Shown here: positions 1-64,000 of the stretch, piece by piece
Layout: the number at the start of each line of letters is the position of its first letter
Position numbering within the stretch: the stretch's first letter is position 1
From: Pseudohalocynthiibacter aestuariivivens
GTDB lineage: Bacteria > Pseudomonadota > Alphaproteobacteria > Rhodobacterales > Rhodobacteraceae
Reading direction: 5' to 3'
DNA length: 64,000 nt
Assembly: GCF_011040495.1 (NCBI RefSeq)
Contig: NZ_CP049042.1
Span: forward strand, 26,430-90,429
The notes under the pieces: model-generated
What the model saw: the letters and a program-made list of their open reading frames with translations, nothing else
Told to the model about the DNA's origin: nothing
Databases searched by the model: none
Made by a program: the position numbers and the translations under genes

Positions 1-305
1 TTGACGAAAACACGCCCGTCTTCGATCTTGGTGAGATAGGTTTTTAGATCAATCGATACCGGAGCACCGAGCGCCTTACCTGTCTTGATGTCAAATCGAC
101 CATTGTGCAGGGGGCATTCGATGATACCGTCCAACGGCAACCCGTCTGCTAGGCACGCAAATTCGTGCGTGCACACGCCGTGTGTGGCATAAAAGGCCCC
201 ATCCACATTGAAGACGGCAATCTCATTTCCCTCGATCTCGACAGAAATGACGTCGTCTTCTTCGATGTCTTCAACCGCTGCAACGTCATACCATTCACCA
301 GTCAT
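1..305 (-). CDS. Rieske [2Fe-2S] ferredoxin subunit, 3' end cut by window edge
   Basis: About 101 codons are visible from an ATG at 303-305, and the frame stays open to the left edge. The Rieske cluster signature is present: Cys45-X-His47 (CTHEF) and Cys64-X2-His67 (CPLHNGRFD). Size and sequence fit the small stand-alone ferredoxins that pass electrons to Rieske ring- or N-methyl-hydroxylating oxygenases, rather than a terminal oxygenase. It is the last visible gene of a reverse-strand operon behind the molybdoenzyme gene. The oxygenase and reductase it would serve should lie outside the window to the left; that is inference. Confidence 0.88.
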   Translation of the reverse strand, partial: MTGEWYDVAAVEDIEEDDVISVEIEGNEIAVFNVDGAFYATHGVCTHEFACLADGLPLDGIIECPLHNGRFDIKTGKALGAPVSIDLKTYLTKIEDGRVFV

Positions 306-347
306 ATAAACCTCCTGACTCCTTCTGAACCTAGGAAAATCAGGGTA

Positions 348-363
348 CCAAAGTTAACTTTGG
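348..363. promoter_or_regulatory. 16-bp perfect palindrome before the Rieske gene
   Basis: CCAAAGTTAACTTTGG is a perfect palindrome in the 67-bp gap between the molybdoenzyme stop and the Rieske start. No T-run follows it on the reverse strand, so an operator or processing hairpin is more likely than a terminator. A copy of AGATTAC-N4-GTAA sits right beside it at 370-384. Confidence 0.4.
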
Positions 364-369
364 CAAGGC

Positions 370-384
370 AGATTACTGCGGTAA
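370..384. promoter_or_regulatory. AGATTAC-N4-GTAA motif, copy 3
   Basis: The sequence AGATTACTGCGGTAA overlaps the stop codon of the molybdoenzyme gene. The same 11 fixed bases occur twice in the control region upstream of the operon (9358-9372 and 9417-9431). A shared binding site for the operon regulator is the simplest reading, and it would give the Rieske part its own control point. Inference from repetition only. Confidence 0.4.
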
Positions 385-2718
385 CTGAGACTCTTCCGTC
401 GCTTTAACTTTTACGGGCGCGGAAAACGGGGATGGTTCTGGAGCGCCTTCGGCTTTCACTATCTCAACCATGGCGGTCATTGGCGTCGGGCCTTGCGCCA
501 AGGCAGATGTGCCGAAGTCCTTGGTAAGTACATTGGGGTTTCCATGGCGGCAGTAGCCAGCTTCGGGACCTGAAGGTATCGGATCGTACCAGGCGCCGGT
601 CGGGAGTTGCACGCATCCCTGACGGATTGCATTGGAAAGCACTACTCCCGCGTAGCAAGCGCCGCGCTTATTGAAAACGAGCACTATGTCGCCATCGGAC
701 AGCCCACGCTGGTTTGCATCCAACGGGTGCATTGTCAAAGCTTCGCGCCCGTTCACCTTACCCTCAAGGCTTACCTTGCCAGGATCAAACTGGCTGTGCA
801 AACGGTTCGGGGGCTGATTGGAGATTAGATGCAGCGGAAATTCGGTCTCATTTGGCGCTCCAAGACGCTCTGATGGCTTGATCCAAGTCGGGTGGCCCGC
901 ACAGTCTTTCAATACCATAGCAGCGATCGTCTCGCTGAAAATCTCGATCTTGCCGCTCGGAGTCGAAAGTGGATGCGCGATTGGATCGGCGCGAAAAGCC
1001 TCGAGGAGCACCCTCTCTTCAATTTCGGGTGCATTGTCGTGAATGCCCTTCGTGCGCAATTCGTCAATGGTAGGTAGATAGAGGCCGCTTTGATGTGCGT
1101 TGGCCCGGGTCTCGGCCCATATCGATTTGATCCAGGCCTCGGCATCTTGCCCTTGGTGAAATTTTTGACCAACATCGAGCCGTTCAGCGATAGCGCTAAA
1201 AATATCGAAGTCGTTCCTGCTTTCACCAACGGGTTCAATCACCTGTTCCATAGCCACGATTCTAGTGTCCCAGCTTCCCATGGCGATGTCATGGCGTTCA
1301 AGTGGTGTCGTCGCTGGGAATACGATATCTGCATGTCGTGCGGTCGAAGTCCAGAATGGTTCATTCACGATCACGGTTTCGGGTTGCCTGAAAGCCTGTA
1401 CCAGGCGGTTCAAGTCCTGGTGGTGGTGAAATGGGTTGCCCCCTGCCCAGTAAATGGCCCGAATGTCGGGGTAATTTCGCATTTCACCCATGAATTGATA
1501 ACGCGCTCCGGGGTTCAGCAAGGCGTCGGCAATACGCGCTACCGGGATGTGGGTCTTGACCGGGTTCTCGCCCTGTGGGAGTGCGCCATAGCGAAAGCGG
1601 CGCACGGGGTGCCCCGTGCCATTGTCGGAGGCATATCCGAATCCGAAGCCACCTCCTGGCAATCCGATCTGTCCGAGCATCGCAGCAAGGACAACGATCA
1701 TCCACGCCGGCTGCTCTCCATGATCCGCACGTTGCAGCGACCAGGCCATGTTGATCAGGCAGCGCCTGCGTGCCATCCGGCGCGCAAGGGTCCTGATCCT
1801 ATTCGCTGGAATACCAGTGATCCTTGCAGCCCAACCCGGATTTTTGGGTTGCCTGTCCGTATGCCCAAGCAGATAGGGAAGGAACTGTTCAAATCCCACG
1901 CAGTAGCGTTTGAGAAAGTTGATGTCGGCAAGGTTTTCCGTCCACAGGACGAATGCGAGGGCCAGCATCATAGCCGTGTCAGTACCCGGGCGGATTGCCA
2001 GCCAATCGGCACCGAGGGCATCAGGGCAATCGGACTTCTGCGGGCTGATATTCACGAATACCGCGCCGTTGGCACGCGCCTTGTTCAGGTTTTGTCCGAC
2101 GATATGACGAGTGGCACCACCCGCTGCAATCTGTGTGTTTTTGATCGCCACGCCACCAAAAAGTACAAACAGCTCCGTGTGTCTTGAAAGAACCGGCCAA
2201 GATGTGGCGCCTTTCAGAATATCACGCTCGAAGTCACCAACGACATACGGACACAGGCCCTCCAAAGCAGCATGACTGTAGGTGCCGACAGTTCCAGAAT
2301 AGCCGCCAAGACAATTCAGAAATCTGTGGATCTGGCTTTGCGCATGATGGAAGCGCCCGGCACTTGCCCAACCGTATGAACCGCCGAACACAGCTGATGG
2401 TCCGTGTTTAGCATATATCTCACCAAGTTGGCGGGCGGCCAAATCCAGTGCGTCATTCCACGACAGTTCGATGAAGGACTCCTGACCACGTTTTTCCCGC
2501 CTATCAGGCCCATCGCGGTCTAAATACCCTTCGCGAACTGCCGGACGCCTGACGCGTGCATCGCTGTTGACCACGTCAAGCAACCCGATGTGTATCCTCG
2601 ACGGAGACGGGTCATCCGAGAGTTGTCGCACACACCACTCGTCCCGATCACTTTTATGAACGTGAAAGGCTCCCGAATGGAAACAGGACAATTTACTGGT
2701 GCGTTCGCTTTGCTTCAC
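373..2718 (-). CDS. Molybdopterin oxidoreductase, BisC/DMSO-reductase type
   Basis: 781 residues, the usual length for the biotin-sulfoxide/TMAO/DMSO reductase branch. Residues 112-129 (GGSYGWASAGRFHHAQSQ) are the family signature, and Ser148 (GTYSHAALE) lies where the molybdenum-ligating serine is found. There is no twin-arginine signal, so it should be cytoplasmic like BisC. The start is GTG at 2716-2718 behind a GGAACA box. It would reduce (or oxidise) an S- or N-oxide using bis-MGD molybdenum. It follows the TPR gene by 33 bp in an operon with a betaine-type importer and a Rieske ferredoxin, so the substrate is probably an oxidised onium compound; the exact substrate cannot be read from the sequence. 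Confidence 0.88.
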   Translation of the reverse strand: MKQSERTSKLSCFHSGAFHVHKSDRDEWCVRQLSDDPSPSRIHIGLLDVVNSDARVRRPAVREGYLDRDGPDRREKRGQESFIELSWNDALDLAARQLGEIYAKHGPSAVFGGSYGWASAGRFHHAQSQIHRFLNCLGGYSGTVGTYSHAALEGLCPYVVGDFERDILKGATSWPVLSRHTELFVLFGGVAIKNTQIAAGGATRHIVGQNLNKARANGAVFVNISPQKSDCPDALGADWLAIRPGTDTAMMLALAFVLWTENLADINFLKRYCVGFEQFLPYLLGHTDRQPKNPGWAARITGIPANRIRTLARRMARRRCLINMAWSLQRADHGEQPAWMIVVLAAMLGQIGLPGGGFGFGYASDNGTGHPVRRFRYGALPQGENPVKTHIPVARIADALLNPGARYQFMGEMRNYPDIRAIYWAGGNPFHHHQDLNRLVQAFRQPETVIVNEPFWTSTARHADIVFPATTPLERHDIAMGSWDTRIVAMEQVIEPVGESRNDFDIFSAIAERLDVGQKFHQGQDAEAWIKSIWAETRANAHQSGLYLPTIDELRTKGIHDNAPEIEERVLLEAFRADPIAHPLSTPSGKIEIFSETIAAMVLKDCAGHPTWIKPSERLGAPNETEFPLHLISNQPPNRLHSQFDPGKVSLEGKVNGREALTMHPLDANQRGLSDGDIVLVFNKRGACYAGVVLSNAIRQGCVQLPTGAWYDPIPSGPEAGYCRHGNPNVLTKDFGTSALAQGPTPMTAMVEIVKAEGAPEPSPFSAPVKVKATEESQLPQ

Positions 2719-2751
2719 ATCTGTTCCAAAGGTCCAGGGTAGACGGGCGGG

Positions 2752-4392
2752 TCAGGTGATCCCGGCAGTCCTACAAAAACATGACACCTTGACCGGAACC
2801 TCCGATCGCGCCGCAGCCATTTCAAAGCTATGACGCACATGGGGGAGTTCGGTTGCTTCCCTCCTGCGCTCTAGGCATTCCATAAGGCCACGCAAGCTCC
2901 AGACATTGCCGGGGTGCTGACAGGCACGGCTTAGCGTGTCGTCAAATCCGAGGTCTGCGCGATAAATGCTCTCAGCCTCTTCCAACTGTCCCTGCTCCAT
3001 CAACAATGCGCCAAGCGCGTGGCGCGTGGGCTGCATCCAGCCCCAGGGTTCGTCATATTCCAGAGTGTCGTCCCTGCGGATCGACTCGCGTAGGTGCGAA
3101 AAGGCCAGTTCGTGATTGCCTTTGTGATATTCAAGTTCACCCAGCATCATCTGCTCGGCAATGCCCAAGACATCGCTCGCCAGATTATTCACCACGCGTC
3201 GCGTTTTCGGTACTTTTTCAAGCGCTTCGTAAAACAAAGCCATTTCGGCTTCGGCCTCTTCGACCCTGCGCAAGTTGGCCAAGGCCACGGTACGCGCATA
3301 CCTCAGGGTCGCCATGGAATAGCTGTAAACCTCGGGCTTCTCCGGTAGAGGTTCAGCCAAGATATCTTTCCACATCCCAAACCGGATTCGCACGTGTTGC
3401 TTGATCGAAAGATAGCACTCCAGAAAATCGCCGTGTTCGATGATCACGCTTTCTGGGATAGTTTGCGTCATCTCATCGGCTGTCCTCAGAGCGACAGACC
3501 GCTGTCCCTGAAACATCGCGCCATAGACTTTGAAATGATAGTCGTGAAGCCGGTAGTAGGTGTAGAAGTTGTTGCCCCCACGATAGGAATAAAATTTTGC
3601 ATTCGCCAGCGTGGCCCGGTGATTGCGTTCGACCACCATCTGGTAGTTTCCGCATAGCACATCTATATGCGTGGGCATGTGCCAAAGGTGGCCAGCATCC
3701 GGTATCAGGCCGCCAAGCGCATCTCCGTGGCGCAAGGCACGCTCGGGATGGGGCGACATTTCCAACGCATGAATATATAGGTGAAGCAGGCCCGCATGCT
3801 CCCATGCCTTTGGATTGGTTGCAAAGGCATGATCCATGGCGGCAATGATTTCCTCGGTATCCGCATTTTCGGCCGGCTCACCAGTTTGCAAGTTCCATAG
3901 TTTCCACGGCGTCCGGTTCATCAGTGCCTCAACATACAAGGCACGGACGTTCAGATTGTCGCCATAGGTCTTAAAGACTTGGCGCATCTCATTGCCATAG
4001 GCGTCATTGTAAGGTCCAAATTCGTCCGTATCTGGAGACGTTGGGTAGCGTGCCGGTAGGGCTTCGATCAAAGCTGCTTCGAGCGTTGAAACCGCCGAGA
4101 TTAGTGCCCGGGCTGACCGCAATGCCGTATGTGCCTGTTGCAGAACCTCAGCGCGTTCCTCAGGGCTGTAGGTAAACCACCAGCGATTGTAGTTCGGTCC
4201 GATGGCATAAGCGATACCCCAATGTGCCATGGCGCAATTTGGATCTTCTTTTAGAGCGTTTTCGAAACAGACGATCGCTTCCTCATGGTTGTATCCGTAA
4301 ATCCAAGCGAGCCCGCGATCGAACCACTGTTGTGCGACAGGAAATTCTGTCGTGACTGGCCAAGAATATGTACCGAGGTCAAAATATTCCAT
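2752..4392 (-). CDS. TPR-repeat protein of unknown role
   Basis: About 546 residues of helical tetratricopeptide-type repeats, with no signal peptide or membrane segment. The first ATG in the frame is at 4413, but the ATG at 4390-4392 has AAGGA placed correctly before it and starts a protein beginning MEYFDLG, so this start is preferred. Proteins of this type sit in many alphaproteobacterial catabolic operons without known chemistry. The C-terminus carries two close cysteines (SCFCR), which could bind metal or be redox active. It lies between the GST and molybdoenzyme genes with short gaps (39 and 33 bp), consistent with cotranscription. It could be an assembly factor or scaffold for the molybdoenzyme. 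Confidence 0.8.
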   Translation of the reverse strand: MEYFDLGTYSWPVTTEFPVAQQWFDRGLAWIYGYNHEEAIVCFENALKEDPNCAMAHWGIAYAIGPNYNRWWFTYSPEERAEVLQQAHTALRSARALISAVSTLEAALIEALPARYPTSPDTDEFGPYNDAYGNEMRQVFKTYGDNLNVRALYVEALMNRTPWKLWNLQTGEPAENADTEEIIAAMDHAFATNPKAWEHAGLLHLYIHALEMSPHPERALRHGDALGGLIPDAGHLWHMPTHIDVLCGNYQMVVERNHRATLANAKFYSYRGGNNFYTYYRLHDYHFKVYGAMFQGQRSVALRTADEMTQTIPESVIIEHGDFLECYLSIKQHVRIRFGMWKDILAEPLPEKPEVYSYSMATLRYARTVALANLRRVEEAEAEMALFYEALEKVPKTRRVVNNLASDVLGIAEQMMLGELEYHKGNHELAFSHLRESIRRDDTLEYDEPWGWMQPTRHALGALLMEQGQLEEAESIYRADLGFDDTLSRACQHPGNVWSLRGLMECLERRREATELPHVRHSFEMAAARSEVPVKVSCFCRTAGIT

Positions 4393-4431
4393 TTTCCGAT
4401 CCTTATGACGCATTCAGGTCGGCGGGTTGCA

Positions 4432-5091
4432 TCAGACGTCTTCGTATCCAAGTCCCGGGCCGAAATGCCAATCTTGGATTGGTGAAATCGCCGGGCGTTC
4501 CATTACGCTTTCTGCAATCGAGCGGATTTTTGGGGTCAGACCTCCCAGCCGCGTTGTGTCGCCCTCCCACTGAAACAGCATCCAGATGTAAATATCCAAA
4601 ACACTGAACCCGTGGTCTTTCAGAAAATACGGAGAGGCACTGGCTTCTTGCTCCAAAATGGCCCATTGCGCGTCAACATGGTTGCGACCCTTTTCCATAA
4701 CGGGTTCGATCTCTTTGTTGGTAAAAGCTTGGGGATAATAACAGCGCAAATATCCCTCATAGATATTGGTCGCCATAAATACCATCCAGCGAGTCATCTG
4801 GCCGCGTTCCGGATGTCCAGGAGGTGGGATCAGTTCCTTTTGTGGATAGTTGTCGGCCAGTGACATAAGGATTGCCGCGCTTTCCGTAAGAACATGACCG
4901 CCCGGCGTGATTAAGGTTGGTATTTGCCCGCGCGGATTAATGGACAGGAATTCAGTGGTCTTCGTCCCGCCATTGGCATAGTCGATTTCTCTCACTTCAA
5001 AAGCGGCACCGGCCTCCGCAAGTGTCGCCTGAACGCAGGCTCCTCCGGTTGTTTTGCAGTCATATAAAGTCAGCATTTTCGGTTTACTCAT
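4432..5091 (-). CDS. Glutathione S-transferase family protein
   Basis: 219 residues. The N-terminal half has a thioredoxin-like fold with NPRGQIP (52-58, containing the cis-proline) and Glu70-Ser71 of the glutathione site; the C-terminal half is the helical domain. Start ATG at 5089-5091 is preceded directly by AAGG; an alternative Met is five codons in. The gene begins 5 bp after the permease stop, so it is translationally linked to the importer. Such GSTs in catabolic operons often perform glutathione-dependent thioether cleavage, isomerisation or dehalogenation. In this context it could act on a sulfur compound generated by the molybdoenzyme, which is speculation. Confidence 0.87.
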   Translation of the reverse strand: MSKPKMLTLYDCKTTGGACVQATLAEAGAAFEVREIDYANGGTKTTEFLSINPRGQIPTLITPGGHVLTESAAILMSLADNYPQKELIPPPGHPERGQMTRWMVFMATNIYEGYLRCYYPQAFTNKEIEPVMEKGRNHVDAQWAILEQEASASPYFLKDHGFSVLDIYIWMLFQWEGDTTRLGGLTPKIRSIAESVMERPAISPIQDWHFGPGLGYEDV

Positions 5092-5096
5092 CCTTG

Positions 5097-7178
5097 TTAG
5101 AGCGCTGTCGTTTCAGTGTGCGCACCCTTGACACGCCGGCTGAGTGCCTGGGTCATACGATCAGCGCATATCGCGATAATGGCCATGCCGATGCCCGCAA
5201 CGATGCCTACACCGAAATCTCCATCTGAAAGACCAATGTAGACCTGCTGTCCCAGGCCGTTAGTTCCAACCAGTGCCGCTATTACAAGCATAGCGATGGC
5301 GTACATAATGGTTTGGTTCAGTCCCAATAAGATTACAGGCAGCGCCATAGGCAGCTTGACCCGAAAAAGCATCTGTAAGGGCGTAGTTCCGAAGGATTCT
5401 GCTGCCTCAACCACCTGATGCGGAAGGTTGCGTAGACCGTGTTCAGCATAGCGAATAGCTGGGACGATGGCATAGGCACATATGGACAACAGCGCCGTGA
5501 ATTCTCCGATCTTGAATAACATCACGAATGGGATGAGGATCACAAAAAGGGGCATGGTCTGAAGCGTATCGGACACTGGCCGTACCATGGCAGAAAACCG
5601 GTCGTGCTCGGCCGCCAGTACCCCGATCGTTGTACCCAGCAGGAAACAGATCATGACTGCGAGGGAAACGATGTAGAGCGACAAAACCGCCTTTTCCCAA
5701 GATCCCGTCACGATCAGAAATACGAGCCCGGCAACCACACCGATGATTAGGCGGCGTCCGCCCAATTGGTGTGCCAGCAGCACGAACATGATTACAAACG
5801 CCAGCCATGGAATGTTAGTCAAACCGAAGAAATAAACGACACCGCTAACCATGACCAACAAGGTGACATAGGGCGAAATTCGGCGTGCGCTGACGTAGGC
5901 AATGAGGGCGATCAGGCCCGTATAGACCGCCATGTGCCATGGCATCAGTTTAAAGCCCCAACTGAACGGCGAAACAGTGTCCAGCATCCCAGATTTGATG
6001 GGCAGCATGACGAAGAAGAAAAAGTTGTTCTTGATGGCCTTGAGAACGTGCCCGTATGACGCGACGAACTCGGTGACAGCCTGGTTGATGGCTCCGGCTG
6101 CACCCACGACACTTTCCTTCGGCCATGTGCTCAACGCTGGGAAGATCAGTGAAAAACCCACGATCATGACAAGGCCCGCAAGTGCCGCCCAGAAAGCGCG
6201 TCGTTTTGCTTGCGGGCGTTTTTCCACTTGCGATGTGCCGGCTTTGATCGCTAATCCCCATGTGATGCGGTCCATGATCATTGCGATCAATGCAATTACA
6301 ATCCCCGCAAGCAGGCTGTCGCCGAACTGTGCCTTGCGCATCGTGCGGGTCACTTCCCACCCGATATCGTTTGTTCCGCCGATGATTGAGGCAATGATCA
6401 CCATGCTCAGCGCCGCCATCGTGCACTGGTTCACACCCAGCAAGATTTGTCGCAACGCTGCTGGTGTTCTGACCTGCCAGAACAACTGTCTTTCATTCGC
6501 GCCAGACATTTGGCCGGATTCGACGATCGACCCTGGTACATTCTGAAGGCCGACGATCGTGTTTCTAACCATGGGTGGAAATGCAAAGATGATGCTGGAG
6601 ATTAGGCCAACCGTTGTACCGAACCCGAAGAGGAGGAGGATTGGGATCAGATAAGCAAAGGCGGGAATCGTCTGCAGCAGGTCAAGTGTGGGGATGACCA
6701 CCCGGTGTGCTCGATCCGAGTAGAATCCCCACGCTCCAATCGCAAAACCCAGTGCAATCGACATCGGCACCGAAACCAAGACGAGTGCTAGGGAGTTCAT
6801 CGTGGGCACCCAATACCCAAAAGAGGCGATGTAGACACATGTCAGGGCGCAAAACATCGTCAACAGGACCCCGGATGCGCGGAGCGCCAGAACGCATACG
6901 GCATAGGTCGTGACGCTCCAGGGTAGCCACTGCAGAACGGACTGCGTCCAATAAACTGGCCATTCTAGAAGCCAAGCAATAGATTTGAAGATAAACCCGA
7001 ATGTGTCGACGAACCATGCCATGGCCGCGTTCAGCGGCTCTGTGATTGGCATTTCCAATGCACTTGGTGGAAGAACGATATCTTCTGCCACCGCGCCGAC
7101 AATGGCCAGTGCAAAAAAAACGACGACGGTTGCTGTCGGCAGCAACAATGGCTTTCTGAATAGCGCGGCAGTCATCAT
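5097..7178 (-). CDS. Betaine-type ABC transporter permease, two fused domains
   Basis: 693 residues with two complete ProW/OpuAB-like transmembrane domains, roughly residues 110-320 and 480-680. Each has an EAA-type cytoplasmic loop (ESGQMSGANERQLFWQVRTP in the first, EAAESFGTTPLQMLFRVKLP in the second). Most family members carry one such domain and act as a homodimer; here the dimer is encoded as one chain. The start overlaps the ATPase stop in an ATGA (7175-7178), giving tight coupling. With the ATPase and periplasmic binding protein it forms an importer for glycine-betaine-like quaternary or sulfonium compounds. Confidence 0.9.
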   Translation of the reverse strand: MMTAALFRKPLLLPTATVVVFFALAIVGAVAEDIVLPPSALEMPITEPLNAAMAWFVDTFGFIFKSIAWLLEWPVYWTQSVLQWLPWSVTTYAVCVLALRASGVLLTMFCALTCVYIASFGYWVPTMNSLALVLVSVPMSIALGFAIGAWGFYSDRAHRVVIPTLDLLQTIPAFAYLIPILLLFGFGTTVGLISSIIFAFPPMVRNTIVGLQNVPGSIVESGQMSGANERQLFWQVRTPAALRQILLGVNQCTMAALSMVIIASIIGGTNDIGWEVTRTMRKAQFGDSLLAGIVIALIAMIMDRITWGLAIKAGTSQVEKRPQAKRRAFWAALAGLVMIVGFSLIFPALSTWPKESVVGAAGAINQAVTEFVASYGHVLKAIKNNFFFFVMLPIKSGMLDTVSPFSWGFKLMPWHMAVYTGLIALIAYVSARRISPYVTLLVMVSGVVYFFGLTNIPWLAFVIMFVLLAHQLGGRRLIIGVVAGLVFLIVTGSWEKAVLSLYIVSLAVMICFLLGTTIGVLAAEHDRFSAMVRPVSDTLQTMPLFVILIPFVMLFKIGEFTALLSICAYAIVPAIRYAEHGLRNLPHQVVEAAESFGTTPLQMLFRVKLPMALPVILLGLNQTIMYAIAMLVIAALVGTNGLGQQVYIGLSDGDFGVGIVAGIGMAIIAICADRMTQALSRRVKGAHTETTAL

Positions 7179-8284
7179 GCTTGACCTGCGAATTGATCAT
7201 CCGTGGACACTTCTCGGACGACCTGACGGTCTTCGGAACCTGTTGCCAGCGCCTTGACGACCCCGCGGGCTGTCGCAACGCCTAGAACCAGCCCGTTTTC
7301 ATCCTCGACAAGAACACCATCTTCGTGTTCCGCGAGATAGGGCAAAAGGTCTTCAACCGACGTGTTGTGCGCCACGCGGCCTTTCACGATCTTGTCCCGA
7401 TCCTCAATGGGACGCATGACGTCCTCGGCGTGCAGGATCCGTTCCCAAGGAACATCGCTGGTGAATTCGAAAACGTAATCGTCGGCGGGATTTAGAATCA
7501 GATCTAGTGGTGTGCCGATTTGCACTACCTCGCCATCTTTCATGATCATGATGCGATCCGCGATGCGTAGAGCTTCGAGGAAGTCATGAGTGATGAAGAC
7601 AATGCTTTTGTGAAGGACTTGTTGGATGCGCAGAAATTCATCCTGCATCTGGCGGCGGATAAGGGGGTCAAGAGCGGAAAACGGCTCGTCCAGGAACCAG
7701 ATATCCGGTTCAACAGCCAAGGACCTCGCGATGCCTACACGCTGCTGTTGCCCACCGGACAGTTGATCGGGAAAATTGTGTTCCCGACCATTGAGTTCGA
7801 CCAAATCGATTACGCGCCTAGCACGTTCGAAACGTTCTTTTTCGGAAATACCCTGAAGTTTCAGTGGGAACGCAATATTTTCAATCACATTGAGATGTGG
7901 TAGCAGGCCGAAGGCTTGGAACACCATGCCCATCTTGTTGCGGCGGATATCGATCAGTTCCTTTTTAGACAGAGAAAGCAGATCGTGGCCTTCGATCAGA
8001 ACCGCTCCTGCGGTCGGCTCTACGAGACGTGAAAGGCAACGGACCACGGTTGATTTGCCCGAACCAGAAAGTCCCATTATTACGAAGATTTCGCCCCTAT
8101 GCAGATCGAAAGAGACATTTGCAGCAGCGGTAATATGATTCTCTGAGCGAATTTCGGCGATCGTTTCATCCGGATCGGACAGCTTGCCACATTTCCTTGT
8201 AAAGAACTTGTCAGGATTGGGCCCGTAGATCTTCCAGACGTTTCTGCAAGACAGGACCACCTCTTTGGTCGAACTGAATTTCAT
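7175..8284 (-). CDS. Betaine-type ABC transporter ATPase, ProV-like
   Basis: 369 residues from the ATG at 8282-8284. Walker A GLSGSGKST is at about 71-79, with signature LSGGQQQR, Walker B WFLDEP and an H-loop (FITHD). A C-terminal CBS-like regulatory segment (DVMRPIEDRDKI onward) follows, as in ProV/OpuAA. A longer frame from GTG 8336-8338 exists but runs straight through a strong hairpin (8315-8339), so the internal ATG is preferred. It powers import of the substrate delivered by the binding protein. Overlap with the permease is 4 bp. Confidence 0.92.
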   Translation of the reverse strand: MKFSSTKEVVLSCRNVWKIYGPNPDKFFTRKCGKLSDPDETIAEIRSENHITAAANVSFDLHRGEIFVIMGLSGSGKSTVVRCLSRLVEPTAGAVLIEGHDLLSLSKKELIDIRRNKMGMVFQAFGLLPHLNVIENIAFPLKLQGISEKERFERARRVIDLVELNGREHNFPDQLSGGQQQRVGIARSLAVEPDIWFLDEPFSALDPLIRRQMQDEFLRIQQVLHKSIVFITHDFLEALRIADRIMIMKDGEVVQIGTPLDLILNPADDYVFEFTSDVPWERILHAEDVMRPIEDRDKIVKGRVAHNTSVEDLLPYLAEHEDGVLVEDENGLVLGVATARGVVKALATGSEDRQVVREVSTDDQFAGQA

Positions 8285-8314
8285 GCTTAGACTTTTTTGA
8301 TTCGGGAAAAGTAA

Positions 8315-8339
8315 CGTGGCGCAGTCAAATTGCGCCACG
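8315..8339 (-). terminator. Intercistronic hairpin between binding protein and ATPase genes
   Basis: Perfect 9-bp inverted repeat CGTGGCGCA / TGCGCCACG with a 7-nt loop, followed on the reverse strand by TTACTTTT. It lies 22 nt past the binding-protein stop. Such partial terminators or RNA-stabilising stems are common after the binding-protein gene of ABC importers and make that protein more abundant than the membrane parts. Confidence 0.65.
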
Positions 8340-8361
8340 AGTTAAGGTGCAGATCTGTGGA

Positions 8362-9297
8362 TCAACTGTCGATGCTGCTAACCCAAGGTTGCCACACACT
8401 TTCGTTATGGTCGATCCATTCGCGGGCCACCTCATCCACGCTTCGACCGTTCTGATCAACCTCAAGGATCAACCTGTTTTGAATTTCGTTTGTGAGGGTG
8501 AATTTTTCCACGAACTCGTAGGCATCGGGCCACTTTTCTTCAAATCCCGACCAAACAACTTTGACAACATCAGCTTGTTCAAACCCGCAGGCATCTTCGT
8601 AAGTCTGATTTTTTTCATCGCAGTTTCCTTCTATTGGATTCCATTCTACCCAATTCAAATCCACTTCGGCGAAGACCCAATGTGGTTGCCACATCATCAT
8701 GATAATTGGTTCTTCCGCAGCAATTGCACCTTTGAGTTCGGCAACCATAGAACCTTCACTGCCTCCTGGCACGGGTACGTAAGGCAGACCAAACTTTTCA
8801 ATGAGGGCCCTCGAACGCGGTCCCCAATCCGCCGGATAATCTATCAACCGGCCTTTCGGATATGTGTCGGCGCTTGTAAACGCCTCGGCACAGTTCATCA
8901 AAGCGGTGTAGTTGGGAAGTCCGGGGCAGCGCTCTTCCATGTAGGGAGGATAGATCCAGCCTTCATCGGCTACGACCCCCAAATCGCCGACGATTTTCAT
9001 CGCACCGGAATCAAGCGCTTTTTGATAAATGTCGCCAACGTTGTTAGTCCAGTTTTCCGGTTGCACATGCAACTCACCCTGGCTGATTGCCGTGAATTGA
9101 GGAACCGCACCTGCCGTAACGTATTCCACGCTGTATCCAGCATCGGTCAACAGTTCACCCATGATCCGCGCAGACAAGTTCTGTCCCGTCCACTCGTTCA
9201 TGGGAATTCTGATCGTATCTGTGGATTCTGCTACAGCTACTCCGCCTATTGTAACGGCAAGTGCAAGCGATACCGGAAGCCCTTGTTTGTAACGCAT
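8362..9297 (-). CDS. Periplasmic substrate-binding protein, ProX/OpuAC type
   Basis: 311 residues with a clear Sec signal peptide (MRYKQGLPVSLALAV..., cleavage near AVAES). The mature part matches the OpuAC/ProX class that binds onium compounds in an aromatic cage; tryptophans are abundant, including MWQPHWVF and WVEWNP. Start ATG at 9295-9297 has GGAGAGG at proper distance. First gene of the importer operon. Ligand class (betaine, choline-like, DMSP-like) follows from the family; the exact ligand is not determined. Confidence 0.92.
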   Translation of the reverse strand: MRYKQGLPVSLALAVTIGGVAVAESTDTIRIPMNEWTGQNLSARIMGELLTDAGYSVEYVTAGAVPQFTAISQGELHVQPENWTNNVGDIYQKALDSGAMKIVGDLGVVADEGWIYPPYMEERCPGLPNYTALMNCAEAFTSADTYPKGRLIDYPADWGPRSRALIEKFGLPYVPVPGGSEGSMVAELKGAIAAEEPIIMMMWQPHWVFAEVDLNWVEWNPIEGNCDEKNQTYEDACGFEQADVVKVVWSGFEEKWPDAYEFVEKFTLTNEIQNRLILEVDQNGRSVDEVAREWIDHNESVWQPWVSSIDS

Positions 9298-9442
9298 GTT
9301 GAACCTCTCCTGTTTTCGTTGGCTTCAACATGCTGATGATCTTCCAACTGTATAACAAGATTACCGGAGTAACCTGCGTTACCTTGAGTTCGTTCGTGAT
9401 CGAAAAACTGCCTTCCAGATTACTCAAGTAATGCTGCGCTCT

Positions 9443-9593
9443 TCACTGGGTGGGTGCATATAATGGTGTAAGGTTTTCTACTCTGTTGGTGTGTAAGCCC
9501 AACCGAACTGATACCCTACCGCCACCCAGTGAGTTCCTCCCTGTTGGCTGGTTGGCTACTAACTTGCAGGGGAGACATCTCCCCTGCATTTTT
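9443..9593 (+). ncRNA. Possible structured RNA or leader ending in a terminator
   Basis: An 11-bp perfect inverted repeat (TCACTGGGTGG 9443-9453, CCACCCAGTGA 9522-9532) encloses a smaller stem (GTTGG 9485-9489, CCAAC 9499-9503). It is followed by an intrinsic terminator: TGCAGGGGAG (9565-9574), loop ACAT, CTCCCCTGCA (9579-9588), then five Ts. No protein gene accounts for this terminator. TATAAT at 9459-9464 could start a short transcript inside the outer stem; alternatively a transcript from further left includes the whole fold as a riboswitch-like leader for the LuxR gene. Confidence 0.4.
9565..9593 (+). terminator. Strong intrinsic terminator upstream of LuxR gene
   Basis: Ten perfect base pairs, a 4-nt loop (ACAT) and a T5 tail. 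It lies 190 bp before the LuxR-type start codon, so it either ends a short RNA or attenuates the regulator gene. Confidence 0.75.
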
Positions 9594-9782
9594 CCAATTC
9601 TCGTGATGAAAAATTTCCATAATAGGGCAGCTTAACTGCCCCGCACATTGCTTTTCTCTTTATCCTGGGTTTGGCCGAATGAACTTGTCCAACTTCTTGT
9701 CAAAGGCCTCTTTCAACCTCTAGAGTTCCAGTCGCATTTACAACACTTTCACCTAGCAATCCAAACAAGGAAAGGCGCGCGC

Positions 9783-10802
9783 GTGACCGACAAGGAGTTT
9801 TCTCTCAAGATTCCGAAGCTGATGGTTGAGGCAGTCCAGAAACTCGGTACCTTGGAGTTCTATCATGCGCTACTTCGAAACTTCCTGACCATATTACCCA
9901 AATGTGATGCATACATCCTTAAAATGGGACGCAACCATGCTCCGCAGATGCTGCACTTCGAAGGTGGTGGGTTAGCCTGTATGGAACTTTATCTCTCAGG
10001 TATATATCGAATCGACCCAGTTTATCAACTCTGCCGGAAAGGCCCCCAAGACAACTTTTGCAGGCTGAGTGATTTCACAAATGATGGCCCAGAATATCAG
10101 CGTTACTTCGCCTTTGTAACAGGCGGCGGTGTCTGCGAGAATCTTGCGGCTTTATATTCGTTGCCCAGTGGCGACACAATCGTTTTGGCTTGGGACCTTG
10201 AAGAAGAATGTGGTCGGGTCTCTCACGAAACGCTCGTATGGCTCCGAGAATTTTACGAGATTTCCTCAGTTCTTCACGAACAGCATTTACGGCATCTGGC
10301 AGTGAACCCAGATGTGCGTATCTTATCTGCTGATTCTACTTTGCCTTGGGCAATACTGAACTCCAGCTATGAGTTGCTTCATCAAAGCGAGAACTGGCAC
10401 GAGCAGGGAGGGCCTGACCTAATGGCGTATGCAAACGCCCATGGTTTAGGCAGCGGGTTGATCAGAATGGCGAGTGGCGAGTGGTCGGCGGGACGATTCC
10501 CGTCCTCGACCCAAGACAATGCAAGGCTTTGGTTCGTTAGGCTTGAAAGGCCGACCGAAACTCAAGCTCCAGCTTCCTTTGACGAAGCGTTCTCGCAGTT
10601 CGCTGATGAAGCTTGGAGACCCAGCGAAACAGAGGTAGCGAAGCTATCGCTTCAGGGATACGACAATGCGACAATAGCGAAAAAACTAAATATAGGGCAT
10701 CAGGTTGTCAAAAATTACAAGGCTGCCCTCTATCAAAAGGCGGGCATTTCATCCGAAAGGGAGTTTTTCACTCAGTTTTTGAAATTCGTTCTCACGGACT
10801 AA
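9783..10802 (+). CDS. LuxR-type transcriptional regulator, likely of the importer operon
   Basis: 339 residues from GTG 9783, which has AAGGAAAGG before it; the open frame extends further left without a ribosome site. The last ~60 residues form a LuxR/GerE helix-turn-helix (PSETEVAKLSLQGYDNATIA followed by KKLNIGHQVVKNY). The N-terminal part is a divergent sensory domain, not recognisably an acyl-homoserine-lactone pocket. It is transcribed away from the importer operon across a region with repeated palindromes, which suggests it controls that operon in response to the imported compound. The IS30 element is inserted about 25 bp after its stop. Confidence 0.82.
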   Translation: MTDKEFSLKIPKLMVEAVQKLGTLEFYHALLRNFLTILPKCDAYILKMGRNHAPQMLHFEGGGLACMELYLSGIYRIDPVYQLCRKGPQDNFCRLSDFTNDGPEYQRYFAFVTGGGVCENLAALYSLPSGDTIVLAWDLEEECGRVSHETLVWLREFYEISSVLHEQHLRHLAVNPDVRILSADSTLPWAILNSSYELLHQSENWHEQGGPDLMAYANAHGLGSGLIRMASGEWSAGRFPSSTQDNARLWFVRLERPTETQAPASFDEAFSQFADEAWRPSETEVAKLSLQGYDNATIAKKLNIGHQVVKNYKAALYQKAGISSEREFFTQFLKFVLTD

Positions 10803-10826
10803 TTCTTTGACACTGTGAGCGATACC

Positions 10827-11922
10827 TGAACTGCGACTCCTATCGGTGTTGAGGGTAGGGGCGTTGGCTCATCTCTTCCAATATCTTTTCCTTGAAGACC
10901 TCAGCGGGAGTTTTCCACCCGAGGCATTTGCGGGGGGTGTTGTTGAGGCGATCGCAGATCACCTTCATGTCGTGATCTGTGCATCGCCGGATGTCGCGTT
11001 TGCGCGGCAGCCATCGTCTGAGCCTGCGATTGGTGTTTTCCACCGTGCCTTTCTGCCAAGGTGAAGACGGGTCACAAAACCAGGTTTGCGTCCTGATCTC
11101 GGCCTGCAGGTGCGGCCAACTGACGAACTCCGTGCCACGGTCAAACGTAATCGACTTCCGCGCGAGGTGGGGTAGATCACGAATGGTGTCCATGATCTTC
11201 CCCATGACCGGCTGAGTTCGTTTGTTCGGGTTCTTCAAAATGACTGTGAACCGGCTAACGCGCTCGACCAGAGACGTCACGTTCGTCTGCCCAAGTTTCT
11301 GTTTGAACAGAATCAAATCACCTTCCCAGTGCCCAAACTGGCGGCGGTGCGCGACATCGTCGGGGCGCAACAGAATGCTGACATCTCGATCAAATTTGGG
11401 CGGCAGGCGCTTTCTGGCGCGGCGCGGCCTGCGGACCTTGCGGTGCTCAGGCAGGTACCACCACGGCTCCCGCGCCATGCCTTCCTTGGAATAGATGTAG
11501 CGATAGATCGTTTCCTGGCAGACCCGCAGTTTCGCGCCTTCATAGATCATACGGTTGCCGATTTGCTCAGGCGTCCAGCCTTGTTTGATGCGCTCGGTCA
11601 CACGCTTGCACAGATCAGGATGCCGGATCAGTTTGCGTTGCGTGGATCGCCGTTGCTGAGTGCGTTGATGCGCGGCCATTCCAAAGTAACCGACGTACTT
11701 CTTCGGGAAGGCATCATCGGCCCAGAAGTTGCGTTTGATCTCGCGGAAAATCGTCGATTTGTGGCGCTTCAGAACCCGCGCCATCTCGGCAACAGGGACC
11801 TTTGCAAGCCACCAGTCTTCGATCCGGCGGCGTTCTTGTAAGCTCAGTTGCGTATAAACCGTTCCCATGCGATATTTCTCCCATTAGATAACGCGTTGTT
11901 TTCTAATAGGAGTCGCACTTCA
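10827..11922 (-). mobile_element. IS30-family insertion sequence
   Basis: Terminal inverted repeats bracket one transposase gene: TGAACTGCGACTCCTAT at 10827-10843 and its near-complement ATAGGAGTCGCACTTCA at 11906-11922 (one mismatch). Length about 1.1 kb, normal for the family. No convincing target duplication is visible in the flanks. It sits exactly between the metabolic region and the ubiquitin-like operon. Confidence 0.85.
10840..11868 (-). CDS. IS30-family transposase
   Basis: 342 residues, full length. N-terminal helix-turn-helix (LSLQERRRIEDW..., MARVLKRHKSTIFREIKRN) and a DDE catalytic domain with Asp in HWEGDLI, Asp in TFDRGTE and Glu in KGTVENTNRRLR. The gene fills the element between the inverted repeats. 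It appears intact. Confidence 0.95.
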   Translation of the reverse strand: MGTVYTQLSLQERRRIEDWWLAKVPVAEMARVLKRHKSTIFREIKRNFWADDAFPKKYVGYFGMAAHQRTQQRRSTQRKLIRHPDLCKRVTERIKQGWTPEQIGNRMIYEGAKLRVCQETIYRYIYSKEGMAREPWWYLPEHRKVRRPRRARKRLPPKFDRDVSILLRPDDVAHRRQFGHWEGDLILFKQKLGQTNVTSLVERVSRFTVILKNPNKRTQPVMGKIMDTIRDLPHLARKSITFDRGTEFVSWPHLQAEIRTQTWFCDPSSPWQKGTVENTNRRLRRWLPRKRDIRRCTDHDMKVICDRLNNTPRKCLGWKTPAEVFKEKILEEMSQRPYPQHR

Positions 11923-11962
11923 AAGTAGCGCGCACCCGCGTACAACTCTCAGTCGCGTAAGG

Positions 11963-11979
11963 TTTATTATGTTAATAAA
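11963..11979. repeat. A/T-only inverted repeat after the caspase-like gene
   Basis: TTTATTA-TGT-TAATAAA, a perfect 7-bp inverted repeat just past the caspase-like stop. Weak as a terminator because the stem has no G-C pairs. Confidence 0.3.
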
Positions 11980-11986
11980 TGGAAAG

Positions 11987-12739
11987 TCACCTAGCGTGAT
12001 ATCCAGATTTCAGGTTCCCGTTTTCCCAAATGCGAAATGGACATCGCGCGATCGCTGCGTAAGCACGTTTAAACGCAACCGTCGTAGTTCGTCCGTCTAA
12101 AAGGTGCTTGTTCAAGAACATTTGTACAAACAGTGAAGAGTCTGCGCCGTGAACCGCCGAAAATGGAGCTATGTAGGATTCACAAACAGGGCTGGCTGAT
12201 ATCTCTCTTGCGATGGGCGCCTTTCCTGTTTCACAGGCGAGGAACAGTATCGTCTTTGGTTGCACTCCTTCGACTTCCAATACTGCTAAAAGCCGTTCGG
12301 CATTTGCGGGTTCTCCGAGGCCAAATGTAATAGAATCAGGCGAGCCGTGGCCAATGAAAATTAGGTGACTGTAGACCGCATGGTTCAAAGCCCAGTAACT
12401 GCCGAGTTCGTCGATTGTTCTAATGTCAATCCGCCTGACAAACTCGTCTGTCACCAAAATTCTTGAAAACTGCAGGACTGATTTTGCAAGAGGGTCTAGA
12501 AGGCTGTCTTCCGTCCTGAAATCTCCAATCCTTACGATCAAGAATCCAAGGCCTCGGTGAGCTGCAGAAGAACCCACGGAGACATTGTTGCCATCATTGT
12601 CCACCAAGTCGATCGTGATTGTCCTGTCCGCGACGGCAACCACACGACTCTGCCGAAACGCAGAACCTTCGACGTTTTCAATGCCAATCTTCGACTTGGG
12701 GATAAAGACCTGCTCATCAACTTGCTGATTTCTGGCCAT
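11987..12739 (-). CDS. Caspase/CHAT-like protease, probable effector of the ubiquitin-like operon
   Basis: 250 residues. The catalytic dyad pattern of the caspase-haemoglobinase fold is visible: His131 in SHLIFIGHGSPD after a hydrophobic strand, and Cys169 in TILFLACETGKAP, followed by a conserved-looking segment APFSAVHGADSSLF. Start ATG 12737-12739 has GAGGAAGT upstream. It is the last gene of the reverse-strand array after the E1 gene, separated by 188 bp that are partly open in the E1 frame. CHAT/caspase-like proteases are common death effectors in bacterial immunity. No ubiquitin-like or peptide-binding domain is fused to it. Fold assignment rests on motif context only. Confidence 0.72.
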   Translation of the reverse strand: MARNQQVDEQVFIPKSKIGIENVEGSAFRQSRVVAVADRTITIDLVDNDGNNVSVGSSAAHRGLGFLIVRIGDFRTEDSLLDPLAKSVLQFSRILVTDEFVRRIDIRTIDELGSYWALNHAVYSHLIFIGHGSPDSITFGLGEPANAERLLAVLEVEGVQPKTILFLACETGKAPIAREISASPVCESYIAPFSAVHGADSSLFVQMFLNKHLLDGRTTTVAFKRAYAAIARCPFRIWENGNLKSGYHAR

Positions 12740-12756
12740 TACTTCCTCAGGATTGA

Positions 12757-12888
12757 TCAGTTGTTCGGACAGCTTCGCGCCTTGGAAGCGTCACGGTCAA
12801 CAAGTTTTGGCGTTTGGACCGAAAGGTTTAGGACAGCTGCTTCGATGAACGATGCTTCGACGTGAAATCGCTTGATCAAAGATACCAC
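12757..12888 (-). CDS. Possible small ORF or E1 read-through tail
   Basis: After the E1 stop (TAG, 12928-12930) the same frame stays open for 56 codons until TGA at 12757-12759, just 17 bp before the caspase-like ATG. A GTG at 12886-12888 could begin a 43-residue peptide (MVSLIKRFHVEASFIEAAVL...). No good ribosome site is seen. It may be nothing, a small protein, or a C-terminal extension made by read-through. Confidence 0.25.
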   Translation of the reverse strand: MVSLIKRFHVEASFIEAAVLNLSVQTPKLVDRDASKARSCPNN

Positions 12889-12927
12889 AACAACCCGCTG
12901 GCGCCCTTCGACTTCCCTTCCCCAAGC

Positions 12928-14307
12928 CTAACCGATCAATGCATCAGTGAAGCCGGGATTCATGTGTGCAGGCTCACCATTTTGTCCGCTCTCCACAATG
13001 TGACGATGATCTATGCTCAAAAGATCTAGATCGGCGAGTTGACACCGGCGCCCACCGTGCAGAAGGCGCAGAATTTCGCTAACCGCGAGGCAGGAGGCTA
13101 CCATTCCAACGAAGGGGGCTCCGACAGCTTTTCCCGCCAGGAGCGTGGCACCACATTGATCAAGCGTCCTGGCTTTCACCAGTTTTTCATAGGCAACGGG
13201 CATGGCGTGGCCAGTTGAATAATCTGCAGCTAGCCAAATATCATCGGCCGGCCGGAGACCTGGTAAGACGTGCATTCTGATTTTCTGGAAGTCGTGGTGA
13301 CCCCGCCCCAGCCCGGCCTCAACAACCAAGTCAAAGCCGGCTTTGTCGAGTGCTCTGCGCCCAAGTGCATTGTCGAGGCCGCACAAGGCGATGGCGGGTT
13401 CCGTAGGCTGACGCATAAAGTCGTCTGCAAAATACCGCTCCATCAGTGAGACCGAATGTCCCCGGTCTTCTGCCCAATCGGCGAGAACACGGGTTTTTTT
13501 CTGGCCGACCATGGACGGTGCGGTCAAAATAGAGGTGCTGTGTGTCGAGGTGGTGACGTCGTCGATATCCTGCAGAACGAGGGACAGAGCCGAGGGGTCT
13601 GCATAAGGTAACAGGCCCACATTCCAAAGATAAGCCTGTCCTAAGTGGCCGAGACCGATCAGCCAAAGTCGATTTGGCAAATACTTGAGCGTGGGTTCGG
13701 ACGGATCTTCAGCGCGCCAATCGATGTCTGGATTGAGCTTCCAAAGAGACAGCCCTAGGGTGCGCCGACCAGCGATTGGCAAGGCTTTACTTACGTGAAA
13801 ATATGCTTCGGCCACGGCGAGGGCAGCACTCAAAGTTGCCGCGGTCGCAATGGGAGCTTTTTGGGGAACTCCAAGTTCAGAATGCGCTGGCATAATACCG
13901 CCTCGCCACCCCGCAGCTTGCGTGCGAATGGCAAACCCGTCGCGCCTTGGACGCGCGCCTCCCCCGATGAAAATGACGGGATCCTCACCCAGGTCTGGCG
14001 TGATAGCACCACCGTGCTGAATGACCTCATCAGCCAACGACTTGCTGCCCACTTGGCCTATCAACAGTCGGGCCGCCGAGACGCCTGAAACGTGAACCCC
14101 TCCCAGAAACACTCGGCTTGCTAAAGCAACGACCGTGAGCAAAGCGGTTTGATGTTCTGGGTTGTCAGCATCGGCTGGATCAATTGCAACAGAAAGCCGG
14201 TAGCCTTCAAACAGACGTTCGGCGGCCTCGACTGTTTCAACAGTGCCGCTGTCCAGGGCTTGTTTCATCAGGCGGTGAAGGGTGTCACCATTTATGGGTT
14301 TGTCCAT
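12928..14307 (-). CDS. E1-like (ThiF-fold) ubiquitin-activating enzyme
   Basis: 459 residues from ATG 14305-14307, which has GAGAGG placed correctly. A ~200-residue N-terminal domain precedes a Rossmann-type ThiF/E1 adenylation domain: GLGHLG at about 218-223, acidic LQDIDDVT (~246-252), Lys270 (GQKKTR), Asp312 (CGLDN). Cys385 (DQCGATLLAGKAVGAPFVG) is a candidate thioester cysteine. E1 enzymes adenylate the C-terminus of a ubiquitin-like protein and pass it to E2. It follows the JAMM gene by about 10 bp and belongs to the operon Ubl-E2-JAMM-E1. Comparable enzymes are BilC/BubC-class E1s of antiphage operons. Confidence 0.85.
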   Translation of the reverse strand: MDKPINGDTLHRLMKQALDSGTVETVEAAERLFEGYRLSVAIDPADADNPEHQTALLTVVALASRVFLGGVHVSGVSAARLLIGQVGSKSLADEVIQHGGAITPDLGEDPVIFIGGGARPRRDGFAIRTQAAGWRGGIMPAHSELGVPQKAPIATAATLSAALAVAEAYFHVSKALPIAGRRTLGLSLWKLNPDIDWRAEDPSEPTLKYLPNRLWLIGLGHLGQAYLWNVGLLPYADPSALSLVLQDIDDVTTSTHSTSILTAPSMVGQKKTRVLADWAEDRGHSVSLMERYFADDFMRQPTEPAIALCGLDNALGRRALDKAGFDLVVEAGLGRGHHDFQKIRMHVLPGLRPADDIWLAADYSTGHAMPVAYEKLVKARTLDQCGATLLAGKAVGAPFVGMVASCLAVSEILRLLHGGRRCQLADLDLLSIDHRHIVESGQNGEPAHMNPGFTDALIG

Positions 14308-14317
14308 AGGGACCTCT

Positions 14318-14779
14318 CTAGAATCCGACATGAAAGAACGATTTGCGCTTCGACTTCGGAACACTTTCCCAATCCTTGTTTCCAAGGTAGCGATAGATCC
14401 CAACGGTCGAACGTTTTGCGCGGTTTGCAAAATTCGGGACGATCAGTGCCAGGTGCCCTGATCGGGAAATCATTGGATATGCGCGGTCTGACTTGCTTTG
14501 CTGCTCTCCACCTGGATGGACGTGCACATCCGCCACGACGGTCAGTTTTCGCGCTTTGCAGATTGCCCATAGATCACTGAAATACCGTCCGTCGAAGCGC
14601 ACGATGCCTGAATCCAGACAATGCGGATCAAGATCGTCATAGAGAACGAATTCTACAATCCGGGCCTGGCTGCCCACCTTATAGCCAAGAAGAAAGGCGC
14701 CGCTTTCGCGGCTGCCGTTAGCGCCCCGTTGGCGCAAGCCGGCCATCAGCTTGCGCCAAAGAAACCATGAGCATGACAA
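14318..14779 (-). CDS. JAB/JAMM-family deubiquitinase-like metalloprotease
   Basis: All JAMM zinc and catalytic residues are present. Counting from TTG 14777-14779 they are Glu25 (RESGAFLLG), His86 and His88 (VADVHVHPGG), Ser95 and Asp98. Such enzymes trim the C-terminus of ubiquitin-like proteins or remove them from targets. The start is uncertain: no ATG with a ribosome site lies after the E2 stop, so TTG 14779 (1 nt past the E2 stop) or ATG 14744-14746 are the options. The segment between them (SWFLWRKL) looks like real JAB sequence, favouring the longer form. Confidence 0.83.
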   Translation of the reverse strand: MSCSWFLWRKLMAGLRQRGANGSRESGAFLLGYKVGSQARIVEFVLYDDLDPHCLDSGIVRFDGRYFSDLWAICKARKLTVVADVHVHPGGEQQSKSDRAYPMISRSGHLALIVPNFANRAKRSTVGIYRYLGNKDWESVPKSKRKSFFHVGF

Positions 14780-14780
14780 T

Positions 14781-15254
14781 TCATGCCGCGGTGCGAACAG
14801 GTGGCGTATAGTCCGCGCAATTGAGAAGTTCATGAACCAGCTCCAGATATTGGTTGATCCCGATTTTCGGGTTCCAGATTTTCGACGGCATTTCCTGGCG
14901 CCAGTTTTCGTGGCCTTCAAAGCTTGTACGATCGCAAGGCAGGTAAAGCGCCGAACCGTTCTTCCAGTCGGTCCTGAAGACCGATGACAGTCGACCGCCC
15001 CTGCCCCGTGGCCACATATCCAAGCCCAGTTGAGTGTTCTTGGACATGTCCCAAAGGCCGGCTGTCGGCGCGCGCTCTGGATAACCTGCGCAATGAAATC
15101 GAAGGACATATTCTTGGGCGTCCGACGCGGTGACAGCGATGAAGACATAAGGCCAACTCATCTCGGCGAGACGCCACCGCCCTTCAAGTGCAGCGAGCTT
15201 GAAGGACGGCTTGGCGAGATCGGCGGACAATGCCCGTTCATCAGGACTGCTCAT
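14781..15254 (-). CDS. E2-like ubiquitin-conjugating enzyme
   Basis: 157 residues. The UBC-like fold is recognisable from [18 protein letters not shown] (strand and Pro-rich turn) and the active-site region [18 protein letters not shown] with candidate catalytic Cys107. This pattern is typical of E2s in bacterial ubiquitin-like operons. Its start overlaps the Ubl stop in an ATGA (15251-15254). It should accept the ubiquitin-like protein from the E1 and transfer it to a target; no E3 gene is seen. Confidence 0.8.
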
Positions 15255-15760
15255 TGAGCCGACCCGGTGTGGCCGTTGACACGCTGATCGGGGACGAGAT
15301 CAAACTCCAGCTTGGTACAGCCACATTTGGCAAGCGCGCCGATATGGGTGCCGGGGTGAGGCCGTTCGTGGGTGCCGGAAATCTGAAGCAGATGTTCACC
15401 CGCCTCTTCCTTGGCCATGCCAAACTTGTTTTTGGCGAACCAGCGTTTGACACGTTTGATCGTGGCCGAGGGCGGGAACCAGCGCCCTTCATCTTCACCG
15501 TTATACGTGACACACACTTCGATCTTGCGCTGCCGATGAAAGTGAAGTTTGAGGCCGGCCGGATTTCCAAGATCAGCCAGGCAAGCATCATCAGAAGACG
15601 GATCTGCGGCATCTTCGATGAACACGTGGATGTCACTGGTGAAGCCAAGGCTCTCGCTGATCAGTTTTTTGAAGTCGCCGATAGTTGCCGCGTCTTCAAG
15701 CTCCAAGTGCTGGATGTCGTCAAGGTCTTCACCTTGATAGAAAATATCAATTTGGGTCAT
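15251..15760 (-). CDS. Tandem ubiquitin-like protein
   Basis: 169 residues that read as two beta-grasp units: residues 1-77 ([20 protein letters not shown]...) and 78-158 ([20 protein letters not shown]...). This ISG15-like double architecture is the hallmark of BilA-type modifiers. The C-terminus is NGHTGSAQ, without a terminal diglycine; Gly166 or Gly163 could become the reactive end if the JAMM enzyme trims the tail. Start ATG with CCGGAGAATG upstream. A promoter-like motif shared with the sigma gene lies 61 bp before the start. Confidence 0.78.
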
Positions 15761-15821
15761 TACTCATTCTCCGGGGAACTGAAGAGTGAGGCACCATTGC
15801 CCACCTACGTCCCTTCGAATG

Positions 15822-15852
15822 GTTAATCGTTTGCTGGTGGTCCAAACCGGAA
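15822..15852 (-). promoter_or_regulatory. Putative sigma-dependent promoter for the Ubl module
   Basis: On the reverse strand it reads TTCCGGTTT, nine variable bases, GCAAACGATTAAC. The same two blocks with identical spacing occur at 20833-20863 before the sigma-factor gene. Distance to the start codon is 61 bp here and 58 bp there. Layout fits a -35/-10 pair for the operon's own sigma factor. Confidence 0.7.
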
Positions 15853-15869
15853 GCGCGGACCCAAAAAAG

Positions 15870-18800
15870 TTAAGATTGGTTCAATGGTCCGCCCGGTGTC
15901 GCAGCGCATATGAAAAAGTGAGGACACCTTGGACAGGAAATCGGATCTGTGTCTGCAGGAAACAGTCCCGCAGCGATCTGATCCAGCATCTTATTGGAAG
16001 ATTTGGAGCGGTTTGAAATGACGCGGTCGGTTGTTGGAACTGGCTCGCTAACGTTGTCGGTGAGATGTAACGCCTCGACGAGCACACCTGCACCAAATTC
16101 AGCTTGCGCTGCCAATTTGTAGAGGGCGTACTCCAGGCGGGAGTATTCATCACTACGACAATAGCCAGTGCGCACTCTGCGAACTGAAATGGTTCCATCT
16201 TGTTGCCTGGATATTTCGCTTGGCTCGACAATTACCGTTCCACTGGAAAGTTCAACCGGCAAGCGCTTGGCTTCAAGAAACTCTCTTCCGTCACCGGCGG
16301 CGAGTAGATTACGAATGAAGCGGGATGCAAGCTGACGGTACGCGGCTGCATAGGCGTGGTCGACTGGACCTCGTTGCTGCCAGATGTCATCAAATGCGCT
16401 CTCTGCCGTTGCAAGCGAAGGTGCCCCTGACAGACGTTCCACCTTGAGCCAGCGTATTAGATCGTAGATACAGTCATGTGTTTTTGAAAACGCTGTCATT
16501 TTTCGGGCGCTGCCAAGGCCCATCACATGCGTGTAGAAGAAACGGCGCGGACATCGCTCATAGGCCGTCAAACGGCTTTCCGTCATTCTCCAAGTATCCG
16601 ACCAACCGACCTCGATCCTGTGTGGATCGTCGGCGATAGATGGGCCGCTCATTTGGTCCGGGTTATCTATTTGGGCTACCAGATGCGGCGGAAGCCAGCT
16701 GAGAAATCTGGATTCACTGCGATTGTTTCCGTTCGGCTGCTTTTTCGGCAAATAGAGATTGAGGTATTTTTGAGCGCGCGAAATCGCGACAAAAAACAAG
16801 CACTCTTCTTCTGTGGCATGGGCTTGTTTGGCGAACTCTTTTGCGGACAGAATATCAGACCCTTCAACCATGCCATCCGGTGGCGGACAGCGTTGGCCGC
16901 GATTGCTGGATGGAAAACTGGCGACCGTCAGCCCGGGAACATGGACGGCCTCAAATTCAAGACCTTTACTGCCGTGGACCGTCATCAATCGAACGGCATT
17001 CATGTGCAATGCGGCATCGGGAACTTGCCGGAGGTCCCGTTCCTCGGCAAGTAAAACCATCTGTCGGATTCGGGCGAGCGTTCGCTCGATTGGCAACCCG
17101 TCCTTAATGGGGACTTCGTCCCGCAAAAAGTTCAGAAACTGCCAGATCGCGACACCCTTCATCTGTCCTGAAATCGTCTTCGAGGTTGCGATATCGCGGG
17201 CGTGGTTTGTTTTATCGAGCAGATATGATGCGAGAAACTCCCAAGCCGTGCTGGTGTTTTTAAGATCAGTCAGATCTTCAACAAGCTGTGCTAACCCGGC
17301 ACGACCATAAACGGAGAGCGCAACGTCAGCCTGAAGTGCCGCAAGACCTTCGAGTGTGGAAATATCGTCATCTCTGATGGTTTTGGCAATCTGATAGACG
17401 TCCTGAAGTGTCAACGCATAGCGAGGCAAGGCACCAACGCGCACCATGGCGTCGCCAAAAGGGTCTATCGCAAGGTTGAGCAAAGCCAGGAGGTCGCGAA
17501 CTTCTTCGCGCTCAAAAAGGCTTCCAAGGTGAAGGACCGGTATACCGCGTGCTTCCAGACCGGCCGCGATTTCGTTTAACCTTTTGTTTGTCCGGCAAAG
17601 CACTGCTTGATCGCGATAGGTGATTCCTGAGGTCTTCAGGTCTTCGATGCAGGCAGCGATCCCTTCAATTTCGTCGTGGGGCTTTTCAAATCGACGGATT
17701 TCCGTGGCCGCCGGTCCGGGCCCGTTGCTCGCAAAAAGACTTAAGGGCAACATGCCCTGTGAAGCGCCCATTTTAGGGGCTGTAGCCACGAAGCTATCGA
17801 CTATCTGTTCACTGGACCGATAGTTGATTTCGAGTTTGTCGATCACTGGCTTATCGTAGTCTTCGGCAAACTTCACCATGTTCGCCGAAGACGCGCCACG
17901 AAATCGATAGATGGACTGTCTTGCATCACCGACGACCCACAGCCGTTTTGCATCCCCTGAGATGAGCTTAACGAGCTTTGCGCTGGCCCGGTTTACGTCC
18001 TGGTACTCGTCGACGAGTACGTGCCTATGCCGAAGCTGTAGCTCGGCATTCACGGCCGCATTGGTGTCGAGCAACAGTGCTGGCCGCATGACCAGATCAC
18101 CGAAATCTATCGCGCCTCGCTCGGAGAGCGTCTTTGCATAAAGATCGTAGACATCCGCCACTTCAAGGCATTTTTCGGCGGCCTCAATCTTCTCCTCATC
18201 GCCTGCGGCCTTCGCTTTACTGAGCATGTCGTCTGAGAGCACGCGGTAGCGATCGGGCGTGACCAACTCATCCTTGGCGCGCGAAATCGCGTCCAGAATA
18301 TCGCGCAATACAAGAGTTGGATCCCACAGATTACGATAGTGCACCAATGGAAGGGTTGGTAGAAGTTCTTCCAAGACCTCGATCGCATCACTTCGATCGA
18401 AGAGAATGGGCGTAGCTGGAAGGTTTAACTCGCGATAAAACCGCCGCACCACATCCAGTCCAAAAGCGTGAAAGGTTCCGACCCAGACCTTGGCCGCGCC
18501 TTTAGGAACAGCCTGCTCAAGACGCTCTGACAATTCTCCCGCGGCTCGGTTCGAGAATGTAAGAACCAAAATGGAGGCAGGATCGACACCATCTTCGATC
18601 AAGGCAACAATTCGCTTGATCAGCGTTCTCGTCTTACCCGTGCCGGGGCCAGCCTGAAGAAGATAAGGTGAATCGCTATGCGCGACGGCCCTGTCTTGTG
18701 ATTTGTCCGGCTTAGGATTGTAGCCTGCAGAGTTATTCTCGTCTACCAGCTGATCGGGAGGGAGCAAGAGCGCGTCGAACAATTGTTGACGGACAACCGC

Positions 18801-19313
18801 GAGAGGAAGACCAGTTGCTTCGACGATGGCCACAGCAGACATTTTTTCCTCGACGAAGAGGTGGCGAGCAAATTGGCGGGGAAATACAAACTCCCTTGCA
18901 AAGACATTGGCCTGCAGTTCCTGCCGTTCCCGCACGCCATAGCTCTCGACACGCTGCAATCCGACCGCAGCCGCCTCTGTCGTTTGCGAGGCATCCACAT
19001 CTGCCGAGTTGCAGTTCAGGGAACCCGCATGCAGCTGATCGTGTCCGATTTCGTGTGCAACGAGAAGAGCGCGGCTTGCAGGCTCACCCGCATTCTCGCA
19101 GCTGATTAGGCCGGCTTGGTCATCAAATCGAGCTTTCGCCCCTTTCAACCCAGGGTCATCCGGTTCAAGCCAGACTAGATCCAGGTCAAGGTCATCTAGT
19201 GCCTCAATCGCATGCGTCACAAATGCAAGCGGATTGAGCGGATCACCCCCTGTATCCAGTGTTGCCCTGTGCAGTTCTTGCGCTGCCCGGCGTATCAGTT
19301 CGAAGCCGTCCAT
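15870..19313 (-). CDS. ImmA/IrrE metallopeptidase-UvrD helicase fusion
   Basis: 1147 residues. Residues ~60-150 hold an ImmA/IrrE-type zinc peptidase motif (HEIGH at 87-91, Glu132 in QELQANVFAREF). An SF1A UvrD/PcrA helicase follows: Walker A AGPGTGKT (221-228), DEYQDVN (435-441), INYRSSEQIV, MTVHGSKGLEF and VAISRAQKYL. The C-terminus resembles an AddB/Cas4 iron-sulfur nuclease: Cys in YERCPRRFF and Cys1127, Cys1130, Cys1136. Its catalytic core looks degenerate (RRVRTG where DYKTG is expected). The 221-residue protein gene ends 1 bp before it. ImmA peptidases cut repressors or anti-sigma factors, so this gene may link DNA sensing to activation of the adjacent sigma factor. Confidence 0.85.
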   Translation of the reverse strand: MDGFELIRRAAQELHRATLDTGGDPLNPLAFVTHAIEALDDLDLDLVWLEPDDPGLKGAKARFDDQAGLISCENAGEPASRALLVAHEIGHDQLHAGSLNCNSADVDASQTTEAAAVGLQRVESYGVRERQELQANVFAREFVFPRQFARHLFVEEKMSAVAIVEATGLPLAVVRQQLFDALLLPPDQLVDENNSAGYNPKPDKSQDRAVAHSDSPYLLQAGPGTGKTRTLIKRIVALIEDGVDPASILVLTFSNRAAGELSERLEQAVPKGAAKVWVGTFHAFGLDVVRRFYRELNLPATPILFDRSDAIEVLEELLPTLPLVHYRNLWDPTLVLRDILDAISRAKDELVTPDRYRVLSDDMLSKAKAAGDEEKIEAAEKCLEVADVYDLYAKTLSERGAIDFGDLVMRPALLLDTNAAVNAELQLRHRHVLVDEYQDVNRASAKLVKLISGDAKRLWVVGDARQSIYRFRGASSANMVKFAEDYDKPVIDKLEINYRSSEQIVDSFVATAPKMGASQGMLPLSLFASNGPGPAATEIRRFEKPHDEIEGIAACIEDLKTSGITYRDQAVLCRTNKRLNEIAAGLEARGIPVLHLGSLFEREEVRDLLALLNLAIDPFGDAMVRVGALPRYALTLQDVYQIAKTIRDDDISTLEGLAALQADVALSVYGRAGLAQLVEDLTDLKNTSTAWEFLASYLLDKTNHARDIATSKTISGQMKGVAIWQFLNFLRDEVPIKDGLPIERTLARIRQMVLLAEERDLRQVPDAALHMNAVRLMTVHGSKGLEFEAVHVPGLTVASFPSSNRGQRCPPPDGMVEGSDILSAKEFAKQAHATEEECLFFVAISRAQKYLNLYLPKKQPNGNNRSESRFLSWLPPHLVAQIDNPDQMSGPSIADDPHRIEVGWSDTWRMTESRLTAYERCPRRFFYTHVMGLGSARKMTAFSKTHDCIYDLIRWLKVERLSGAPSLATAESAFDDIWQQRGPVDHAYAAAYRQLASRFIRNLLAAGDGREFLEAKRLPVELSSGTVIVEPSEISRQQDGTISVRRVRTGYCRSDEYSRLEYALYKLAAQAEFGAGVLVEALHLTDNVSEPVPTTDRVISNRSKSSNKMLDQIAAGLFPADTDPISCPRCPHFFICAATPGGPLNQS

Positions 19314-19314
19314 T

Positions 19315-19980
19315 CTATTTCAAGCTCTTTAGATATCGTTTCTGATCATCGGTCAGACCAGAGCTTTCAACCGCTTCATCGAACCTCTGTTGAAGGTCAT
19401 GATTTGGTCTGTCATCTGCCTTGAAAAACTGTGTGCCCATAGCTCGTCGGCGGTCTTGCCCGTTGAGGTAGGTGAACAGCTGATCAAGTCTGATTTTCAA
19501 AAATTCAGAAATGAGTTCCAAATACCTATGCGGAATCGTATCAGGCCGGATCTGCCGGTCTCTCAATTTCAGAGCAAATACCTTATTCGCATGAATGGAA
19601 CGTGCAAACTGGCCAAAACTCTTCCGATCCATGTCTGCGAAGGGGTCAATCGAGTCTACCTCCGGAGCTACCCGTGCGATGACGTCATCTGATTTCGATG
19701 AATTGTCACGCAAAAAGAGTTCGTTTTCGAAGTTGCTGAGTGCGCGGGAAACCAGTGGCGACACATCGTCTTGAACAACTACAGCGTCTTCATCACGATC
19801 AGAGTTAACGAGCATGTCGATTGCCAGCTCTACGGCGAACTCGGTGATTTCTGCAGCGAAATCTGGATATTCGCTGACGATATCTTCAACAAGTTGCGCG
19901 TCAGGAAGTCTGTTCGCCTCCATCAATTCAAGGATGGCATCCTGCAGGAACAATTCGGATTGGGCTGTGTTCGGGGTCAT
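19315..19980 (-). CDS. Unknown acidic protein, possible anti-sigma factor
   Basis: 221 residues, mostly helical, acidic in the N-terminal half (MTPNTAQSELFLQDAILEL...), no transmembrane segment and no recognised domain. It lies between the sigma gene (ATGA overlap at 19977-19980) and the ImmA-helicase gene (1-bp gap). Position directly after a sigma gene and before a metallopeptidase gene is the usual place for a soluble anti-sigma factor or peptidase substrate. That role is inferred from order alone. Confidence 0.6.
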   Translation of the reverse strand: MTPNTAQSELFLQDAILELMEANRLPDAQLVEDIVSEYPDFAAEITEFAVELAIDMLVNSDRDEDAVVVQDDVSPLVSRALSNFENELFLRDNSSKSDDVIARVAPEVDSIDPFADMDRKSFGQFARSIHANKVFALKLRDRQIRPDTIPHRYLELISEFLKIRLDQLFTYLNGQDRRRAMGTQFFKADDRPNHDLQQRFDEAVESSGLTDDQKRYLKSLK

Positions 19981-20774
19981 GTGCTTTCCTTTAGGCTTTT
20001 CAGTCTTGCTATCGCATTTTTTTTGCGCGTTCTGATGGTACGAGACGAAACGCCTAGTTTGTTCCCAGCCTCCTCTTCGGTCAGGCCAATGATCTTGGTT
20101 TCAATCAATGCGTTTCGTTCATCCTTTGGCAGCGTGTAGAGTTGTCTGTAGATGTCTCGTGCCATCATCTGGTCTTCGGGAGATGGCACATATATGCCAT
20201 TTGCGTCAGACGTTGTCTGGCAACTGGCGACTTTGTCGAAGGCGGCTTCCAAATCGGCAACATCAACCGCGGTAGCATCGCTTGGAAGAGAGGCATTGCG
20301 ATTGACGGCATTTGTCTCGCGCCGGATCGCGTCGATCCGTAGCGATTGGAACTGCAAATTGAAGCGCCATTCAAAGAGATCGAGACGATCCGGCACCTTT
20401 CCGGTTCCATCGCGCGCCAACAGTTTGCCAAGTTCTGCCAAGGTGTCTTCGCGTATTTTGCCAGCATTAGGCAGAGAGTTATCGACCGTCCTGAGCAGGT
20501 TGGCTTCACATCTCCTGAACAGGGCTTTGACAGCAGCATCGAGGACCGGTCTGTTCTTTTCCCTGCGGGCTTTGCGGATCAAGTGGACCAAGGTCTCCGA
20601 TGCCAGATACGCTGTATCCTTCCAATTGAAGACGTTCAGGCGTGTCCTTAGATCCCCCAGTTCAAGGTCAATCACATCGTCGATTTGGCATTCGACCTGA
20701 TGCAACCGAACATAGAGCTCACCAAGCTCTCCCGCTTTGTCAGGTTTTTTCCTTTTTGTCAGCGGTATTGCCAT
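19977..20774 (-). CDS. Alternative (ECF-like) sigma factor
   Basis: 265 residues. The C-terminus is a clear sigma region 4: LPKDERNALIETKIIGLTEE followed by EAGNKLGVSSRTIRTRKKNA. The middle (residues ~60-150) is compatible with a diverged region 2 (LFEWRFNLQFQSLRIDAIRR). Start ATG 20772-20774 follows GAGGGGG. It heads the reverse-strand array and is preceded by a bipartite promoter-like motif repeated before the ubiquitin-like gene, suggesting it drives both itself and that module. Confidence 0.78.
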   Translation of the reverse strand: MAIPLTKRKKPDKAGELGELYVRLHQVECQIDDVIDLELGDLRTRLNVFNWKDTAYLASETLVHLIRKARREKNRPVLDAAVKALFRRCEANLLRTVDNSLPNAGKIREDTLAELGKLLARDGTGKVPDRLDLFEWRFNLQFQSLRIDAIRRETNAVNRNASLPSDATAVDVADLEAAFDKVASCQTTSDANGIYVPSPEDQMMARDIYRQLYTLPKDERNALIETKIIGLTEEEAGNKLGVSSRTIRTRKKNAIARLKSLKEST

Positions 20775-20832
20775 ACTGCCCCCTCAAGATTTGCCCGATG
20801 TCCCGTCGCGCGTGTTTGTGTGCCTTCTTCCC

Positions 20833-20863
20833 GTTAATCGTTTGCAGTTAGGCAAAACCGGAA
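20833..20863 (-). promoter_or_regulatory. Putative autoregulated promoter of the sigma gene
   Basis: Reverse strand: TTCCGGTTT, nine variable bases, GCAAACGATTAAC, ending 58 bp before the sigma start codon. Same blocks and spacing as at 15822-15852; a short GAAGG also recurs 5 nt downstream of both copies. Confidence 0.7.
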
Positions 20864-20962
20864 AATTTTTCTGCCGAACTGAAGCTTTTCAGCTTTACCA
20901 TGTGCTGCGGTCAGGCTCAGCGGTTGGAAGTCAAAGCTGATCAGTGCTTCCAACGCGCTATC

Positions 20963-21208
20963 CTAACCGTTGGACGGAGGCGGCTGAATAAGATAGCCGC
21001 GCGTCAGCTTCTGTTTGACCAGATCGGTAAGGGCAGATTCAGCCTCGGGTTCTGTCGCATACCAATCATGGCGATGCCGCCCCCAAGTCCCAAAGCGACC
21101 CCATTGCCGATGGACGCCGTGTTGGCCGAAGAGGTCTTTGGTCAGCTCCATGGAATAGAACCGGTTCATATTAAGGGAGGGATCAATACGGCGCATATTA
21201 ATTTGCAT
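20963..21208 (-). CDS. WGR-domain protein
   Basis: 81 residues, almost entirely one WGR domain (MQINMRRIDPSLNMNRFYSM, then RQWGRFGTWGRH with the name-giving Trp-Gly-Arg). WGR domains bind nucleic acids or DNA ends, often near repair or defence genes. The start overlaps the WYL gene by 11 bp, with GAGGAAGAG upstream, so the two are cotranscribed. Divergent from sbcCD. Confidence 0.85.
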   Translation of the reverse strand: MQINMRRIDPSLNMNRFYSMELTKDLFGQHGVHRQWGRFGTWGRHRHDWYATEPEAESALTDLVKQKLTRGYLIQPPPSNG

Positions 21209-22016
21209 CGATCTCTTCCTCGCTCATTGGAACATAGTCGATAGAGACTCGTTCAAGACGAGGTTCCTTTTGCTCAAGACCCCACCGGCGTTCCGTGTAG
21301 AACTCAAGTGCTTTCCGGGTTCTGGCCACAAGCACATCTGAGGTGAACCCAAATTCAATGCGGACCACGCGTTGCTGCGCCTCAGTCAATCTTGAATGCG
21401 GTTTGAGTTTCAGGATGGCCCAGGTAAACCAGTCATCATCTCGCGGGACCCCATCGGCTGGCTTGGTTGCCATAAATGAACCATCTGGGTCTATACGTGC
21501 GGGGTGGAAATCACGGAAACCCTCACGCTCAAAGCACCAAGCACGCACATGCAGTCTCACCCCATCGGAAGCGAATCGCACAGGCGCGATCCAGCGTGTC
21601 ATCGGTTCTGGGTCCTTCATCGATTGATAGACGATCCTCGTTGCCTCTTTCGCCCTGAAGGCACGGTAGAGCGGCCGTAAGACACGCAGGTCCTGTGTGC
21701 GTTGCAAATCTGGCAATCTATCGAATGCGGGAGATGGTGCGCCGACCAGGAGTTGCTCCAACTCCATCGAGGACGCTTTGCCACTGAGCCGTTCAAAGCT
21801 GTCATGGGCAAGGTATTGGCGCGACGACGCATCATAGTGCAGTGCGTCTTTTGGCGCTTCGGCGAGGTAAGTCCGAAAATCGAGAGCGGCCTGCGCATTC
21901 GAAATACCAAAACGCTTGATCAAGGAGGCACGAGTCGCTGCACCGTCCCAGAAAAACAGTCTGTCGAGATATTCCAGGCGCGCACGCTGGGCATGTTTGA
22001 GGTCTTCGAAGGGCAT
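21198..22016 (-). CDS. WYL-domain regulator, BrxR/CapW-like
   Basis: 272 residues from ATG 22014-22016. N-terminal winged helix (HAQRARLEYLDRLFFWDGAA, then RASLIKRFGISNAQAALDFR), followed by WYL and C-terminal WCX-like parts. This is the layout of BrxR/CapW repressors that control BREX, CBASS and other defence islands in response to nucleic acid. The start is uncertain: a longer frame begins at 22052, but neither start has a good ribosome site. Divergent from sbcD across 71 bp, which should hold its operator. Confidence 0.82.
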   Translation of the reverse strand: MPFEDLKHAQRARLEYLDRLFFWDGAATRASLIKRFGISNAQAALDFRTYLAEAPKDALHYDASSRQYLAHDSFERLSGKASSMELEQLLVGAPSPAFDRLPDLQRTQDLRVLRPLYRAFRAKEATRIVYQSMKDPEPMTRWIAPVRFASDGVRLHVRAWCFEREGFRDFHPARIDPDGSFMATKPADGVPRDDDWFTWAILKLKPHSRLTEAQQRVVRIEFGFTSDVLVARTRKALEFYTERRWGLEQKEPRLERVSIDYVPMSEEEIDAN

Positions 22017-22087
22017 GGGGGAAGGATATCTTGACTCCCTGCCATTGTCCATATAGTTTTTACATGTGTAATAATTGATGGTGCGAC
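22017..22087. promoter_or_regulatory. Divergent promoter region WYL gene / sbcD
   Basis: A short A/T-rich spacer (CATGTGTAATAATTGATGG near 22062-22082) between two divergent operons; the likely target of the WYL regulator. No exact palindrome was identified. Confidence 0.4.
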
Positions 22088-23224
22088 ATGAGAATACTTC
22101 ATACTGCAGATCTGCACCTGGGGCGTCAGTTCATGGGGCTGAGCCTCGAGGAGGATCATGAAGTCGTCCTAGGCCAGATTCTCGAGACGCTCTTGGTCGA
22201 ACGGGTCGATGTTCTTGTGATCGCTGGGGACGTTTTTGATCGTGCCTCACCGCCCAACTCGTCTATCCGGCAGTTCAACCGCTTCCTTAAGCGTGTGACA
22301 GAAGAGACAGAAGCCGAGGTGGTGATGATCTCGGGAAACCACGATTCCGGTGACCGGATCGAGGCAATGTCTGTTTTCTCCACCGCGTCGAGGGTGCTGG
22401 TTCGCGGAATCGCCGACGCGGTGGAGACTCCGCTTGTGCTGAGTGACGAGCATGGCGAGATCGCCTTTTCCGCGCTGCCCTTTTCCTATGAATATGCCGC
22501 GCGGGAAGTGTTTGGGGACGAGGGTATCAGCACGCCAGCAGATGTCATCGCAGCCCAAATCTCCGCAGCGAGGGGTCAGGTGCCTGAAGGAGCACGTTGG
22601 GTCGTAGTGGCTCATGCCTTCGTTGCAGGCGGCGCGGTCGGTGAGACCGAGCGCGCCCTGACACGGGTCGGCGGGATCGAAACTGTGCCCTCTGATGTCT
22701 TCGACGGGGCGGATTATGTGGCACTGGGGCATTTGCACAAGCCGCAGGAAGTAGGCGCGAACCATATTCGGTATTCCGGCGCACCGCTCGCCTTCGGTTT
22801 CGACGAGGCGGGAAGTGAAAAATCCATGACTGTCGTCGATCTCAAAGCTGAAGGAGTCGAGATCCGTACCGTAGCCTTCCGTCCGATCCGGCAAGTGCGT
22901 TCGCTGACCGGGGCATTCTCGGATCTTCTGGCAGGAACGCCGTCTGAAGACTTCATCCAAGCCAATCTAACGGATGAAAACCCTCTGATAGATCCGATGA
23001 AGCGGTTGCGCGCGACCTACCCCAATGCCTGCCATCTGGCCTACGACCGACAGGGTCGCGCCCCAGAGACCAAAATGCTTAGCAGTGGGCGGGTCGCGGT
23101 CACGCCGATCGAGATGGTCGGCGATTTCATGAAGATTGTACGCGGCCGGGAACCAAGTGCTGCCGAAGTCGAGATCGTCGCGGACAAGCTCCACGCCTCA
23201 GCCTCCGGGGAGGAACAGACATGA
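22088..23224 (+). CDS. sbcD: SbcD nuclease subunit
   Basis: 378 residues. Calcineurin-like metallophosphoesterase with the metal-binding motifs TADLHLGR (6-13), GDVFDRA (~47-53), GNHDSG (~81-86) and GHLHKPQ. With SbcC it forms the Mre11-Rad50-type complex that cuts hairpins and DNA ends. The stop overlaps the sbcC start in ATGA. Placement beside WYL and WGR genes on a plasmid suggests a role in defence or plasmid DNA processing rather than housekeeping repair. Confidence 0.92.
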   Translation: MRILHTADLHLGRQFMGLSLEEDHEVVLGQILETLLVERVDVLVIAGDVFDRASPPNSSIRQFNRFLKRVTEETEAEVVMISGNHDSGDRIEAMSVFSTASRVLVRGIADAVETPLVLSDEHGEIAFSALPFSYEYAAREVFGDEGISTPADVIAAQISAARGQVPEGARWVVVAHAFVAGGAVGETERALTRVGGIETVPSDVFDGADYVALGHLHKPQEVGANHIRYSGAPLAFGFDEAGSEKSMTVVDLKAEGVEIRTVAFRPIRQVRSLTGAFSDLLAGTPSEDFIQANLTDENPLIDPMKRLRATYPNACHLAYDRQGRAPETKMLSSGRVAVTPIEMVGDFMKIVRGREPSAAEVEIVADKLHASASGEEQT

Positions 23225-26200
23225 GACCCATTCGCCTATCGCTTCAGGCCTTTGGGCCGTTCGCGACAACCGAGGTAGTAGATTTTCGCTCCGCGCTGGA
23301 GACAGGGCTGTTCGGAATCTACGGCCAGACAGGGGCTGGGAAGTCGACGTTGTTCTCGGCGATGTCTTTCGCGCTTTTCGGGGCACCAACCAAGACCGAT
23401 CAGGAGCCACGTTCGCTGCGTTCGGATCACTCTGCGCCCGATCTACCCACTGAAGTCGAATTTGTTTTTGAATTGGGTGCCAAGACCTACCTGATCCGTC
23501 GTCGTCCGGCGCAAGAGCGCCCGAAAGCGCGAGGCGAAGGGATGACAGAAGACGCGGCGGAAGCTTCGCTTTTCGACGTCACCGGAATCCCGGTGGATAC
23601 ACTGGACTCAAGTCAGTCTGGCCGTGTCATTGTTGAAAAGAAGGTCACGGTCGTTGGTCAACAGGTCGAGGCGCTGCTGGGTTACGGGGCAGACCAGTTT
23701 CGCCAGATCGTGCTCTTGCCGCAAGGCAAGTTCGAGACGTTTCTTGCCGCAAAAACTGATGCACGGGTCGAGATATTGCGAGATCTCTTCGACGTGAAGA
23801 TCTATCGCGATCTCGCTGCCGGGCTAAAGGAAGAAGCCTCAGAGGCAGAACGAGCGTTACGCGACCAGCGTGCACTCTATGTGGCCCGGCTTGAGGAACG
23901 TGGATTCGAGAGCGCCGAGGCACTGGAGCTAGGAATTTCGGCGGCGGAAGCCAAGGTCGAGGAGAAACAGGGAATTCAGCAGATCGCAGAGGCAGCGAAC
24001 GAAGCCGCGCGCAAGGCTCTGATCGAAGGCGAACAGATCGAAAAGGCTTTTGCTGCCGTCGACACGGCGCGTAAGGCACTTGACGATCTAGAAGCGAAAT
24101 CGGGTGAGATCGATGCTCTGGCCATGCGAGTTGAGGTAGTCAAGAATGCCTTGCAAGCCCGTGATCTTGAGACGGCTTTGCACGATGCGGAGTACGACAG
24201 ACGGATTGCGGAAAATGCCGTCACCGAGGCCGAAGCGGAACTCAACACCGCCACTGGGGCGAAGGAGGAAGCGGCGCAAAAACTGATTGAGGTGCAGTCG
24301 GGCGAGGAGCGACGGCAGCAGGTTCAGGCCGACCTGACAAAGCTGGAGGCGATCGAGAACCAGGTCGGGCAGGCAGCGGAGCTACAGAAAGCGCTTGATG
24401 AAGCCGCGAAGGAGGAAACGTCGGCCAAGAAGGCGCTGACCGAGGCCGTAGAAGCACGCGAATGGCTCCAGTCTAAGCGCGACGCGACCGATTTGGAGCT
24501 TGAACAGGCGCGAAAGACCGAGGCGGAGCGAGGTAAGCTGACTGGCGAACTGGCTGAGGTCAATCGGGAACTGGTCAAGGCAGCGGCGCATGCAAAGGCG
24601 CAGGGAGCCGTCGCGGATGCCGAAGAAAAGGTCGAAGCCGCATCGAGCGAACTGGCGACAAAGACCGAAGTGGCGGAAGCCGCCGATGCGGCCCTGATTG
24701 AGGCCGAGGCACGGCTTTCGCGCACGCAGGCGATCATTCTGGCCGAAAAGTTGATCGAAGGGGTGCCCTGCCCGGTCTGTGGTTCCCACGATCATCCTAC
24801 GCCGGCCCATGGCACGCCCGAACAATCTGGTTTGACCGAAGCGTTTCGTAACGCGCAGGCTCAGGCGAGAACCGCAACCGAAGCCAGGGTTCGGGCAGAA
24901 AGCGAACTCGGCAATTGCCGAACGCGGCTCGACGAAAAGAAACGGACACTGGACGAACAGGAACGACCTGAGCGCACGTTGGCGGAACTCGAATCTGAAA
25001 TCGTACGGCTGGAAGGCACTGTCGCCGAGCTTGGTGAGGCCGTCGATATTGACGCGATGGAGGAGCGGTTGGCCGATCTCAAGCGGAAAGTGACCGAGGC
25101 CGAAGCCGCCGAGGCTAAGGCGCGCACGGTCGCAGGCCGGGCTGAGACCGCTTTGGCCGGTGCACGAGCCAAGCGTGATACAGTTGTTGGGACCCTGCCG
25201 GAAGGTCTTCGTACGCCCGAGGCGGTTGTCGCACGGCGGGAGGCTTTGCAAGGCGAGCAAAGACAGCTCTCCAAAGCGCTGGAACTGGCGATGCAGGGGG
25301 ATCGAGTGGCGAGCGAGACGCTCACCCGTGCGCAGGAGCAGCTCGAAGCAGCGAAGCGGGCGCGCCAGGTGCAGACGCGGCGCGTGGAAAAGGCGCAAGG
25401 TGATTTTCGCGCTCGGCTGGATGAGGTCGGGCTGGACGATGCGAGATACGATGCTTGCAAGGCGCATTTCCCGACTCTCGACGCCGACCGTAAGACGGTG
25501 ACCGATCATCGTGAGGGCCTGATCGCGGCGCGTACGACATGGCAGAACGCCAAAGCCGCTTGTGCGGATCACGAGCGCCCGGATCTAGCCCCGCTTCAAT
25601 CAGCATTGGCCGACGCTACGCACCTTTCGGACGCGGCCTATGCGGCGCTCGCCACAGCCGAAACGGATGTAACGTCACTTACCAGATTCAAAGAATCGCT
25701 GGCCGAGGCCTTGGCCGAAACCGAGCGGCTTGAGTCCGAAACCGGACCGCTTCGGGGACTTGCCGATCTGGCCAACGGCAAAAACGATTTCAAGATAACG
25801 CTCGAGACCTTCGCGATCGGCGCTATGTTCGACCAGGTGCTCGAGGCGGCAAACATGCGGCTCGATCCTATGACCCGCGGACGCTATCGACTGGCGCGCG
25901 GGCTTGAGGCATCGGGTGGGCGCGGAAAGCGCGGGCTCGAAATCGAGGTATTCGACATCAACACCGGCAAGGCGCGTCCAACGGCTACCCTGTCCGGCGG
26001 CGAGACATTCATCGCGGCACTGGCCCTGGCGCTTGGGCTTGCCGATGTGGTCGAGAGCCTGTCTGGCAAAATCCGGATGGATACGATCTTCATCGACGAA
26101 GGCTTCGGTAGCCTCGACACCGAGAATGGGGCGGGCACGCTGGACCAAGTGATCCAGGTTCTTGCTGCGTTGACAGAGGGCAGTCGGGCTGTGGGTCTGA

Positions 26201-26301
26201 TCTCGCATGTCGGGCTGGTGCAGGAGGCCATACCACAAGGCTTCTACATACGTTCGACACCGAGCGGCAGTAGAGTTGAAGAAAGAAGGGGGCTAGGATG
26301 A
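23221..26301 (+). CDS. sbcC: SbcC ATPase subunit
   Basis: 1026 residues. Walker A YGQTGAGKS near residues 37-45, a long glutamate/alanine-rich coiled coil, zinc hook CPVCGSHDHP at about 517, second coiled coil, then signature LSGGET (~923) and Walker B IFIDEGFGSLD (~956). Complete Rad50/SbcC architecture. It overlaps sbcD at its start and the next small gene at its stop (ATGA), so the three genes form one translationally coupled operon. Confidence 0.95.
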   Translation: MRPIRLSLQAFGPFATTEVVDFRSALETGLFGIYGQTGAGKSTLFSAMSFALFGAPTKTDQEPRSLRSDHSAPDLPTEVEFVFELGAKTYLIRRRPAQERPKARGEGMTEDAAEASLFDVTGIPVDTLDSSQSGRVIVEKKVTVVGQQVEALLGYGADQFRQIVLLPQGKFETFLAAKTDARVEILRDLFDVKIYRDLAAGLKEEASEAERALRDQRALYVARLEERGFESAEALELGISAAEAKVEEKQGIQQIAEAANEAARKALIEGEQIEKAFAAVDTARKALDDLEAKSGEIDALAMRVEVVKNALQARDLETALHDAEYDRRIAENAVTEAEAELNTATGAKEEAAQKLIEVQSGEERRQQVQADLTKLEAIENQVGQAAELQKALDEAAKEETSAKKALTEAVEAREWLQSKRDATDLELEQARKTEAERGKLTGELAEVNRELVKAAAHAKAQGAVADAEEKVEAASSELATKTEVAEAADAALIEAEARLSRTQAIILAEKLIEGVPCPVCGSHDHPTPAHGTPEQSGLTEAFRNAQAQARTATEARVRAESELGNCRTRLDEKKRTLDEQERPERTLAELESEIVRLEGTVAELGEAVDIDAMEERLADLKRKVTEAEAAEAKARTVAGRAETALAGARAKRDTVVGTLPEGLRTPEAVVARREALQGEQRQLSKALELAMQGDRVASETLTRAQEQLEAAKRARQVQTRRVEKAQGDFRARLDEVGLDDARYDACKAHFPTLDADRKTVTDHREGLIAARTTWQNAKAACADHERPDLAPLQSALADATHLSDAAYAALATAETDVTSLTRFKESLAEALAETERLESETGPLRGLADLANGKNDFKITLETFAIGAMFDQVLEAANMRLDPMTRGRYRLARGLEASGGRGKRGLEIEVFDINTGKARPTATLSGGETFIAALALALGLADVVESLSGKIRMDTIFIDEGFGSLDTENGAGTLDQVIQVLAALTEGSRAVGLISHVGLVQEAIPQGFYIRSTPSGSRVEERRGLG

Positions 26302-26600
26302 CGGAACGGTGGTATTACCGAAAGGCCCACAACCGCCGACTGGTGACGGGGCGGACAATCTCTGTCCGTGGCGGTTGGGTGCTGCAGAGTAGTCAAGAAA
26401 GCAGGAAGGGCGCGTCATTCAAACGGACTTGTCCAATATGCGGGGCCCCGATCCTAAGTGTTGGCATGCCTAGAGGTGGGTGGGTCCACTTCGAGGGACG
26501 TAAAGGCCTGACACGGATCAAACACCCATGTCTGCATCTTGGCGACGGTTTGAGCGGCCGACGCGATGAGAACACGCCAGATCTATTCTCGGCGCACTGA
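26298..26600 (+). CDS. Small zinc-ribbon-like protein coupled to sbcC
   Basis: 100 residues, basic N-terminus (MTERWYYRKAHNRRLVTGRT). Cys-Pro-X-Cys in KRTCPICGAPILS and a later Cys-His (HPCLHL) could form a zinc ribbon. Not recognised. Its start overlaps the sbcC stop by 4 bp, which implies a shared function with SbcCD. Confidence 0.65.
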   Translation: MTERWYYRKAHNRRLVTGRTISVRGGWVLQSSQESRKGASFKRTCPICGAPILSVGMPRGGWVHFEGRKGLTRIKHPCLHLGDGLSGRRDENTPDLFSAH

Positions 26601-26810
26601 AAGGGCCGTGAGGCTTCTAGAATTTTGACCTACTCCCCTAGGAGCCAGCGTTTGAAAGTTTGTTCCGCCAAAATTGTTAATGATCTTCGGCTCAGCATTT
26701 GGAATTCTGTCCTTTTTTGCTCCTTGCGTCTCCTCAATCGAATGTCTGCCTCACAGACCACTACCCGCCGTTCCAGCTGGACATGGATACGCATTCGCTA
26801 ACATTGACTT

Positions 26811-26836
26811 TCAGAAAAACATACCCTATTTTCTGA
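26811..26836. promoter_or_regulatory. Inverted-repeat operator at the AbiE promoter
   Basis: TCAGAAAA (26811-26818) and TTTTCTGA (26829-26836) form a perfect 8-bp inverted repeat with a 10-nt spacer. It overlaps a TTGACT box at 26804-26809. AbiEi-type antitoxins repress their own operons through such repeats. Confidence 0.6.
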
Positions 26837-26850
26837 CAAGGAGATAGATC

Positions 26851-27447
26851 ATGATCACATCGAAGATCAAACAACGCATCATCGGAAAGGGCCGTGGGGC
26901 GATCTTTGCGCCGTCGGACTTTCTGGATATCGGGTCCCGCGCCAGCGTGGACCAGGCGTTGTCGCGTCTGGCCGATCATGGTGTGATCCGACGCCTGACG
27001 CGGGGGCTCTATGACTATCCCAAGAAAAGCCCGCGCTTTGGCTATGTGTCGCCGTCCGCGGACGATGTCGCGCAGGCTGTGGCTCGCAAGGACAACCAGG
27101 TCCTGCAGCCCTCCCCTGCCATGGCGGCCAATCAGCTGGGACTCTCAACTCAGGTGCCGTCCAAACCGACCTACATGACTGATGGCCCAACACGGGTCAA
27201 AACAATCGGTCAGCAGGTGATCCAATTTCGCAATGCGTCCTCCAAGACGCTTGTCGGTGCTGGTCAGAAGACCGGCGCTGTCTTTCAGGCGCTGCGTTAT
27301 GTCGGCAAGGACCGGGTCGATGATCAGGTGATTGGCAAATTGGCCCGTGCGCTGGATGACAAAGATAGGACTCTGCTTTCCAAGCAGAGCAAGCATGTGC
27401 CGGCCTGGATGCATCCTGTCGTGCAGCAGATCGTTGCGCACGCCTGA
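26851..27447 (+). CDS. AbiEi-type antitoxin (DUF6088 family)
   Basis: 198 residues: N-terminal winged helix (IFAPSDFLDIGSRASVDQAL, RRLTRGLYDYPKKSPRFG) and a C-terminal domain typical of DUF6088/AbiEi. It is the transcriptional repressor and antitoxin of a type IV toxin-antitoxin pair that can also act as abortive phage infection. AAGGAGATAG precedes the ATG; an inverted-repeat operator lies just upstream. The toxin gene starts 2 bp after its stop. Confidence 0.88.
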   Translation: MITSKIKQRIIGKGRGAIFAPSDFLDIGSRASVDQALSRLADHGVIRRLTRGLYDYPKKSPRFGYVSPSADDVAQAVARKDNQVLQPSPAMAANQLGLSTQVPSKPTYMTDGPTRVKTIGQQVIQFRNASSKTLVGAGQKTGAVFQALRYVGKDRVDDQVIGKLARALDDKDRTLLSKQSKHVPAWMHPVVQQIVAHA

Positions 27448-27449
27448 GC

Positions 27450-28457
27450 ATGGATCAGTTTGCCAACGACACCCCTGAACAACGAGACGAGGCCTTCCAA
27501 GAGGCCGCGGCGCAGCTCGGGATGTCCAAGGCCATCATTGAGAAAGACTTCTGGGTCTGCTGGTCCTTGAAGCAACTCTTCGCCCTGCCCTCCTTTGGCG
27601 ATCACATGATCTTCAAAGGAGGGACGTCTCTTTCCAAAGCCTATGACGTGATCCATCGCTTCTCGGAAGATGTGGATCTATCCCTAGATCGGGCACGGCT
27701 CGGTTTCGAAGGCGACCGCGATCCCGAAAACCCAGATTTATCCGGAAAGAAACAGAAACAACTATTGCAAGAGTTGCAGGATGCGGCCGAGGCGGAAGTC
27801 TCTGGACCGCTTTTGGCTGAGATTCAGGCCGCTTTCGATGCCAGTCTGGATCAGGGCTTCTCCCTGACAGTTGACCCAGGTGATGCACAAACCCTGCTCT
27901 TCGCCTATCCATCCTTGTCGGACGGTGCCGGCCGTTACGTCAAACCCATTGTGCGCTTTGAGTTTGGGGCGCGGGGCGTCCACCTGCCAGCCGAGGTTCG
28001 CGAGATATCGCCATATGTTCATCAGGCTTTTCCTGATCTGTTTCGATCAGGCGGGGTGGATGTGAAAGTGCTGGGTGTCGAGCGGACCTTTTGGGAAAAG
28101 GCTACGATCCTGCACATGCTATATCATCAGGATCCCGCCAAACCCCTCGCCGACCGGATGTCGCGCCACTACTACGACATGGCTCAGCTCATCAGGCATG
28201 AGGCCAAGAGGCGTGCTGTCGGCAGCCTTGATTTGCTGGAACAGGTCGCTCATCACAAGTCGGTTTTCTTCAAAGCCGCTTGGGCCAACTACGAAAGGGC
28301 GAAGCCTGGGTCTTTGAGATTGATGCCGAATGAGGATCTGACCGCCGCCTTGCGACGGGACTATTCCGGCATGCGGGAGATGATCATCGGGGACGCGCCG
28401 GACTTCGATGATATCCTCGGGGCAATTGAAGCTTTCGAGGTTGAACTCAACAGCTGA
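27450..28457 (+). CDS. AbiEii-type nucleotidyltransferase toxin
   Basis: 335 residues. The nucleotidyltransferase motif is clear: MIFKGGTSLSKAYDVIHRFS with SEDVDLSL supplying the metal-binding aspartates, and a later WEKATILHM segment typical of AbiEii/AbiGii. The family adds nucleotides to tRNA acceptor ends and stops translation. Paired with the upstream antitoxin. Confidence 0.9.
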   Translation: MDQFANDTPEQRDEAFQEAAAQLGMSKAIIEKDFWVCWSLKQLFALPSFGDHMIFKGGTSLSKAYDVIHRFSEDVDLSLDRARLGFEGDRDPENPDLSGKKQKQLLQELQDAAEAEVSGPLLAEIQAAFDASLDQGFSLTVDPGDAQTLLFAYPSLSDGAGRYVKPIVRFEFGARGVHLPAEVREISPYVHQAFPDLFRSGGVDVKVLGVERTFWEKATILHMLYHQDPAKPLADRMSRHYYDMAQLIRHEAKRRAVGSLDLLEQVAHHKSVFFKAAWANYERAKPGSLRLMPNEDLTAALRRDYSGMREMIIGDAPDFDDILGAIEAFEVELNS

Positions 28458-28669
28458 TCAATTGGTCTGAATTTAGCCTGGGACAATTGGAAAGGTGCCT
28501 TGACGAAGGTGGGGATATTCTGCAGGTTGAATTCGGCCTCTAGTGCATGCCAGTGTGCCCGCCACGCAAAGCTACGCAGCACTTCATTCTTAAATGAACA
28601 ACCCAGACCGATTTCGGGATCTGGTTAGTAGCGGGCACCTAGTCGGATCCCTATTTTGGGAACTGAACA

Positions 28670-29636
28670 ATGACTACCAAAACTAAGATCGATCAACTGA
28701 AACTACTGGCAAAACGCTATGCGCATGCCACACGCTCTAGCCAACATGAGGCACTTGATGCGATTGCCTCTGAGCTGGGCTTCCCACATTGGAAGGCGCT
28801 CTCGGTCAAGGCCAAACAAGGCTGGATGCCGAGCGAGGAAGAGCTTACCAAGACTGATACCTTTGTTCGTGAATTCTTCCCCTCACTTGGAGGCAAGCCG
28901 CAATTCATTGAACAAAGCATGTCGCGACCAGTCAGCGAGCCGATCAAAGCAGGCGAGATTGACGGGTATGCCTACCAGCTCTTCGAGTTCTCCGGTGACA
29001 TTCGCATGGAAGGTGATAGCTGGCGCATCCTAATAGGCGAGGCTGATTTCTCGCAGCCTATGGTAGAGATCGAGACGACACACAAAGAGACCAGCCCAGC
29101 CGCTAATCCTGGCTTTGTCGAAAAAGCGCTCGTTATTGCGGAAGCCCAAGCTGTGAAAACTCGTGCAGCCATTGCTTCTGATTGGCCTCGGCGTTCGACT
29201 AAGCCAAATGCCAAAGGCGAAGTCGTTCACCCGCTACTCGGTGACCGGGCCGCGGAATGGTTTTGCCTTCATTGCGATGGCAAAATCACGGGCGCGCAAA
29301 TCGCTGATAATCTTTGGCACTGCCCGAGTTGTGGTGCGTCTCCTCTGAATATCTTCACATCGCCGTGGTGGTTGGAAGGCGGCGATGAGGAGCCTAAAGC
29401 TGTTGAATGTGTTGATGGTCGGAAGCGGCCCGAGCCCAGGATCGACGTGGTGGATTCCAGGCCAACTCTGAGGCTGGATGAGGAGAGTATTTCCTTGCTT
29501 CTACGGATCGCGCTTCTTGAAGATGCCACCAACCCAGGAGAGCGGCTCGGTGCTTTGCTGGCTGAGATCAATGTCGATGATGAGAACGATGCTTGGATCA
29601 CCTTCGACGAAGATCTTTGGCCTGAAGACAAGGACC
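28670..29636 (+). pseudogene. Unknown gene, 5' part, split by IS66
   Basis: About 322 codons of the original gene before the IS66 element. N-terminus MTTKTKIDQLKLLAKRYAHA resembles DNA-metabolism-associated small helical starts; a CxxC...CPSC zinc ribbon lies near residues 204-224 (FCLHCDGK, WHCPSCGAS). With the insertion it ends in a junk tail (RKRCAGHTGLT) encoded by the element. The remaining 63 codons resume in frame after the element at 32041-32239. Function not recognised. Confidence 0.8.
29629..29636 (+). repeat. IS66 target-site duplication, left copy
   Basis: CAAGGACC directly before the left inverted repeat; an identical copy follows the right end at 32041-32048. Eight bases is the hallmark duplication length of IS66 elements. 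Confidence 0.95.
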
Positions 29637-29652
29637 GTAAGCGGTGCGCTGG

Positions 29653-31164
29653 TCACACGGGTCTGACGTAATTCCAGGGCAGCAGTTTGTTGATGTCCGT
29701 TTGCTTGTGTCCTTCGGCGATGGCGGTGAGAACAGCTGACAGATAGCCGTGAGGTTCGATCTCGTTGAGTTTGCAGGTTTCGATCAGGGAGGCGATGACG
29801 GCCCAGTTTTGCGCCCCAGCGTCGTGCCCGGCGAAGAGCGCGTTTTTGCGGTTGAGCGCAATTGGACGGATCGTCCGCTCGACGGCATTGGAATCCAGTT
29901 CGATGCGACCATCGCTGAGGAACAGGATCAGCCCATCCCAGTATTTGGCGATGTATTTCAGGGCCTCACCGGTCGGCGATTTTGCTGAGACGCGGGCGCG
30001 GTTTTGGACAAGCCATAGCTCGAAGGCGTCGATGATGGGTTTTGAGCGGTCCTGTCGCGCGGCGAGCCGTTGCTCGGCAGTCTGACCGCGCAGATCTTTT
30101 TCGATGCGATAGAGCGCCTGGATTTGCGCCAAGCCTTCCTGCGCGATTGGTGCCGCGCCAGATTGGGTAACATCATGCAGCTTGCGGCGGGCATGCGCCC
30201 AGCAATAAGCCAGTGTCACATCCTGAGCAGGCCGTTTCAGCAGGCGGTTGTAACCAGCATAGCCATCGACCTGCAGGGTGCCGCTGAAGCTTTTCAAAAT
30301 ATCTTCTGCATGCTGACCGGATCGCCCCGGTGCATATGTGAAGGCGACACCGGGGGGATCATCACCACCCCAAGGCCTGTCATCGCGGGCAAGGGCCCAG
30401 AAGTATCCTGTTTTGGTGCGTTTGCGCCCAGGTGCCAGAACCGGCGCGGGCGTCTCATCCATGAAGAGCTTGGTCGAGTGCTTCAGATCGGCCATCAGGG
30501 CATCATAAATGGGGGTCAATTCGAACGCCGATTTGCCCACCCATGCGGCCAAGGTCGAGCGATCCAGATTAATGCCTTGACGGCTGTAAATCTGTGCTTG
30601 TCGATAGAGCGGCAAGTGATCAGCGTATTTAGAGACCAATACATGCGCCAGCGTGGCCTCGGTTGGCATGCCGCCTGCAATGATGTGGGCCAGTGCCGGA
30701 GCTTGGGTGATCCCACCCTCACAGGAGCGGCAGGCGTATTTGGGTCGCCGGGTAACAATCACGCGGAACTGGGCAGGGATAATGTCCAGCCTTTCGCTGA
30801 CATCCTCGCCAATGACATGACGCTCGGCGCCGCAGGCGCAGAAGACATCAGGTTCAATGATCACTTCCACCCGCTCCAGATGCTTGGGCAGTGAACCACG
30901 ATTGCTCTGACGCGGCTTTGCTGGCCGCACGGGCGCGGTGCGCTCATCCGCATCAATCTCGGCTTTCACCTGTGCGATGGCCGTCTCGATGTCTTCGAGT
31001 TCCAACTCGTATTGGGCCGGATCGATCTTCTCGGATTTGGCACCAAACAGTGCCTTCTTGAAGGAGGCAACCAAGGCCTCAAGCCGCGCATTCTGATCCT
31101 GCTGCGCACGGATAATCGCCTTCAGTTCGGCGATATCATCGGGCAATTTGTCAGGCACAGTCAT
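29653..31164 (-). CDS. tnpC: IS66 transposase TnpC
   Basis: About 503 residues from ATG 31162-31164 (a second ATG lies 12 bp upstream at 31176). N-terminal coiled segment (IAELKAIIRAQQDQNARLEA), zinc-finger-like CACGAERH, and the DDE domain (LFMDETPAPVL, VDGYAGYNRLL, and SNAVERTIRPIAL near the C-terminus). Full length and apparently active. Confidence 0.94.
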   Translation of the reverse strand: MTVPDKLPDDIAELKAIIRAQQDQNARLEALVASFKKALFGAKSEKIDPAQYELELEDIETAIAQVKAEIDADERTAPVRPAKPRQSNRGSLPKHLERVEVIIEPDVFCACGAERHVIGEDVSERLDIIPAQFRVIVTRRPKYACRSCEGGITQAPALAHIIAGGMPTEATLAHVLVSKYADHLPLYRQAQIYSRQGINLDRSTLAAWVGKSAFELTPIYDALMADLKHSTKLFMDETPAPVLAPGRKRTKTGYFWALARDDRPWGGDDPPGVAFTYAPGRSGQHAEDILKSFSGTLQVDGYAGYNRLLKRPAQDVTLAYCWAHARRKLHDVTQSGAAPIAQEGLAQIQALYRIEKDLRGQTAEQRLAARQDRSKPIIDAFELWLVQNRARVSAKSPTGEALKYIAKYWDGLILFLSDGRIELDSNAVERTIRPIALNRKNALFAGHDAGAQNWAVIASLIETCKLNEIEPHGYLSAVLTAIAEGHKQTDINKLLPWNYVRPV

Positions 31165-31219
31165 GCCTGTTCCCATAACAAAACAAGGGCAGAATGGCCC
31201 GTGCAAACGTGCCAGTGAG

Positions 31220-31573
31220 TCACTCCGCCGCAGCAGGAGCCGCCACCTCCAAAGGCCGTACACGCCGCCAATCCAAACCCGCGAACAGCGCTTCAAACTG
31301 GGCAGGTTCCAGGCGCATCACCCCATTCTTGATTGCAGGCCATTTAAAGCTGTTATCTTCAAGCCGCTTATACGCCATCACCAGACCGCTGCCGTCCCAA
31401 TAGATCATCTTCAGCCGATCCGCCCGCTTGGCCCGGAAGACATAGACCGACCCATCAAAAGGCTTTTGGCGCAATTGGCTTTGCACCAAGGCGGCCAGCC
31501 CGTCATGACCTTTGCGGAAGTCCACAGGATCGCTGGCCACAAAAATCCGCACCTTGTGGGATGGCGTGATCAC
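31220..31573 (-). CDS. tnpB: IS66 accessory protein TnpB
   Basis: 117 residues, typical IS66 Orf2: VRIFVASDPVDFRKGHDGLA, VYVFRAKRADRLKMIYWDG. Required for transposition with TnpA. Overlaps tnpA by 4 bp. Confidence 0.95.
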   Translation of the reverse strand: MITPSHKVRIFVASDPVDFRKGHDGLAALVQSQLRQKPFDGSVYVFRAKRADRLKMIYWDGSGLVMAYKRLEDNSFKWPAIKNGVMRLEPAQFEALFAGLDWRRVRPLEVAAPAAAE

Positions 31574-31971
31574 GTTGCCAAAGCCCGCGCGATCTCGCCG
31601 ATCCGCGCCGCTGGCGTCGCGGAATCAAGACGAATGGTGACATCGCCTTTGATCACATCAATCGTGCCGGAGGATGTCGCCGCCAGAGGCTGGACCGCAG
31701 GTGCAGGCGTCTCAATCTCAACAGGCACAAAATCCATGCCGTCCAAATTGGGCAAAACCAGTTTGCCCTGTCGCGCCATGCGCCGCCAATCAGACACAGT
31801 GCTGGGGATCAACTCATACCGCTTCGCAACCGCGTTGACTGTCTCGCCTTCAATCAACGTCTCCGCCACGATCCGAGCCTTCAACTCAGACGGCCAATTC
31901 CGCTTACCGTCCGCACGGCGCGGCACCCTTGCCAGAAACTCGCTTGTAGCTCCCATCGAGAAACTCCCCAC
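31570..31971 (-). CDS. tnpA: IS66 accessory protein TnpA
   Basis: 133 residues, helix-turn-helix of the Tnp_8/IS3-like type (WPSELKARIVAETLIEGETV, AVAKRYELIPSTVSDWRR). First gene of the element. Confidence 0.93.
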   Translation of the reverse strand: MGSFSMGATSEFLARVPRRADGKRNWPSELKARIVAETLIEGETVNAVAKRYELIPSTVSDWRRMARQGKLVLPNLDGMDFVPVEIETPAPAVQPLAATSSGTIDVIKGDVTIRLDSATPAARIGEIARALAT

Positions 31972-32040
31972 AAAACAAAGAAGCCTCTGAATCGCAGATC
32001 AGGCGCTATCCCGTAAGTGTGGGGGCGGCGCACCGCTTAC

Positions 32041-32239
32041 CAAGGACCCGGATGCGGCAATTGCGGTTGCCGACAAACTTGGCATCGAGCTCGAGCTTGC
32101 GATGACCTGTATGACGTTTCCGTTCACTTGGCCGGGTTTAGGACACGTGACTGCCAGCACCAGCGAGTATCTCGGGCATCTTCTGGACGCATACGAAGAA
32201 CATGGGGTCATTGTTCGCAACAATGATGATCACGAGTGA
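32041..32239 (+). pseudogene. 3' remnant of the gene split by IS66
   Basis: Begins with the right copy of CAAGGACC. Joined to the upstream part through one copy of the duplication, the frame reads ...EDKDPDAAIAVADKLGIELE... and ends at TGA 32237-32239 (...HGVIVRNNDDHE), giving an ancestral protein of about 385 residues. Confidence 0.85.
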
Positions 32240-32323
32240 TTGAGCGCTACTTGGCTCCACCGGCTTTGTCGGTGGAGCTTCCATGGACCATCTCGGATCC
32301 GCCTTGTGAGCGTTTGGTTTTTT

Positions 32324-34048
32324 CTACTCCTGAGGTTCTGTCTCGCTTTCCACCTCAGCGGCGCTCGCCGTTTGAAACCAAAGATGTGGCGGAAGTGGGA
32401 GCCGGTGGTGACGGCAAGCCATCAGTAACAAAGGTACCAACCCCCGCTGAATTGCGGACATTTCGTTGAGTGCTTTGAAGTTATCAACGATCTCGTCGAT
32501 CTGGCTTCCCAAAGAACGACTCTGCCCTTCCAGCTCCATCATCGGAACGGGGATTGCGATGCCCTGGCTTGTTCCTTGCCGCCAAAGAAATTCTTCCGAC
32601 CCATCTCGCGGAACCCAGACTTGCTGCGTCATGTCAGGAAGCTCCTCCGCAATGGTTTTCTCCAAAGCAGCCAGTTGTTCAGTTTCTTGAATTCGCTCCA
32701 AGGAAACCTTCAGAAAAGGCACAAGAACGCTGCCCTTGGTGGATTTCTTGAAGTATTCATCGCTTAAATCGACCGGATGGCGAGCCAACTCGCGATAGTC
32801 CTGAAAATGGGTGGGCCACGATTTTCTGAGCCGATATCGGTAGTTCAGGCGCGACGCGATCTCCACCAAATAGCCTGAGACCTTCGGAACATCCCCTCCC
32901 CCTTGGGCCAACAGCATGAGCAAGCCGATTTCGATATGGTGATCATCGCGGAGCGGTGTTGTGAGTGTTGGGTTTTGGTTGATCAGCGACACAGCAATGT
33001 TCTGACATCGGTCTCGTAGTCTCAGGTGCTGTTCACGTTGTTTCCCATCCGAATTCACACCTATGAAGTGATGCCATAGCCCAAGGAGTGCGGAACGCCC
33101 CATCGCCTCAAAAAGCGCAAGGTTGATATCAAGCTCGGAGCCCGACCGAACTGCGCTTGATACCGCGTGCATTTTTTTCGCATGTGGTCCAATTTTCTCA
33201 ACGATCAGTTTTTGACCGATCGATAGGTAGAGGGAAAGAACATGATCGACGATTTCTGAGCGTGCTTTACGCTCCTTCTTCTTGGCACTGGCGCTTCGAT
33301 TGAGCACATCCCAAGAGTACAGTAAGGCAAGTTCACTGCACCGGTAGGGCGCTTCCAAGTTCTCTGCGTCAACTCCGTTGCTTACCAAAATCCAGAGGCA
33401 GATAACCAGCTGGCGAAGGCGGGTTGTGCCTCGGTGATCGTCTTCAATTTCTTCGGTCAGTTCGTGTATCAGCTCTCGAAAATGCCGATATGACGTGTCT
33501 GGCTCGCTGACCATTGCCACGGCCTTCTGAAAGGCCACTCGGCGATCTACATCCAGAAGTTCTCTATTCAGAAACCCGGACAAAATCAGGTTCGCCAATC
33601 GATCCCCATTCCATTCGCGGTAACGTATCTTGTCCGTTGTGTTTTTTTCGACATAGCCTCGCCAATACGACCGAATGACTTCCTTGAGCTCACCTCCCAT
33701 GCAAATGCAGATCGAAATCGGGAGCTTGGAATACTGTTCGGGGACACGATTTGGGATGTAGTCGTAGCGTATCTCATCCAATGAGGGCATGACATCTTGA
33801 GGCTTGCCCCCATTCCAGTCCGTTCGTCCTAAATCGCCAGATTTTATCAAGAAGAGGTGCAGCGCTTTCTCGCCATCTGCGTCCGGGTCGGGACCGACTG
33901 CCGCAACATCAACGCCAGCCTGTTTCGTTCCACGTCCAGGATGATGAATGACCTCGTACCCGATTTCACTGAGCAGCTGAGGCAGCAGCACATCAAGCTC
34001 GTCTCTTTCCTTGAGACCTTGAACATATTGCCGAACGACCAGCTTCAT
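32324..34048 (-). CDS. Nuclease-like protein of an unrecognised two-gene pair
   Basis: 574 residues. The N-terminus resembles a restriction-endonuclease (PD-(D/E)xK) core: Glu28 (LLSEIGYEV), Asp47 (KQAGVDVAAVG) and Lys69 (LFLIKSGDLGR). The usual Glu/Gln two residues before the lysine is replaced by Leu67, so activity is uncertain. The remainder is helical and unrecognised. Its start overlaps the upstream helical-repeat gene in ATGA (34045-34048), so both proteins probably work together. A plasmid defence island location favours antiphage or anti-plasmid function. Confidence 0.65.
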   Translation of the reverse strand: MKLVVRQYVQGLKERDELDVLLPQLLSEIGYEVIHHPGRGTKQAGVDVAAVGPDPDADGEKALHLFLIKSGDLGRTDWNGGKPQDVMPSLDEIRYDYIPNRVPEQYSKLPISICICMGGELKEVIRSYWRGYVEKNTTDKIRYREWNGDRLANLILSGFLNRELLDVDRRVAFQKAVAMVSEPDTSYRHFRELIHELTEEIEDDHRGTTRLRQLVICLWILVSNGVDAENLEAPYRCSELALLYSWDVLNRSASAKKKERKARSEIVDHVLSLYLSIGQKLIVEKIGPHAKKMHAVSSAVRSGSELDINLALFEAMGRSALLGLWHHFIGVNSDGKQREQHLRLRDRCQNIAVSLINQNPTLTTPLRDDHHIEIGLLMLLAQGGGDVPKVSGYLVEIASRLNYRYRLRKSWPTHFQDYRELARHPVDLSDEYFKKSTKGSVLVPFLKVSLERIQETEQLAALEKTIAEELPDMTQQVWVPRDGSEEFLWRQGTSQGIAIPVPMMELEGQSRSLGSQIDEIVDNFKALNEMSAIQRGLVPLLLMACRHHRLPLPPHLWFQTASAAEVESETEPQE

Positions 34049-35772
34049 TGTTCAACCATCCGTTCGTTGCGAAACTGATGTAGCAGCATGTCCAGCCCGA
34101 TGGGATCAACAAAGATTCCCTTCGGTAGCTCAGAGCTTATGCTGATCTCTGAAAAGGGCATGGTCTTTTGTTCCAGTTCCTCGGCACTCGTCATGATGTT
34201 GAAGGCAGACCTGTCGCCATAAAGCAGGTGCTGTGTTGTGAATAGATCTGCGAAAATGGACCGTCGTCCCGCCTCATCACGCGTGCGTTCAGCTTCTTCC
34301 ATCTTTTGGAAATTGACCACAGCACGCGCGCTTTCGCTTGGCTCAAATTCGACAATTTCGCGGGCTTCCCTGCAACCATCCCAAACCGCCTGTGCGCGTT
34401 GCAAAACCTCTTCGATATCCGCGCGACTAGTTTCGTTGTCTATGGCAAAGGCCTCGAGCCAATCCTTCAGAGCACCACTGTAGCTTAGTAGCAATGGATC
34501 ATAGAGAAGGTCGATTGCATGCTGCTTGGCTTCAGGGTGGCCACGCTCCAAAACGGCGACAGAAAAGGCCGCTGCCGTCATTGGATGGATGAACAGATAG
34601 CCAACGGCTTTTCGGCAAAGAAAGATTTGCTCATCCGCAGTTTCCGGAAGCGGAATTTCATCGACTGCGAATAAAGGGGCAGTTTGGTTGATTTCAGAAA
34701 TGGCTTGGTTAAGGGCGGCACAGGAGAAAAAGCTACCCGAAGACAACCAGTCCGTCGTCAATCGAGCAAGTTGTTCTGAGTTTCCGTGGGTCAGTTTGTG
34801 AAAAAATGAGTCCAGCGCATCACTACCAATGGCACCTTTAGAAATGTCGATGATCGCGCGGGCGGCAGAGCTCGCACTCTGAATCTCGTTTCTATCGACT
34901 AGTTTCGACAAAGCCATGTCGATTTCATCGATGGTCCCCTTGTTCTCGGGTTTCACGGAAGCGAGTTGTCGCAGGCATTTGCCTGTCTCATCTTCGCTCA
35001 TCTCCACTTGGTGCCAATTCAACAACGACGCTGCTAGATGGACGACGTGCTCATCTGCTGAGGCAAAAAGTTTGTCCAGAACGGGGAGGAGCAAAGAGCG
35101 ATCTACGTCTGTATCTTTCGCGACAATGTCGTAGATGGCTTTAGTGATACCACATGATGCCTTGATGTCCGCTGCCAACGCTAGGGCGATGGTTTGATCC
35201 AAGGCGGCTCGGACTTGTTCCGAGTTCAATTGCATGCGCGAGAGTGCCAGCACACCAGCTGTTTGTTCTTCTTCGCTACGATCAAGGCATGCGATTGCCT
35301 CTCCGAAATCTGCCTTGGCTTGCAATGCGAACACCAGGTGAAGGCGGGCCAGTTCGTTCCCATCTTTAGCTAGCTGAATGACTTCGTCTGATCGACGCGG
35401 GTCAACTTCACACCATTTTCTGAAGGCAGCATTCGGTTGATTGGCGGCAAGGTCAGCACCGCCTGCTTCGACAAGAAATTGAACCAGTTCAGTTAATTCG
35501 GATAGTGCCGTTTGAAGAAGGGGAATGACCTCACATAGGATCGTTTGAACCTCGAAGAATCTCGAGCCTTCGAGCCCTGCCAGAAGCTCTCGGTCCTCCT
35601 GGGTAAACAACCGGTTGCGCTTTGATGCGGAGACCGCGATCGCATCGATTAGCTGCTCGTCTTGGTATGCCCCCAGCGAAAGCTGGCAAACAAATCCCAT
35701 AAAGCCGTGTGTACCGATTTCGGCTTCAACTTGATTAGGCTTAAACTGTCGGTTCTTTCGCAACCGCGACAT
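34045..35772 (-). CDS. Helical-repeat (HEAT-like) partner of the nuclease-like protein
   Basis: 575 residues of repeating amphipathic helices (for example VVHLAASLLNWHQVEMSEDE, DALDSFFHKLTHGNSEQLAR), no signal peptide or catalytic motif seen. Basic N-terminus MSRLRKNRQFKPNQVEAEIG. First gene of the two-gene operon; 4-bp overlap with the nuclease-like gene. Helical-repeat proteins often serve as sensors or scaffolds in defence systems. No named system recognised. Confidence 0.6.
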   Translation of the reverse strand: MSRLRKNRQFKPNQVEAEIGTHGFMGFVCQLSLGAYQDEQLIDAIAVSASKRNRLFTQEDRELLAGLEGSRFFEVQTILCEVIPLLQTALSELTELVQFLVEAGGADLAANQPNAAFRKWCEVDPRRSDEVIQLAKDGNELARLHLVFALQAKADFGEAIACLDRSEEEQTAGVLALSRMQLNSEQVRAALDQTIALALAADIKASCGITKAIYDIVAKDTDVDRSLLLPVLDKLFASADEHVVHLAASLLNWHQVEMSEDETGKCLRQLASVKPENKGTIDEIDMALSKLVDRNEIQSASSAARAIIDISKGAIGSDALDSFFHKLTHGNSEQLARLTTDWLSSGSFFSCAALNQAISEINQTAPLFAVDEIPLPETADEQIFLCRKAVGYLFIHPMTAAAFSVAVLERGHPEAKQHAIDLLYDPLLLSYSGALKDWLEAFAIDNETSRADIEEVLQRAQAVWDGCREAREIVEFEPSESARAVVNFQKMEEAERTRDEAGRRSIFADLFTTQHLLYGDRSAFNIMTSAEELEQKTMPFSEISISSELPKGIFVDPIGLDMLLHQFRNERMVEQ

Positions 35773-35911
35773 CTCCCTAGATTGTGTATTGGAGTTCTAC
35801 TGCACCCTAGGTGTAGTTCCGTGACCTATGGGTGGCAACTGTATTGGCCGGTCTGTTGATGCTGTACTGCTTCGTTTACCGGCAAGTTCACCAGGTTGCC
35901 TCACCTCTGAA

Positions 35912-36634
35912 CTATATACCAATTTGCGGCTTACGTTTGGTCATGACGGGCGTGGGATCGCCAGCCCACACGAAATCCCAAGTCGCACCCAGCCGAATGT
36001 TCTGCACCAAATGCGGACGAAGCGCGACCAAGCATTGGCCGCCCGGGTGACGTGAGGATGGAAAAAGGATCCCATTGCCGTCTGAGCCAAGCACATCGCG
36101 GGCCAGGACTTGCCCTGCCGGGTATGCGGTCGCAGGGTCAGTGTGCAATGCGGCGTCTTCTGTTCCCGGGGCGAGTTCGTGAAACTGTGAAGTGAACCCG
36201 GCAAAAAGCTCCCTGTAGGACGTGAGATTGTCGAACACACCGGTCGCCTCAAGCTCTCGCGTCAGATGCCAGGATACCTCGGCTTGCGCGGTTTCGATCG
36301 CAAGATCTCCATAGGACGCGTACCACGCCCCGCGGTCCGGGCCATTGAACCTGTTGCCTGTCGGGCGGGTATAGCAGAATGCTGCATTCACCAGCGTCCA
36401 GCCATACCCGGCGGCCTCGGTCAGAAGTTCACCAGGATGAAGGCCGCCCGGGATCGGCAAGGTGACGGACCGGCGCGCGGATGTCAGCCCTTCGATTTCC
36501 TCAAGGATCGCCAGTTCATCGTCATCATCCGCCAGTGGTGCCATGGCGGGCTCGTCGATATAGGCGGTGGAAATCAGCCGGACAGTTTTGGGGTCTGTGA
36601 ACTCGACCTGTGCCAGATCACTTGCTCTGATCAC
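35912..36634 (-). CDS. RES-domain toxin
   Basis: About 240 residues starting at GTG 36632-36634, which overlaps the antitoxin stop as GTGA; a longer frame exists but would run deep into the antitoxin gene. RES signature elements are present: the central NRFNGPDRGAWYASYGDLAI and ETAQAEVSWH. RES toxins degrade NAD+ and halt growth. Paired with the Xre/MbcA/ParS antitoxin immediately upstream. Confidence 0.88.
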   Translation of the reverse strand: MIRASDLAQVEFTDPKTVRLISTAYIDEPAMAPLADDDDELAILEEIEGLTSARRSVTLPIPGGLHPGELLTEAAGYGWTLVNAAFCYTRPTGNRFNGPDRGAWYASYGDLAIETAQAEVSWHLTRELEATGVFDNLTSYRELFAGFTSQFHELAPGTEDAALHTDPATAYPAGQVLARDVLGSDGNGILFPSSRHPGGQCLVALRPHLVQNIRLGATWDFVWAGDPTPVMTKRKPQIGI

Positions 36635-37047
36635 ACGCCACCTCGGAGCGCATCGATATGCTGGCGCATTTTCATCATCGCCGGAATGCCGCCTTCGCAC
36701 ATGATCTGAACCGGGGTCTTGCCGTTGAAGCCCGGGCCAGCATTGGCGGTCTTTGGCCAGCCAAATGTGAGAGGGCCGTTGAACAGCAGTCTCAACCCCT
36801 TGAACAACCCAATCAGCAAGCTTGCGCGGGTGACCTTGTCTTGGTCCAGCACACCCTTGTAGGTGCCAGCCTTCATGCGCCCCCAGGTGGCTGTCGGGAC
36901 ATCGAACAGCATTGCGGCTTCCGCATTCGACAGGCCCCAGGCATCAGCGGTCCGCACAACGCCTTTGATAATCGCGGCGATCTTGTCCTGTTGGTCAATT
37001 GGTTGGACATATGCCGGTTGAGGCGCATTTTGGATAGGTTCAAGCAT
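36631..37047 (-). CDS. Xre/MbcA/ParS-type antitoxin
   Basis: 138 residues from ATG 37045-37047, the ATG with GGAGG at proper distance (an upstream in-frame ATG at 37059 contains that box). N-terminal helix-turn-helix (AWGLSNAEAAMLFDVPTATW) and C-terminal toxin-binding domain (FGWPKTANAGPGFNGKTPVQ). Neutralises the RES toxin and represses the operon. Confidence 0.88.
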   Translation of the reverse strand: MLEPIQNAPQPAYVQPIDQQDKIAAIIKGVVRTADAWGLSNAEAAMLFDVPTATWGRMKAGTYKGVLDQDKVTRASLLIGLFKGLRLLFNGPLTFGWPKTANAGPGFNGKTPVQIMCEGGIPAMMKMRQHIDALRGGV

Positions 37048-37056
37048 AATTGCCTC

Positions 37057-37086
37057 CATATGAGTAGAAAATAGATATCATATGAT
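37057..37086. promoter_or_regulatory. Palindrome in the RES-Xre promoter
   Basis: ATCATATGAT (37077-37086) is a perfect palindrome and CATATG recurs at 37057-37062. A TTGACA box lies upstream on the reverse strand (near 37096). A likely antitoxin operator. Confidence 0.5.
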
Positions 37087-37644
37087 GTGTTTATGTCAAT
37101 ATCCTTTGTAGTGCGTGCGTTGCCTGATTGGTTTGGCACGCCAGCGCATTGGCGCTGACCAGGCTCTTGGCTGCGCCCGGAGCCGCGAACTCGCGTCTCC
37201 GCCATTCGGTATCGATCCTTCGTGCATGTCTCGGATGAGATCGCGGCCGAGACCGCGATCGCTTGAACCAGCGGTCAGCCGGGTCTCCGCTCCGCTCTGA
37301 CCCGGCTGGCAGGTTTTCAATGATGAATTCCGCCTGCCATCCGGCCGGCGCCCCGAACAGGGGCTCTGGTGTCGCGCATGCGCGCTAGCCTCCTCGGAGA
37401 AATCTGGTTCCTCCCACGCGAGCGCGCGGGTCCCTCCCGATTTCACCGCTCCGGCCCCCTGTGTCGGGTCGCCGTCCGGCCGCAGGACGGGCTATCGCCC
37501 TCCCCTGCTCTGCCCAGCCGAAAAGCACGGGGGCTTTTCGGACTGACAGATCAGTCGAGGCCTCCGCCACTGGCGGAAGCGGACAAGGCCGAGAGGTCAC
37601 AAAAACAAGATGCCGCGCCGCTCTAACTACGAAAGGAGCAGGCC
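37087..37644. other. GC-rich non-coding stretch with two strong hairpins
   Basis: No convincing gene. It contains GATCGCGG/CCGCGATC (37239-37246, 37253-37260; 6-nt loop) and AGCCGGGTC/GACCCGGCT (37277-37285, 37299-37307; 13-nt loop), the second followed by a short T-run. These may be terminators or a structured RNA. The rest is unremarkable. Confidence 0.5.
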
Positions 37645-38013
37645 ATGGGCCTCGATCAATACGCATATGTCAAAACACCCGAGAGCGGCGATGAGGGCGA
37701 AAGCCCCAAATTCGTCTGGCGCAAGCATTCCAAGCTGCAAACCTTCATGGAGGCGCTCTACATCGAGCGCACGGGGCTTTCCGCGTCCGATCTGAATTGC
37801 GGTGAGTTGAAACTGGAAACCGGCGACATCGACACGCTGGAACTGGCGGTGAAGGGAAGCGCCCTGCCCCAGTGCGAAGGCGGGTTCTTCTATGGGCATC
37901 AGTTTCAGGACGAGGTGGCAGCTGAGTCCCGTGAATACGATCTTGAGTTCTGCGCTTGGGCGCGTGCCGAGATCGCGCAGGGATCGACCGTGATCTATTC
38001 CTGCTGGTGGTGA
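37645..38013 (+). CDS. Conserved plasmid protein of unknown function
   Basis: 122 residues (MGLDQYAYVKTPESGDEGES...). GAAAGGAGC precedes the ATG. Proteins starting MGLDQYAYV are common on plasmids and integrative elements but have no known activity. Ends in YSCWW. Followed after 124 bp by the ParB-like gene in the same direction. Confidence 0.75.
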   Translation: MGLDQYAYVKTPESGDEGESPKFVWRKHSKLQTFMEALYIERTGLSASDLNCGELKLETGDIDTLELAVKGSALPQCEGGFFYGHQFQDEVAAESREYDLEFCAWARAEIAQGSTVIYSCWW

Positions 38014-38137
38014 CGCCACCGGGGCCGGAGCCTCACGCGTTCCAGCCCCCCTCCCCTACCCCTTCAACAAAACCAGCCGCTGAGCGTCTGAGCCGCGCTC
38101 TGAGCGGTCCTGACACCCATCCGAAAGGAACAATCCA

Positions 38138-40003
38138 ATGACCAAGCTACAACCCATCCAGATTGACACCGCCAGTGCCGTGATCCTGCAAATCCCCTTG
38201 GAGATGCTCTACATCTCCGATCTGAATCCGCGCAAAGCGGTCTCCGAGGCCCATATCGAAAGCCTTGCCGACAGCATCGAGCGGTTTGGCCTTATCCATA
38301 ATCTCGCCGGTCTCATGGACGAGGACGGCAAGGTTGGGATCGTCGCGGGCGGGTGCCGCTTGCGGGCGATCCAGATGATCGCCGAGCGGTCCGAGGCCCA
38401 TCCCTTCACCACGGTGCCGGTCAAACTGGCCTCTGATGCCGCCGAGGCCGAGGATTGGGCCAGCGCCGAGAACGCCGCCCGCGAGGATATGACACCGGCG
38501 GATGAAATCCGCGCCTTTGGCCGCATGAAATCGCGCGGCGCTTCCGTGCCGGAAATCGCCCTCGCCTTCGCCGTCACCGAGGCGCGTGTCTACCAGCGGC
38601 TGGCGCTTGCCGGTTTGCCCGAGCCGGTGCTGGACGCGCTGACCGCAGGGGAGATCAGTCTGGGTACTGCCAAGGCCTTCACGCTTTCGGATGATGAAGC
38701 GCTCACCCTGAACCTTCTGGATCAGGTAAAAGGCCAAGCTGTCTCCGAGACTGCAATCAAGAACGCGCTGCATCCCGACGCCATCAAGGCCACGGACCGC
38801 CGCGCCAAGTTTGTCGGGATCGAAGCCTATGAGGCCGAAGGCGGCACGATCACCCGCGATCTTTTCTCCGATGAAGTATTCCTCGCCTCCCCCGCCCTTC
38901 TGGATCGGCTTTTTGCGGAGAAGCTGGACGCGGCCCGGGCCGATCTGGTCGAAGCCCAAGGCTGGGCGTGGGCCGAAGCCCGACCCGAGGCCTGGCTCAA
39001 CTACTACGAGTTGGATCAGATGAAGCTGGCCCGCCTCTACCCAATCGAGGGCGATCTGAGCGAGGAAGAAGTCGAGGAATACGACGAACTGGCAGACCTC
39101 TCCAATGGCGGGGTTCTTGACGAGGACTGTGAAGCGCGGCTCACGGTATTGCAAGCTATTCTCGATGGCGACTATTCCGAGGATCAAAAAGCCCACGCAG
39201 GCTGTATCATCTTAGTGAATGGGTCGGGCAAGCTCGAGGTCACAGCCGGTCTGGTCCGCCCCGAGGACAAGATAGCCGCTATCGAGGTGGGCGTCCTGCA
39301 AGCGCCACAGACCACCAAGTCAGACACCCCAAAATCCCCCTACTCGCAAAAGCTGGTGGCGGACATGCAGGCGGTCCAGCTGGCCTCAGTTCAGGCCGCG
39401 CTTTTGACCAAGCCCGAACTGGTTCTGGACCTGCTGGGCTTTGGTCTCTCGGAAGCATCGGGCAGCTTCGAGAGCGTATTCGGTATTCGGCTCGACCGTC
39501 CGACCAATGCCCCAAGTGTCGAAGGTGGGTTTGTCCGCGAGCCGCGCCTTGAGCATGGGATCGATGCCAGTGAATACTGGCAAAAGGGCACCCGTGTGGA
39601 AGACCTATCCGAGGCCTTCGTCACCTTCCGCGAAGACGGCAAGAAGGCCCGCAATGCCGAGATCACCGAAGCGATTGCGCGCACACTTCCCTATCGGGCT
39701 GGCGGCGCGGAGTTTTTCGGCCTGATTGCGGAAGAAGCAGGCGCCGATATCCGCAAGCACTGGACGCCCACGGCAGAAAATTTCTTCTCGCGGGTCTCAG
39801 CCGGTCATCTGGTCGATCTGCTTTGCGAATTCCTCGATTGCGACGCACGCGACGAGCGTGTCGCCAGTTTCGCCAAGCTCAAGAAGGCGGAAAAAGCCGA
39901 GAAGATGGAAAAGCTCGTGAGCGATCCCACCACCCAGAAGCTGATGGGGCTGACACCGGATCAAAAAGCCAAACTCGACAAATGGGTGCCCGACTGCACC
40001 TGA
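38138..40003 (+). CDS. Stand-alone ParB/Spo0J-like nuclease-domain protein
   Basis: 621 residues. The N-terminal ParB/Srx domain includes LNPRKAVSEAHIESLADSIE and the CTPase-like GGCRLRAIQMI; a helix-turn-helix follows (VPEIALAFAVTEARVYQRLA). The long C-terminal part is not recognised. AAAGGAAC precedes the ATG. It has no partner ParA and lies 2 kb from repABC, so it is not that replicon's segregation protein. Such orphan ParB-like proteins accompany ArdC and DUF736 genes in alphaproteobacterial mobile elements. Confidence 0.87.
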   Translation: MTKLQPIQIDTASAVILQIPLEMLYISDLNPRKAVSEAHIESLADSIERFGLIHNLAGLMDEDGKVGIVAGGCRLRAIQMIAERSEAHPFTTVPVKLASDAAEAEDWASAENAAREDMTPADEIRAFGRMKSRGASVPEIALAFAVTEARVYQRLALAGLPEPVLDALTAGEISLGTAKAFTLSDDEALTLNLLDQVKGQAVSETAIKNALHPDAIKATDRRAKFVGIEAYEAEGGTITRDLFSDEVFLASPALLDRLFAEKLDAARADLVEAQGWAWAEARPEAWLNYYELDQMKLARLYPIEGDLSEEEVEEYDELADLSNGGVLDEDCEARLTVLQAILDGDYSEDQKAHAGCIILVNGSGKLEVTAGLVRPEDKIAAIEVGVLQAPQTTKSDTPKSPYSQKLVADMQAVQLASVQAALLTKPELVLDLLGFGLSEASGSFESVFGIRLDRPTNAPSVEGGFVREPRLEHGIDASEYWQKGTRVEDLSEAFVTFREDGKKARNAEITEAIARTLPYRAGGAEFFGLIAEEAGADIRKHWTPTAENFFSRVSAGHLVDLLCEFLDCDARDERVASFAKLKKAEKAEKMEKLVSDPTTQKLMGLTPDQKAKLDKWVPDCT

Positions 40004-40029
40004 CGGCTCCTTCGTGGGAAGGACCAACT

Positions 40030-40055
40030 GGCCCCGCTTCGGCGGGGTCCTTTTT
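40030..40055 (+). terminator. Intrinsic terminator after the ParB-like gene
   Basis: CCCCGC (40032-40037), loop TTCG, GCGGGG (40042-40047), then TCC and five Ts. The tetraloop stem is 28 bp past the stop codon. Confidence 0.85.
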
Positions 40056-40269
40056 GTTCAGAGCGTTGGTAGATCGTGAAGCCTGGAAAATTGTCCGGCG
40101 GCGGGGCAGAAGGACAAGCCCCCTGCCCCGCCGCCGGACCGGCGCTGTCCGCGCGGGAGCACCGCCTGGGCGGTGCGATTTGGCTTAGGTTCCTAGCCAG
40201 GACTTCACAAAGTTGTTCCACTATCAGGCGTAACTATGTGAAAAATTGAGAAATTGACTGGATTTGGCC

Positions 40270-41376
40270 ATGAAGCAAATATCGCGAGAGGAACTCTTTG
40301 AACTCGTCTGGCGCAAGCCAATGACAAAGCTTGCTGAAGAATTTGGCCTTTCAGATCAGGGACTTTCCAAGATTTGTGCGCGCCATGCGATTCCAAGGCC
40401 GCCGCGGGGGTATTGGGCAAAGTTGGAAGCGGGCAAGGAGGTTCAGAAACATGAGCTTCCTCCCTGCCCTGCGGGAACAGCCAGCATCATCCGGTTCCCG
40501 CAAAGCGGCCAATTCCAAAGAAAGTCTCGCGAAAGCGCGAAGCGTGTCGCGAAGGTGGTGGTGAATGTCGGCAAAATCTCGATACCGGGGACGTTGCGCA
40601 ATCTCCATCCGATTGTTGCGGCTTGGGTGGACGAACATCGAAAGGAACAAGTTGAACGGCGCGCTCGATTTCGTGCTCGCCAGCCGGATGATCTTTGGTG
40701 GGGTGAAGAAACACTGGCCGATCTGACCGAACGGGATCTGTATCGTTTCCGGGTCACCAGCGCGCTCCTGAAAGGGTTTGAGGCGCAGGGAGGTCGCGCG
40801 CTTGAAGGCAGTATTCGCGGCAAATTGAAGTTGGAGGTTTCCGGGGAAAAGTTCGAAGTCTCTATTGTCGAAAAGATGTACCAGTTTCACGGAAGGCCGT
40901 CCGATGAGCCGAAGGGCTGGACGGCCTTTCCATATCACCACAACAGCGCCCTGGCCCCTACCGGGTTCCTGCGCTTCACGATCACCACCTACCTTGGAAC
41001 GGGTGTGAAGAAAGAATGGGTCGAAACGAGTAAACTCAATGGTGAGGATTTACTTCCAACCGTGATTGCAGGCCTTTTGCTGGCAGGACCGGCCTTGGCC
41101 GTACGACGCGCGGAGTTTGCGGAGCGAGACCGTCGCATTGAGGCCGAGCGGGTCGCAGAGGAGGAGCGCCGTCATATGGCTCAGCTTGAGCAGGAGAAAT
41201 GGCGTCTGTTTCGGGACCGGGCGAAGGACTGGGAAGAAGCGCAAAGGCTTCGATCCTTTCTCGCCGCACTTGAAGCGAACCCTCATAGCCTGGCTGAGGA
41301 GATTGACGGGATGCCAGCCGCTGACTGGTTGAAATGGGCACATCGCAAGGTCGAGGAACTCGACCCGTTGGTCTGA
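40270..41376 (+). CDS. Unknown plasmid protein with N-terminal HTH
   Basis: 368 residues from ATG 40270. The N-terminus looks like a helix-turn-helix (MTKLAEEFGLSDQGLSKICA followed by RHAIPRPPRGYWAKLEAGK); the C-terminal third is a charged coiled coil (RAEFAERDRRIEAERVAEEE). No domain family recognised with confidence. Expressed alone between two terminator-like stems. Confidence 0.7.
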   Translation: MKQISREELFELVWRKPMTKLAEEFGLSDQGLSKICARHAIPRPPRGYWAKLEAGKEVQKHELPPCPAGTASIIRFPQSGQFQRKSRESAKRVAKVVVNVGKISIPGTLRNLHPIVAAWVDEHRKEQVERRARFRARQPDDLWWGEETLADLTERDLYRFRVTSALLKGFEAQGGRALEGSIRGKLKLEVSGEKFEVSIVEKMYQFHGRPSDEPKGWTAFPYHHNSALAPTGFLRFTITTYLGTGVKKEWVETSKLNGEDLLPTVIAGLLLAGPALAVRRAEFAERDRRIEAERVAEEERRHMAQLEQEKWRLFRDRAKDWEEAQRLRSFLAALEANPHSLAEEIDGMPAADWLKWAHRKVEELDPLV

Positions 41377-41655
41377 CCCGTTGGCCGCCGCTTGACGTCA
41401 GGTATTGGCGTCGGTCTATGCTGAGTGACGCGGTCGCACATACCTTTCATTGGTTTTGCTTAGAATGCTGGTCGCAGGTCTTGCCAAAACCACAAAGGGT
41501 GGTTCTCAGAATTCTCCCCTGCCCTATCGTGCATTCCTCGCGGAACAGAATTCTGGTCCCTTACCCCTCTCCGCTTCGCTTCGCCTTCGGTGTGGTTTTG
41601 GTCATGGTCCCTGCCCTCGGACCATCATCGCAACACCATAGAAAGGAACCTGGCG

Positions 41656-41994
41656 ATGACCACCAACTGCATTCACTTCGACAGCTCCGAAATCGAAAAC
41701 GCCAAAGGCAGCGGTTCGATCTCCACTCTGACCTTCGACATCGACATCACCGTTGAGCCCATCTCAAGCGACAATCCAATGGCCCCGACGCACCGTGTTC
41801 TTGGGCGCTCTCCCCGTGGTCGCCTGGTTGAATGCGGCGGGATCTGGAAGAAGCAGAATCGCGATACCGGCGCCGACTATTTCACGCTGACGATTCGGGA
41901 CTTCGGCTTCAACGCCAATCTCGGCAAGGCCGCAAATCAGGATGATGACACGCTTCAGGCTGTCATTCCCTGGGGTCCGAAGGAAGCCCAATAA
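41656..41994 (+). CDS. DUF736 family protein
   Basis: 112 residues from ATG 41656 (GAAAGGAACC upstream). Sequence features of DUF736: IGSGS-like start (NAKGSGSISTLTFDIDITVE), APTHRVLGRSPRGRLVECGG and WKKQNRDTGADYFTLTI. These proteins are near-universal on conjugative and mobilisable elements of alphaproteobacteria; function unknown. Confidence 0.88.
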   Translation: MTTNCIHFDSSEIENAKGSGSISTLTFDIDITVEPISSDNPMAPTHRVLGRSPRGRLVECGGIWKKQNRDTGADYFTLTIRDFGFNANLGKAANQDDDTLQAVIPWGPKEAQ

Positions 41995-41998
41995 AACC

Positions 41999-42027
41999 TG
42001 CACCGGGCTATTTCTCGGCCCGGTGCA
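41999..42027 (+). terminator. Hairpin after DUF736 gene
   Basis: Perfect 10-bp stem TGCACCGGGC/GCCCGGTGCA with a 9-nt loop, 5 nt after the stop. No T-run, so the termination role is only likely. Confidence 0.55.
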
Positions 42028-42044
42028 CCCATTCCTCCGGCGCT

Positions 42045-42060
42045 GTTAACAGCTGTTAAC
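42045..42060. other. parS: parS site 1 (repABC type)
   Basis: GTTAACAGCTGTTAAC, a perfect palindrome fitting the repABC centromere consensus GTTNNCNGCNGNNAAC. First of three identical copies; lies upstream of repA. Confidence 0.9.
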
Positions 42061-42202
42061 TCGCCGATGCAGTATCGCTTCCCTAGTAGCCCGTTGGTTA
42101 GGCAGCACAAATTGTGGAAAAATCCTTGACTTAGCAGGGTGAATCACTGCCTTTAGAGTCAAGTTGCGCAAATAAGCGCGTTCGAGCAGAGAAATTGCAA
42201 CT

Positions 42203-43384
42203 ATGTTTCAGACGGCACCCATCGAAGCGGCCTCTCAATCCGAACTTACAAGCCAGATGGCGGCGCGTCTACACACGGCGCTTACCACGCATCTTCAGCA
42301 GGCTTATGCACCCGATCAGCGCAAAAGTTTGAGACTATTCAGCGCAACAGAGACTGCTGAACTGCTCGGCGTGACGGGACAGTTTCTGCGTAAGTGCCAC
42401 AGCGAAGGATCCCTGCCCGAACCTGAAGTCATCAAGAACGGGCGTCGGTTCTATTCCGGTGAAGAGATTCTGCAAGCGCGCCACCTCTTGGAAGCAAGCT
42501 CTCGTAAACCTGGAAAGTACCTTCCCGGGCGTCGCGAGGGTGACAAGCTTCAGGTCATTCAGCTGATGAACTTCAAAGGTGGTTCCGCCAAATCCACTTC
42601 CGCCATCCACCTTTGCCACTACCTTGCTTTGAGCGGCTATAGGGTCCTGGCGATTGACCTGGACCCGCAAGGAAGCCTCACGGGATTCTGCGGAATTCAG
42701 ACGGAACTGGAATTTGAAGGCGCGTCAATTTATGACGCGCTGCGCTACGAGGATCCCGTGCCCATGTCGGAGGCCATTGTGGAAACCTACTTCCCGGGTC
42801 TCCACCTCGCGCCAGCCCGTCTTGTGCTAAGCGAGTTTGAAACCGAGACCGCAGTCAATGCGGGCCGCGGCGTTGCTTTCTTTGAGAAGCTCAGCAAAGC
42901 GATTCAGTCCGTTGAGAGCAATTACGATGTGGTAGTCATCGACAGCCCACCAGCACTTGGGTTTCTAACCTTGACGGGCCTATATGCGGCCACCTCGGTC
43001 ATCGTGCCGATGACACCGAGCATGCTCGACCTGGCGTCCACACAGCAATTTGTCGAGATGACCTCCGCCTATTTGGGCGTAATCGAAGACACGGGCGTCA
43101 AACTGGATCATGATTTCTTTTCGTTCCTCATAACGCGCGATGACCCGAGCGATATTCCAAGTCAGCAGATCGTGAGTCTGATGCGCGCATTGTTTCAGGA
43201 CCGCGTCGTTGGTGCGACGGGCCTACGCAGTACGGCTATTGGCGACGCATCGATGCTCAAGATGTCGATCTATGAGGTCGCGCGTTCTGAGATGACACGG
43301 TCGACCTACGATCGCGCTAAAAACAGCATGGATGCGGTTGGTGCTGAGATCGCGGGAATGCTTCAACAGGCATGGGGGCGGTAA
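42203..43384 (+). CDS. repA: RepA, ParA-type partition ATPase of repABC replicon
   Basis: 393 residues. N-terminal MerR-like helix-turn-helix (LFSATETAELLGVTGQFLRK), deviant Walker A KGGSAKST near residues 125-132, and VVIDSPPALGFLTLTGL (Walker B region). RepA partitions the plasmid and represses the operon. A TTGACT box lies at 42126-42131. Overlaps the start region of repB. Confidence 0.95.
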   Translation: MFQTAPIEAASQSELTSQMAARLHTALTTHLQQAYAPDQRKSLRLFSATETAELLGVTGQFLRKCHSEGSLPEPEVIKNGRRFYSGEEILQARHLLEASSRKPGKYLPGRREGDKLQVIQLMNFKGGSAKSTSAIHLCHYLALSGYRVLAIDLDPQGSLTGFCGIQTELEFEGASIYDALRYEDPVPMSEAIVETYFPGLHLAPARLVLSEFETETAVNAGRGVAFFEKLSKAIQSVESNYDVVVIDSPPALGFLTLTGLYAATSVIVPMTPSMLDLASTQQFVEMTSAYLGVIEDTGVKLDHDFFSFLITRDDPSDIPSQQIVSLMRALFQDRVVGATGLRSTAIGDASMLKMSIYEVARSEMTRSTYDRAKNSMDAVGAEIAGMLQQAWGR

Positions 43385-43386
43385 TC

Positions 43387-44358
43387 ATGGCAATGGGGAA
43401 AAACAAAACCGGCATCATGGCCGCGATTACTGCGGCGACTGAAGCCGCGAAAGACAGTGGTTCAGAGCGGGCGCATCGGACATTGCCCAAGGGGACCATT
43501 GGGTCTGTTCGCGCAGGACTCGGCGGTATTCAGGATATCGATACAAAACTCATATTGGCTTGGGGTCCCAAGGACCGGCTCGATATCGAGTTAACAGCTG
43601 TTAACAGCACCGAGCCGCATGAATCGATCCAGGACCTGGCAGCCAGTATCGCTGAAGCGGGACAACAGGTGCCCGTTCTTCTTCGGCCGTCTAAGGAGCG
43701 CGATGGGCATTTCGAGGTGATCTACGGGCAGCGACGGATTCTTGCTTGTCGGCATCTTGGTATCCCGGTGCGGGCTCTGATCCGGACGCTCGACGATACA
43801 GACGCCTTGATGGCAAAAGGGCTCGAAAACGCCGGCCGCGCGGAACTGAGCTACTATGAACGTGTTCGTTTTGCGCAAGCGATCCTGGAGCAGGGATACT
43901 CCCGCGCAGAAGTTTGCCAGGCCTTGGCGATCAGCAAAAACACGCTGTCTCAGCTTGAACGTATCAATCGCCTGGTTCCCAGCAGTGTCGGTGAAGCAAT
44001 CGGCGCGGCTCCAGGGGCAGGGCGCCCGAAGTGGACAACCCTCGCAACGGCGTTTGAGAAGGAACAGCTGACCGAGCAAGCAGCGCTGAGAGTGCTTGGC
44101 CGATCCGGTGAGCTGGAATCCGACGGCCGTTTAGAGCTTGTGCTCAAGGAGGTCGGAAAGCGCGGAAAGCAAGAACGGGCTGTTGAAGAGCGCTCGCCGC
44201 TTCCTGGCGTTCAGATCAAGAGTGGAAAGTCCGGCCTCTCGGTGACCGTCAAAAGGGCAGGGGGCAATACGAAATTCACAAACTGGCTGGATCAGAATCT
44301 GGACCAGCTCATTCAGGATTCCTTCGAGCGGTTTCAATCAGAAAACCACGAAGGATAG
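43387..44358 (+). CDS. repB: RepB, ParB-type centromere-binding protein
   Basis: About 323 residues; ATG 43387 has GGGGGCGG upstream, an ATG at 43372 overlaps the end of repA. ParB domain with LAASIAEAGQQVPVLLRPS and VIYGQRRILACRHLGIPVRA, then an HTH (YSRAEVCQALAISKNTLSQL). Binds the parS palindromes. Contains parS copy 2 inside its own gene. Confidence 0.94.
   Translation: MAMGKNKTGIMAAITAATEAAKDSGSERAHRTLPKGTIGSVRAGLGGIQDIDTKLILAWGPKDRLDIELTAVNSTEPHESIQDLAASIAEAGQQVPVLLRPSKERDGHFEVIYGQRRILACRHLGIPVRALIRTLDDTDALMAKGLENAGRAELSYYERVRFAQAILEQGYSRAEVCQALAISKNTLSQLERINRLVPSSVGEAIGAAPGAGRPKWTTLATAFEKEQLTEQAALRVLGRSGELESDGRLELVLKEVGKRGKQERAVEERSPLPGVQIKSGKSGLSVTVKRAGGNTKFTNWLDQNLDQLIQDSFERFQSENHEG
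43590..43605. other. parS: parS site 2, inside repB
   Basis: Second identical GTTAACAGCTGTTAAC palindrome, in the 5' third of the repB coding region. Confidence 0.9.
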
Positions 44359-44363
44359 GGGCG

Positions 44364-44379
44364 GTTAACAGCTGTTAAC
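44364..44379. other. parS: parS site 3, repB-repC gap
   Basis: Third identical palindrome, 5 bp after the repB stop. Confidence 0.9.
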
Positions 44380-44419
44380 CGTCAAAACGGAGGCAACGAG
44401 CAGAAAGGAGAACGGCACC

Positions 44420-44484
44420 AAAAAGAAAACCCTCGAAACCGAAGTCCCGAGGGCTGCTGCGCACAAGGCGCGATTTGTTTTGAC
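44420..44484 (-). ncRNA. Antisense RNA (ctRNA) controlling repC
   Basis: In the repB-repC gap on the reverse strand: -35 TTGTTT (44514-44519), exactly 17 bp, -10 TAGGAT (44491-44496), then about 65 nt to an intrinsic terminator with stem CCCTCG/CGAGGG (44430-44435, 44448-44453) and TTTTCTTTTT. This is the place and size of the small RNA that sets copy number in repABC plasmids by blocking repC expression. Confidence 0.85.
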
Positions 44485-44566
44485 ACTACAATCCTAGCAG
44501 CCCGCGAATCGCTAAACAACGAAAAACGTCTTTGGGCGAACAGGTTTTCTGTGCCTACTTAGAAAA

Positions 44567-45928
44567 ATGACAAAATTTAACGATGCTCCGCATGGAGCGA
44601 CTGGGACAGGCATGCCTCAGAACGGTGGAGATATGTCCAATATCAACCAACCTTCGGGGTGGCGCAAAGCGACGGTTGGACTTGCTGTCGCTGAACAGCA
44701 CGCACAGGTCGGCGAAAAGGCGGCAGTTCCCAAATCGCAGGCCTTTGTTGCCGTGAAGCGCGTAGGCGCCCATATCGGCCTCAAAGCTGGCGACATGTTG
44801 CTTCTCGATACGCTGGGAGCCTTCACACAGGCCCAGGACTGGGAAGAGGGGCAGCGCCCGATCGTTTGGGCGTCCAACGCCTATCTGATGGAGCAGACGG
44901 GCTTCTCGCTCTCTGCGCTCAAGCGCCATGCGCGACGCTTGGCCGAAATTGGCGTGATCTCCTTCAAGGATAGCCCCAATGGCAAGCGTTGGGGCCACAG
45001 GGACGCTGACGGGCGCATCATCGAGGCCTACGGCTTCGACCTGTCGCCGCTGTCGGCGCGTGTCGAAGAATTCGAGCATTTGCAGACCGAATTGCAGGCC
45101 GAACGGGAGCTCTGTCAGCGCTTGAAGCGCCAAATCACGGTTGCGCGCCGGATGATCCGCGCCCGGATCGAAGCAGCCGCCAGTAGCGCTCTGAGAGGGC
45201 CCTGGGCGCATCTTACAGGGCTGTTCGAGGACCTCCTGGGCCGTCTGCCACGTCGGAACATGGGTTCTGAGACGCTTGAGCGGCTCCTGGCATGGTTCAG
45301 GGAGCTTCAGGAGCGCGTGGAGGCGGCTTATCTCAAAGCAGTTCGCGCGGATGAGGTTGTGGAAAACACCGCTGAAACCACCGAGCAAGTTAGTGAAAAG
45401 ACTCAAGAAATGGACCCCAGGGAGGTCATTTCTGACCCTCATATACTAATTACAACTCAACTTAATCCTGTAACCTGTAATCGCTCAGAAACTGAGCAAG
45501 CGGCGGGCGTGGTGCCCAATGCGCCACCGGAAGAGCAGGTGGATAGGGAGTTGGAAGATTGGGTTGCCGAGACACGCAAGAAACGCGGTGCTGCGCTTGA
45601 TTTGCCGACGGTGATGCAAGCTTGTCCTGAATTCGCGTCCTGGGCGCGCAATATGGGCGGATATCTGAAGGATTGGGGCGATTTGCACCGGGTTGCCGGG
45701 CAGTTGAGACCCATGATCGGCGTTTCAGAGCACGCCTGGAACCTCGCTCAGGACCGACTTGGGCCTCAAATCGCAACAGCGGCGCTGGTTCTCACGTTCG
45801 ACAAGCATTGCGCCGGCGAAGTGGCGTCTCCAGGGGGATATCTGCGTGGCATTGTCCAAAAAGCCGGGGCAGGGGAGCTCCATCTCGAGCGCAGCTTCTA
45901 TGGTAGGCTCAGTGGGCAGGCGGCATGA
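44567..45928 (+). CDS. repC: RepC replication initiator
   Basis: 453 residues in the longest form; an ATG at 44633 with GGTGGAGAT before it may be the true start (431 residues). N-terminal DNA-binding region typical of RepC (GWRKATVGLAVAEQHAQVGE, LKRHARRLAEIGVISFKDSP) and the conserved C-terminal domain (WARNMGGYLKDWGDLHRVAG). It initiates replication at an origin within its own gene. Confidence 0.94.
   Translation: MTKFNDAPHGATGTGMPQNGGDMSNINQPSGWRKATVGLAVAEQHAQVGEKAAVPKSQAFVAVKRVGAHIGLKAGDMLLLDTLGAFTQAQDWEEGQRPIVWASNAYLMEQTGFSLSALKRHARRLAEIGVISFKDSPNGKRWGHRDADGRIIEAYGFDLSPLSARVEEFEHLQTELQAERELCQRLKRQITVARRMIRARIEAAASSALRGPWAHLTGLFEDLLGRLPRRNMGSETLERLLAWFRELQERVEAAYLKAVRADEVVENTAETTEQVSEKTQEMDPREVISDPHILITTQLNPVTCNRSETEQAAGVVPNAPPEEQVDRELEDWVAETRKKRGAALDLPTVMQACPEFASWARNMGGYLKDWGDLHRVAGQLRPMIGVSEHAWNLAQDRLGPQIATAALVLTFDKHCAGEVASPGGYLRGIVQKAGAGELHLERSFYGRLSGQAA
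45436..45482. other. oriV: A/T-rich patch inside repC, probable oriV
   Basis: A conspicuously A/T-rich stretch (CTCATATACTAATTACAACT...) in an otherwise GC-rich gene. In repABC plasmids the origin lies in an A/T-rich part of repC. Confidence 0.6.
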
Positions 45929-46080
45929 AGAAGGCGGTCCACTGGTCGATGCCCGCAGGTTTACTGCACAGTGAATCTGCGAGATTTCGCAAATATGGGT
46001 CTGAACTTTTCGAAAGCCTGTCTGAGTTTTCTACTGTGGATCATAGGGCAGGGGAGGGGATGCGAGCTTTTCTCGAATAA

Positions 46081-46218
46081 ACCGGAGAAAAATTCTCTCT
46101 ATATTGTTTAGAGCGGAGTTTTAGGCAGATTATGCTGCGCCACCTTGATTTGTGTGGTGTGAGGCTTTATACCGGAGAAAAATCCGAACTAAGCCTTTAA
46201 AGCCGGAAAAATATCCGG
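46081..46218. promoter_or_regulatory. Three CCGGA-type operator repeats before hipB
   Basis: In the 310-bp A/T-rich gap (45929-46238): ACCGGAGAAAAAT at 46081-46093 and again at 46171-46183, and CCGGAAAAATATCCGG (46203-46218) with inverted CCGGA/TCCGG arms. HipB-type antitoxins repress their operon through several such sites. The rest of the gap shows nothing else. Confidence 0.6.
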
Positions 46219-46238
46219 TGTAACTCTAGGAGAGCGTT

Positions 46239-46622
46239 GTGGGCTCGTTACAAGTTAAATCCGCTTTGTCGCAGCTCGGTCGCGATATCCAGACGGCGCG
46301 CAAAAGGCGCCGCATGTCGGTTGCGGATTTCTGTAGCCGGATTGGCGTTAGCGATAAGACTCTCGCAAAGCTTGAGCGGGGTGATGGCGGCGTCCGGCTT
46401 GAGACCTTTGCCATGGCGCTTCTCGCTCTGGGCATGCTGGACCGGTTGGCCGGGATCGCGGATCCAGCCTCGGATGCCACCGGCATTGGATTGGACCGGG
46501 AGAAACTCCCAGAACGCATTCGGCAGCGTGGGCAAAAGGACAAGAAGACCATCCCAGTCAACCAAAGTGACGCGTCACAGGGGCCGACGGTGCTAGATGA
46601 TGATGAAGGGACGGCATTTTAA
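46239..46622 (+). CDS. hipB: HipB-type antitoxin
   Basis: 127 residues from GTG 46239 (AGGAGAG upstream). An Xre helix-turn-helix occupies residues 10-65 (RMSVADFCSRIGVSDKTLAK). DNA-binding antitoxin of the HipA kinase; the last base of its stop is the first base of the hipA start (TAATG). Confidence 0.9.
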   Translation: MGSLQVKSALSQLGRDIQTARKRRRMSVADFCSRIGVSDKTLAKLERGDGGVRLETFAMALLALGMLDRLAGIADPASDATGIGLDREKLPERIRQRGQKDKKTIPVNQSDASQGPTVLDDDEGTAF

Positions 46623-47854
46623 TGCCTGAGGCAACCGTTGTTCTTGGGGACGCCTGCATCCCCGTCGGTCGTTTGATTTTTGAAACCGATGGGCGTCGGT
46701 CTCATTCCACGTTCATCTATGATGAAAGATGGCTTGAAAACCCGTTAGGATTTGATCTCGCTCCGGATATGTCGCGCAGTCGTGCGCCTTTCCATTCTTC
46801 GGCAGAAGGACGGGAAAGCCGTCGTCGAGATGTTCTGGCGGGGCCCTTTACGGACACATCACCTGATAGTTGGGGGCGCAAGCTCATTCGCAGGGTGCAT
46901 GGCGAGGGCGCGACGGAGTTCGACTATCTGGTTGCAGCTGATGACAGGGCCCGACAGGGAGCCTTGCGGTTTTTGAATGAAGAGGGTGAGGTGTTCCACC
47001 CAGATCAGCCCCCTGTGCCACGCCTGGCAAATATTGAAGAGCTTCGTGCGATCGCAGCACGGTATGAACGCGATCCGGATGGGGCTGAAGCCGAAGCGCG
47101 TGATCTTGTGGGTGCGGCAGGTTCACTTGGCGGTGCACGCCCCAAAGCCAATGTCGTGGATGGCCAGGAGCTTTGGATCGCCAAATTCACCTCAATCGAT
47201 GATACATGGCCCGTTGAGCGGTTGGAAATCGCCACGCTAAATATGGCGCGCGCGGTAGGTATTCGAACACCGGAGGCCCGACTTGAACTGGCCGCCAGCA
47301 GGCATCCTGTGGGGCTCATCAAACGCTTTGATCGCCGCAAAGGTGGTCGTCTGCCATATATGTCGGCCCGTACGGCTCTGGGGAAAAAAGGATCTGCTCA
47401 CGGTTATTACACCGACATTGCAGATGCTCTTCGTCAAATGTCTGTTCTTCCTGACAGGGACATTCTGGAGCTTTGGCGGCGTCTGTTGTTCACCGTGCTG
47501 ATCACAAACACCGATGATCACCTGAAAAATCATGGATTGCTCTATGTGCGCGACAATCGATGGCGCCTGTCACCGATGTTTGACGTAAACCCGCAGCCAC
47601 GCAGGCAACCCACATTGGAAACGGGGATCAGCGACATTCATGGCTTTGAGCCTTCCGTGGAAGCGGTGATAGATGCCGCGCCCTTCTTTGATATTGAGTC
47701 GGAAGATGCCAAGGCTATGGTCAGGGAAATGGCAAAAACGGTAACCGAGACCTGGAGCGAAACGCTCCGCCAGCATGGCATTACCGGGGCTGCGCATAGA
47801 AGATGCGCACCAGCCTTTGAACATGAGAGGATGGAGACGGCTCTCGGATTGTAA
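46622..47854 (+). CDS. hipA: HipA-type serine/threonine kinase toxin
   Basis: 410 residues. HipA N1 domain followed by the kinase core: GGARPKANV (P-loop-like), the catalytic loop NTDDHLKNHG near 296-305 and FDVNPQP with the metal-binding Asp. Phosphorylates a translation factor or tRNA synthetase to induce dormancy and stabilises the plasmid. The spacer to the next gene (47855-48149) shows nothing notable. Confidence 0.93.
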   Translation: MPEATVVLGDACIPVGRLIFETDGRRSHSTFIYDERWLENPLGFDLAPDMSRSRAPFHSSAEGRESRRRDVLAGPFTDTSPDSWGRKLIRRVHGEGATEFDYLVAADDRARQGALRFLNEEGEVFHPDQPPVPRLANIEELRAIAARYERDPDGAEAEARDLVGAAGSLGGARPKANVVDGQELWIAKFTSIDDTWPVERLEIATLNMARAVGIRTPEARLELAASRHPVGLIKRFDRRKGGRLPYMSARTALGKKGSAHGYYTDIADALRQMSVLPDRDILELWRRLLFTVLITNTDDHLKNHGLLYVRDNRWRLSPMFDVNPQPRRQPTLETGISDIHGFEPSVEAVIDAAPFFDIESEDAKAMVREMAKTVTETWSETLRQHGITGAAHRRCAPAFEHERMETALGL

Positions 47855-48149
47855 GCGGATCCGTTAAGGCGGACCATCTCAACATGGATGCCAGACGTTG
47901 CCACAGTGGACGTGACAAAGCGTGCAACATGTTTGTGCGAATGATGGGTGCCGAATTTTAGCCCCTTGAACCTCCTCCTTTTCATCCCCGTGCGAGCAGG
48001 GGGATCGCGGGTTTGGCGGACGCCGCCACCCGCGCAATGGTCTGCCCGCTCCATTCGCTGACGCTCCCGGGTTGACCATGCCCGGTCGGCTCATTCCGTC
48101 CGCCATTTCCTCCCGCGTCCCGCACGGGGACGAGACAATGGAGGATCAC

Positions 48150-49046
48150 ATGGCAAAGCCCGACATCTACACCCGCATCACCGAGAAGATCATTGCCGAT
48201 CTCGAAGCTGGCACCCGACCTTGGCACAAGCACTGGAGCGCCGAACACCTCGCCGGTCGCATCACCCGGCCCCTGCGCCACAACGGCATCGCCTATCGCG
48301 GCCTCAACATCATCCTGCTCTGGGCCGCGTCCGTCGCCCATGGCTACGACGCACCCACGTGGATGACTTATCGTCAGGCACTCGAGCTCGGCGGGCAGGT
48401 CCGCAAAGGGTTCAAGGGTCAACTCGTCATCTACGCCGATAAGCTCCGCAAGACGGAGACCGATGATGCGGGCCAGGACCGCGAGGTCGAGATCCCCTTC
48501 ATGAAGGGCTACACCGTCTTCAACGTCGATCAGATCGAGGGACTGCCCGAGCCGTACTACGCCGTGGCCGAACTGATGCCCGAGACCGCCGAGCGTGATG
48601 CCAATGCTGACGCGTTCTTTGCAGCTACCGAGGCCGATATTCGCCATGGCGGCAATCAAGCCTTCTATGCGGTTGATTCCGATTATGTGCAGATGCCGCC
48701 GTTCGAGACCTTTGAATCCCCCGAGGCGTATTATTCAACCCTCGGCCACGAGGTTTGCCATTGGACTCGCCACCCCAAGCGCCTTGGTCGCAGCTTCGGT
48801 CGTAAACGCTGGGGCGACGAAGGTTACACCCAGGAAGAGCTGGTTGCTGAGCTAGGGGCTGCTTTCCTGGCAGCCGATCTGGATCTGTCGCCGGAACCGC
48901 GTGACGAGCATTCATCCTATATAGCGCATTGGCTTGAAGGTCTTCGCAACGACAAACGGTTCATCTTCCAAGCTGCCGCGCATGCGCAGAAGGCCGTTGA
49001 TTACCTGCATGGGCTGCAGCCCAAACCGAACGAGGTGGCCGCTTAG
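48150..49046 (+). CDS. ArdC-family antirestriction protein
   Basis: 298 residues from ATG 48150, which has GGAGG 5 bp before it. N-terminal ssDNA-binding ArdC domain (IYTRITEKIIADLEAGTRPW) and C-terminal zincin-like metallopeptidase with HEVCH at 200-204 and a downstream Glu (EELVAELGAAF). Protects incoming plasmid DNA against host restriction during transfer. Confidence 0.9.
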   Translation: MAKPDIYTRITEKIIADLEAGTRPWHKHWSAEHLAGRITRPLRHNGIAYRGLNIILLWAASVAHGYDAPTWMTYRQALELGGQVRKGFKGQLVIYADKLRKTETDDAGQDREVEIPFMKGYTVFNVDQIEGLPEPYYAVAELMPETAERDANADAFFAATEADIRHGGNQAFYAVDSDYVQMPPFETFESPEAYYSTLGHEVCHWTRHPKRLGRSFGRKRWGDEGYTQEELVAELGAAFLAADLDLSPEPRDEHSSYIAHWLEGLRNDKRFIFQAAAHAQKAVDYLHGLQPKPNEVAA

Positions 49047-49056
49047 GCGGCCTTCT
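49037..49056 (+). terminator. Hairpin at the end of the ArdC gene
   Basis: GGCCGC, loop TTAG, GCGGCC followed by TTCTC; the stem includes the stop codon. A modest terminator. Confidence 0.5.
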
Positions 49057-49120
49057 CAGGGCTTGCGCTTCCATAGTTATGCGATGACGATAGTTCAGAA
49101 GGTCATTTCAAGGGCGTATT

Positions 49121-51172
49121 ATGGTTGGGATTATTAAATGGCTGTTTGGGCGATCCACTGCCGGTGATGTTCAGCAAGCGGAGCCTGCGCGAGAGCAGCC
49201 TCGCAAACGGACTCGTCCCGAACCGAAACCGGAAATTGTCCGGTCGGCGGACCCTTCTCTACCAGGTGGTTCCTATTTCACCCAACTCGAAAGGCTGACA
49301 TCGTCTGTTTCAGCCAAGGATTATCCCGCGGCGGCTGCCGCTGCGCGTGCGAGCCTTCCCTTGCTGCGAACTTGGTTGGAAGATCCGCGTAGCGACGGGC
49401 AACGCCTCGACATACGGATACCAGCGCTCTCTCAGGGCGGCACGATGATGGCCATCACTGGCGACCAGGACGGTTTGTCCGAGCTACGTGCACTGGTTCA
49501 GGAATTCGACTTCCTCGAAGCCTATCGGGTTGAGGCCGAAGAACATTTCGTCGACCTCAACCTCTTCAACCGGATTCGGGATGTCATCCGTGCAAAGCCG
49601 GGCGTTCTGCAAAATCGTTTAAAAACCGAGCTCGGCATTGATGATGGCCGCAGAGCCAGCCGACTGGTTTCCTATCTTGAAAAGTCGGGAGAGATACGGC
49701 GCGCGAAGAGCGGCAAGACCTATGAGCTGTACTTGGCCGGTTTCGAAATACCTGAGGCCGCAGCAGAGACGATTTACACCGAGCCTGACAAACCCGGATC
49801 GCATCGGAAAGAGGCTCGTGCGACGCGTCCCCGTGAGTTGGACCCAAAGCGAGTGAATATCGTGCCCCTCCCGCCGTCGCCAAGTGCTTGGGCGCGCCCT
49901 GTCGAACTCGCCAAAACCGAAGAAGCTTTCGCGGACCCGCAGGGTGCTTGGAACGAGATCGTGGTCGAGCCTATCGCCAAGGATGACCGGCCTGATCCTG
50001 CGTTCCGTAAACACTACAGTACGCGCGGTGGCGCGCTCTCATTCGACGATCTTGCGAAATCGAACGCGAGCCTAGGCGCTCCTGGTGCGGTGATGTTCAG
50101 CGATTCACAAGGTCGATCCGGAACGCCGATTTCCCTGCACCGCGACCCTTATGACATTGCGGTCCACCCGGAAGGTGTGGGGTTTGCCCTGCGCTCGAAG
50201 AGCAATGTGTTGACGATCTATGACGGAGATCTACAGGTCGAATTCGAAACCAACCTTGCGCGTGCACCAGAAGTTTCGGCAAACCGAGACCGCCTGGGTT
50301 TGGCAGAGAGCGAGGCGCATCGCGCGTTACGCTGCATTGCGCTGACACCTGAGCGGGACCGGTATCTATTCACGCATGTTGATGAGGCCTGGTGTATCGA
50401 TAGGGACGGCAAACGTCTTTGGGGCCTGCGAATGCCAGCAAAGGAGCCCACTCGCATCCGGATAGGTGGTGCCAGCTTTGGCTCGGCGGCCGAAATCGAC
50501 GACGCGCTCGAAGTGATGGGACTTCAGATGCCGGTTACGCCTGACGAAATCCGCCAGCGATACCGGAAATTGGTTCGAGAGTTGCATCCGGATCTCAATC
50601 CCGGAAACGAGGAGCGGATGAAGGCCGTGAACGTCGCTTCCGAACGGTTGACCGGTCTGGACCCGGAACAACTCGACGGCAGCGGGGCAGGGGACGACGG
50701 TTTTGAGATCGTGATCAGTTTCGGCGCTGCGGCTCAGGCGGATTGGATTTATGCCGCCGCCTTTTCGGGAACCGGAGAAACTGCGCTTCTGGGTACTTAC
50801 GCTGGCCGCGTTGTTCGCGTGGATCAAAACGGCACGCCAACCACCATCTATGACGTCGGCTCTGTGCCGGTTCGTATCATCGAAACCGAGGCCTTCCTCT
50901 ATGTCATGACTTCGACGCGTCTTTATGTGCTGGATGGCGACCAGCTGGTGGCGCTGGAGGACTGTTCGGCCAAGTGCGACCTACTCGTCGGCGGCGGAAT
51001 GGTCCTGCTGGTCGAGAACAAGGGGGTTCGTGTATTCACCGAAAATGGCCGAGCTCTCGGCATTGCCCTGACAAAGGCACCCATCCGGCGCGCCTATGTT
51101 GACGATGGCGATTTGGTCATCGAGACCCGCACGCAACGTGGGCGTTTCCGTGGTGTCCGCACCGCAGACTGA
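49121..51172 (+). CDS. J-domain protein with winged helix and propeller-like repeats
   Basis: 683 residues. A winged-helix segment lies near 150-205 (IRDVIRAKPGVLQNRLKTEL). A J domain with intact His-Pro-Asp at about 488-490 (YRKLVRELHPDLNPGNEERM) sits inside a region of beta-rich repeats (for example ALLGTYAGRVVRVDQNGTPT, LVEDKG-type turns). This unusual mix suggests recruitment of DnaK to a DNA-bound target. Not a known plasmid transfer protein. AAGGG precedes the ATG. Confidence 0.7.
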   Translation: MVGIIKWLFGRSTAGDVQQAEPAREQPRKRTRPEPKPEIVRSADPSLPGGSYFTQLERLTSSVSAKDYPAAAAAARASLPLLRTWLEDPRSDGQRLDIRIPALSQGGTMMAITGDQDGLSELRALVQEFDFLEAYRVEAEEHFVDLNLFNRIRDVIRAKPGVLQNRLKTELGIDDGRRASRLVSYLEKSGEIRRAKSGKTYELYLAGFEIPEAAAETIYTEPDKPGSHRKEARATRPRELDPKRVNIVPLPPSPSAWARPVELAKTEEAFADPQGAWNEIVVEPIAKDDRPDPAFRKHYSTRGGALSFDDLAKSNASLGAPGAVMFSDSQGRSGTPISLHRDPYDIAVHPEGVGFALRSKSNVLTIYDGDLQVEFETNLARAPEVSANRDRLGLAESEAHRALRCIALTPERDRYLFTHVDEAWCIDRDGKRLWGLRMPAKEPTRIRIGGASFGSAAEIDDALEVMGLQMPVTPDEIRQRYRKLVRELHPDLNPGNEERMKAVNVASERLTGLDPEQLDGSGAGDDGFEIVISFGAAAQADWIYAAAFSGTGETALLGTYAGRVVRVDQNGTPTTIYDVGSVPVRIIETEAFLYVMTSTRLYVLDGDQLVALEDCSAKCDLLVGGGMVLLVENKGVRVFTENGRALGIALTKAPIRRAYVDDGDLVIETRTQRGRFRGVRTAD

Positions 51173-51507
51173 GGCAGTCGACACTTCAGGCCACAATCGA
51201 TCATCCGTCTATCAATTCAGGTAGGGCGCATATCGACGACCAATCCGACGGCGCTTGAATTCAGGGTCTAGGCATCTCTGGTCGTCGGGAATGACGTGAT
51301 GCTCACAACCGGCTCCCCTTCGTTTTCTTCCTGATGCAATCTCCGTGACCTGGCCCGTCTGCCGGGCGCGGCTTTCAGCCACCCCCTTCAAGCAGAACTT
51401 TCCCCCGTCCGCTGACGCGGCCATTCCTCGCGCGCCAAAGTTCAGCCTGACAACCGGTCCGGGCGGTCACGGTCTCCCGTTTGCATCGAAAACGAAGGAG
51501 AACCGAT
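51173..51507. other. Intergenic stretch without a recognised feature
   Basis: 335 bp; no convincing gene, repeat or terminator seen. Probably carries the promoter of the small plasmid genes that follow. Confidence 0.5.
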
Positions 51508-51708
51508 ATGACCAAGTACTACACCGTCACCACCCCCGACACCGGCAAGGATGGCAAGACCCGCTTCCACAAGGTGGGTGTCGCCTTCCCGCAGAACGAA
51601 GGTGCCAAGTCCTTCATGACCATCCAGCTCTTCGCAACCCCAGTGAATGGTGAGCTCGTCCTTTTCGAGCCTAAGCCCGACAGCGACGAAGGCCAGGTCA
51701 TCGAGTGA
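51508..51708 (+). CDS. Small conserved plasmid protein
   Basis: 66 residues from ATG 51508 with GAAGGAGAA upstream (MTKYYTVTTPDTGKDGKTRF...). Beta-rich, probably a single small domain. Common beside DUF2958 genes on alphaproteobacterial mobile elements; function unknown. Confidence 0.75.
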   Translation: MTKYYTVTTPDTGKDGKTRFHKVGVAFPQNEGAKSFMTIQLFATPVNGELVLFEPKPDSDEGQVIE

Positions 51709-51777
51709 CCCGGCCTGGGAGGGGCCTCGCACCCCTCCTGCCAACATCACCGACATTTCATACGAAGGACAGACACA

Positions 51778-52137
51778 ATGGAACTTCTGCCCCAATCCAT
51801 CCTCGACCAACTGGCCGCCAATGGCCGAGAAAACCAGACCCGCATCGAAGCTGGTGAAGATACCATCGACCATCACCCGGTGGTTAAACTCTTCGCACCT
51901 GACGGCGGCGCAACCTGGCTTCTCAGCGAAACCGACCCCGAGGATCCCGACATCACCTTCGGGCTTTGTGACCTCGGCCTTGGTTATCCCGAGCTGGGTT
52001 CAGTTCGGCTCAGCGTCTTGAAGGCACATCGTGGCCGCCTCGGTTTGCCAATCGAGCGGGACCTCCACTTTGAGGCCAACGCGCCGCTCAGCATCTATGC
52101 CGAGCGTGCCCGCGAAGCCGGAGGGATCATTGCATGA
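51778..52137 (+). CDS. DUF2958 family protein
   Basis: 119 residues. DUF2958 hallmarks: MELLPQSILDQLAANGRENQ, HHPVVKLFAPDGGATWLLSE and FGLCDLGLGYPELGSVRLSV. A marker of conjugative and mobilisable elements, role unknown. GAAGGACAG precedes the ATG. Overlaps the next gene by 4 bp. Confidence 0.88.
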   Translation: MELLPQSILDQLAANGRENQTRIEAGEDTIDHHPVVKLFAPDGGATWLLSETDPEDPDITFGLCDLGLGYPELGSVRLSVLKAHRGRLGLPIERDLHFEANAPLSIYAERAREAGGIIA

Positions 52138-52358
52138 GCACGAACATTCGTCCCGAAGTCAGCGCCTTTGAGGCGCTGACTTCGGGAGAGCACGACAATT
52201 TCGCGCTGTTCTCTTGCTTCCTCGATGGCGAACCAGCCGTGGCAATCGTCGTCGTGACGCCTCCTGAAAGCGACGAGGGCAAGTATCAAATCACGCCGCT
52301 TTTTGTTGGTGTCACCGCGAACATGGTTCTGACGGATCATGAAGGTACTACCGCCTGA
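52134..52358 (+). CDS. Small protein coupled to DUF2958
   Basis: 74 residues (MSTNIRPEVSAFEALTSGEH...), hydrophobic core strand AVAIVVVTPP. ATGA overlap with the DUF2958 gene. Not recognised. Confidence 0.7.
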   Translation: MSTNIRPEVSAFEALTSGEHDNFALFSCFLDGEPAVAIVVVTPPESDEGKYQITPLFVGVTANMVLTDHEGTTA

Positions 52359-52390
52359 CGGTCGCGCGTCGCGTAGCATCCACAAGAAAA

Positions 52391-52418
52391 GGTCGCCCAT
52401 TTCAGGGCGGCCATTTTT
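52391..52418 (+). terminator. Intrinsic terminator of the small plasmid genes
   Basis: GGTCGCCC (52391-52398), loop ATTTCA, GGGCGGCC (52405-52412; one G-U pair), then ATTTTT. Confidence 0.8.
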
Positions 52419-52822
52419 GGTTTCGATCATGATCCCACGCGAACAAAACTGAACGAAATTTTGGCGGCGTCCTGGCGAAACAGAAGGGCTCACTGTTCCC
52501 CGGCTGGTGTTGGTTTGAAGCGTGTTGAGTGGTCCGACGTCGTATCACTCCGTTGATCGAGATGTGCCAGCACCGGCCAGCAAAAAGTCACAACATGCAA
52601 AACGTAATATTGCGCAATGTGCTGTATTGAAGTATAAGCGAAGGAGAGAAGGAGGACGTTGGCAGGATACGGCCAATGTTTGCACATTTTGTCCGAGGGG
52701 TCTGTCATGGGCGTTTCCCGCAAAGCTGAATGCTCCGCCGCACGCGAACGCGATTGCGAGCAATCGCTGCCTCGCGCGCGTCTGCGCATGTATCTTTTTC
52801 CCGGAAGCGGGAGAACGCCCTA
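52419..52822. other. Gap before mob genes, possible oriT region
   Basis: 404 bp without a gene. It holds a palindrome ATTGCGCAAT (52609-52618) in an A/T-richer patch followed by GTATTGAAGTATAAGCGAAGG. Relaxase origins usually lie just upstream of their mob genes, so the nic site may be here; no known nic sequence was matched. Confidence 0.35.
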
Positions 52823-53545
52823 GTGCCGAGGCCAGCGAAAAACCTGAAGCTTGAAGAGCGCATCGAAGTCGCGCGGCGCTTTGCGGCGGGCGAGAGCGCG
52901 AAGGAGCTGGCGGCGGCGTTCGGCATCTCGCCGCGCCACGTGAACCGGCTCGCGAAAGAGGAGGCGGGCGAGGGGATTGCGGTGCGCGATCCAAGCGAGA
53001 CGGTGGCGTTCCGGGCCAGTCGATCCGAGCTTGAAGCCTTCGATGCCGAGTGGCGTGCGCGGGGCTATGCCAACCGGTCACAGGCGCTCAATGCGGTGCT
53101 GCGCGGGCGGTGCGGGTTCCTTGATATACCCCGTGATCTGGTCTCGGAGTTCTGTGCCGCGTGGCGTCAGGCGAAGGATGTGAGCGACGCAGGACTGGCG
53201 CTCGCCAAGGCGGTCCATCGTGGTCGGCTGGAGGTCTCGGAAGCGGACCGCGCGGTGCTGATCGAACTGCTCGATCTGGCGCAGTCCATGAGCCGTGAGA
53301 TGGGCCGAATGAAGGATGCGGCGCAGGCCCTGCGTCATCAGGAGTGGCCGGAAAAGGAAGAAGGGCAGGGGGCGGATGGCGCGGTTCTGGAGGATGGCCC
53401 GCGCCCGATCGAACGCGGTCTGAGGCTAGTGCGTGAGAGTTCCGGTTCAGAATTGGATCGCCCTTCGCTGCCTCTCGGCAAGCCTCGAACGCGAACGGCG
53501 ATACCCGATGATTTTCTGAAGAACCGGAACTCTCGAAATGGCTGA
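52823..53545 (+). CDS. Relaxosome accessory DNA-binding protein, MobC-like
   Basis: About 240 residues from GTG 52823. N-terminal helix-turn-helix (AKELAAAFGISPRHVNRLAK) and a ribbon-helix-helix-like segment (AFRASRSELEAFDAEWRARG, SQALNAVLRG). It overlaps the relaxase start by 8 bp. Such proteins bind oriT and load the relaxase. Confidence 0.75.
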   Translation: MPRPAKNLKLEERIEVARRFAAGESAKELAAAFGISPRHVNRLAKEEAGEGIAVRDPSETVAFRASRSELEAFDAEWRARGYANRSQALNAVLRGRCGFLDIPRDLVSEFCAAWRQAKDVSDAGLALAKAVHRGRLEVSEADRAVLIELLDLAQSMSREMGRMKDAAQALRHQEWPEKEEGQGADGAVLEDGPRPIERGLRLVRESSGSELDRPSLPLGKPRTRTAIPDDFLKNRNSRNG

Positions 53546-55478
53546 TCCGCTCGCCCTCTATACCTCGGTCATGGGCCGGCTCTGGGAGGATGAGCGCATC
53601 CGGGGTCAGGCCGCGGCGCGGATCGACGCGCGGTTGGCGGGGCGTCGGCAGGGGCGGAGTTTCGCGCGCGTTGGAACCATGTCGGCGCGCAACGCGCTGA
53701 AGGCGGCGTCGGGTCAGAGCCGGGCGGCGGTCTTCAAACGGATCCGGGCCGGAGGCTGCAAGACGCGTGCTTCGCTCGGGGCGCAGATTTCCTACATCAA
53801 CGACAAGGCGGTCTATACCTACTCGACGATGACCAACGCTCTGACCGATGCCGCGGTGCTGTCTGAGGAGCAGAAAGAGGACATCATCGAGGACTGGGCC
53901 GGGACCTGGCGCGGCTCGACCAAGCTCGGGTTCACCTCGCATATGCTCCTCTCGTTCCCGACCGACGTGACGGTCGACCAGGTGCGCGACATCGCGATGG
54001 ACTGGACGGAGCATTTCTTCGAGAGCGGTGAATACGGTGACCAGTGGGACTATGTGCTCGCGGTCCATGACGACCGGGCGCACAAGCATGCCCACATCAT
54101 CCTGAACAATCGCGGCGTCGAAAACGGCACCTGGTTCTCTTGCTGGGCCGAGGGCGTGATGTCGCCGCAGCTCATGCGGGAGAAGCAGGCCGAGATCGCG
54201 GAACGCTACGGCGTGATGCTCGACGCAACCACCCGTCTCGAGCGCGGCATCTTCGAGAAGCCGGCCGGGATCAAGGAGATCTACCGCGCCAAGGAAGAGG
54301 CCCGCCTGCCGCGCGAGATCGTCATGACGGCCCAGGAATCCGCCATCGCGCAGGCGCAGGTGGTGGGCTTCGCCAAGGACTACAAGAACCTTGCCGACCT
54401 GCTGGACCGGATGGACCAGCGCCACATGGCGCGTGCCGTGCGCGGTATGGCGGACGGGCTTGGTTCGGGCACGCCGTGGAACTTCACCGAAGGAGAGATA
54501 GACATGAAGGACATCAAGACCGTCGGTGATGCGATCGACTATTCCGAGCGCACGATCGAGGCGCTGAGGCTCAAGGCCGAAGAACTGGATCCGGTCGAGC
54601 GTGCCGCTTTTGAAGCCAAGGCCGCGCCGATCATCGCGGATCTCTCGCAGATGGTGCCCGACCCGGACCTGCGCGCGCGGTTTGGCATGCAGCTCGAAGA
54701 ACCCTATCCGCCGGGGGCGGGCAGCGAGGTGCTGATCGCCGCGCTGCAGTCCGGCAATGATGAGGGGCTGCGCGACGTGCTGGAGCGTGCCGAAGAGGCA
54801 GGCATGGACAGCGAGGAGCTGGTGGCCCGGATCGCGGCGGGCGGCACGCGAAACTACGGAATGGCACAGGATTGGGTCGAGCGGGACATGAACGCGGTGT
54901 TGGCAAAGGACGGTCTGAGCGTGGAGACCGCGAGTGACGACCAGCTCGATGTAGCGCTCGAGAAGGTCGATGGCGTCATGGACGCGCTGATGGAACGCGC
55001 CAAGGAACTGGGCGTCGAGATCGGCCGGACCCTTGCTGATGAGGAGGAGGCGACGTTGCCCCTCATCGACGAGGACGACCGGACGCCCAATCCCTACCTG
55101 CAGGACCTCGCCGACATGCTGCGGGACGGCAAGCTCACCGAGGAACAGGAAGAGACGGTCGAGCGGACCCTGCAATCCGAACTCTTCAAGGAACTGGGTG
55201 AGGAGGGCTTGGCCGAGCTTCGCCGCGGCAACTACGAGGTGCTGGATGCGGCCCTGCCGAGCAAGCTCGACCAGATCACCGTCACGCAGGAATTCCTCGA
55301 AATGACCTTTGAGGAGACCGGCGACCAGGTCTTCACCGACCGTGCCGCCGGGCTGCAGCAGGACAAGGCGACCGAGGTGGCACGACTGCGCGGGAGCCAA
55401 GAGGCGCAGGAGTTGGGGCGTGATCTCGGTCGCGCCAGAGAACTGGATCGCGGTCTCGACGACGAGATGGAATTCTGA
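53538..55478 (+). CDS. Relaxase/mobilisation nuclease
   Basis: 646 residues. N-terminal relaxase domain with the histidine triad motif HDDRAHKHAHIILNN (His177, His182, His184, His186 region) and candidate nucleophilic tyrosines around SYINDKAVYTYSTM. The C-terminal half is acidic and helical. It nicks oriT and stays bound to the transferred strand. Followed 14 bp later by the coupling protein. Confidence 0.9.
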   Translation: MADPLALYTSVMGRLWEDERIRGQAAARIDARLAGRRQGRSFARVGTMSARNALKAASGQSRAAVFKRIRAGGCKTRASLGAQISYINDKAVYTYSTMTNALTDAAVLSEEQKEDIIEDWAGTWRGSTKLGFTSHMLLSFPTDVTVDQVRDIAMDWTEHFFESGEYGDQWDYVLAVHDDRAHKHAHIILNNRGVENGTWFSCWAEGVMSPQLMREKQAEIAERYGVMLDATTRLERGIFEKPAGIKEIYRAKEEARLPREIVMTAQESAIAQAQVVGFAKDYKNLADLLDRMDQRHMARAVRGMADGLGSGTPWNFTEGEIDMKDIKTVGDAIDYSERTIEALRLKAEELDPVERAAFEAKAAPIIADLSQMVPDPDLRARFGMQLEEPYPPGAGSEVLIAALQSGNDEGLRDVLERAEEAGMDSEELVARIAAGGTRNYGMAQDWVERDMNAVLAKDGLSVETASDDQLDVALEKVDGVMDALMERAKELGVEIGRTLADEEEATLPLIDEDDRTPNPYLQDLADMLRDGKLTEEQEETVERTLQSELFKELGEEGLAELRRGNYEVLDAALPSKLDQITVTQEFLEMTFEETGDQVFTDRAAGLQQDKATEVARLRGSQEAQELGRDLGRARELDRGLDDEMEF

Positions 55479-55492
55479 GGGAGGTGACCACC

Positions 55493-57406
55493 ATGACCAA
55501 GACACTTCCCCTTTGGGCTGCGCTCCTCTTCGGCGTGATCTGCGGCGCCGTCATTGGCACCATCGTGGCCGCCTTCTACCTGACCCTGGCCCTGAAAACC
55601 GGGTTTCAGAGTTTCGATATGCTGGCGCTCTGGAAGGCCAGCGCCGGCACTCGCGCGGCGCACCCCGAAGCTTTCAAAGTGGGCTTCGGTGGCGTCAGCT
55701 TCGGAGCCATCGGCCTCGGCGTGCTCGCGCTGGCCTGGACCTGGAAGAAAGAGCGCGACGACTACGGATCGGCCCATTGGCAGACCAAGGCGGAGCTGAA
55801 GAAGAACGACATGTTGGAGGCGCCGGGCAAGGGCTTCGTATGTGGAAAGCTTGGCGCGCCGACCTCGAAGGCCGAGTTCATTTCCTCGACCACGATCCCG
55901 CATGTGATGATGGTCGCGCCGACCAGAGCCGGTAAGGGCGTCGGCTTCGTGATCCCGAACCTGTTGAGTTTCGCGGGCTCGGTCGTGGTGCTCGACGTGA
56001 AGGGCGAGAACTTCGAGAAGACCGCGCGGCTTCGGGCGCTGAGGGGCGACGAGGTTTATCGCTTCAGTCCCTTCGACTGGGCCAATGCCACACATCGTTA
56101 CAACCCGCTCGCGCGGATCGCCAAGGCCCCGACGTTCGCGCAGCGTTTCACCGAGGTCTCGATCCTCGCCGACCTCTTCCTCGACAAGGACAACAAGACC
56201 CTCGACACCTTCTCCGAGGCTGGCAAGTCGATCTTTGTCGCGGCCTGTCTACTGGCGATCCAGCGCGGCACGCCGAACCTTGGCGAGGTAAACAAGATCG
56301 TTGCAGGGGGCGAATACAAGAACGCCCAGTACAAGACCTATGCCGACGAGGCCGAGGAAGACATCCTGCGCGAGCTCTGGACCAATGCCTCGAGCGCCTC
56401 GTCGCGGCTGCTGACCTCGAACATCCAGGCGCTGATGACGGCCGGTCTCAAGCAATGGGACAACCCGGCGGTGCGCTCGGCCACCGAGGCGAGTGATTTC
56501 GATTTCTCGACCTTCCGCAAGACCCCGCAGTCGCTTTACATCGCGGTGTCCGAGGATCACATCGCAACCCTGGCGCCGCTCCTGCGGTTGATGTTCGCCG
56601 ATCTCATCGCCTCGATCCGCCTGAACGAGCCGGGCCCGGACGAGCCCTGGCCTGTCATGATGATGATCGACGAATTCCAGCAGATGGGCGCAATGCCCTA
56701 TCTCGAACGCGCGATCCATTCCTTGGCAAGCTATGGCGGCCGCGTCGCGATGATCGCGCAGTCTCTGGCTTCGCTCGACCGGATCTACGGGCCCGAGGGC
56801 CGCGAAAGCCTCGAGAACGGGGCAGGGCTGAAGCTCTACATCACGCCTCGCGACCAGCGCACCGTGAAAGAGGTTTCCGCCGCCGTCGGCAGCACCACAC
56901 GTGAGGCGGTCACCAGGATGTATGGCCGCAACAAGGGTTTCCTCGGCGCAACCTCGACCTCCGCGCGTCTGGAAGAACGGCCGCTGCTTTCCGAGACCGA
57001 AGCGCGCCTGATGGACCCCGACGAGGTCATCATCCTCGCCTCGCCCCAGCACCCTATCAAGGCGAGCCGGATCAAGTATTACGACGATCCGTTCTTCAAG
57101 GACATGCTGGCCCGCCAGGAGGGAAAGCCGTTCCCTTATCCCCCGAGCGTGCAGGGTGTTGGGCCTTGGGGCAGCGAAGGTGTCGAAGAGGCCGGCGCAG
57201 ACGAGCAGGCGAAACCAGCCGAACGCGCGCCTGTCCGGGATCGATCACAGCGGCGCGAGGCGCGGGCGATGAGCGTGATGGCGTTGGAGGCCGGGCGCGG
57301 GCAGCCCGAGCCCGAGACGCTCGAGCGGGAAGCTGCGGTGCCGAAGGAATGGGAGGCGGCGCTCGACCGGCAGGAGGATTTCATCGAGGAATTGTTGGGA
57401 GGGTGA
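55493..57406 (+). CDS. VirD4/TraG-type coupling protein
   Basis: 637 residues from ATG 55493 (GGAGGTG upstream; a GTG lies 9 bp earlier). Two N-terminal membrane segments (TLPLWAALLFGVICGAVIGT; GGVSFGAIGLGVLALAWTW), Walker A APTRAGKGVG near 142-151 and Walker B MMMIDEFQQMG near 389-399. It brings the relaxase-DNA complex to a type IV secretion channel. No channel genes are visible here. Confidence 0.93.
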   Translation: MTKTLPLWAALLFGVICGAVIGTIVAAFYLTLALKTGFQSFDMLALWKASAGTRAAHPEAFKVGFGGVSFGAIGLGVLALAWTWKKERDDYGSAHWQTKAELKKNDMLEAPGKGFVCGKLGAPTSKAEFISSTTIPHVMMVAPTRAGKGVGFVIPNLLSFAGSVVVLDVKGENFEKTARLRALRGDEVYRFSPFDWANATHRYNPLARIAKAPTFAQRFTEVSILADLFLDKDNKTLDTFSEAGKSIFVAACLLAIQRGTPNLGEVNKIVAGGEYKNAQYKTYADEAEEDILRELWTNASSASSRLLTSNIQALMTAGLKQWDNPAVRSATEASDFDFSTFRKTPQSLYIAVSEDHIATLAPLLRLMFADLIASIRLNEPGPDEPWPVMMMIDEFQQMGAMPYLERAIHSLASYGGRVAMIAQSLASLDRIYGPEGRESLENGAGLKLYITPRDQRTVKEVSAAVGSTTREAVTRMYGRNKGFLGATSTSARLEERPLLSETEARLMDPDEVIILASPQHPIKASRIKYYDDPFFKDMLARQEGKPFPYPPSVQGVGPWGSEGVEEAGADEQAKPAERAPVRDRSQRREARAMSVMALEAGRGQPEPETLEREAAVPKEWEAALDRQEDFIEELLGG

Positions 57407-57510
57407 CGTCAGGATTTGAAACGATGTGCCGGTACCCAAATTCAAGAGCCGATGCCATGATCGCCTGTCGCCTGCCGTTTCGCAGTGTTGCCGACCAAGG
57501 GCGTGCAACA

Positions 57511-57798
57511 TCAGTCGCTCTTCTTGTCGATTTCCTCTGCGGCTTCGACGCGCGCGCGAAGCAAATGCATCAATTCGATGCATTTTTCGAGGATCTCGCG
57601 GTCGATACTGACTGCCGTCGATTCGTTCTGTTCCAGCCAAGCTTTCATCTTGGCAGCCATCTTGGGTGCCAATGGGACGCGGTTCGCAACCACCTTACTA
57701 TATTGTCCCTGCGAAACGCCCATCTGATGAGCGACTTCAGCCTGACTCATTCGAGCGGATTGCCGCACATTTTCCACTTCTGCTATCAGGTCGCTCAT
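57511..57798 (-). CDS. XRE-family regulator
   Basis: 95 residues. Helix-turn-helix RQSARMSQAEVAHQMGVSQG, YSKVVANRVPLAP, then a short C-terminal helix. Divergent from the glycosylase gene across only 25 bp; paired ATGCAT palindromes occur at that junction and inside its own gene, so it probably controls the deazaguanine cluster and itself. Confidence 0.8.
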   Translation of the reverse strand: MSDLIAEVENVRQSARMSQAEVAHQMGVSQGQYSKVVANRVPLAPKMAAKMKAWLEQNESTAVSIDREILEKCIELMHLLRARVEAAEEIDKKSD

Positions 57799-57823
57799 TG
57801 TCGTCGGGAATTATTCAAGGTAT

Positions 57824-57838
57824 ATGCATTTTATGCAT
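57824..57838. promoter_or_regulatory. ATGCAT-TTT-ATGCAT operator candidate
   Basis: Two ATGCAT hexamers 3 nt apart overlap the first codons of the glycosylase gene. A second pair with a 7-nt spacer (57565-57570, 57578-57583) lies in the XRE gene. Confidence 0.45.
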
Positions 57839-58666
57839 TCTAGCGCTCACTCGTCAATTCAGACCGTCTATGCAAGGTCGGAGGCAGGCTACGTCGGTCG
57901 TAACTTGCCCTCGGCAGATCAACGTCTGGACATCAATGGCTTGGTTTGGGGGTTCGCTGAGGAAATCGGTTCGCCCGCATACTGGGCGGCGCAAGCCTGG
58001 ATGTGGGAAGTTGAGGCGCCGGCGCACTACAAGCTCGGTCGGAGCCTTGAGGAGGAGCTGATTGCTTGCCTGCTCGGAGGCTACGGCATTCCTGCGGAAG
58101 TTGGGCTAGCTGCATATGAACGTCTGCGAGCGGTGAACGCGGAAAGCCCATGTCGGCTTTTGGATGAGGAATTCGTCCTTGAGCTACTTGCCGACCCATT
58201 GGACCTGAACGGGAGGCTTGTTCGCTACCGGTTCGCAAAACAGAAATCGGCCTATCTTGCAGGGTCGATGCGCGCGCTTCGAAGTTTGGACCGAGAGGCC
58301 CCTGATAGAGAGCTGCGAGATGCGTTGACAGCGCTGCCGGGAGTGGGGCCAAAGACGGCTTCCTGGATTGTCCGAAATTGGCGTGATAGCGATTGTGTTT
58401 CGATTTTGGACATCCACATACTGCGCGCGGGCAGAATGCTGCAGATATTTCCTGAGGGGAAATCTGTCGAACGCCACTATCTTGAGCTGGAAGAGGCTTT
58501 CCTCGATTTCGCGGAAGCGATCTCTGTCAAAGCTTCCATCTTGGATTCTGTCATGTGGATGAACATGCGTCAGATACCTGCCGCAATCCTGCGAAGACTG
58601 GCCGACCCATCGGTCGAAGTTTTCTCGCCGAAGGCCGAGCCAGTTCAACTAAGCTTGGCGCTGTAA
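57824..58666 (+). CDS. OGG-like HhH-GPD DNA glycosylase
   Basis: 280 residues. Helix-hairpin-helix LPGVGPKTASWIVRN with candidate catalytic Lys177 and the following ILDIHILRAG with Asp196, the Lys/Asp pair of bifunctional 8-oxoguanine-type glycosylases. Start is uncertain: ATG 57824 or ATG 57833, both within the operator-like repeat and without a ribosome site. Such OGG-like proteins are ancillary genes of type IV CBASS; here it heads a cluster with QueC- and deoxyribosyltransferase-like genes. Substrate base unknown; may act on a nucleobase or a nucleobase-protein adduct. Confidence 0.78.
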   Translation: MHFMHSSAHSSIQTVYARSEAGYVGRNLPSADQRLDINGLVWGFAEEIGSPAYWAAQAWMWEVEAPAHYKLGRSLEEELIACLLGGYGIPAEVGLAAYERLRAVNAESPCRLLDEEFVLELLADPLDLNGRLVRYRFAKQKSAYLAGSMRALRSLDREAPDRELRDALTALPGVGPKTASWIVRNWRDSDCVSILDIHILRAGRMLQIFPEGKSVERHYLELEEAFLDFAEAISVKASILDSVMWMNMRQIPAAILRRLADPSVEVFSPKAEPVQLSLAL

Positions 58667-58758
58667 ATTCCATAATCCGTTGATTAAGCGCTTTTCTTAA
58701 GGTGTGTTCCCCCCTAGGTTGAGGTGGTTCGCGGTGCTTTGGATTTAGGAGGATTGAC

Positions 58759-59130
58759 ATGTCAGGTGGTGGTGGAGGGCGTGACGATTACACGCCGCCG
58801 AAGATCCCCAATCGACCAGGTGCAGGAGGGGGTGGTGGTGCCGGAGGCGGCGGGGCCGATCCTTGCGCCATTTTTCAGCAAGCGCCCCTCAATAGTCCCC
58901 GCCCAGCCGTTGTTTCGACCCTTGCTGTTGGAGACGTCTTGGACGTTGTTTTGAACTTAGGTGGTCCGCGTCCCATATTGGAAGTTCATGCGCCTGCCGG
59001 TGTTGCTGGCGCGTTGACCCATACCGGTCACATGCAAATTGTGGACTGCATTCAAAACGGACACCAATACGTCGCTGAAGTTGCAAGCCGATCCGGCGCC
59101 GCAATTACACTTCAGGTCCGGCCCGCATGA
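58759..59130 (+). CDS. Small protein with polyglycine N-terminus, candidate conjugation substrate
   Basis: 123 residues. The N-terminus MSGGGGGRDDYTPPKIPNRP and a second run GAGGGGGAGGGGADPC are flexible, glycine-rich tails ahead of a compact beta-rich domain (VVSTLAVGDVLDVVLNL, GALTHTGHMQIVDCIQNG). Ribosome site TAGGAGG is excellent. Its stop overlaps the next gene in ATGA. Cap9-type QueC enzymes modify an N-terminal glycine, so this protein is the natural candidate acceptor of a deazaguanine; that is inference from its tail and operon. Confidence 0.75.
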   Translation: MSGGGGGRDDYTPPKIPNRPGAGGGGGAGGGGADPCAIFQQAPLNSPRPAVVSTLAVGDVLDVVLNLGGPRPILEVHAPAGVAGALTHTGHMQIVDCIQNGHQYVAEVASRSGAAITLQVRPA

Positions 59131-60320
59131 TTACAATTGCAGGTGGTGTATATCGTGAAAGCTGCATCGAGCCGCATTGGGATGACATATTCGGGTCAGC
59201 GGGCCGAGCAGCTGTCGCTTTAGCTGATACAGGCGAGACAATTTCCCTTCATACAGTTCGCGCCAAATCACTTTCGGCTGGAATTGAAAATTTGTTTGCG
59301 GCCTTCGGGATAGATACAACCGGTCCGGAGGTCGAAGAAGGGGTCGAGTTCGAATATATGCATTCGCTCGGTACGCCGAGAATTACGCCTCGACCCGACG
59401 CTATTCCTCAGTACCCCCCTTTTGAGGTGGTAGGAGACGTCGTGCTTCGTTTTGGCATGCTTGAGGGGAGTGCCCGAGTTGCCGGGGGTCGGGTTGTCTA
59501 CGATCCGCAATCGGCATTCGATCCTCGGCCGTACCACGAGAATGGTTCCAGCGCTGAGACTCTGGCCGTCATCTTGAACAGGCTTGAAGGCCGCCGCCTC
59601 TCTGGGCGGACTGAACCCTTCGAGATCGTTGAACACATCCTTGATGAATGGAAGGCTGACGTTGTTGTCCTGAAAATGGGAGGACACGGTGCGATGGTCC
59701 ACGTTCGTGGTGAGACCCCTGTGCCAGTGCCATCATACCGAAGCGAGAATGTCTGGAAGATTGGGTCCGGAGATGTGTTCTCTGCAGCTTTTGCCTATTA
59801 CTGGGGTAAGCTCGAGAAACCTGCTGCGGAGGCCGCGGATCTCGCATCCAGAGCGACGTCCTACTACTGTGGCACGCGTTCTCTCCCACTGGTGCCTGAA
59901 GATACATTGCGCGAAGTGGTAAAAGACGCGGTCGAGCCGAGGGGCGGCAAAGTCTATCTGGCTGCACCGTTCTTCAATTTGGCCGAGCGCTGGATTGTTG
60001 AAGAGGTCCGCGAACAGCTCTTGCACATGGAAGTTGAGGTCTTTTCGCCACTTCATGATGTAGGCGTAGGTCCGGGCGATGTGGTCGCGAAACAAGATCT
60101 CGCGGGACTCGACGAGTGTTCCGTTGTGCTCGCGATTTTGAATGGAGGCGACGCCGGTACAATTTTCGAGATTGGCTATGCGGTGGCGAAAGGAATTCCG
60201 GTCATTGCATTGGCGCAGAATGTGCGGCCAGAGGATCTCAAGATGCCCATGGGCACAGGCTGTCGAGTATACGAAGACCTGGTGACCGCGATTTACCAAA
60301 CAGTTTGGGCTGAACCATGA
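59127..60320 (+). CDS. PfkB-family kinase fused to nucleoside deoxyribosyltransferase
   Basis: 397 residues. The N-terminal ~260 residues are a PfkB/ribokinase fold with catalytic Asp216 (KIGSGDVFSAAFAYYW). Residues ~275-397 match nucleoside 2-deoxyribosyltransferase: KVYLAAPFFNLAERW, DECSVVLAILNGGDAGTIFE with catalytic Glu348, and EIGYAVAKG. The fusion could phosphorylate a nucleoside and break or exchange its N-glycosidic bond, for example to free or install a deazaguanine base. Overlaps its neighbours on both sides by 4 bp. Confidence 0.83.
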   Translation: MITIAGGVYRESCIEPHWDDIFGSAGRAAVALADTGETISLHTVRAKSLSAGIENLFAAFGIDTTGPEVEEGVEFEYMHSLGTPRITPRPDAIPQYPPFEVVGDVVLRFGMLEGSARVAGGRVVYDPQSAFDPRPYHENGSSAETLAVILNRLEGRRLSGRTEPFEIVEHILDEWKADVVVLKMGGHGAMVHVRGETPVPVPSYRSENVWKIGSGDVFSAAFAYYWGKLEKPAAEAADLASRATSYYCGTRSLPLVPEDTLREVVKDAVEPRGGKVYLAAPFFNLAERWIVEEVREQLLHMEVEVFSPLHDVGVGPGDVVAKQDLAGLDECSVVLAILNGGDAGTIFEIGYAVAKGIPVIALAQNVRPEDLKMPMGTGCRVYEDLVTAIYQTVWAEP

Positions 60321-60910
60321 AAGCACTTCTCCTGTCCGGAGGCATGGACTCCATTGCCGTCGCGTTCTGGCAGCGTCCTGAGATTGCCATCACGATTGAC
60401 TACGGGCAACGCGCAGGCGAGGCAGAAATTACTGCGGCGAGCCAAGTGGCAAAAGAAATCGGAATACGGCACGAGATCATTGCGATCGACTGCCGCGCCA
60501 TTGGTTCCGGTGACATGGCGGGAAACGATGCCCTCGGTGTCGCGCCCGTACCGGAATGGTGGCCATTCCGCAATCAGTTGCTCGTGACCTTCGCCGCTGC
60601 TCGGGGAATAGTTCTCGGCGTAACCGAGGTGATGACCGGATCGATCTCGTCTGACGGCACGCACGCAGATGGACGTCCTGAATTCTACGACGCAATGGAT
60701 AGGGTGACCGCTGTGCAAGAGGGCGGCATCCGCATCTCGGCCCCAGCCCTTACCATGACGACCGCCGAACTGGTGCGACATTCAGGTGTCCCGCGCGAGA
60801 TTCTGGCATGGGCCCATTCGTGCCACACTGGGAATTTGGCCTGCGGCCAGTGTCGCGGATGTGTGAAACATTATCAGGTGACCAAGGAAATCTACGGTGT
60901 TGCCTATTGA
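60317..60910 (+). CDS. QueC-like 7-cyano-7-deazaguanine synthase homologue
   Basis: 197 residues. PP-loop SGGMDS at 7-12 for ATP activation and a four-cysteine zinc site (Cys169, Cys176, Cys179, Cys182 in SCHTGNLACGQCRGC). Canonical QueC turns CDG into preQ0; CBASS Cap9 and Qat QatC homologues attach the deazaguanine to a protein N-terminus. No other queuosine genes (QueD, QueE, FolE) are present, which argues for the protein-modification role. Confidence 0.87.
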   Translation: MKALLLSGGMDSIAVAFWQRPEIAITIDYGQRAGEAEITAASQVAKEIGIRHEIIAIDCRAIGSGDMAGNDALGVAPVPEWWPFRNQLLVTFAAARGIVLGVTEVMTGSISSDGTHADGRPEFYDAMDRVTAVQEGGIRISAPALTMTTAELVRHSGVPREILAWAHSCHTGNLACGQCRGCVKHYQVTKEIYGVAY

Positions 60911-61565
60911 TGATGAACCTCGCCCGATACTGCCTCCCCAAGCCACGACGAGAGCTAGCTTTCCAGGAAACGGAGTCCTTGAACTTCCGAAGCCGCGACT
61001 TCTTCCGGATGTGGGTCTGCCGGACGTCCTGGCGGCCCGTCGGTCGGCAATCTCGGGGCGGGTTTCCCGGCAGCAATTGGGAGACCTCCTCTTTCACCTG
61101 ATGCGTGAGCGATGTCGGGGCCCAGGGCGGTTCGGTGTCCCGTGGGTTGGCCGAGCAAGCCCGTCAGCGGGTGGATTGCATGTCCTGTCGATACTTTGCA
61201 TTCCGGTTGGGGAGAATGACCCGGTTGGTGTCTATGATCCTTCCTCGCACGCCCTCAAGCTAGTCCAAGACCCGACCCCTGTGAGAGATGCGAATTCAGA
61301 TAGCGTGAATTCTCTCTGTTCGGCGACAGCTGGAACGACCCTTCAATTCGTCGCTGATATCGAATTTCTTGAAAGCTGCTACGAGAATAGCGCCAGCCTT
61401 ATTTGGCGTGACAGCGGTGCGCTCGCCATGGCGATTTGCATGGTTGCAACAAGTTTGGGAATGACTTCGGTGGTGCTCGGGAGAGTAGGAAGCTCGCTAC
61501 TCGGCGGCAAGAACTTCACCGACCGTTTTGTCGGTGCAGGTGCGGTACATTTGGGCGGAGGATAA
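60897..61565 (+). CDS. SagB-like nitroreductase-fold protein
   Basis: 222 residues from GTG 60897 (AAGGAAAT upstream), overlapping queC by 14 bp. Features of the SagB/McbC flavin dehydrogenase branch: RASPSAGGLHVLSILCIPVG, GVYDPSSHALKLV and the C-terminal YENSASLIWRDSGALAMAIC, ALGMTSVVLG-like region. In RiPP pathways SagB oxidises azolines on peptides. Here it might oxidise or reduce the conjugated nucleobase or its linkage. Shorter and more divergent than typical SagB. Confidence 0.6.
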   Translation: MLPIDDEPRPILPPQATTRASFPGNGVLELPKPRLLPDVGLPDVLAARRSAISGRVSRQQLGDLLFHLMRERCRGPGRFGVPWVGRASPSAGGLHVLSILCIPVGENDPVGVYDPSSHALKLVQDPTPVRDANSDSVNSLCSATAGTTLQFVADIEFLESCYENSASLIWRDSGALAMAICMVATSLGMTSVVLGRVGSSLLGGKNFTDRFVGAGAVHLGGG

Positions 61566-61617
61566 AAATGGGAGCCTGTTGCGAGTGACATCGATTTCAC
61601 GACGGAAGGCAAGAATT

Positions 61618-62169
61618 GTGAAAGGTGGTGTGGTCTTCTCCTACATTGGCTTTTTGCTGACGGGACCAGCTTCGAACTGGCTCATTCAGAACGTGGGAAC
61701 TCATTGCGTTCCCAATGGGCCGTGCTTGGTACCGGTCTTGCCAGGTATATCTGCGCCGAGCGGCGTTCTAATGGTCGGCCTAGCATTGGTATTGCGTGAT
61801 CTCGTCCACAGAGATCTAGGGGCGTACTGGGCGCTTTCCGCCATTATTTTGGGAAGTCTCATATCTGCGCTATTTTCACCCCAAGCGCTCTTAGTCGCAT
61901 CCACAACTGCATTTCTCTTGTCGGAGCTTTCAGATTTCGCGGTTTTTGCCCCGCTGCGTCGGCGCGGATTCGTGGTGGCCGCGTTGGTCAGTAGCATTGT
62001 TGGCTTGCTTGTTGATAGCTTGGTTTTTCTGTGGCTCGCGTTCGGCAGTTTGGACTATTTGGCCGGACAGGTTTTGGGCAAACTCTACATGGTCCTCGTA
62101 GCCATCCTAATCGTTGCCATTTGGGAGCGTCGAAGGGGAATTTGGGCAAAGCGCCCGACGCCGCTCTAG
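61618..62169 (+). CDS. VUT/YhhQ-like membrane transporter, probable 7-deazaguanine precursor uptake
   Basis: About 183 residues from GTG 61618 (GGAAGG at 61604-61609); an earlier GTG at 61585 is possible. Six hydrophobic segments; the family hallmark ELSDFAVFAPLRRRGFVVAA and SGVLMVGLALVLRDLVHRDLG match VUT/YhhQ transporters that import queuosine precursors preQ0/preQ1. It would supply the base for the QueC-like enzyme when the host lacks de novo synthesis. Confidence 0.72.
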   Translation: MKGGVVFSYIGFLLTGPASNWLIQNVGTHCVPNGPCLVPVLPGISAPSGVLMVGLALVLRDLVHRDLGAYWALSAIILGSLISALFSPQALLVASTTAFLLSELSDFAVFAPLRRRGFVVAALVSSIVGLLVDSLVFLWLAFGSLDYLAGQVLGKLYMVLVAILIVAIWERRRGIWAKRPTPL

Positions 62170-62317
62170 GAAAAGTCATAATGGGACAAGGCAGCGGCGT
62201 TTGAAGTGATCGTGAATCTGGCAGGTGTCTAGGAGACTAGGGGTACCTCAAGGATCGGGCCTGTGCGTACGCGTCCGCTATTGTCATGAGGCATGAAAAG
62301 TTGGGAGAATCCTGCAC

Positions 62318-64000
62318 ATGGTGTCGGAGAGTGAAACCAAGAACGAACCGCCAAATCTGATCGAGAGCTTTCTTATTCCGAAGGCATCCGGTGTTTCACC
62401 GCTGACCTTCAGACTTCCGAGCGAAGACGGACGCGGCTCGGTGACTGTTCTTTGCGGAGAAAACGGAACCGGAAAGTCTTTCATCCTCAGAGCTTTGAAG
62501 GGGGTGGCAACAGCCAAGCAGTCGTCAAAAAGCTTTCCTGGCTTCAAGCTCAAGACAACGGGTCAAGGTCGGGTCAACATCGTTCGCCCGCATCACCACA
62601 AGGAACGCATGACGTCGCTTGGCATCCTGGGCGAGGTCCAGGCAGGAAAGAAGGTCAATCTAGGTGATGAGTATCTGAGGTTGAAAGTCGGGCTTTTTGC
62701 CCTGCTCATGCCGCATATCTTGGAGGCGATAGAGGCACCAGATGATTTTCAGGCCGAAGAATGGCTCGACAATGAGACCTATCGGCAGTCGGTCCACCAA
62801 CTGGTTCCGGATGAAGAAGAGGCGCTCTGCATGCTGGATGTCGCCGAGCACGACTTCCTCAGGGTCTTCTTGAAGGTCACCAACGCGGCTCTGGGTTTTC
62901 GCAAACACGAAAAGGGCATCGAACTCGTCTTGGTTTGGGGCAATGGTGTGGTTGCACCCTACCCCGATTGGAGCGACGGCCAGAAGTCACTCTTCACGAT
63001 CATGACCGAGATCGCAGTCGACCAACCCGACGTGTGTGCCTACGATGAGATCGAGAATTTCTTCCATCCCAGATACATCTCCGATGTGCTGGAGTTTCTC
63101 AAAGATCATGTGCCTCAAACCATCCTGGCATCGCATCACCCACATATGATCTTCGGTCGCGCTGTTGATGACGTCTACTTCGTCGAGCTTGAAGATGTAC
63201 GGGATCCTGTCGGACCTACCCGCATTGTACGCCGCCCATCGCAGCCAATTCCGAAACGCCGTTTCACAAGGCTTAGAGATGATTTCAGAAGGCTTGCCTA
63301 TACTTACAAGCTCTTCGACATTGCCGATGCCAGATTGCTGTCCCAAGCAGCCTCGAGCACAGAGCTGACTTCCAGCACGGTCAAGTTGGCAATGGCAACC
63401 GCCTTCGAGTGCGCTGCTGCGCCGGCCCGCGCCAGCCCTTATCCAGACCGGCAGACCGCCCAGATCGGTGTTTTCCTTGAAAAGTACTTCTCCGGGATGG
63501 CCACCCTTGATGTGGTTGATTGGGGTGCCGGCCTCGGGCGAACTGTCAAAGAAATTCGCAAGACAGGTGCGGCGGAACAAATCCGTTGGACGTTGTTCGA
63601 ACCCGGCGCTGACACCGGCAAACAATTGGCCGAGCTTCATGCCAATGACCCAGAGATCACGATAGTTCCAAATGTCGAAGCGCTGGCGCATATCTCTGCC
63701 GACGTCGTTCTTCTGACGAACGTCCTACACGTACTTCGCCCCGCTGACATCGCCGAGGCAGTGAGTTGCGTTTGGAAGATACTCGCGGAGCGAACGGGCG
63801 TCTTGATTGTCTCGGAGATATTTCCGCTTCTTATGCCGGAACAGAACGCTGTTCCCGTGCCTGACCATCACCTTGTGATGTTTCTTCGAGAGGTTGGCTT
63901 CGCCGTCGCACAGGTCAGTTTCGAAGTTGCAGGTTGCTCGGCCTATTGCCTGGCTGCGAAGGTGAAGCCGGGTTCACCGCTTGCAGCAGCGGCAATTGAG
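62318..64000 (+). CDS. ABC/AAA-type ATPase fused to a methyltransferase-like domain, 3' end cut by window edge
   Basis: 561 codons without a stop to the right edge. Walker A CGENGTGKS (47-54), signature WSDGQKSL (218-225), Walker B CAYDEIENFFHPRY (241 onward) and H-loop ASHHPH (271-276) define an AAA_21/OLD-like ATPase of the kind common in defence. From about residue 395 a SAM-binding motif VVDWGAGLGR (399-408) and TNVLHVLRP follow, resembling a class I methyltransferase. ATG 62318 has GGGAGAA upstream. It lies 148 bp after the transporter gene and may be the effector or sensor of the cluster. Confidence 0.78.
   Translation, partial: MVSESETKNEPPNLIESFLIPKASGVSPLTFRLPSEDGRGSVTVLCGENGTGKSFILRALKGVATAKQSSKSFPGFKLKTTGQGRVNIVRPHHHKERMTSLGILGEVQAGKKVNLGDEYLRLKVGLFALLMPHILEAIEAPDDFQAEEWLDNETYRQSVHQLVPDEEEALCMLDVAEHDFLRVFLKVTNAALGFRKHEKGIELVLVWGNGVVAPYPDWSDGQKSLFTIMTEIAVDQPDVCAYDEIENFFHPRYISDVLEFLKDHVPQTILASHHPHMIFGRAVDDVYFVELEDVRDPVGPTRIVRRPSQPIPKRRFTRLRDDFRRLAYTYKLFDIADARLLSQAASSTELTSSTVKLAMATAFECAAAPARASPYPDRQTAQIGVFLEKYFSGMATLDVVDWGAGLGRTVKEIRKTGAAEQIRWTLFEPGADTGKQLAELHANDPEITIVPNVEALAHISADVVLLTNVLHVLRPADIAEAVSCVWKILAERTGVLIVSEIFPLLMPEQNAVPVPDHHLVMFLREVGFAVAQVSFEVAGCSAYCLAAKVKPGSPLAAAAIE

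Follow-up and report, generated by a model that had tools for sequence, protein, structure and literature searches.

The 64,000-nt stretch analysed here (the window; Pseudohalocynthiibacter aestuariivivens, GCF_011040495.1, NZ_CP049042.1 positions 26,430-90,429, forward strand) probably carries a third defence system built on protein tagging by a QueC-family enzyme, with a glycine-rich, HIRAN-like protein (PG) as the acceptor. In their available text, earlier papers report the deazaguanylation of a protein in type IV CBASS (PMC11996544, PMC13279940) and propose it for Qat (PMC13279940), with partner N-termini of MGGS in CD-NTases and MGTS in QatB (PMC13279940). The observations behind the tagging model are a conserved operon, an N-terminal motif and modelled HIRAN-like fold in the partner, a retained ATP motif and base-site Asp in QueC, genes for the supply or import of 7-carboxy-7-deazaguanine (CDG) or its precursors in loci of hosts with no TGT match, and a defence neighbourhood. 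From these we infer that conjugation takes place, and also when and to what end.

The gene positions and identities given in the original prediction were confirmed by ORF coordinates and family profile matches (Table 1), but its count of three overlaps was wrong: the five genes from PG to the VUT transporter have four (4, 4, 14 and 38 nt). NZ_CP049042.1 is 90,429 bp long and its last base is exactly window position 64000, where the ORF of the AAA ATPase-methyltransferase is still open. Both contig ends map adjacent to one another in a Ruegeria relative, separated by 258 bp there and by 1,706 bp here, an arrangement consistent with a circular plasmid. No CD-NTase, TatD nuclease, QatA or QatD was found with family profiles among the eight window proteins scanned, in agreement with the predicted absence of the first two.

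Table 1. Features of the locus, in window coordinates.
Feature	Position	Strand	Evidence or remark
XRE-type HTH regulator	57511..57798	-	Divergent from operon; Pfam HTH_3 9.6e-6
OGG-like N-glycosylase/DNA lyase	57824..58666	+	Ogg-HhH 3.1e-10
PG, glycine-rich HIRAN-like protein, proposed acceptor	58759..59130	+	Homologues in 71/80 loci
PG N-terminal motif M-S-G-G, putative conjugation site once Met is removed	58759..58770	+	Conserved column pattern
HIRAN-like domain of PG (residues 36-123)	58864..59127	+	AlphaFold2 model and Foldseek
PfkB kinase - nucleoside 2-deoxyribosyltransferase fusion (PfkB-NDT)	59127..60320	+	Nuc_deoxyrib_tr 1.5e-16, PfkB 4.7e-7
NDT-like domain of PfkB-NDT	59952..60239	+	Nuc_deoxyrib_tr, residues 276-371
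QueC-like enzyme, PF06508 Cluster 4, proposed conjugase	60317..60910	+	QueC 1.3e-25
SagB-like FMN oxidoreductase	60897..61565	+	TIGR03605 7.6e-9, under cut-off
VUT/COG1738-type precursor transporter, accessory	61528..62169	+	Vut_1 6.3e-10; TIGR00697 1.8e-8, under cut-off
AAA ATPase-methyltransferase, non-core neighbour	62318..64000	+	AAA_21 5.3e-14; Methyltransf_12 4.7e-4, under cut-off

The composition of the system was assessed in 80 loci, namely the window and 79 loci with a related QueC (40-96% identity), all picked by similarity to the window's QueC. QueC is present in all 80, PfkB-NDT in 77, PG in 71 (none was seen in the other nine), the SagB-like gene in 58, OGG in 57 and a related HTH gene in 34. 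The window's gene order is shared by loci of many bacterial phyla and of haloarchaeal plasmids, a recurrence that exceeds chance. The unit consists of PG, PfkB-NDT and QueC, usually with the SagB-like gene and OGG. That seven families form one system, as originally proposed, is not borne out, since VUT occurs in nine loci (within the gene block in six) and the AAA ATPase-methyltransferase in two. The latter is missing from the Roseivivax plasmids pTHAF30_b and pTHAF40_c, the remainder of which is 94.6% identical to the window; it has a frame change in locus L048 and a replaced 3' end on the window plasmid. It is a neighbour outside the core and is probably in decay. The gene set is spread patchily over many bacteria and some archaea, is located on plasmids and also occurs in two IMG/VR viral contigs. 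Within the class, a PG profile matches 3 of 385 genomes (the window's, the host of the L005 plasmid and G309), all with PfkB-NDT and QueC beside PG.

The window's QueC has 197 residues and aligns to positions 4-201 of the 210 in the QueC profile. Its three PDB matches are Cap9 (9nto, 4.8e-8) and the QueC structures 3bl5 (1.2e-7) and 2pg3 (4.2e-7), so that Cap9 and canonical QueC are, by sequence comparison, the closest solved relatives. SGGxDS and HxDG are each found in 87 of 90 homologues and CH(x)5CxxCxGCxK in 82; the window's sequence at the first and last of these motifs reads CHTGNLACGQCRGCVK. The ATP motif and the base-site Asp are retained, and the base-site Tyr of QueC and Cap9 is His here. 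In its available text, PMC13329287 names the pairing of QueC with PfkB-NDT PF06508 'Cluster 4', offers purine salvage as a guess at its role and describes it without any partner protein. The motif YGQ(x)6E, as printed there, fits 3 of 90 homologues and YGQ(x)5E fits 85; because the mismatch is possibly a counting difference in that paper, we keep the Cluster 4 assignment as likely. PfkB-NDT homologues carry G[SAT]GD and GTxxExG (each in 78 of 79 full-length sequences), and a PDB comparison of the NDT part gives matches to NDTs and Rcl (2khz). The OGG-like protein has 8-oxoguanine glycosylases/AP lyases (9o00, 3fhf) as top PDB matches and keeps the pattern KTA...D.H[ILV].R in 60 of 62 full-length homologues.

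PG consists of an N-terminal tail and a folded C-terminal domain. Residues C36, G84 and C97 are invariant in 64 of 64 aligned sequences, and tail conservation, measured by column, peaks at the extreme N-terminus, which reads M[S/G/T/A/C]G[S/G] and mostly starts M[S/G]G[S/G]. Of 66 PGs, 61 begin M[SGTAC]G[SGR] when the last ATG is taken as the start, a choice blind to the motif. Residue 2 is mostly Ser, Gly3 is missing in 2 of 64 aligned PGs, and MGGS is exact in four; the motif is thus near both the MGGS of CD-NTases and the MGTS of QatB. The AlphaFold2 model has block means of 85-97 pLDDT from residue 31 onward. Its first Foldseek match is 3k2y (lp_0118, a HIRAN domain; E 7.9e-4, TMt 0.72, probability 1.00), followed by the HIRAN chains of human HLTF (E 0.03-0.2, TM about 0.5, probability 0.98-1.00). 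The model thus gives the C-terminal domain a HIRAN-like fold, one overlooked in the original prediction; a HIRAN profile finds none of the 64 members at E 0.1, and they have no Pfam or PDB sequence match. The HIRAN domain of HLTF binds DNA 3' ends, and by analogy PG is possibly a DNA-end-binding protein.

What is attached to PG would very likely be a deazaguanine precursor. Among 17 genomes searched, TGT had no match in the actinobacterial hosts G044, G045, G047 and G048, and no canonical QueC was found in them either. In G044 and G048 the locus itself encodes QueD and QueE; in G045 and G047 neither is matched and the genome's sole VUT lies in the locus. That the locus carries these genes in such hosts is what makes a deazaguanine precursor a very likely donor. 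QueD exceeds the NCBIfam cut-off in L072, L080 and L081, with adjoining QueE-like genes under theirs. Canonical QueC is missing from 5 of 6 hosts with VUT in the block versus 11 of the remaining 44 hosts (Fisher p 0.0098); VUT proteins are known for preQ0/preQ1 (PMC5372724) rather than CDG. Profile searches of the window host's genome matched a TGT and no QueD, QueE or second QueC (its second PF06508 match is a 75-position fragment within another protein), in keeping with the predicted lack of a queuosine pathway. Canonical QueC, QueD and QueE were all unmatched in 6 of 24 hosts searched, the window host included, absence calls that are uncertain given that G010 has a canonical QueC with QueD and QueE unmatched and that a completeness figure exists for G000 alone; import of the precursor would be required in these six, two of which (G002 and G023) have no VUT in the block.

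The same inventory could be read as purine or queuosine-precursor metabolism, in which QueC, PfkB-NDT and VUT recycle or build deazapurines for tRNA. PfkB-NDT and VUT are salvage-type proteins, the window host combines TGT with the unmatched genes above, and in six Bacteroidota hosts with TGT, QueD and QueE-like matches the sole QueC is the locus copy, leaving a gap that Cluster 4 could close in principle. However, all 30 other genomes of the G040 genus are also without a full-length QueC match (best 6.5e-7), and the gap is therefore independent of the PG/QueC system. The four hosts without a TGT match, the regular HIRAN-like partner with its conserved N-terminus, the patchy spread and the defence-island setting also speak against this reading, which we consider unlikely.

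That setting is evident in the neighbourhood, which is enriched in defence genes: 100 neighbouring ORFs match 36 PADLOC families at 1e-20, versus one family in 100 control ORFs from the same contigs. One neighbour matches capP and another of the 100 has a match (2.1e-141) to DpdD, a component of the Dpd DNA-deazapurine system; in 15 of 80 loci a dGTPase-like gene is found no more than 8 kb away. No CD-NTase appears by name in the 25 of the 36 families listed, and no single effector is conserved across loci. We infer a defence role for the PG/QueC system. Modification of DNA or the nucleotide pool, with the enzymes making or removing 7-deazaguanine deoxynucleotides and PG and OGG recognising the modified DNA, would suit the DpdD and dGTPase-like neighbours and the N-glycosidic bonds on which the NDT and OGG families act. 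It leaves the conserved N-terminus of PG needing a separate reason, and we give it similarly little credence.

The nitroreductase is called SagB-like because it scores 35.3 bits on TIGR03605, under the curated cut-off of 78.4. A profile search of the PDB places CyaGox/ThcOx first (3e-12), followed among nitroreductase matches by BmdC and McbC, and the closest fold to its model (pLDDT 95.3) is ThcOx. These relatives function as azoline oxidases, a kinship that the original prediction had missed. The SagB-like gene is present only alongside a PG with Ser or Thr at residue 2 (56 of 56), a co-occurrence that lacks phylogenetic power, and 17 loci, one truncated by a contig end, have PG with no SagB match. 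These data suggest a possible ring closure to an oxazole, in which the side chain of Ser would react with the amide formed by QueC and the SagB-like enzyme would oxidise the product. A full route to a deazaguanine-oxazole on the N-terminal Ser is put forward tentatively, as a less probable elaboration. QueC would apply each of its two ancestral ATP-dependent reactions to PG. In the first, CDG would be joined as an amide to the amino group of Ser; in the second, the amide oxygen would be activated as in the synthesis of the nitrile preQ0 by canonical QueC, but attack by the Ser hydroxyl would give an oxazoline, which the SagB-like enzyme would aromatise. A phosphosugar placed on the base by PfkB-NDT would then create a nucleotide-like protein head, shown to DNA ends by the HIRAN-like domain. 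Loci with Gly or Ala at residue 2 would be unable to form the ring, and they lack SagB. If true, the route would lead to a post-translational modification of a new type, with an azole made without YcaO. A RiPP-like pathway, in which the SagB-like enzyme and QueC modify the glycine-rich part of a PG precursor peptide and a small product is released, is highly improbable: it draws on the azoline oxidase kinship and on the likeness to the glycine-rich stretch of microcin B17, and is opposed by the folded, conserved C-terminal domain, the conservation peak at the extreme N-terminus, the 17 loci without a SagB match and a survey of the 22 largest neighbour clusters, listed without cluster-by-cluster annotation, in which no protease or exporter stood out.

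In the tagging model itself, Cluster 4 QueC would spend ATP to activate the carboxylate of CDG, which would then be amide-linked to the N-terminus of PG once the first Met is gone. PfkB-NDT probably acts on the base's sugar, as a kinase and then as an N-glycosidase or base exchanger, either releasing the base from nucleosides or adding a sugar to the tag. With Ser or Thr at residue 2, side chain and amide may form a ring for the SagB-like enzyme to oxidise. OGG probably targets invader DNA, and tagged PG would detect foreign DNA or block it, accompanied in some loci by a nuclease or dGTPase. Several findings count against this model: residue 2 is mostly Ser, unlike the Gly modified in CBASS, and two aligned PGs are without Gly3; the base-site Tyr is His; six hosts would have to import a precursor although VUT proteins are known for preQ0/preQ1, and two of these hosts have no VUT in the block; the QatBC minimal unit contains nothing equivalent to PfkB-NDT; PG was not seen in nine loci; no single effector is conserved; and the loci were picked by similarity to one QueC. 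The predicted deazaguanine donor, glycine-rich acceptor and defence setting have each gained indirect support. The description of the system as new holds in part: no publication on the whole system or on its HIRAN-like partner turned up in literature searches, and the QueC/PfkB-NDT pair is already in print as Cluster 4, in the available text of PMC13329287.

If the tagging model is true, a third layout with a DNA-binding-type acceptor would point to nucleobase-protein conjugation as a general form of immune chemistry; in this layout some hosts have CDG-supply genes within the locus, and an oxidase perhaps makes the tag an aromatic ring. What Cluster 4 is for also becomes a question that mass spectrometry of PG, a 12 kDa protein, can address directly. 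As far as the available descriptions go, type IV CBASS likewise combines a QueC-family enzyme of about 190 residues with a partner whose N-terminus has conserved small residues (MGGS), and Cap9 is among the PDB matches; the PG motif resembles that of the CBASS CD-NTase, and deazaguanine on PG is putative. Unlike CBASS, the window has no CD-NTase among its eight proteins, the acceptor is HIRAN-like, PfkB-NDT and the SagB-like enzyme are extra, and the base-site Tyr is replaced by His. Qat (qatABCD), also a defence system, pairs a QueC-family enzyme with a partner bearing a conserved motif (MGTS in QatB) on a disordered N-terminal tail, yet the available accounts describe QatC as having about 400 residues, with N- and C-terminal extensions missing here, and Thr in place of the base-site Asp; QatB is helical, and no QatA KAP ATPase or QatD TatD nuclease occurs among the window proteins. 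Cluster 4, as far as PMC13329287 describes it, shares SGGxDS, CH(x)5CxxCxGCxK and the PfkB-NDT and HTH neighbours, and differs in the salvage role proposed and in the printed YGQ spacing. PG has the fold of HIRAN domains (HLTF, 4s0n and 4xzf; 3k2y) by Foldseek but not their sequence, and adds two invariant cysteines and an N-terminal tail. Finally, the SagB-like protein has ThcOx/CyaGox as its top solved relative by both sequence and fold, differing from the azoline oxidases in being a small, stand-alone protein.

From the gene of the glycine-rich, HIRAN-like protein (PG), the proposed acceptor, to that of the VUT transporter there are four gene overlaps, and the genes listed in the original prediction were all found at the locus. 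A further 79 loci encoding a relative of the window QueC (40-96% identity) were fetched and scanned within 7 kb. Over the resulting 80 loci, QueC (80) is accompanied by PfkB-NDT (77), PG (71), the SagB-like oxidase (58), OGG (57) and HTH (34). The proposal that VUT and the ATPase-methyltransferase are also members of the system did not hold. VUT occurs in nine of the 80 loci, six times inside the gene block, and is accessory only, while the ATPase-methyltransferase occurs in two, is missing from the Roseivivax plasmids and is damaged in both copies seen. The L048 copy has a frame change and the window-plasmid copy has had its 3' end replaced, which gives the appearance of a neighboring gene in decay. 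In the Ruegeria relative this end is present; in the window plasmid its place is taken by sequence with ABC-3C genes (MC2 middle component, 6.5e-35; CTD6 protein, 1.7e-41). Both contig ends adjoin each other in that relative, apart from the replaced sequence between them (identity 95.2% over the window end and 89.3% over the contig start), which is consistent with the contig being a circular plasmid of this 4.56 Mb genome (estimated completeness 99.98%).

Coordinates of the window and of features at related loci (L handles)
Feature	Sequence	Coordinates	Remark
Window	NZ_CP049042.1	26430-90429	Contig of 90,429 bases
ATPase-methyltransferase	Window	62318-64000	
ABC-3C genes	L003	16-1587	Contig start; after window 64000 on the plasmid
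Distant subtype	L101	3266-6282	
Distant subtype	L105	5613-8614	
Cluster c73 gene	L062	10578-11309	Directly 3' of QueC
Cluster c73 gene	L069	4546-5196	Directly 3' of QueC
Mrr-type nuclease	L094	9309-10391	Mrr_cat 9e-12
Mrr-type nuclease	L096	9591-10310	Mrr_cat 6e-11; overlaps QueC by 4 nt
dGTPase-like gene	L064	6976-8355	
dGTPase-like gene	L091	10572-12062	
AAA ATPase and DUF4435 pair	L055 (Rufibacter)	10605-12514	Directly 3' of QueC

The hosts belong to Pseudomonadota, Bacteroidota, Actinomycetota, Myxococcota, Acidobacteriota and Verrucomicrobiota and, through plasmid records, also include a cyanobacterium and haloarchaea. Searching in reverse from PG, with up to 11 candidates scored per genome, gave a match in 3 of 385 genomes of the class (the window, the host of the L005 plasmid and G309), each beside PfkB-NDT and QueC, so the gene set is patchy. 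Nine PG-containing loci of Bacteroidota consist of PG, PfkB-NDT and QueC only, with no OGG or SagB match. The nine loci that lack PG gave no PG remnant by tblastn; two of them (L004 and L059) start at or near a contig edge, inside PfkB-NDT, and the others have a partial PfkB-NDT or none. Haloarchaeal plasmid copies (L092, L098 and L100) apparently have two PG-domain repeats and gave no SagB or OGG match. A distant subtype has PG (start MGS[ST]GSG), PfkB-NDT, QueC and OGG all in the same direction, and no SagB match.

Sequence searches of Pfam and the PDB with PG returned nothing usable, and no sequence profile joins it to HIRAN. The structure model is of high confidence from about residue 36 onward. 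Only lp_0118 (3k2y) matches it at E below 0.001; the HIRAN domains of human HLTF follow at E 0.03 and higher (probability 0.98-1.00). The HIRAN domain of HLTF binds DNA 3' ends. Ahead of the folded part, PG starts with M[SGTAC]G[SGR] in 61 of 66 cases, the start being taken as the last ATG before that part and chosen blind to the motif. Of 64 aligned PGs, 62 have Gly at position 3, and the rest of the tail is glycine-rich and varies in length.

The PDB matches of the QueC-like enzyme are about equal for Cap9 (4.8e-8) and canonical QueCs (1.2e-7 and 4.2e-7), and by the best single stretch B. subtilis QueC outscores Cap9. Of 90 homologues, 87 have SGGxDS, and 87 have HxDG in place of the canonical YPDC site; therefore, the base-site Asp is kept. 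A search of phage records found 138 matches to QueC, none reaching 60% identity; among the 20 of 138 listed, the best has 33.5%.

For the SagB-like protein, the profile search of the PDB ranks CyaGox/ThcOx first, followed by nitroreductases, BmdC and McbC, and a structure search with its model (pLDDT 95.3) ranks relatives similarly. Its presence was compared with residue 2 of PG in 80 loci where the PG start and the SagB state could both be read. This set excludes near-duplicates (L029, L048, L052, L071, L087 and L097) and loci with an unreadable PG start or a cut end (L004, L006, L019, L026, L038, L050, L059, L065, L067, L077 and L079), and accepts a non-ATG start for L014, L016, L017 and L030. 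Where SagB is present (56 loci), residue 2 is Ser (55) or Thr (1); where it is absent (24 loci), residue 2 is Ser (11), Gly (10), Cys (2) or Ala (1). Raw Fisher p values of 1.2e-5 (68 loci) and 2.4e-7 (80 loci) overstate the link, and a tree-based test, with only two supported independent pairs and no power, gave no significance. The link is one-way only, since 13 loci without SagB also carry Ser or Cys. Actinomycetota and Verrucomicrobiota each contain both states, with SagB and residue 2 going together. The pattern hints at ring closure on Ser2 without proving it. Two of the Gly2 loci share an unassigned gene of 216-243 aa (cluster c73), and a Pfam search with the L069 copy gave no match.

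Hosts were searched with profiles for QueC (PF06508; 50 hosts), QueD (PF01242) and QueE (TIGR04508; 24 genomes, and TIGR03365; 12 genomes), canonical and Cluster 4 QueC being told apart by score (180-263 against at most 102 bits). Read in this way, 16 of the 50 searched hosts have no canonical QueC, among them five of the six with VUT in the block against 11 of the 44 others. Seven of 24 genomes matched neither QueD nor QueE, the second QueE model agreeing on all seven; six of these, including the window host, also lack canonical QueC. Since the seventh (G010) has canonical QueC yet no QueD or QueE match, and G004 has QueC and QueE with no QueD match, some absences may be misses.

In hosts without a TGT match, the locus itself can carry genes for the supply or import of 7-carboxy-7-deazaguanine (CDG). 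QueD and QueE-like genes lie inside four actinobacterial loci (L072, L079, L080 and L081), and a QueE-like gene in L082. The locus QueD is above the NCBIfam cut-off in all three tested; the QueE models are the best matches but fall below their cut-offs. The hosts of L072 and L081 (G044 and G048; completeness unreported) gave no match to TGT and no canonical QueC, so these pairs can hardly serve tRNA queuosine. Those of L073 and L078 (G045 and G047; completeness also unreported) gave no match to TGT, canonical QueC, QueD or QueE, and the single VUT of each lies inside this locus. Counter-cases are the host of L076 (G046), with canonical QueC, QueD and QueE elsewhere in the genome and a sub-threshold TGT match only, and that of L082 (G049), where TGT is present. 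Read most simply, these gene contents point to a system that consumes a deazaguanine precursor; CDG is what QueD and QueE produce.

It is improbable that QueC, PfkB-NDT and VUT instead serve purine or queuosine-precursor metabolism. Purine salvage is the role proposed for PF06508 Cluster 4 in section 8 of PMC13329287, and TGT, QueD and QueE-like matches were found in six Bacteroidota hosts with no QueC beyond Cluster 4, which could therefore make preQ0 there. However, in the genus of one host (G040, itself with TGT, QueD and QueE-like matches) a full-length QueC match is likewise lacking in 30 of 30 other genomes, and the gap is therefore independent of the system.

The reading we favor, a protein-tagging defense system, draws on the gene neighborhood, which suggests a role in defense. 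The comparison covered 20 loci and set five non-core ORFs close to each against five from a remote region of the same contig; ORFs of at least 150 aa came from a home-made gene picker that can pick wrong frames. In L081 and L082 the QueE ORFs, and in L076 one very long ORF, were passed over in favor of the next in rank. With PADLOC at 1e-20, 36 families were found near the loci versus one (two members) in the controls, figures that count families and not distinct neighbor proteins. The 25 of 36 listed include dGTPase (three members), GajB, DarT, DarG, LmuA, capP, two reverse-transcriptase systems, DolB, AriA, AriB, Upx, DpdD and PDC-M37B. Annotated plasmid copies have nearby TIR proteins (L089, L097 and L100), multiubiquitin-ThiF pairs (L088 and L099), Dam-type methylases (L088-L090 and L093) and dGTPases (L090, L091, L096 and L099), and Mrr-type or 'restriction endonuclease' genes overlap or follow the operon in L094, L096 and L097. 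Two viral contigs carry PG, PfkB-NDT, QueC, SagB-like and OGG genes. Genes resembling dGTPases lie within 8 kb in 15 of the 80 loci, and on a Moraxella plasmid such a gene overlaps the end of QueC, at the place SagB would occupy. The AAA ATPase and DUF4435 pair of Rufibacter is perhaps another defense unit.

By analogy with Cap9, CDG would be joined as an amide to the N-terminus of PG. More tentatively, the sugar carried by the base or tag might be the substrate of PfkB and then of NDT, OGG might act on DNA, and an oxazole might form on PG. Nucleases and dGTPases adjoin some copies, which suggests that effectors may be exchangeable, the Mrr-type nucleases of L094 and L096 being candidates.

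QueC-driven N-terminal tagging in immunity is of a known kind. No published account of the acceptor family, of the accessory chemistry or of the whole system was found in a literature search that reached few subscription papers; neither PMC13329287 nor PMC13279940 mentions SagB, and HIRAN does not occur in the former. With PF06508 Cluster 4, as described in section 8 of PMC13329287, the system shares the cysteine signature and the PfkB-NDT neighbor. QatC of qatABCD is without the base-site Asp (PMC13279940, section 10), unlike the enzyme here. The CD-NTase of type IV CBASS starts with MGGS and QatB of qatABCD with MGTS, both comparable to the start of PG; according to section 9 of PMC13279940, Met is removed and Gly2 is the modified or essential residue. 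By this likeness, PG would join CD-NTase and QatB as a third protein of this kind that partners a QueC-family enzyme.
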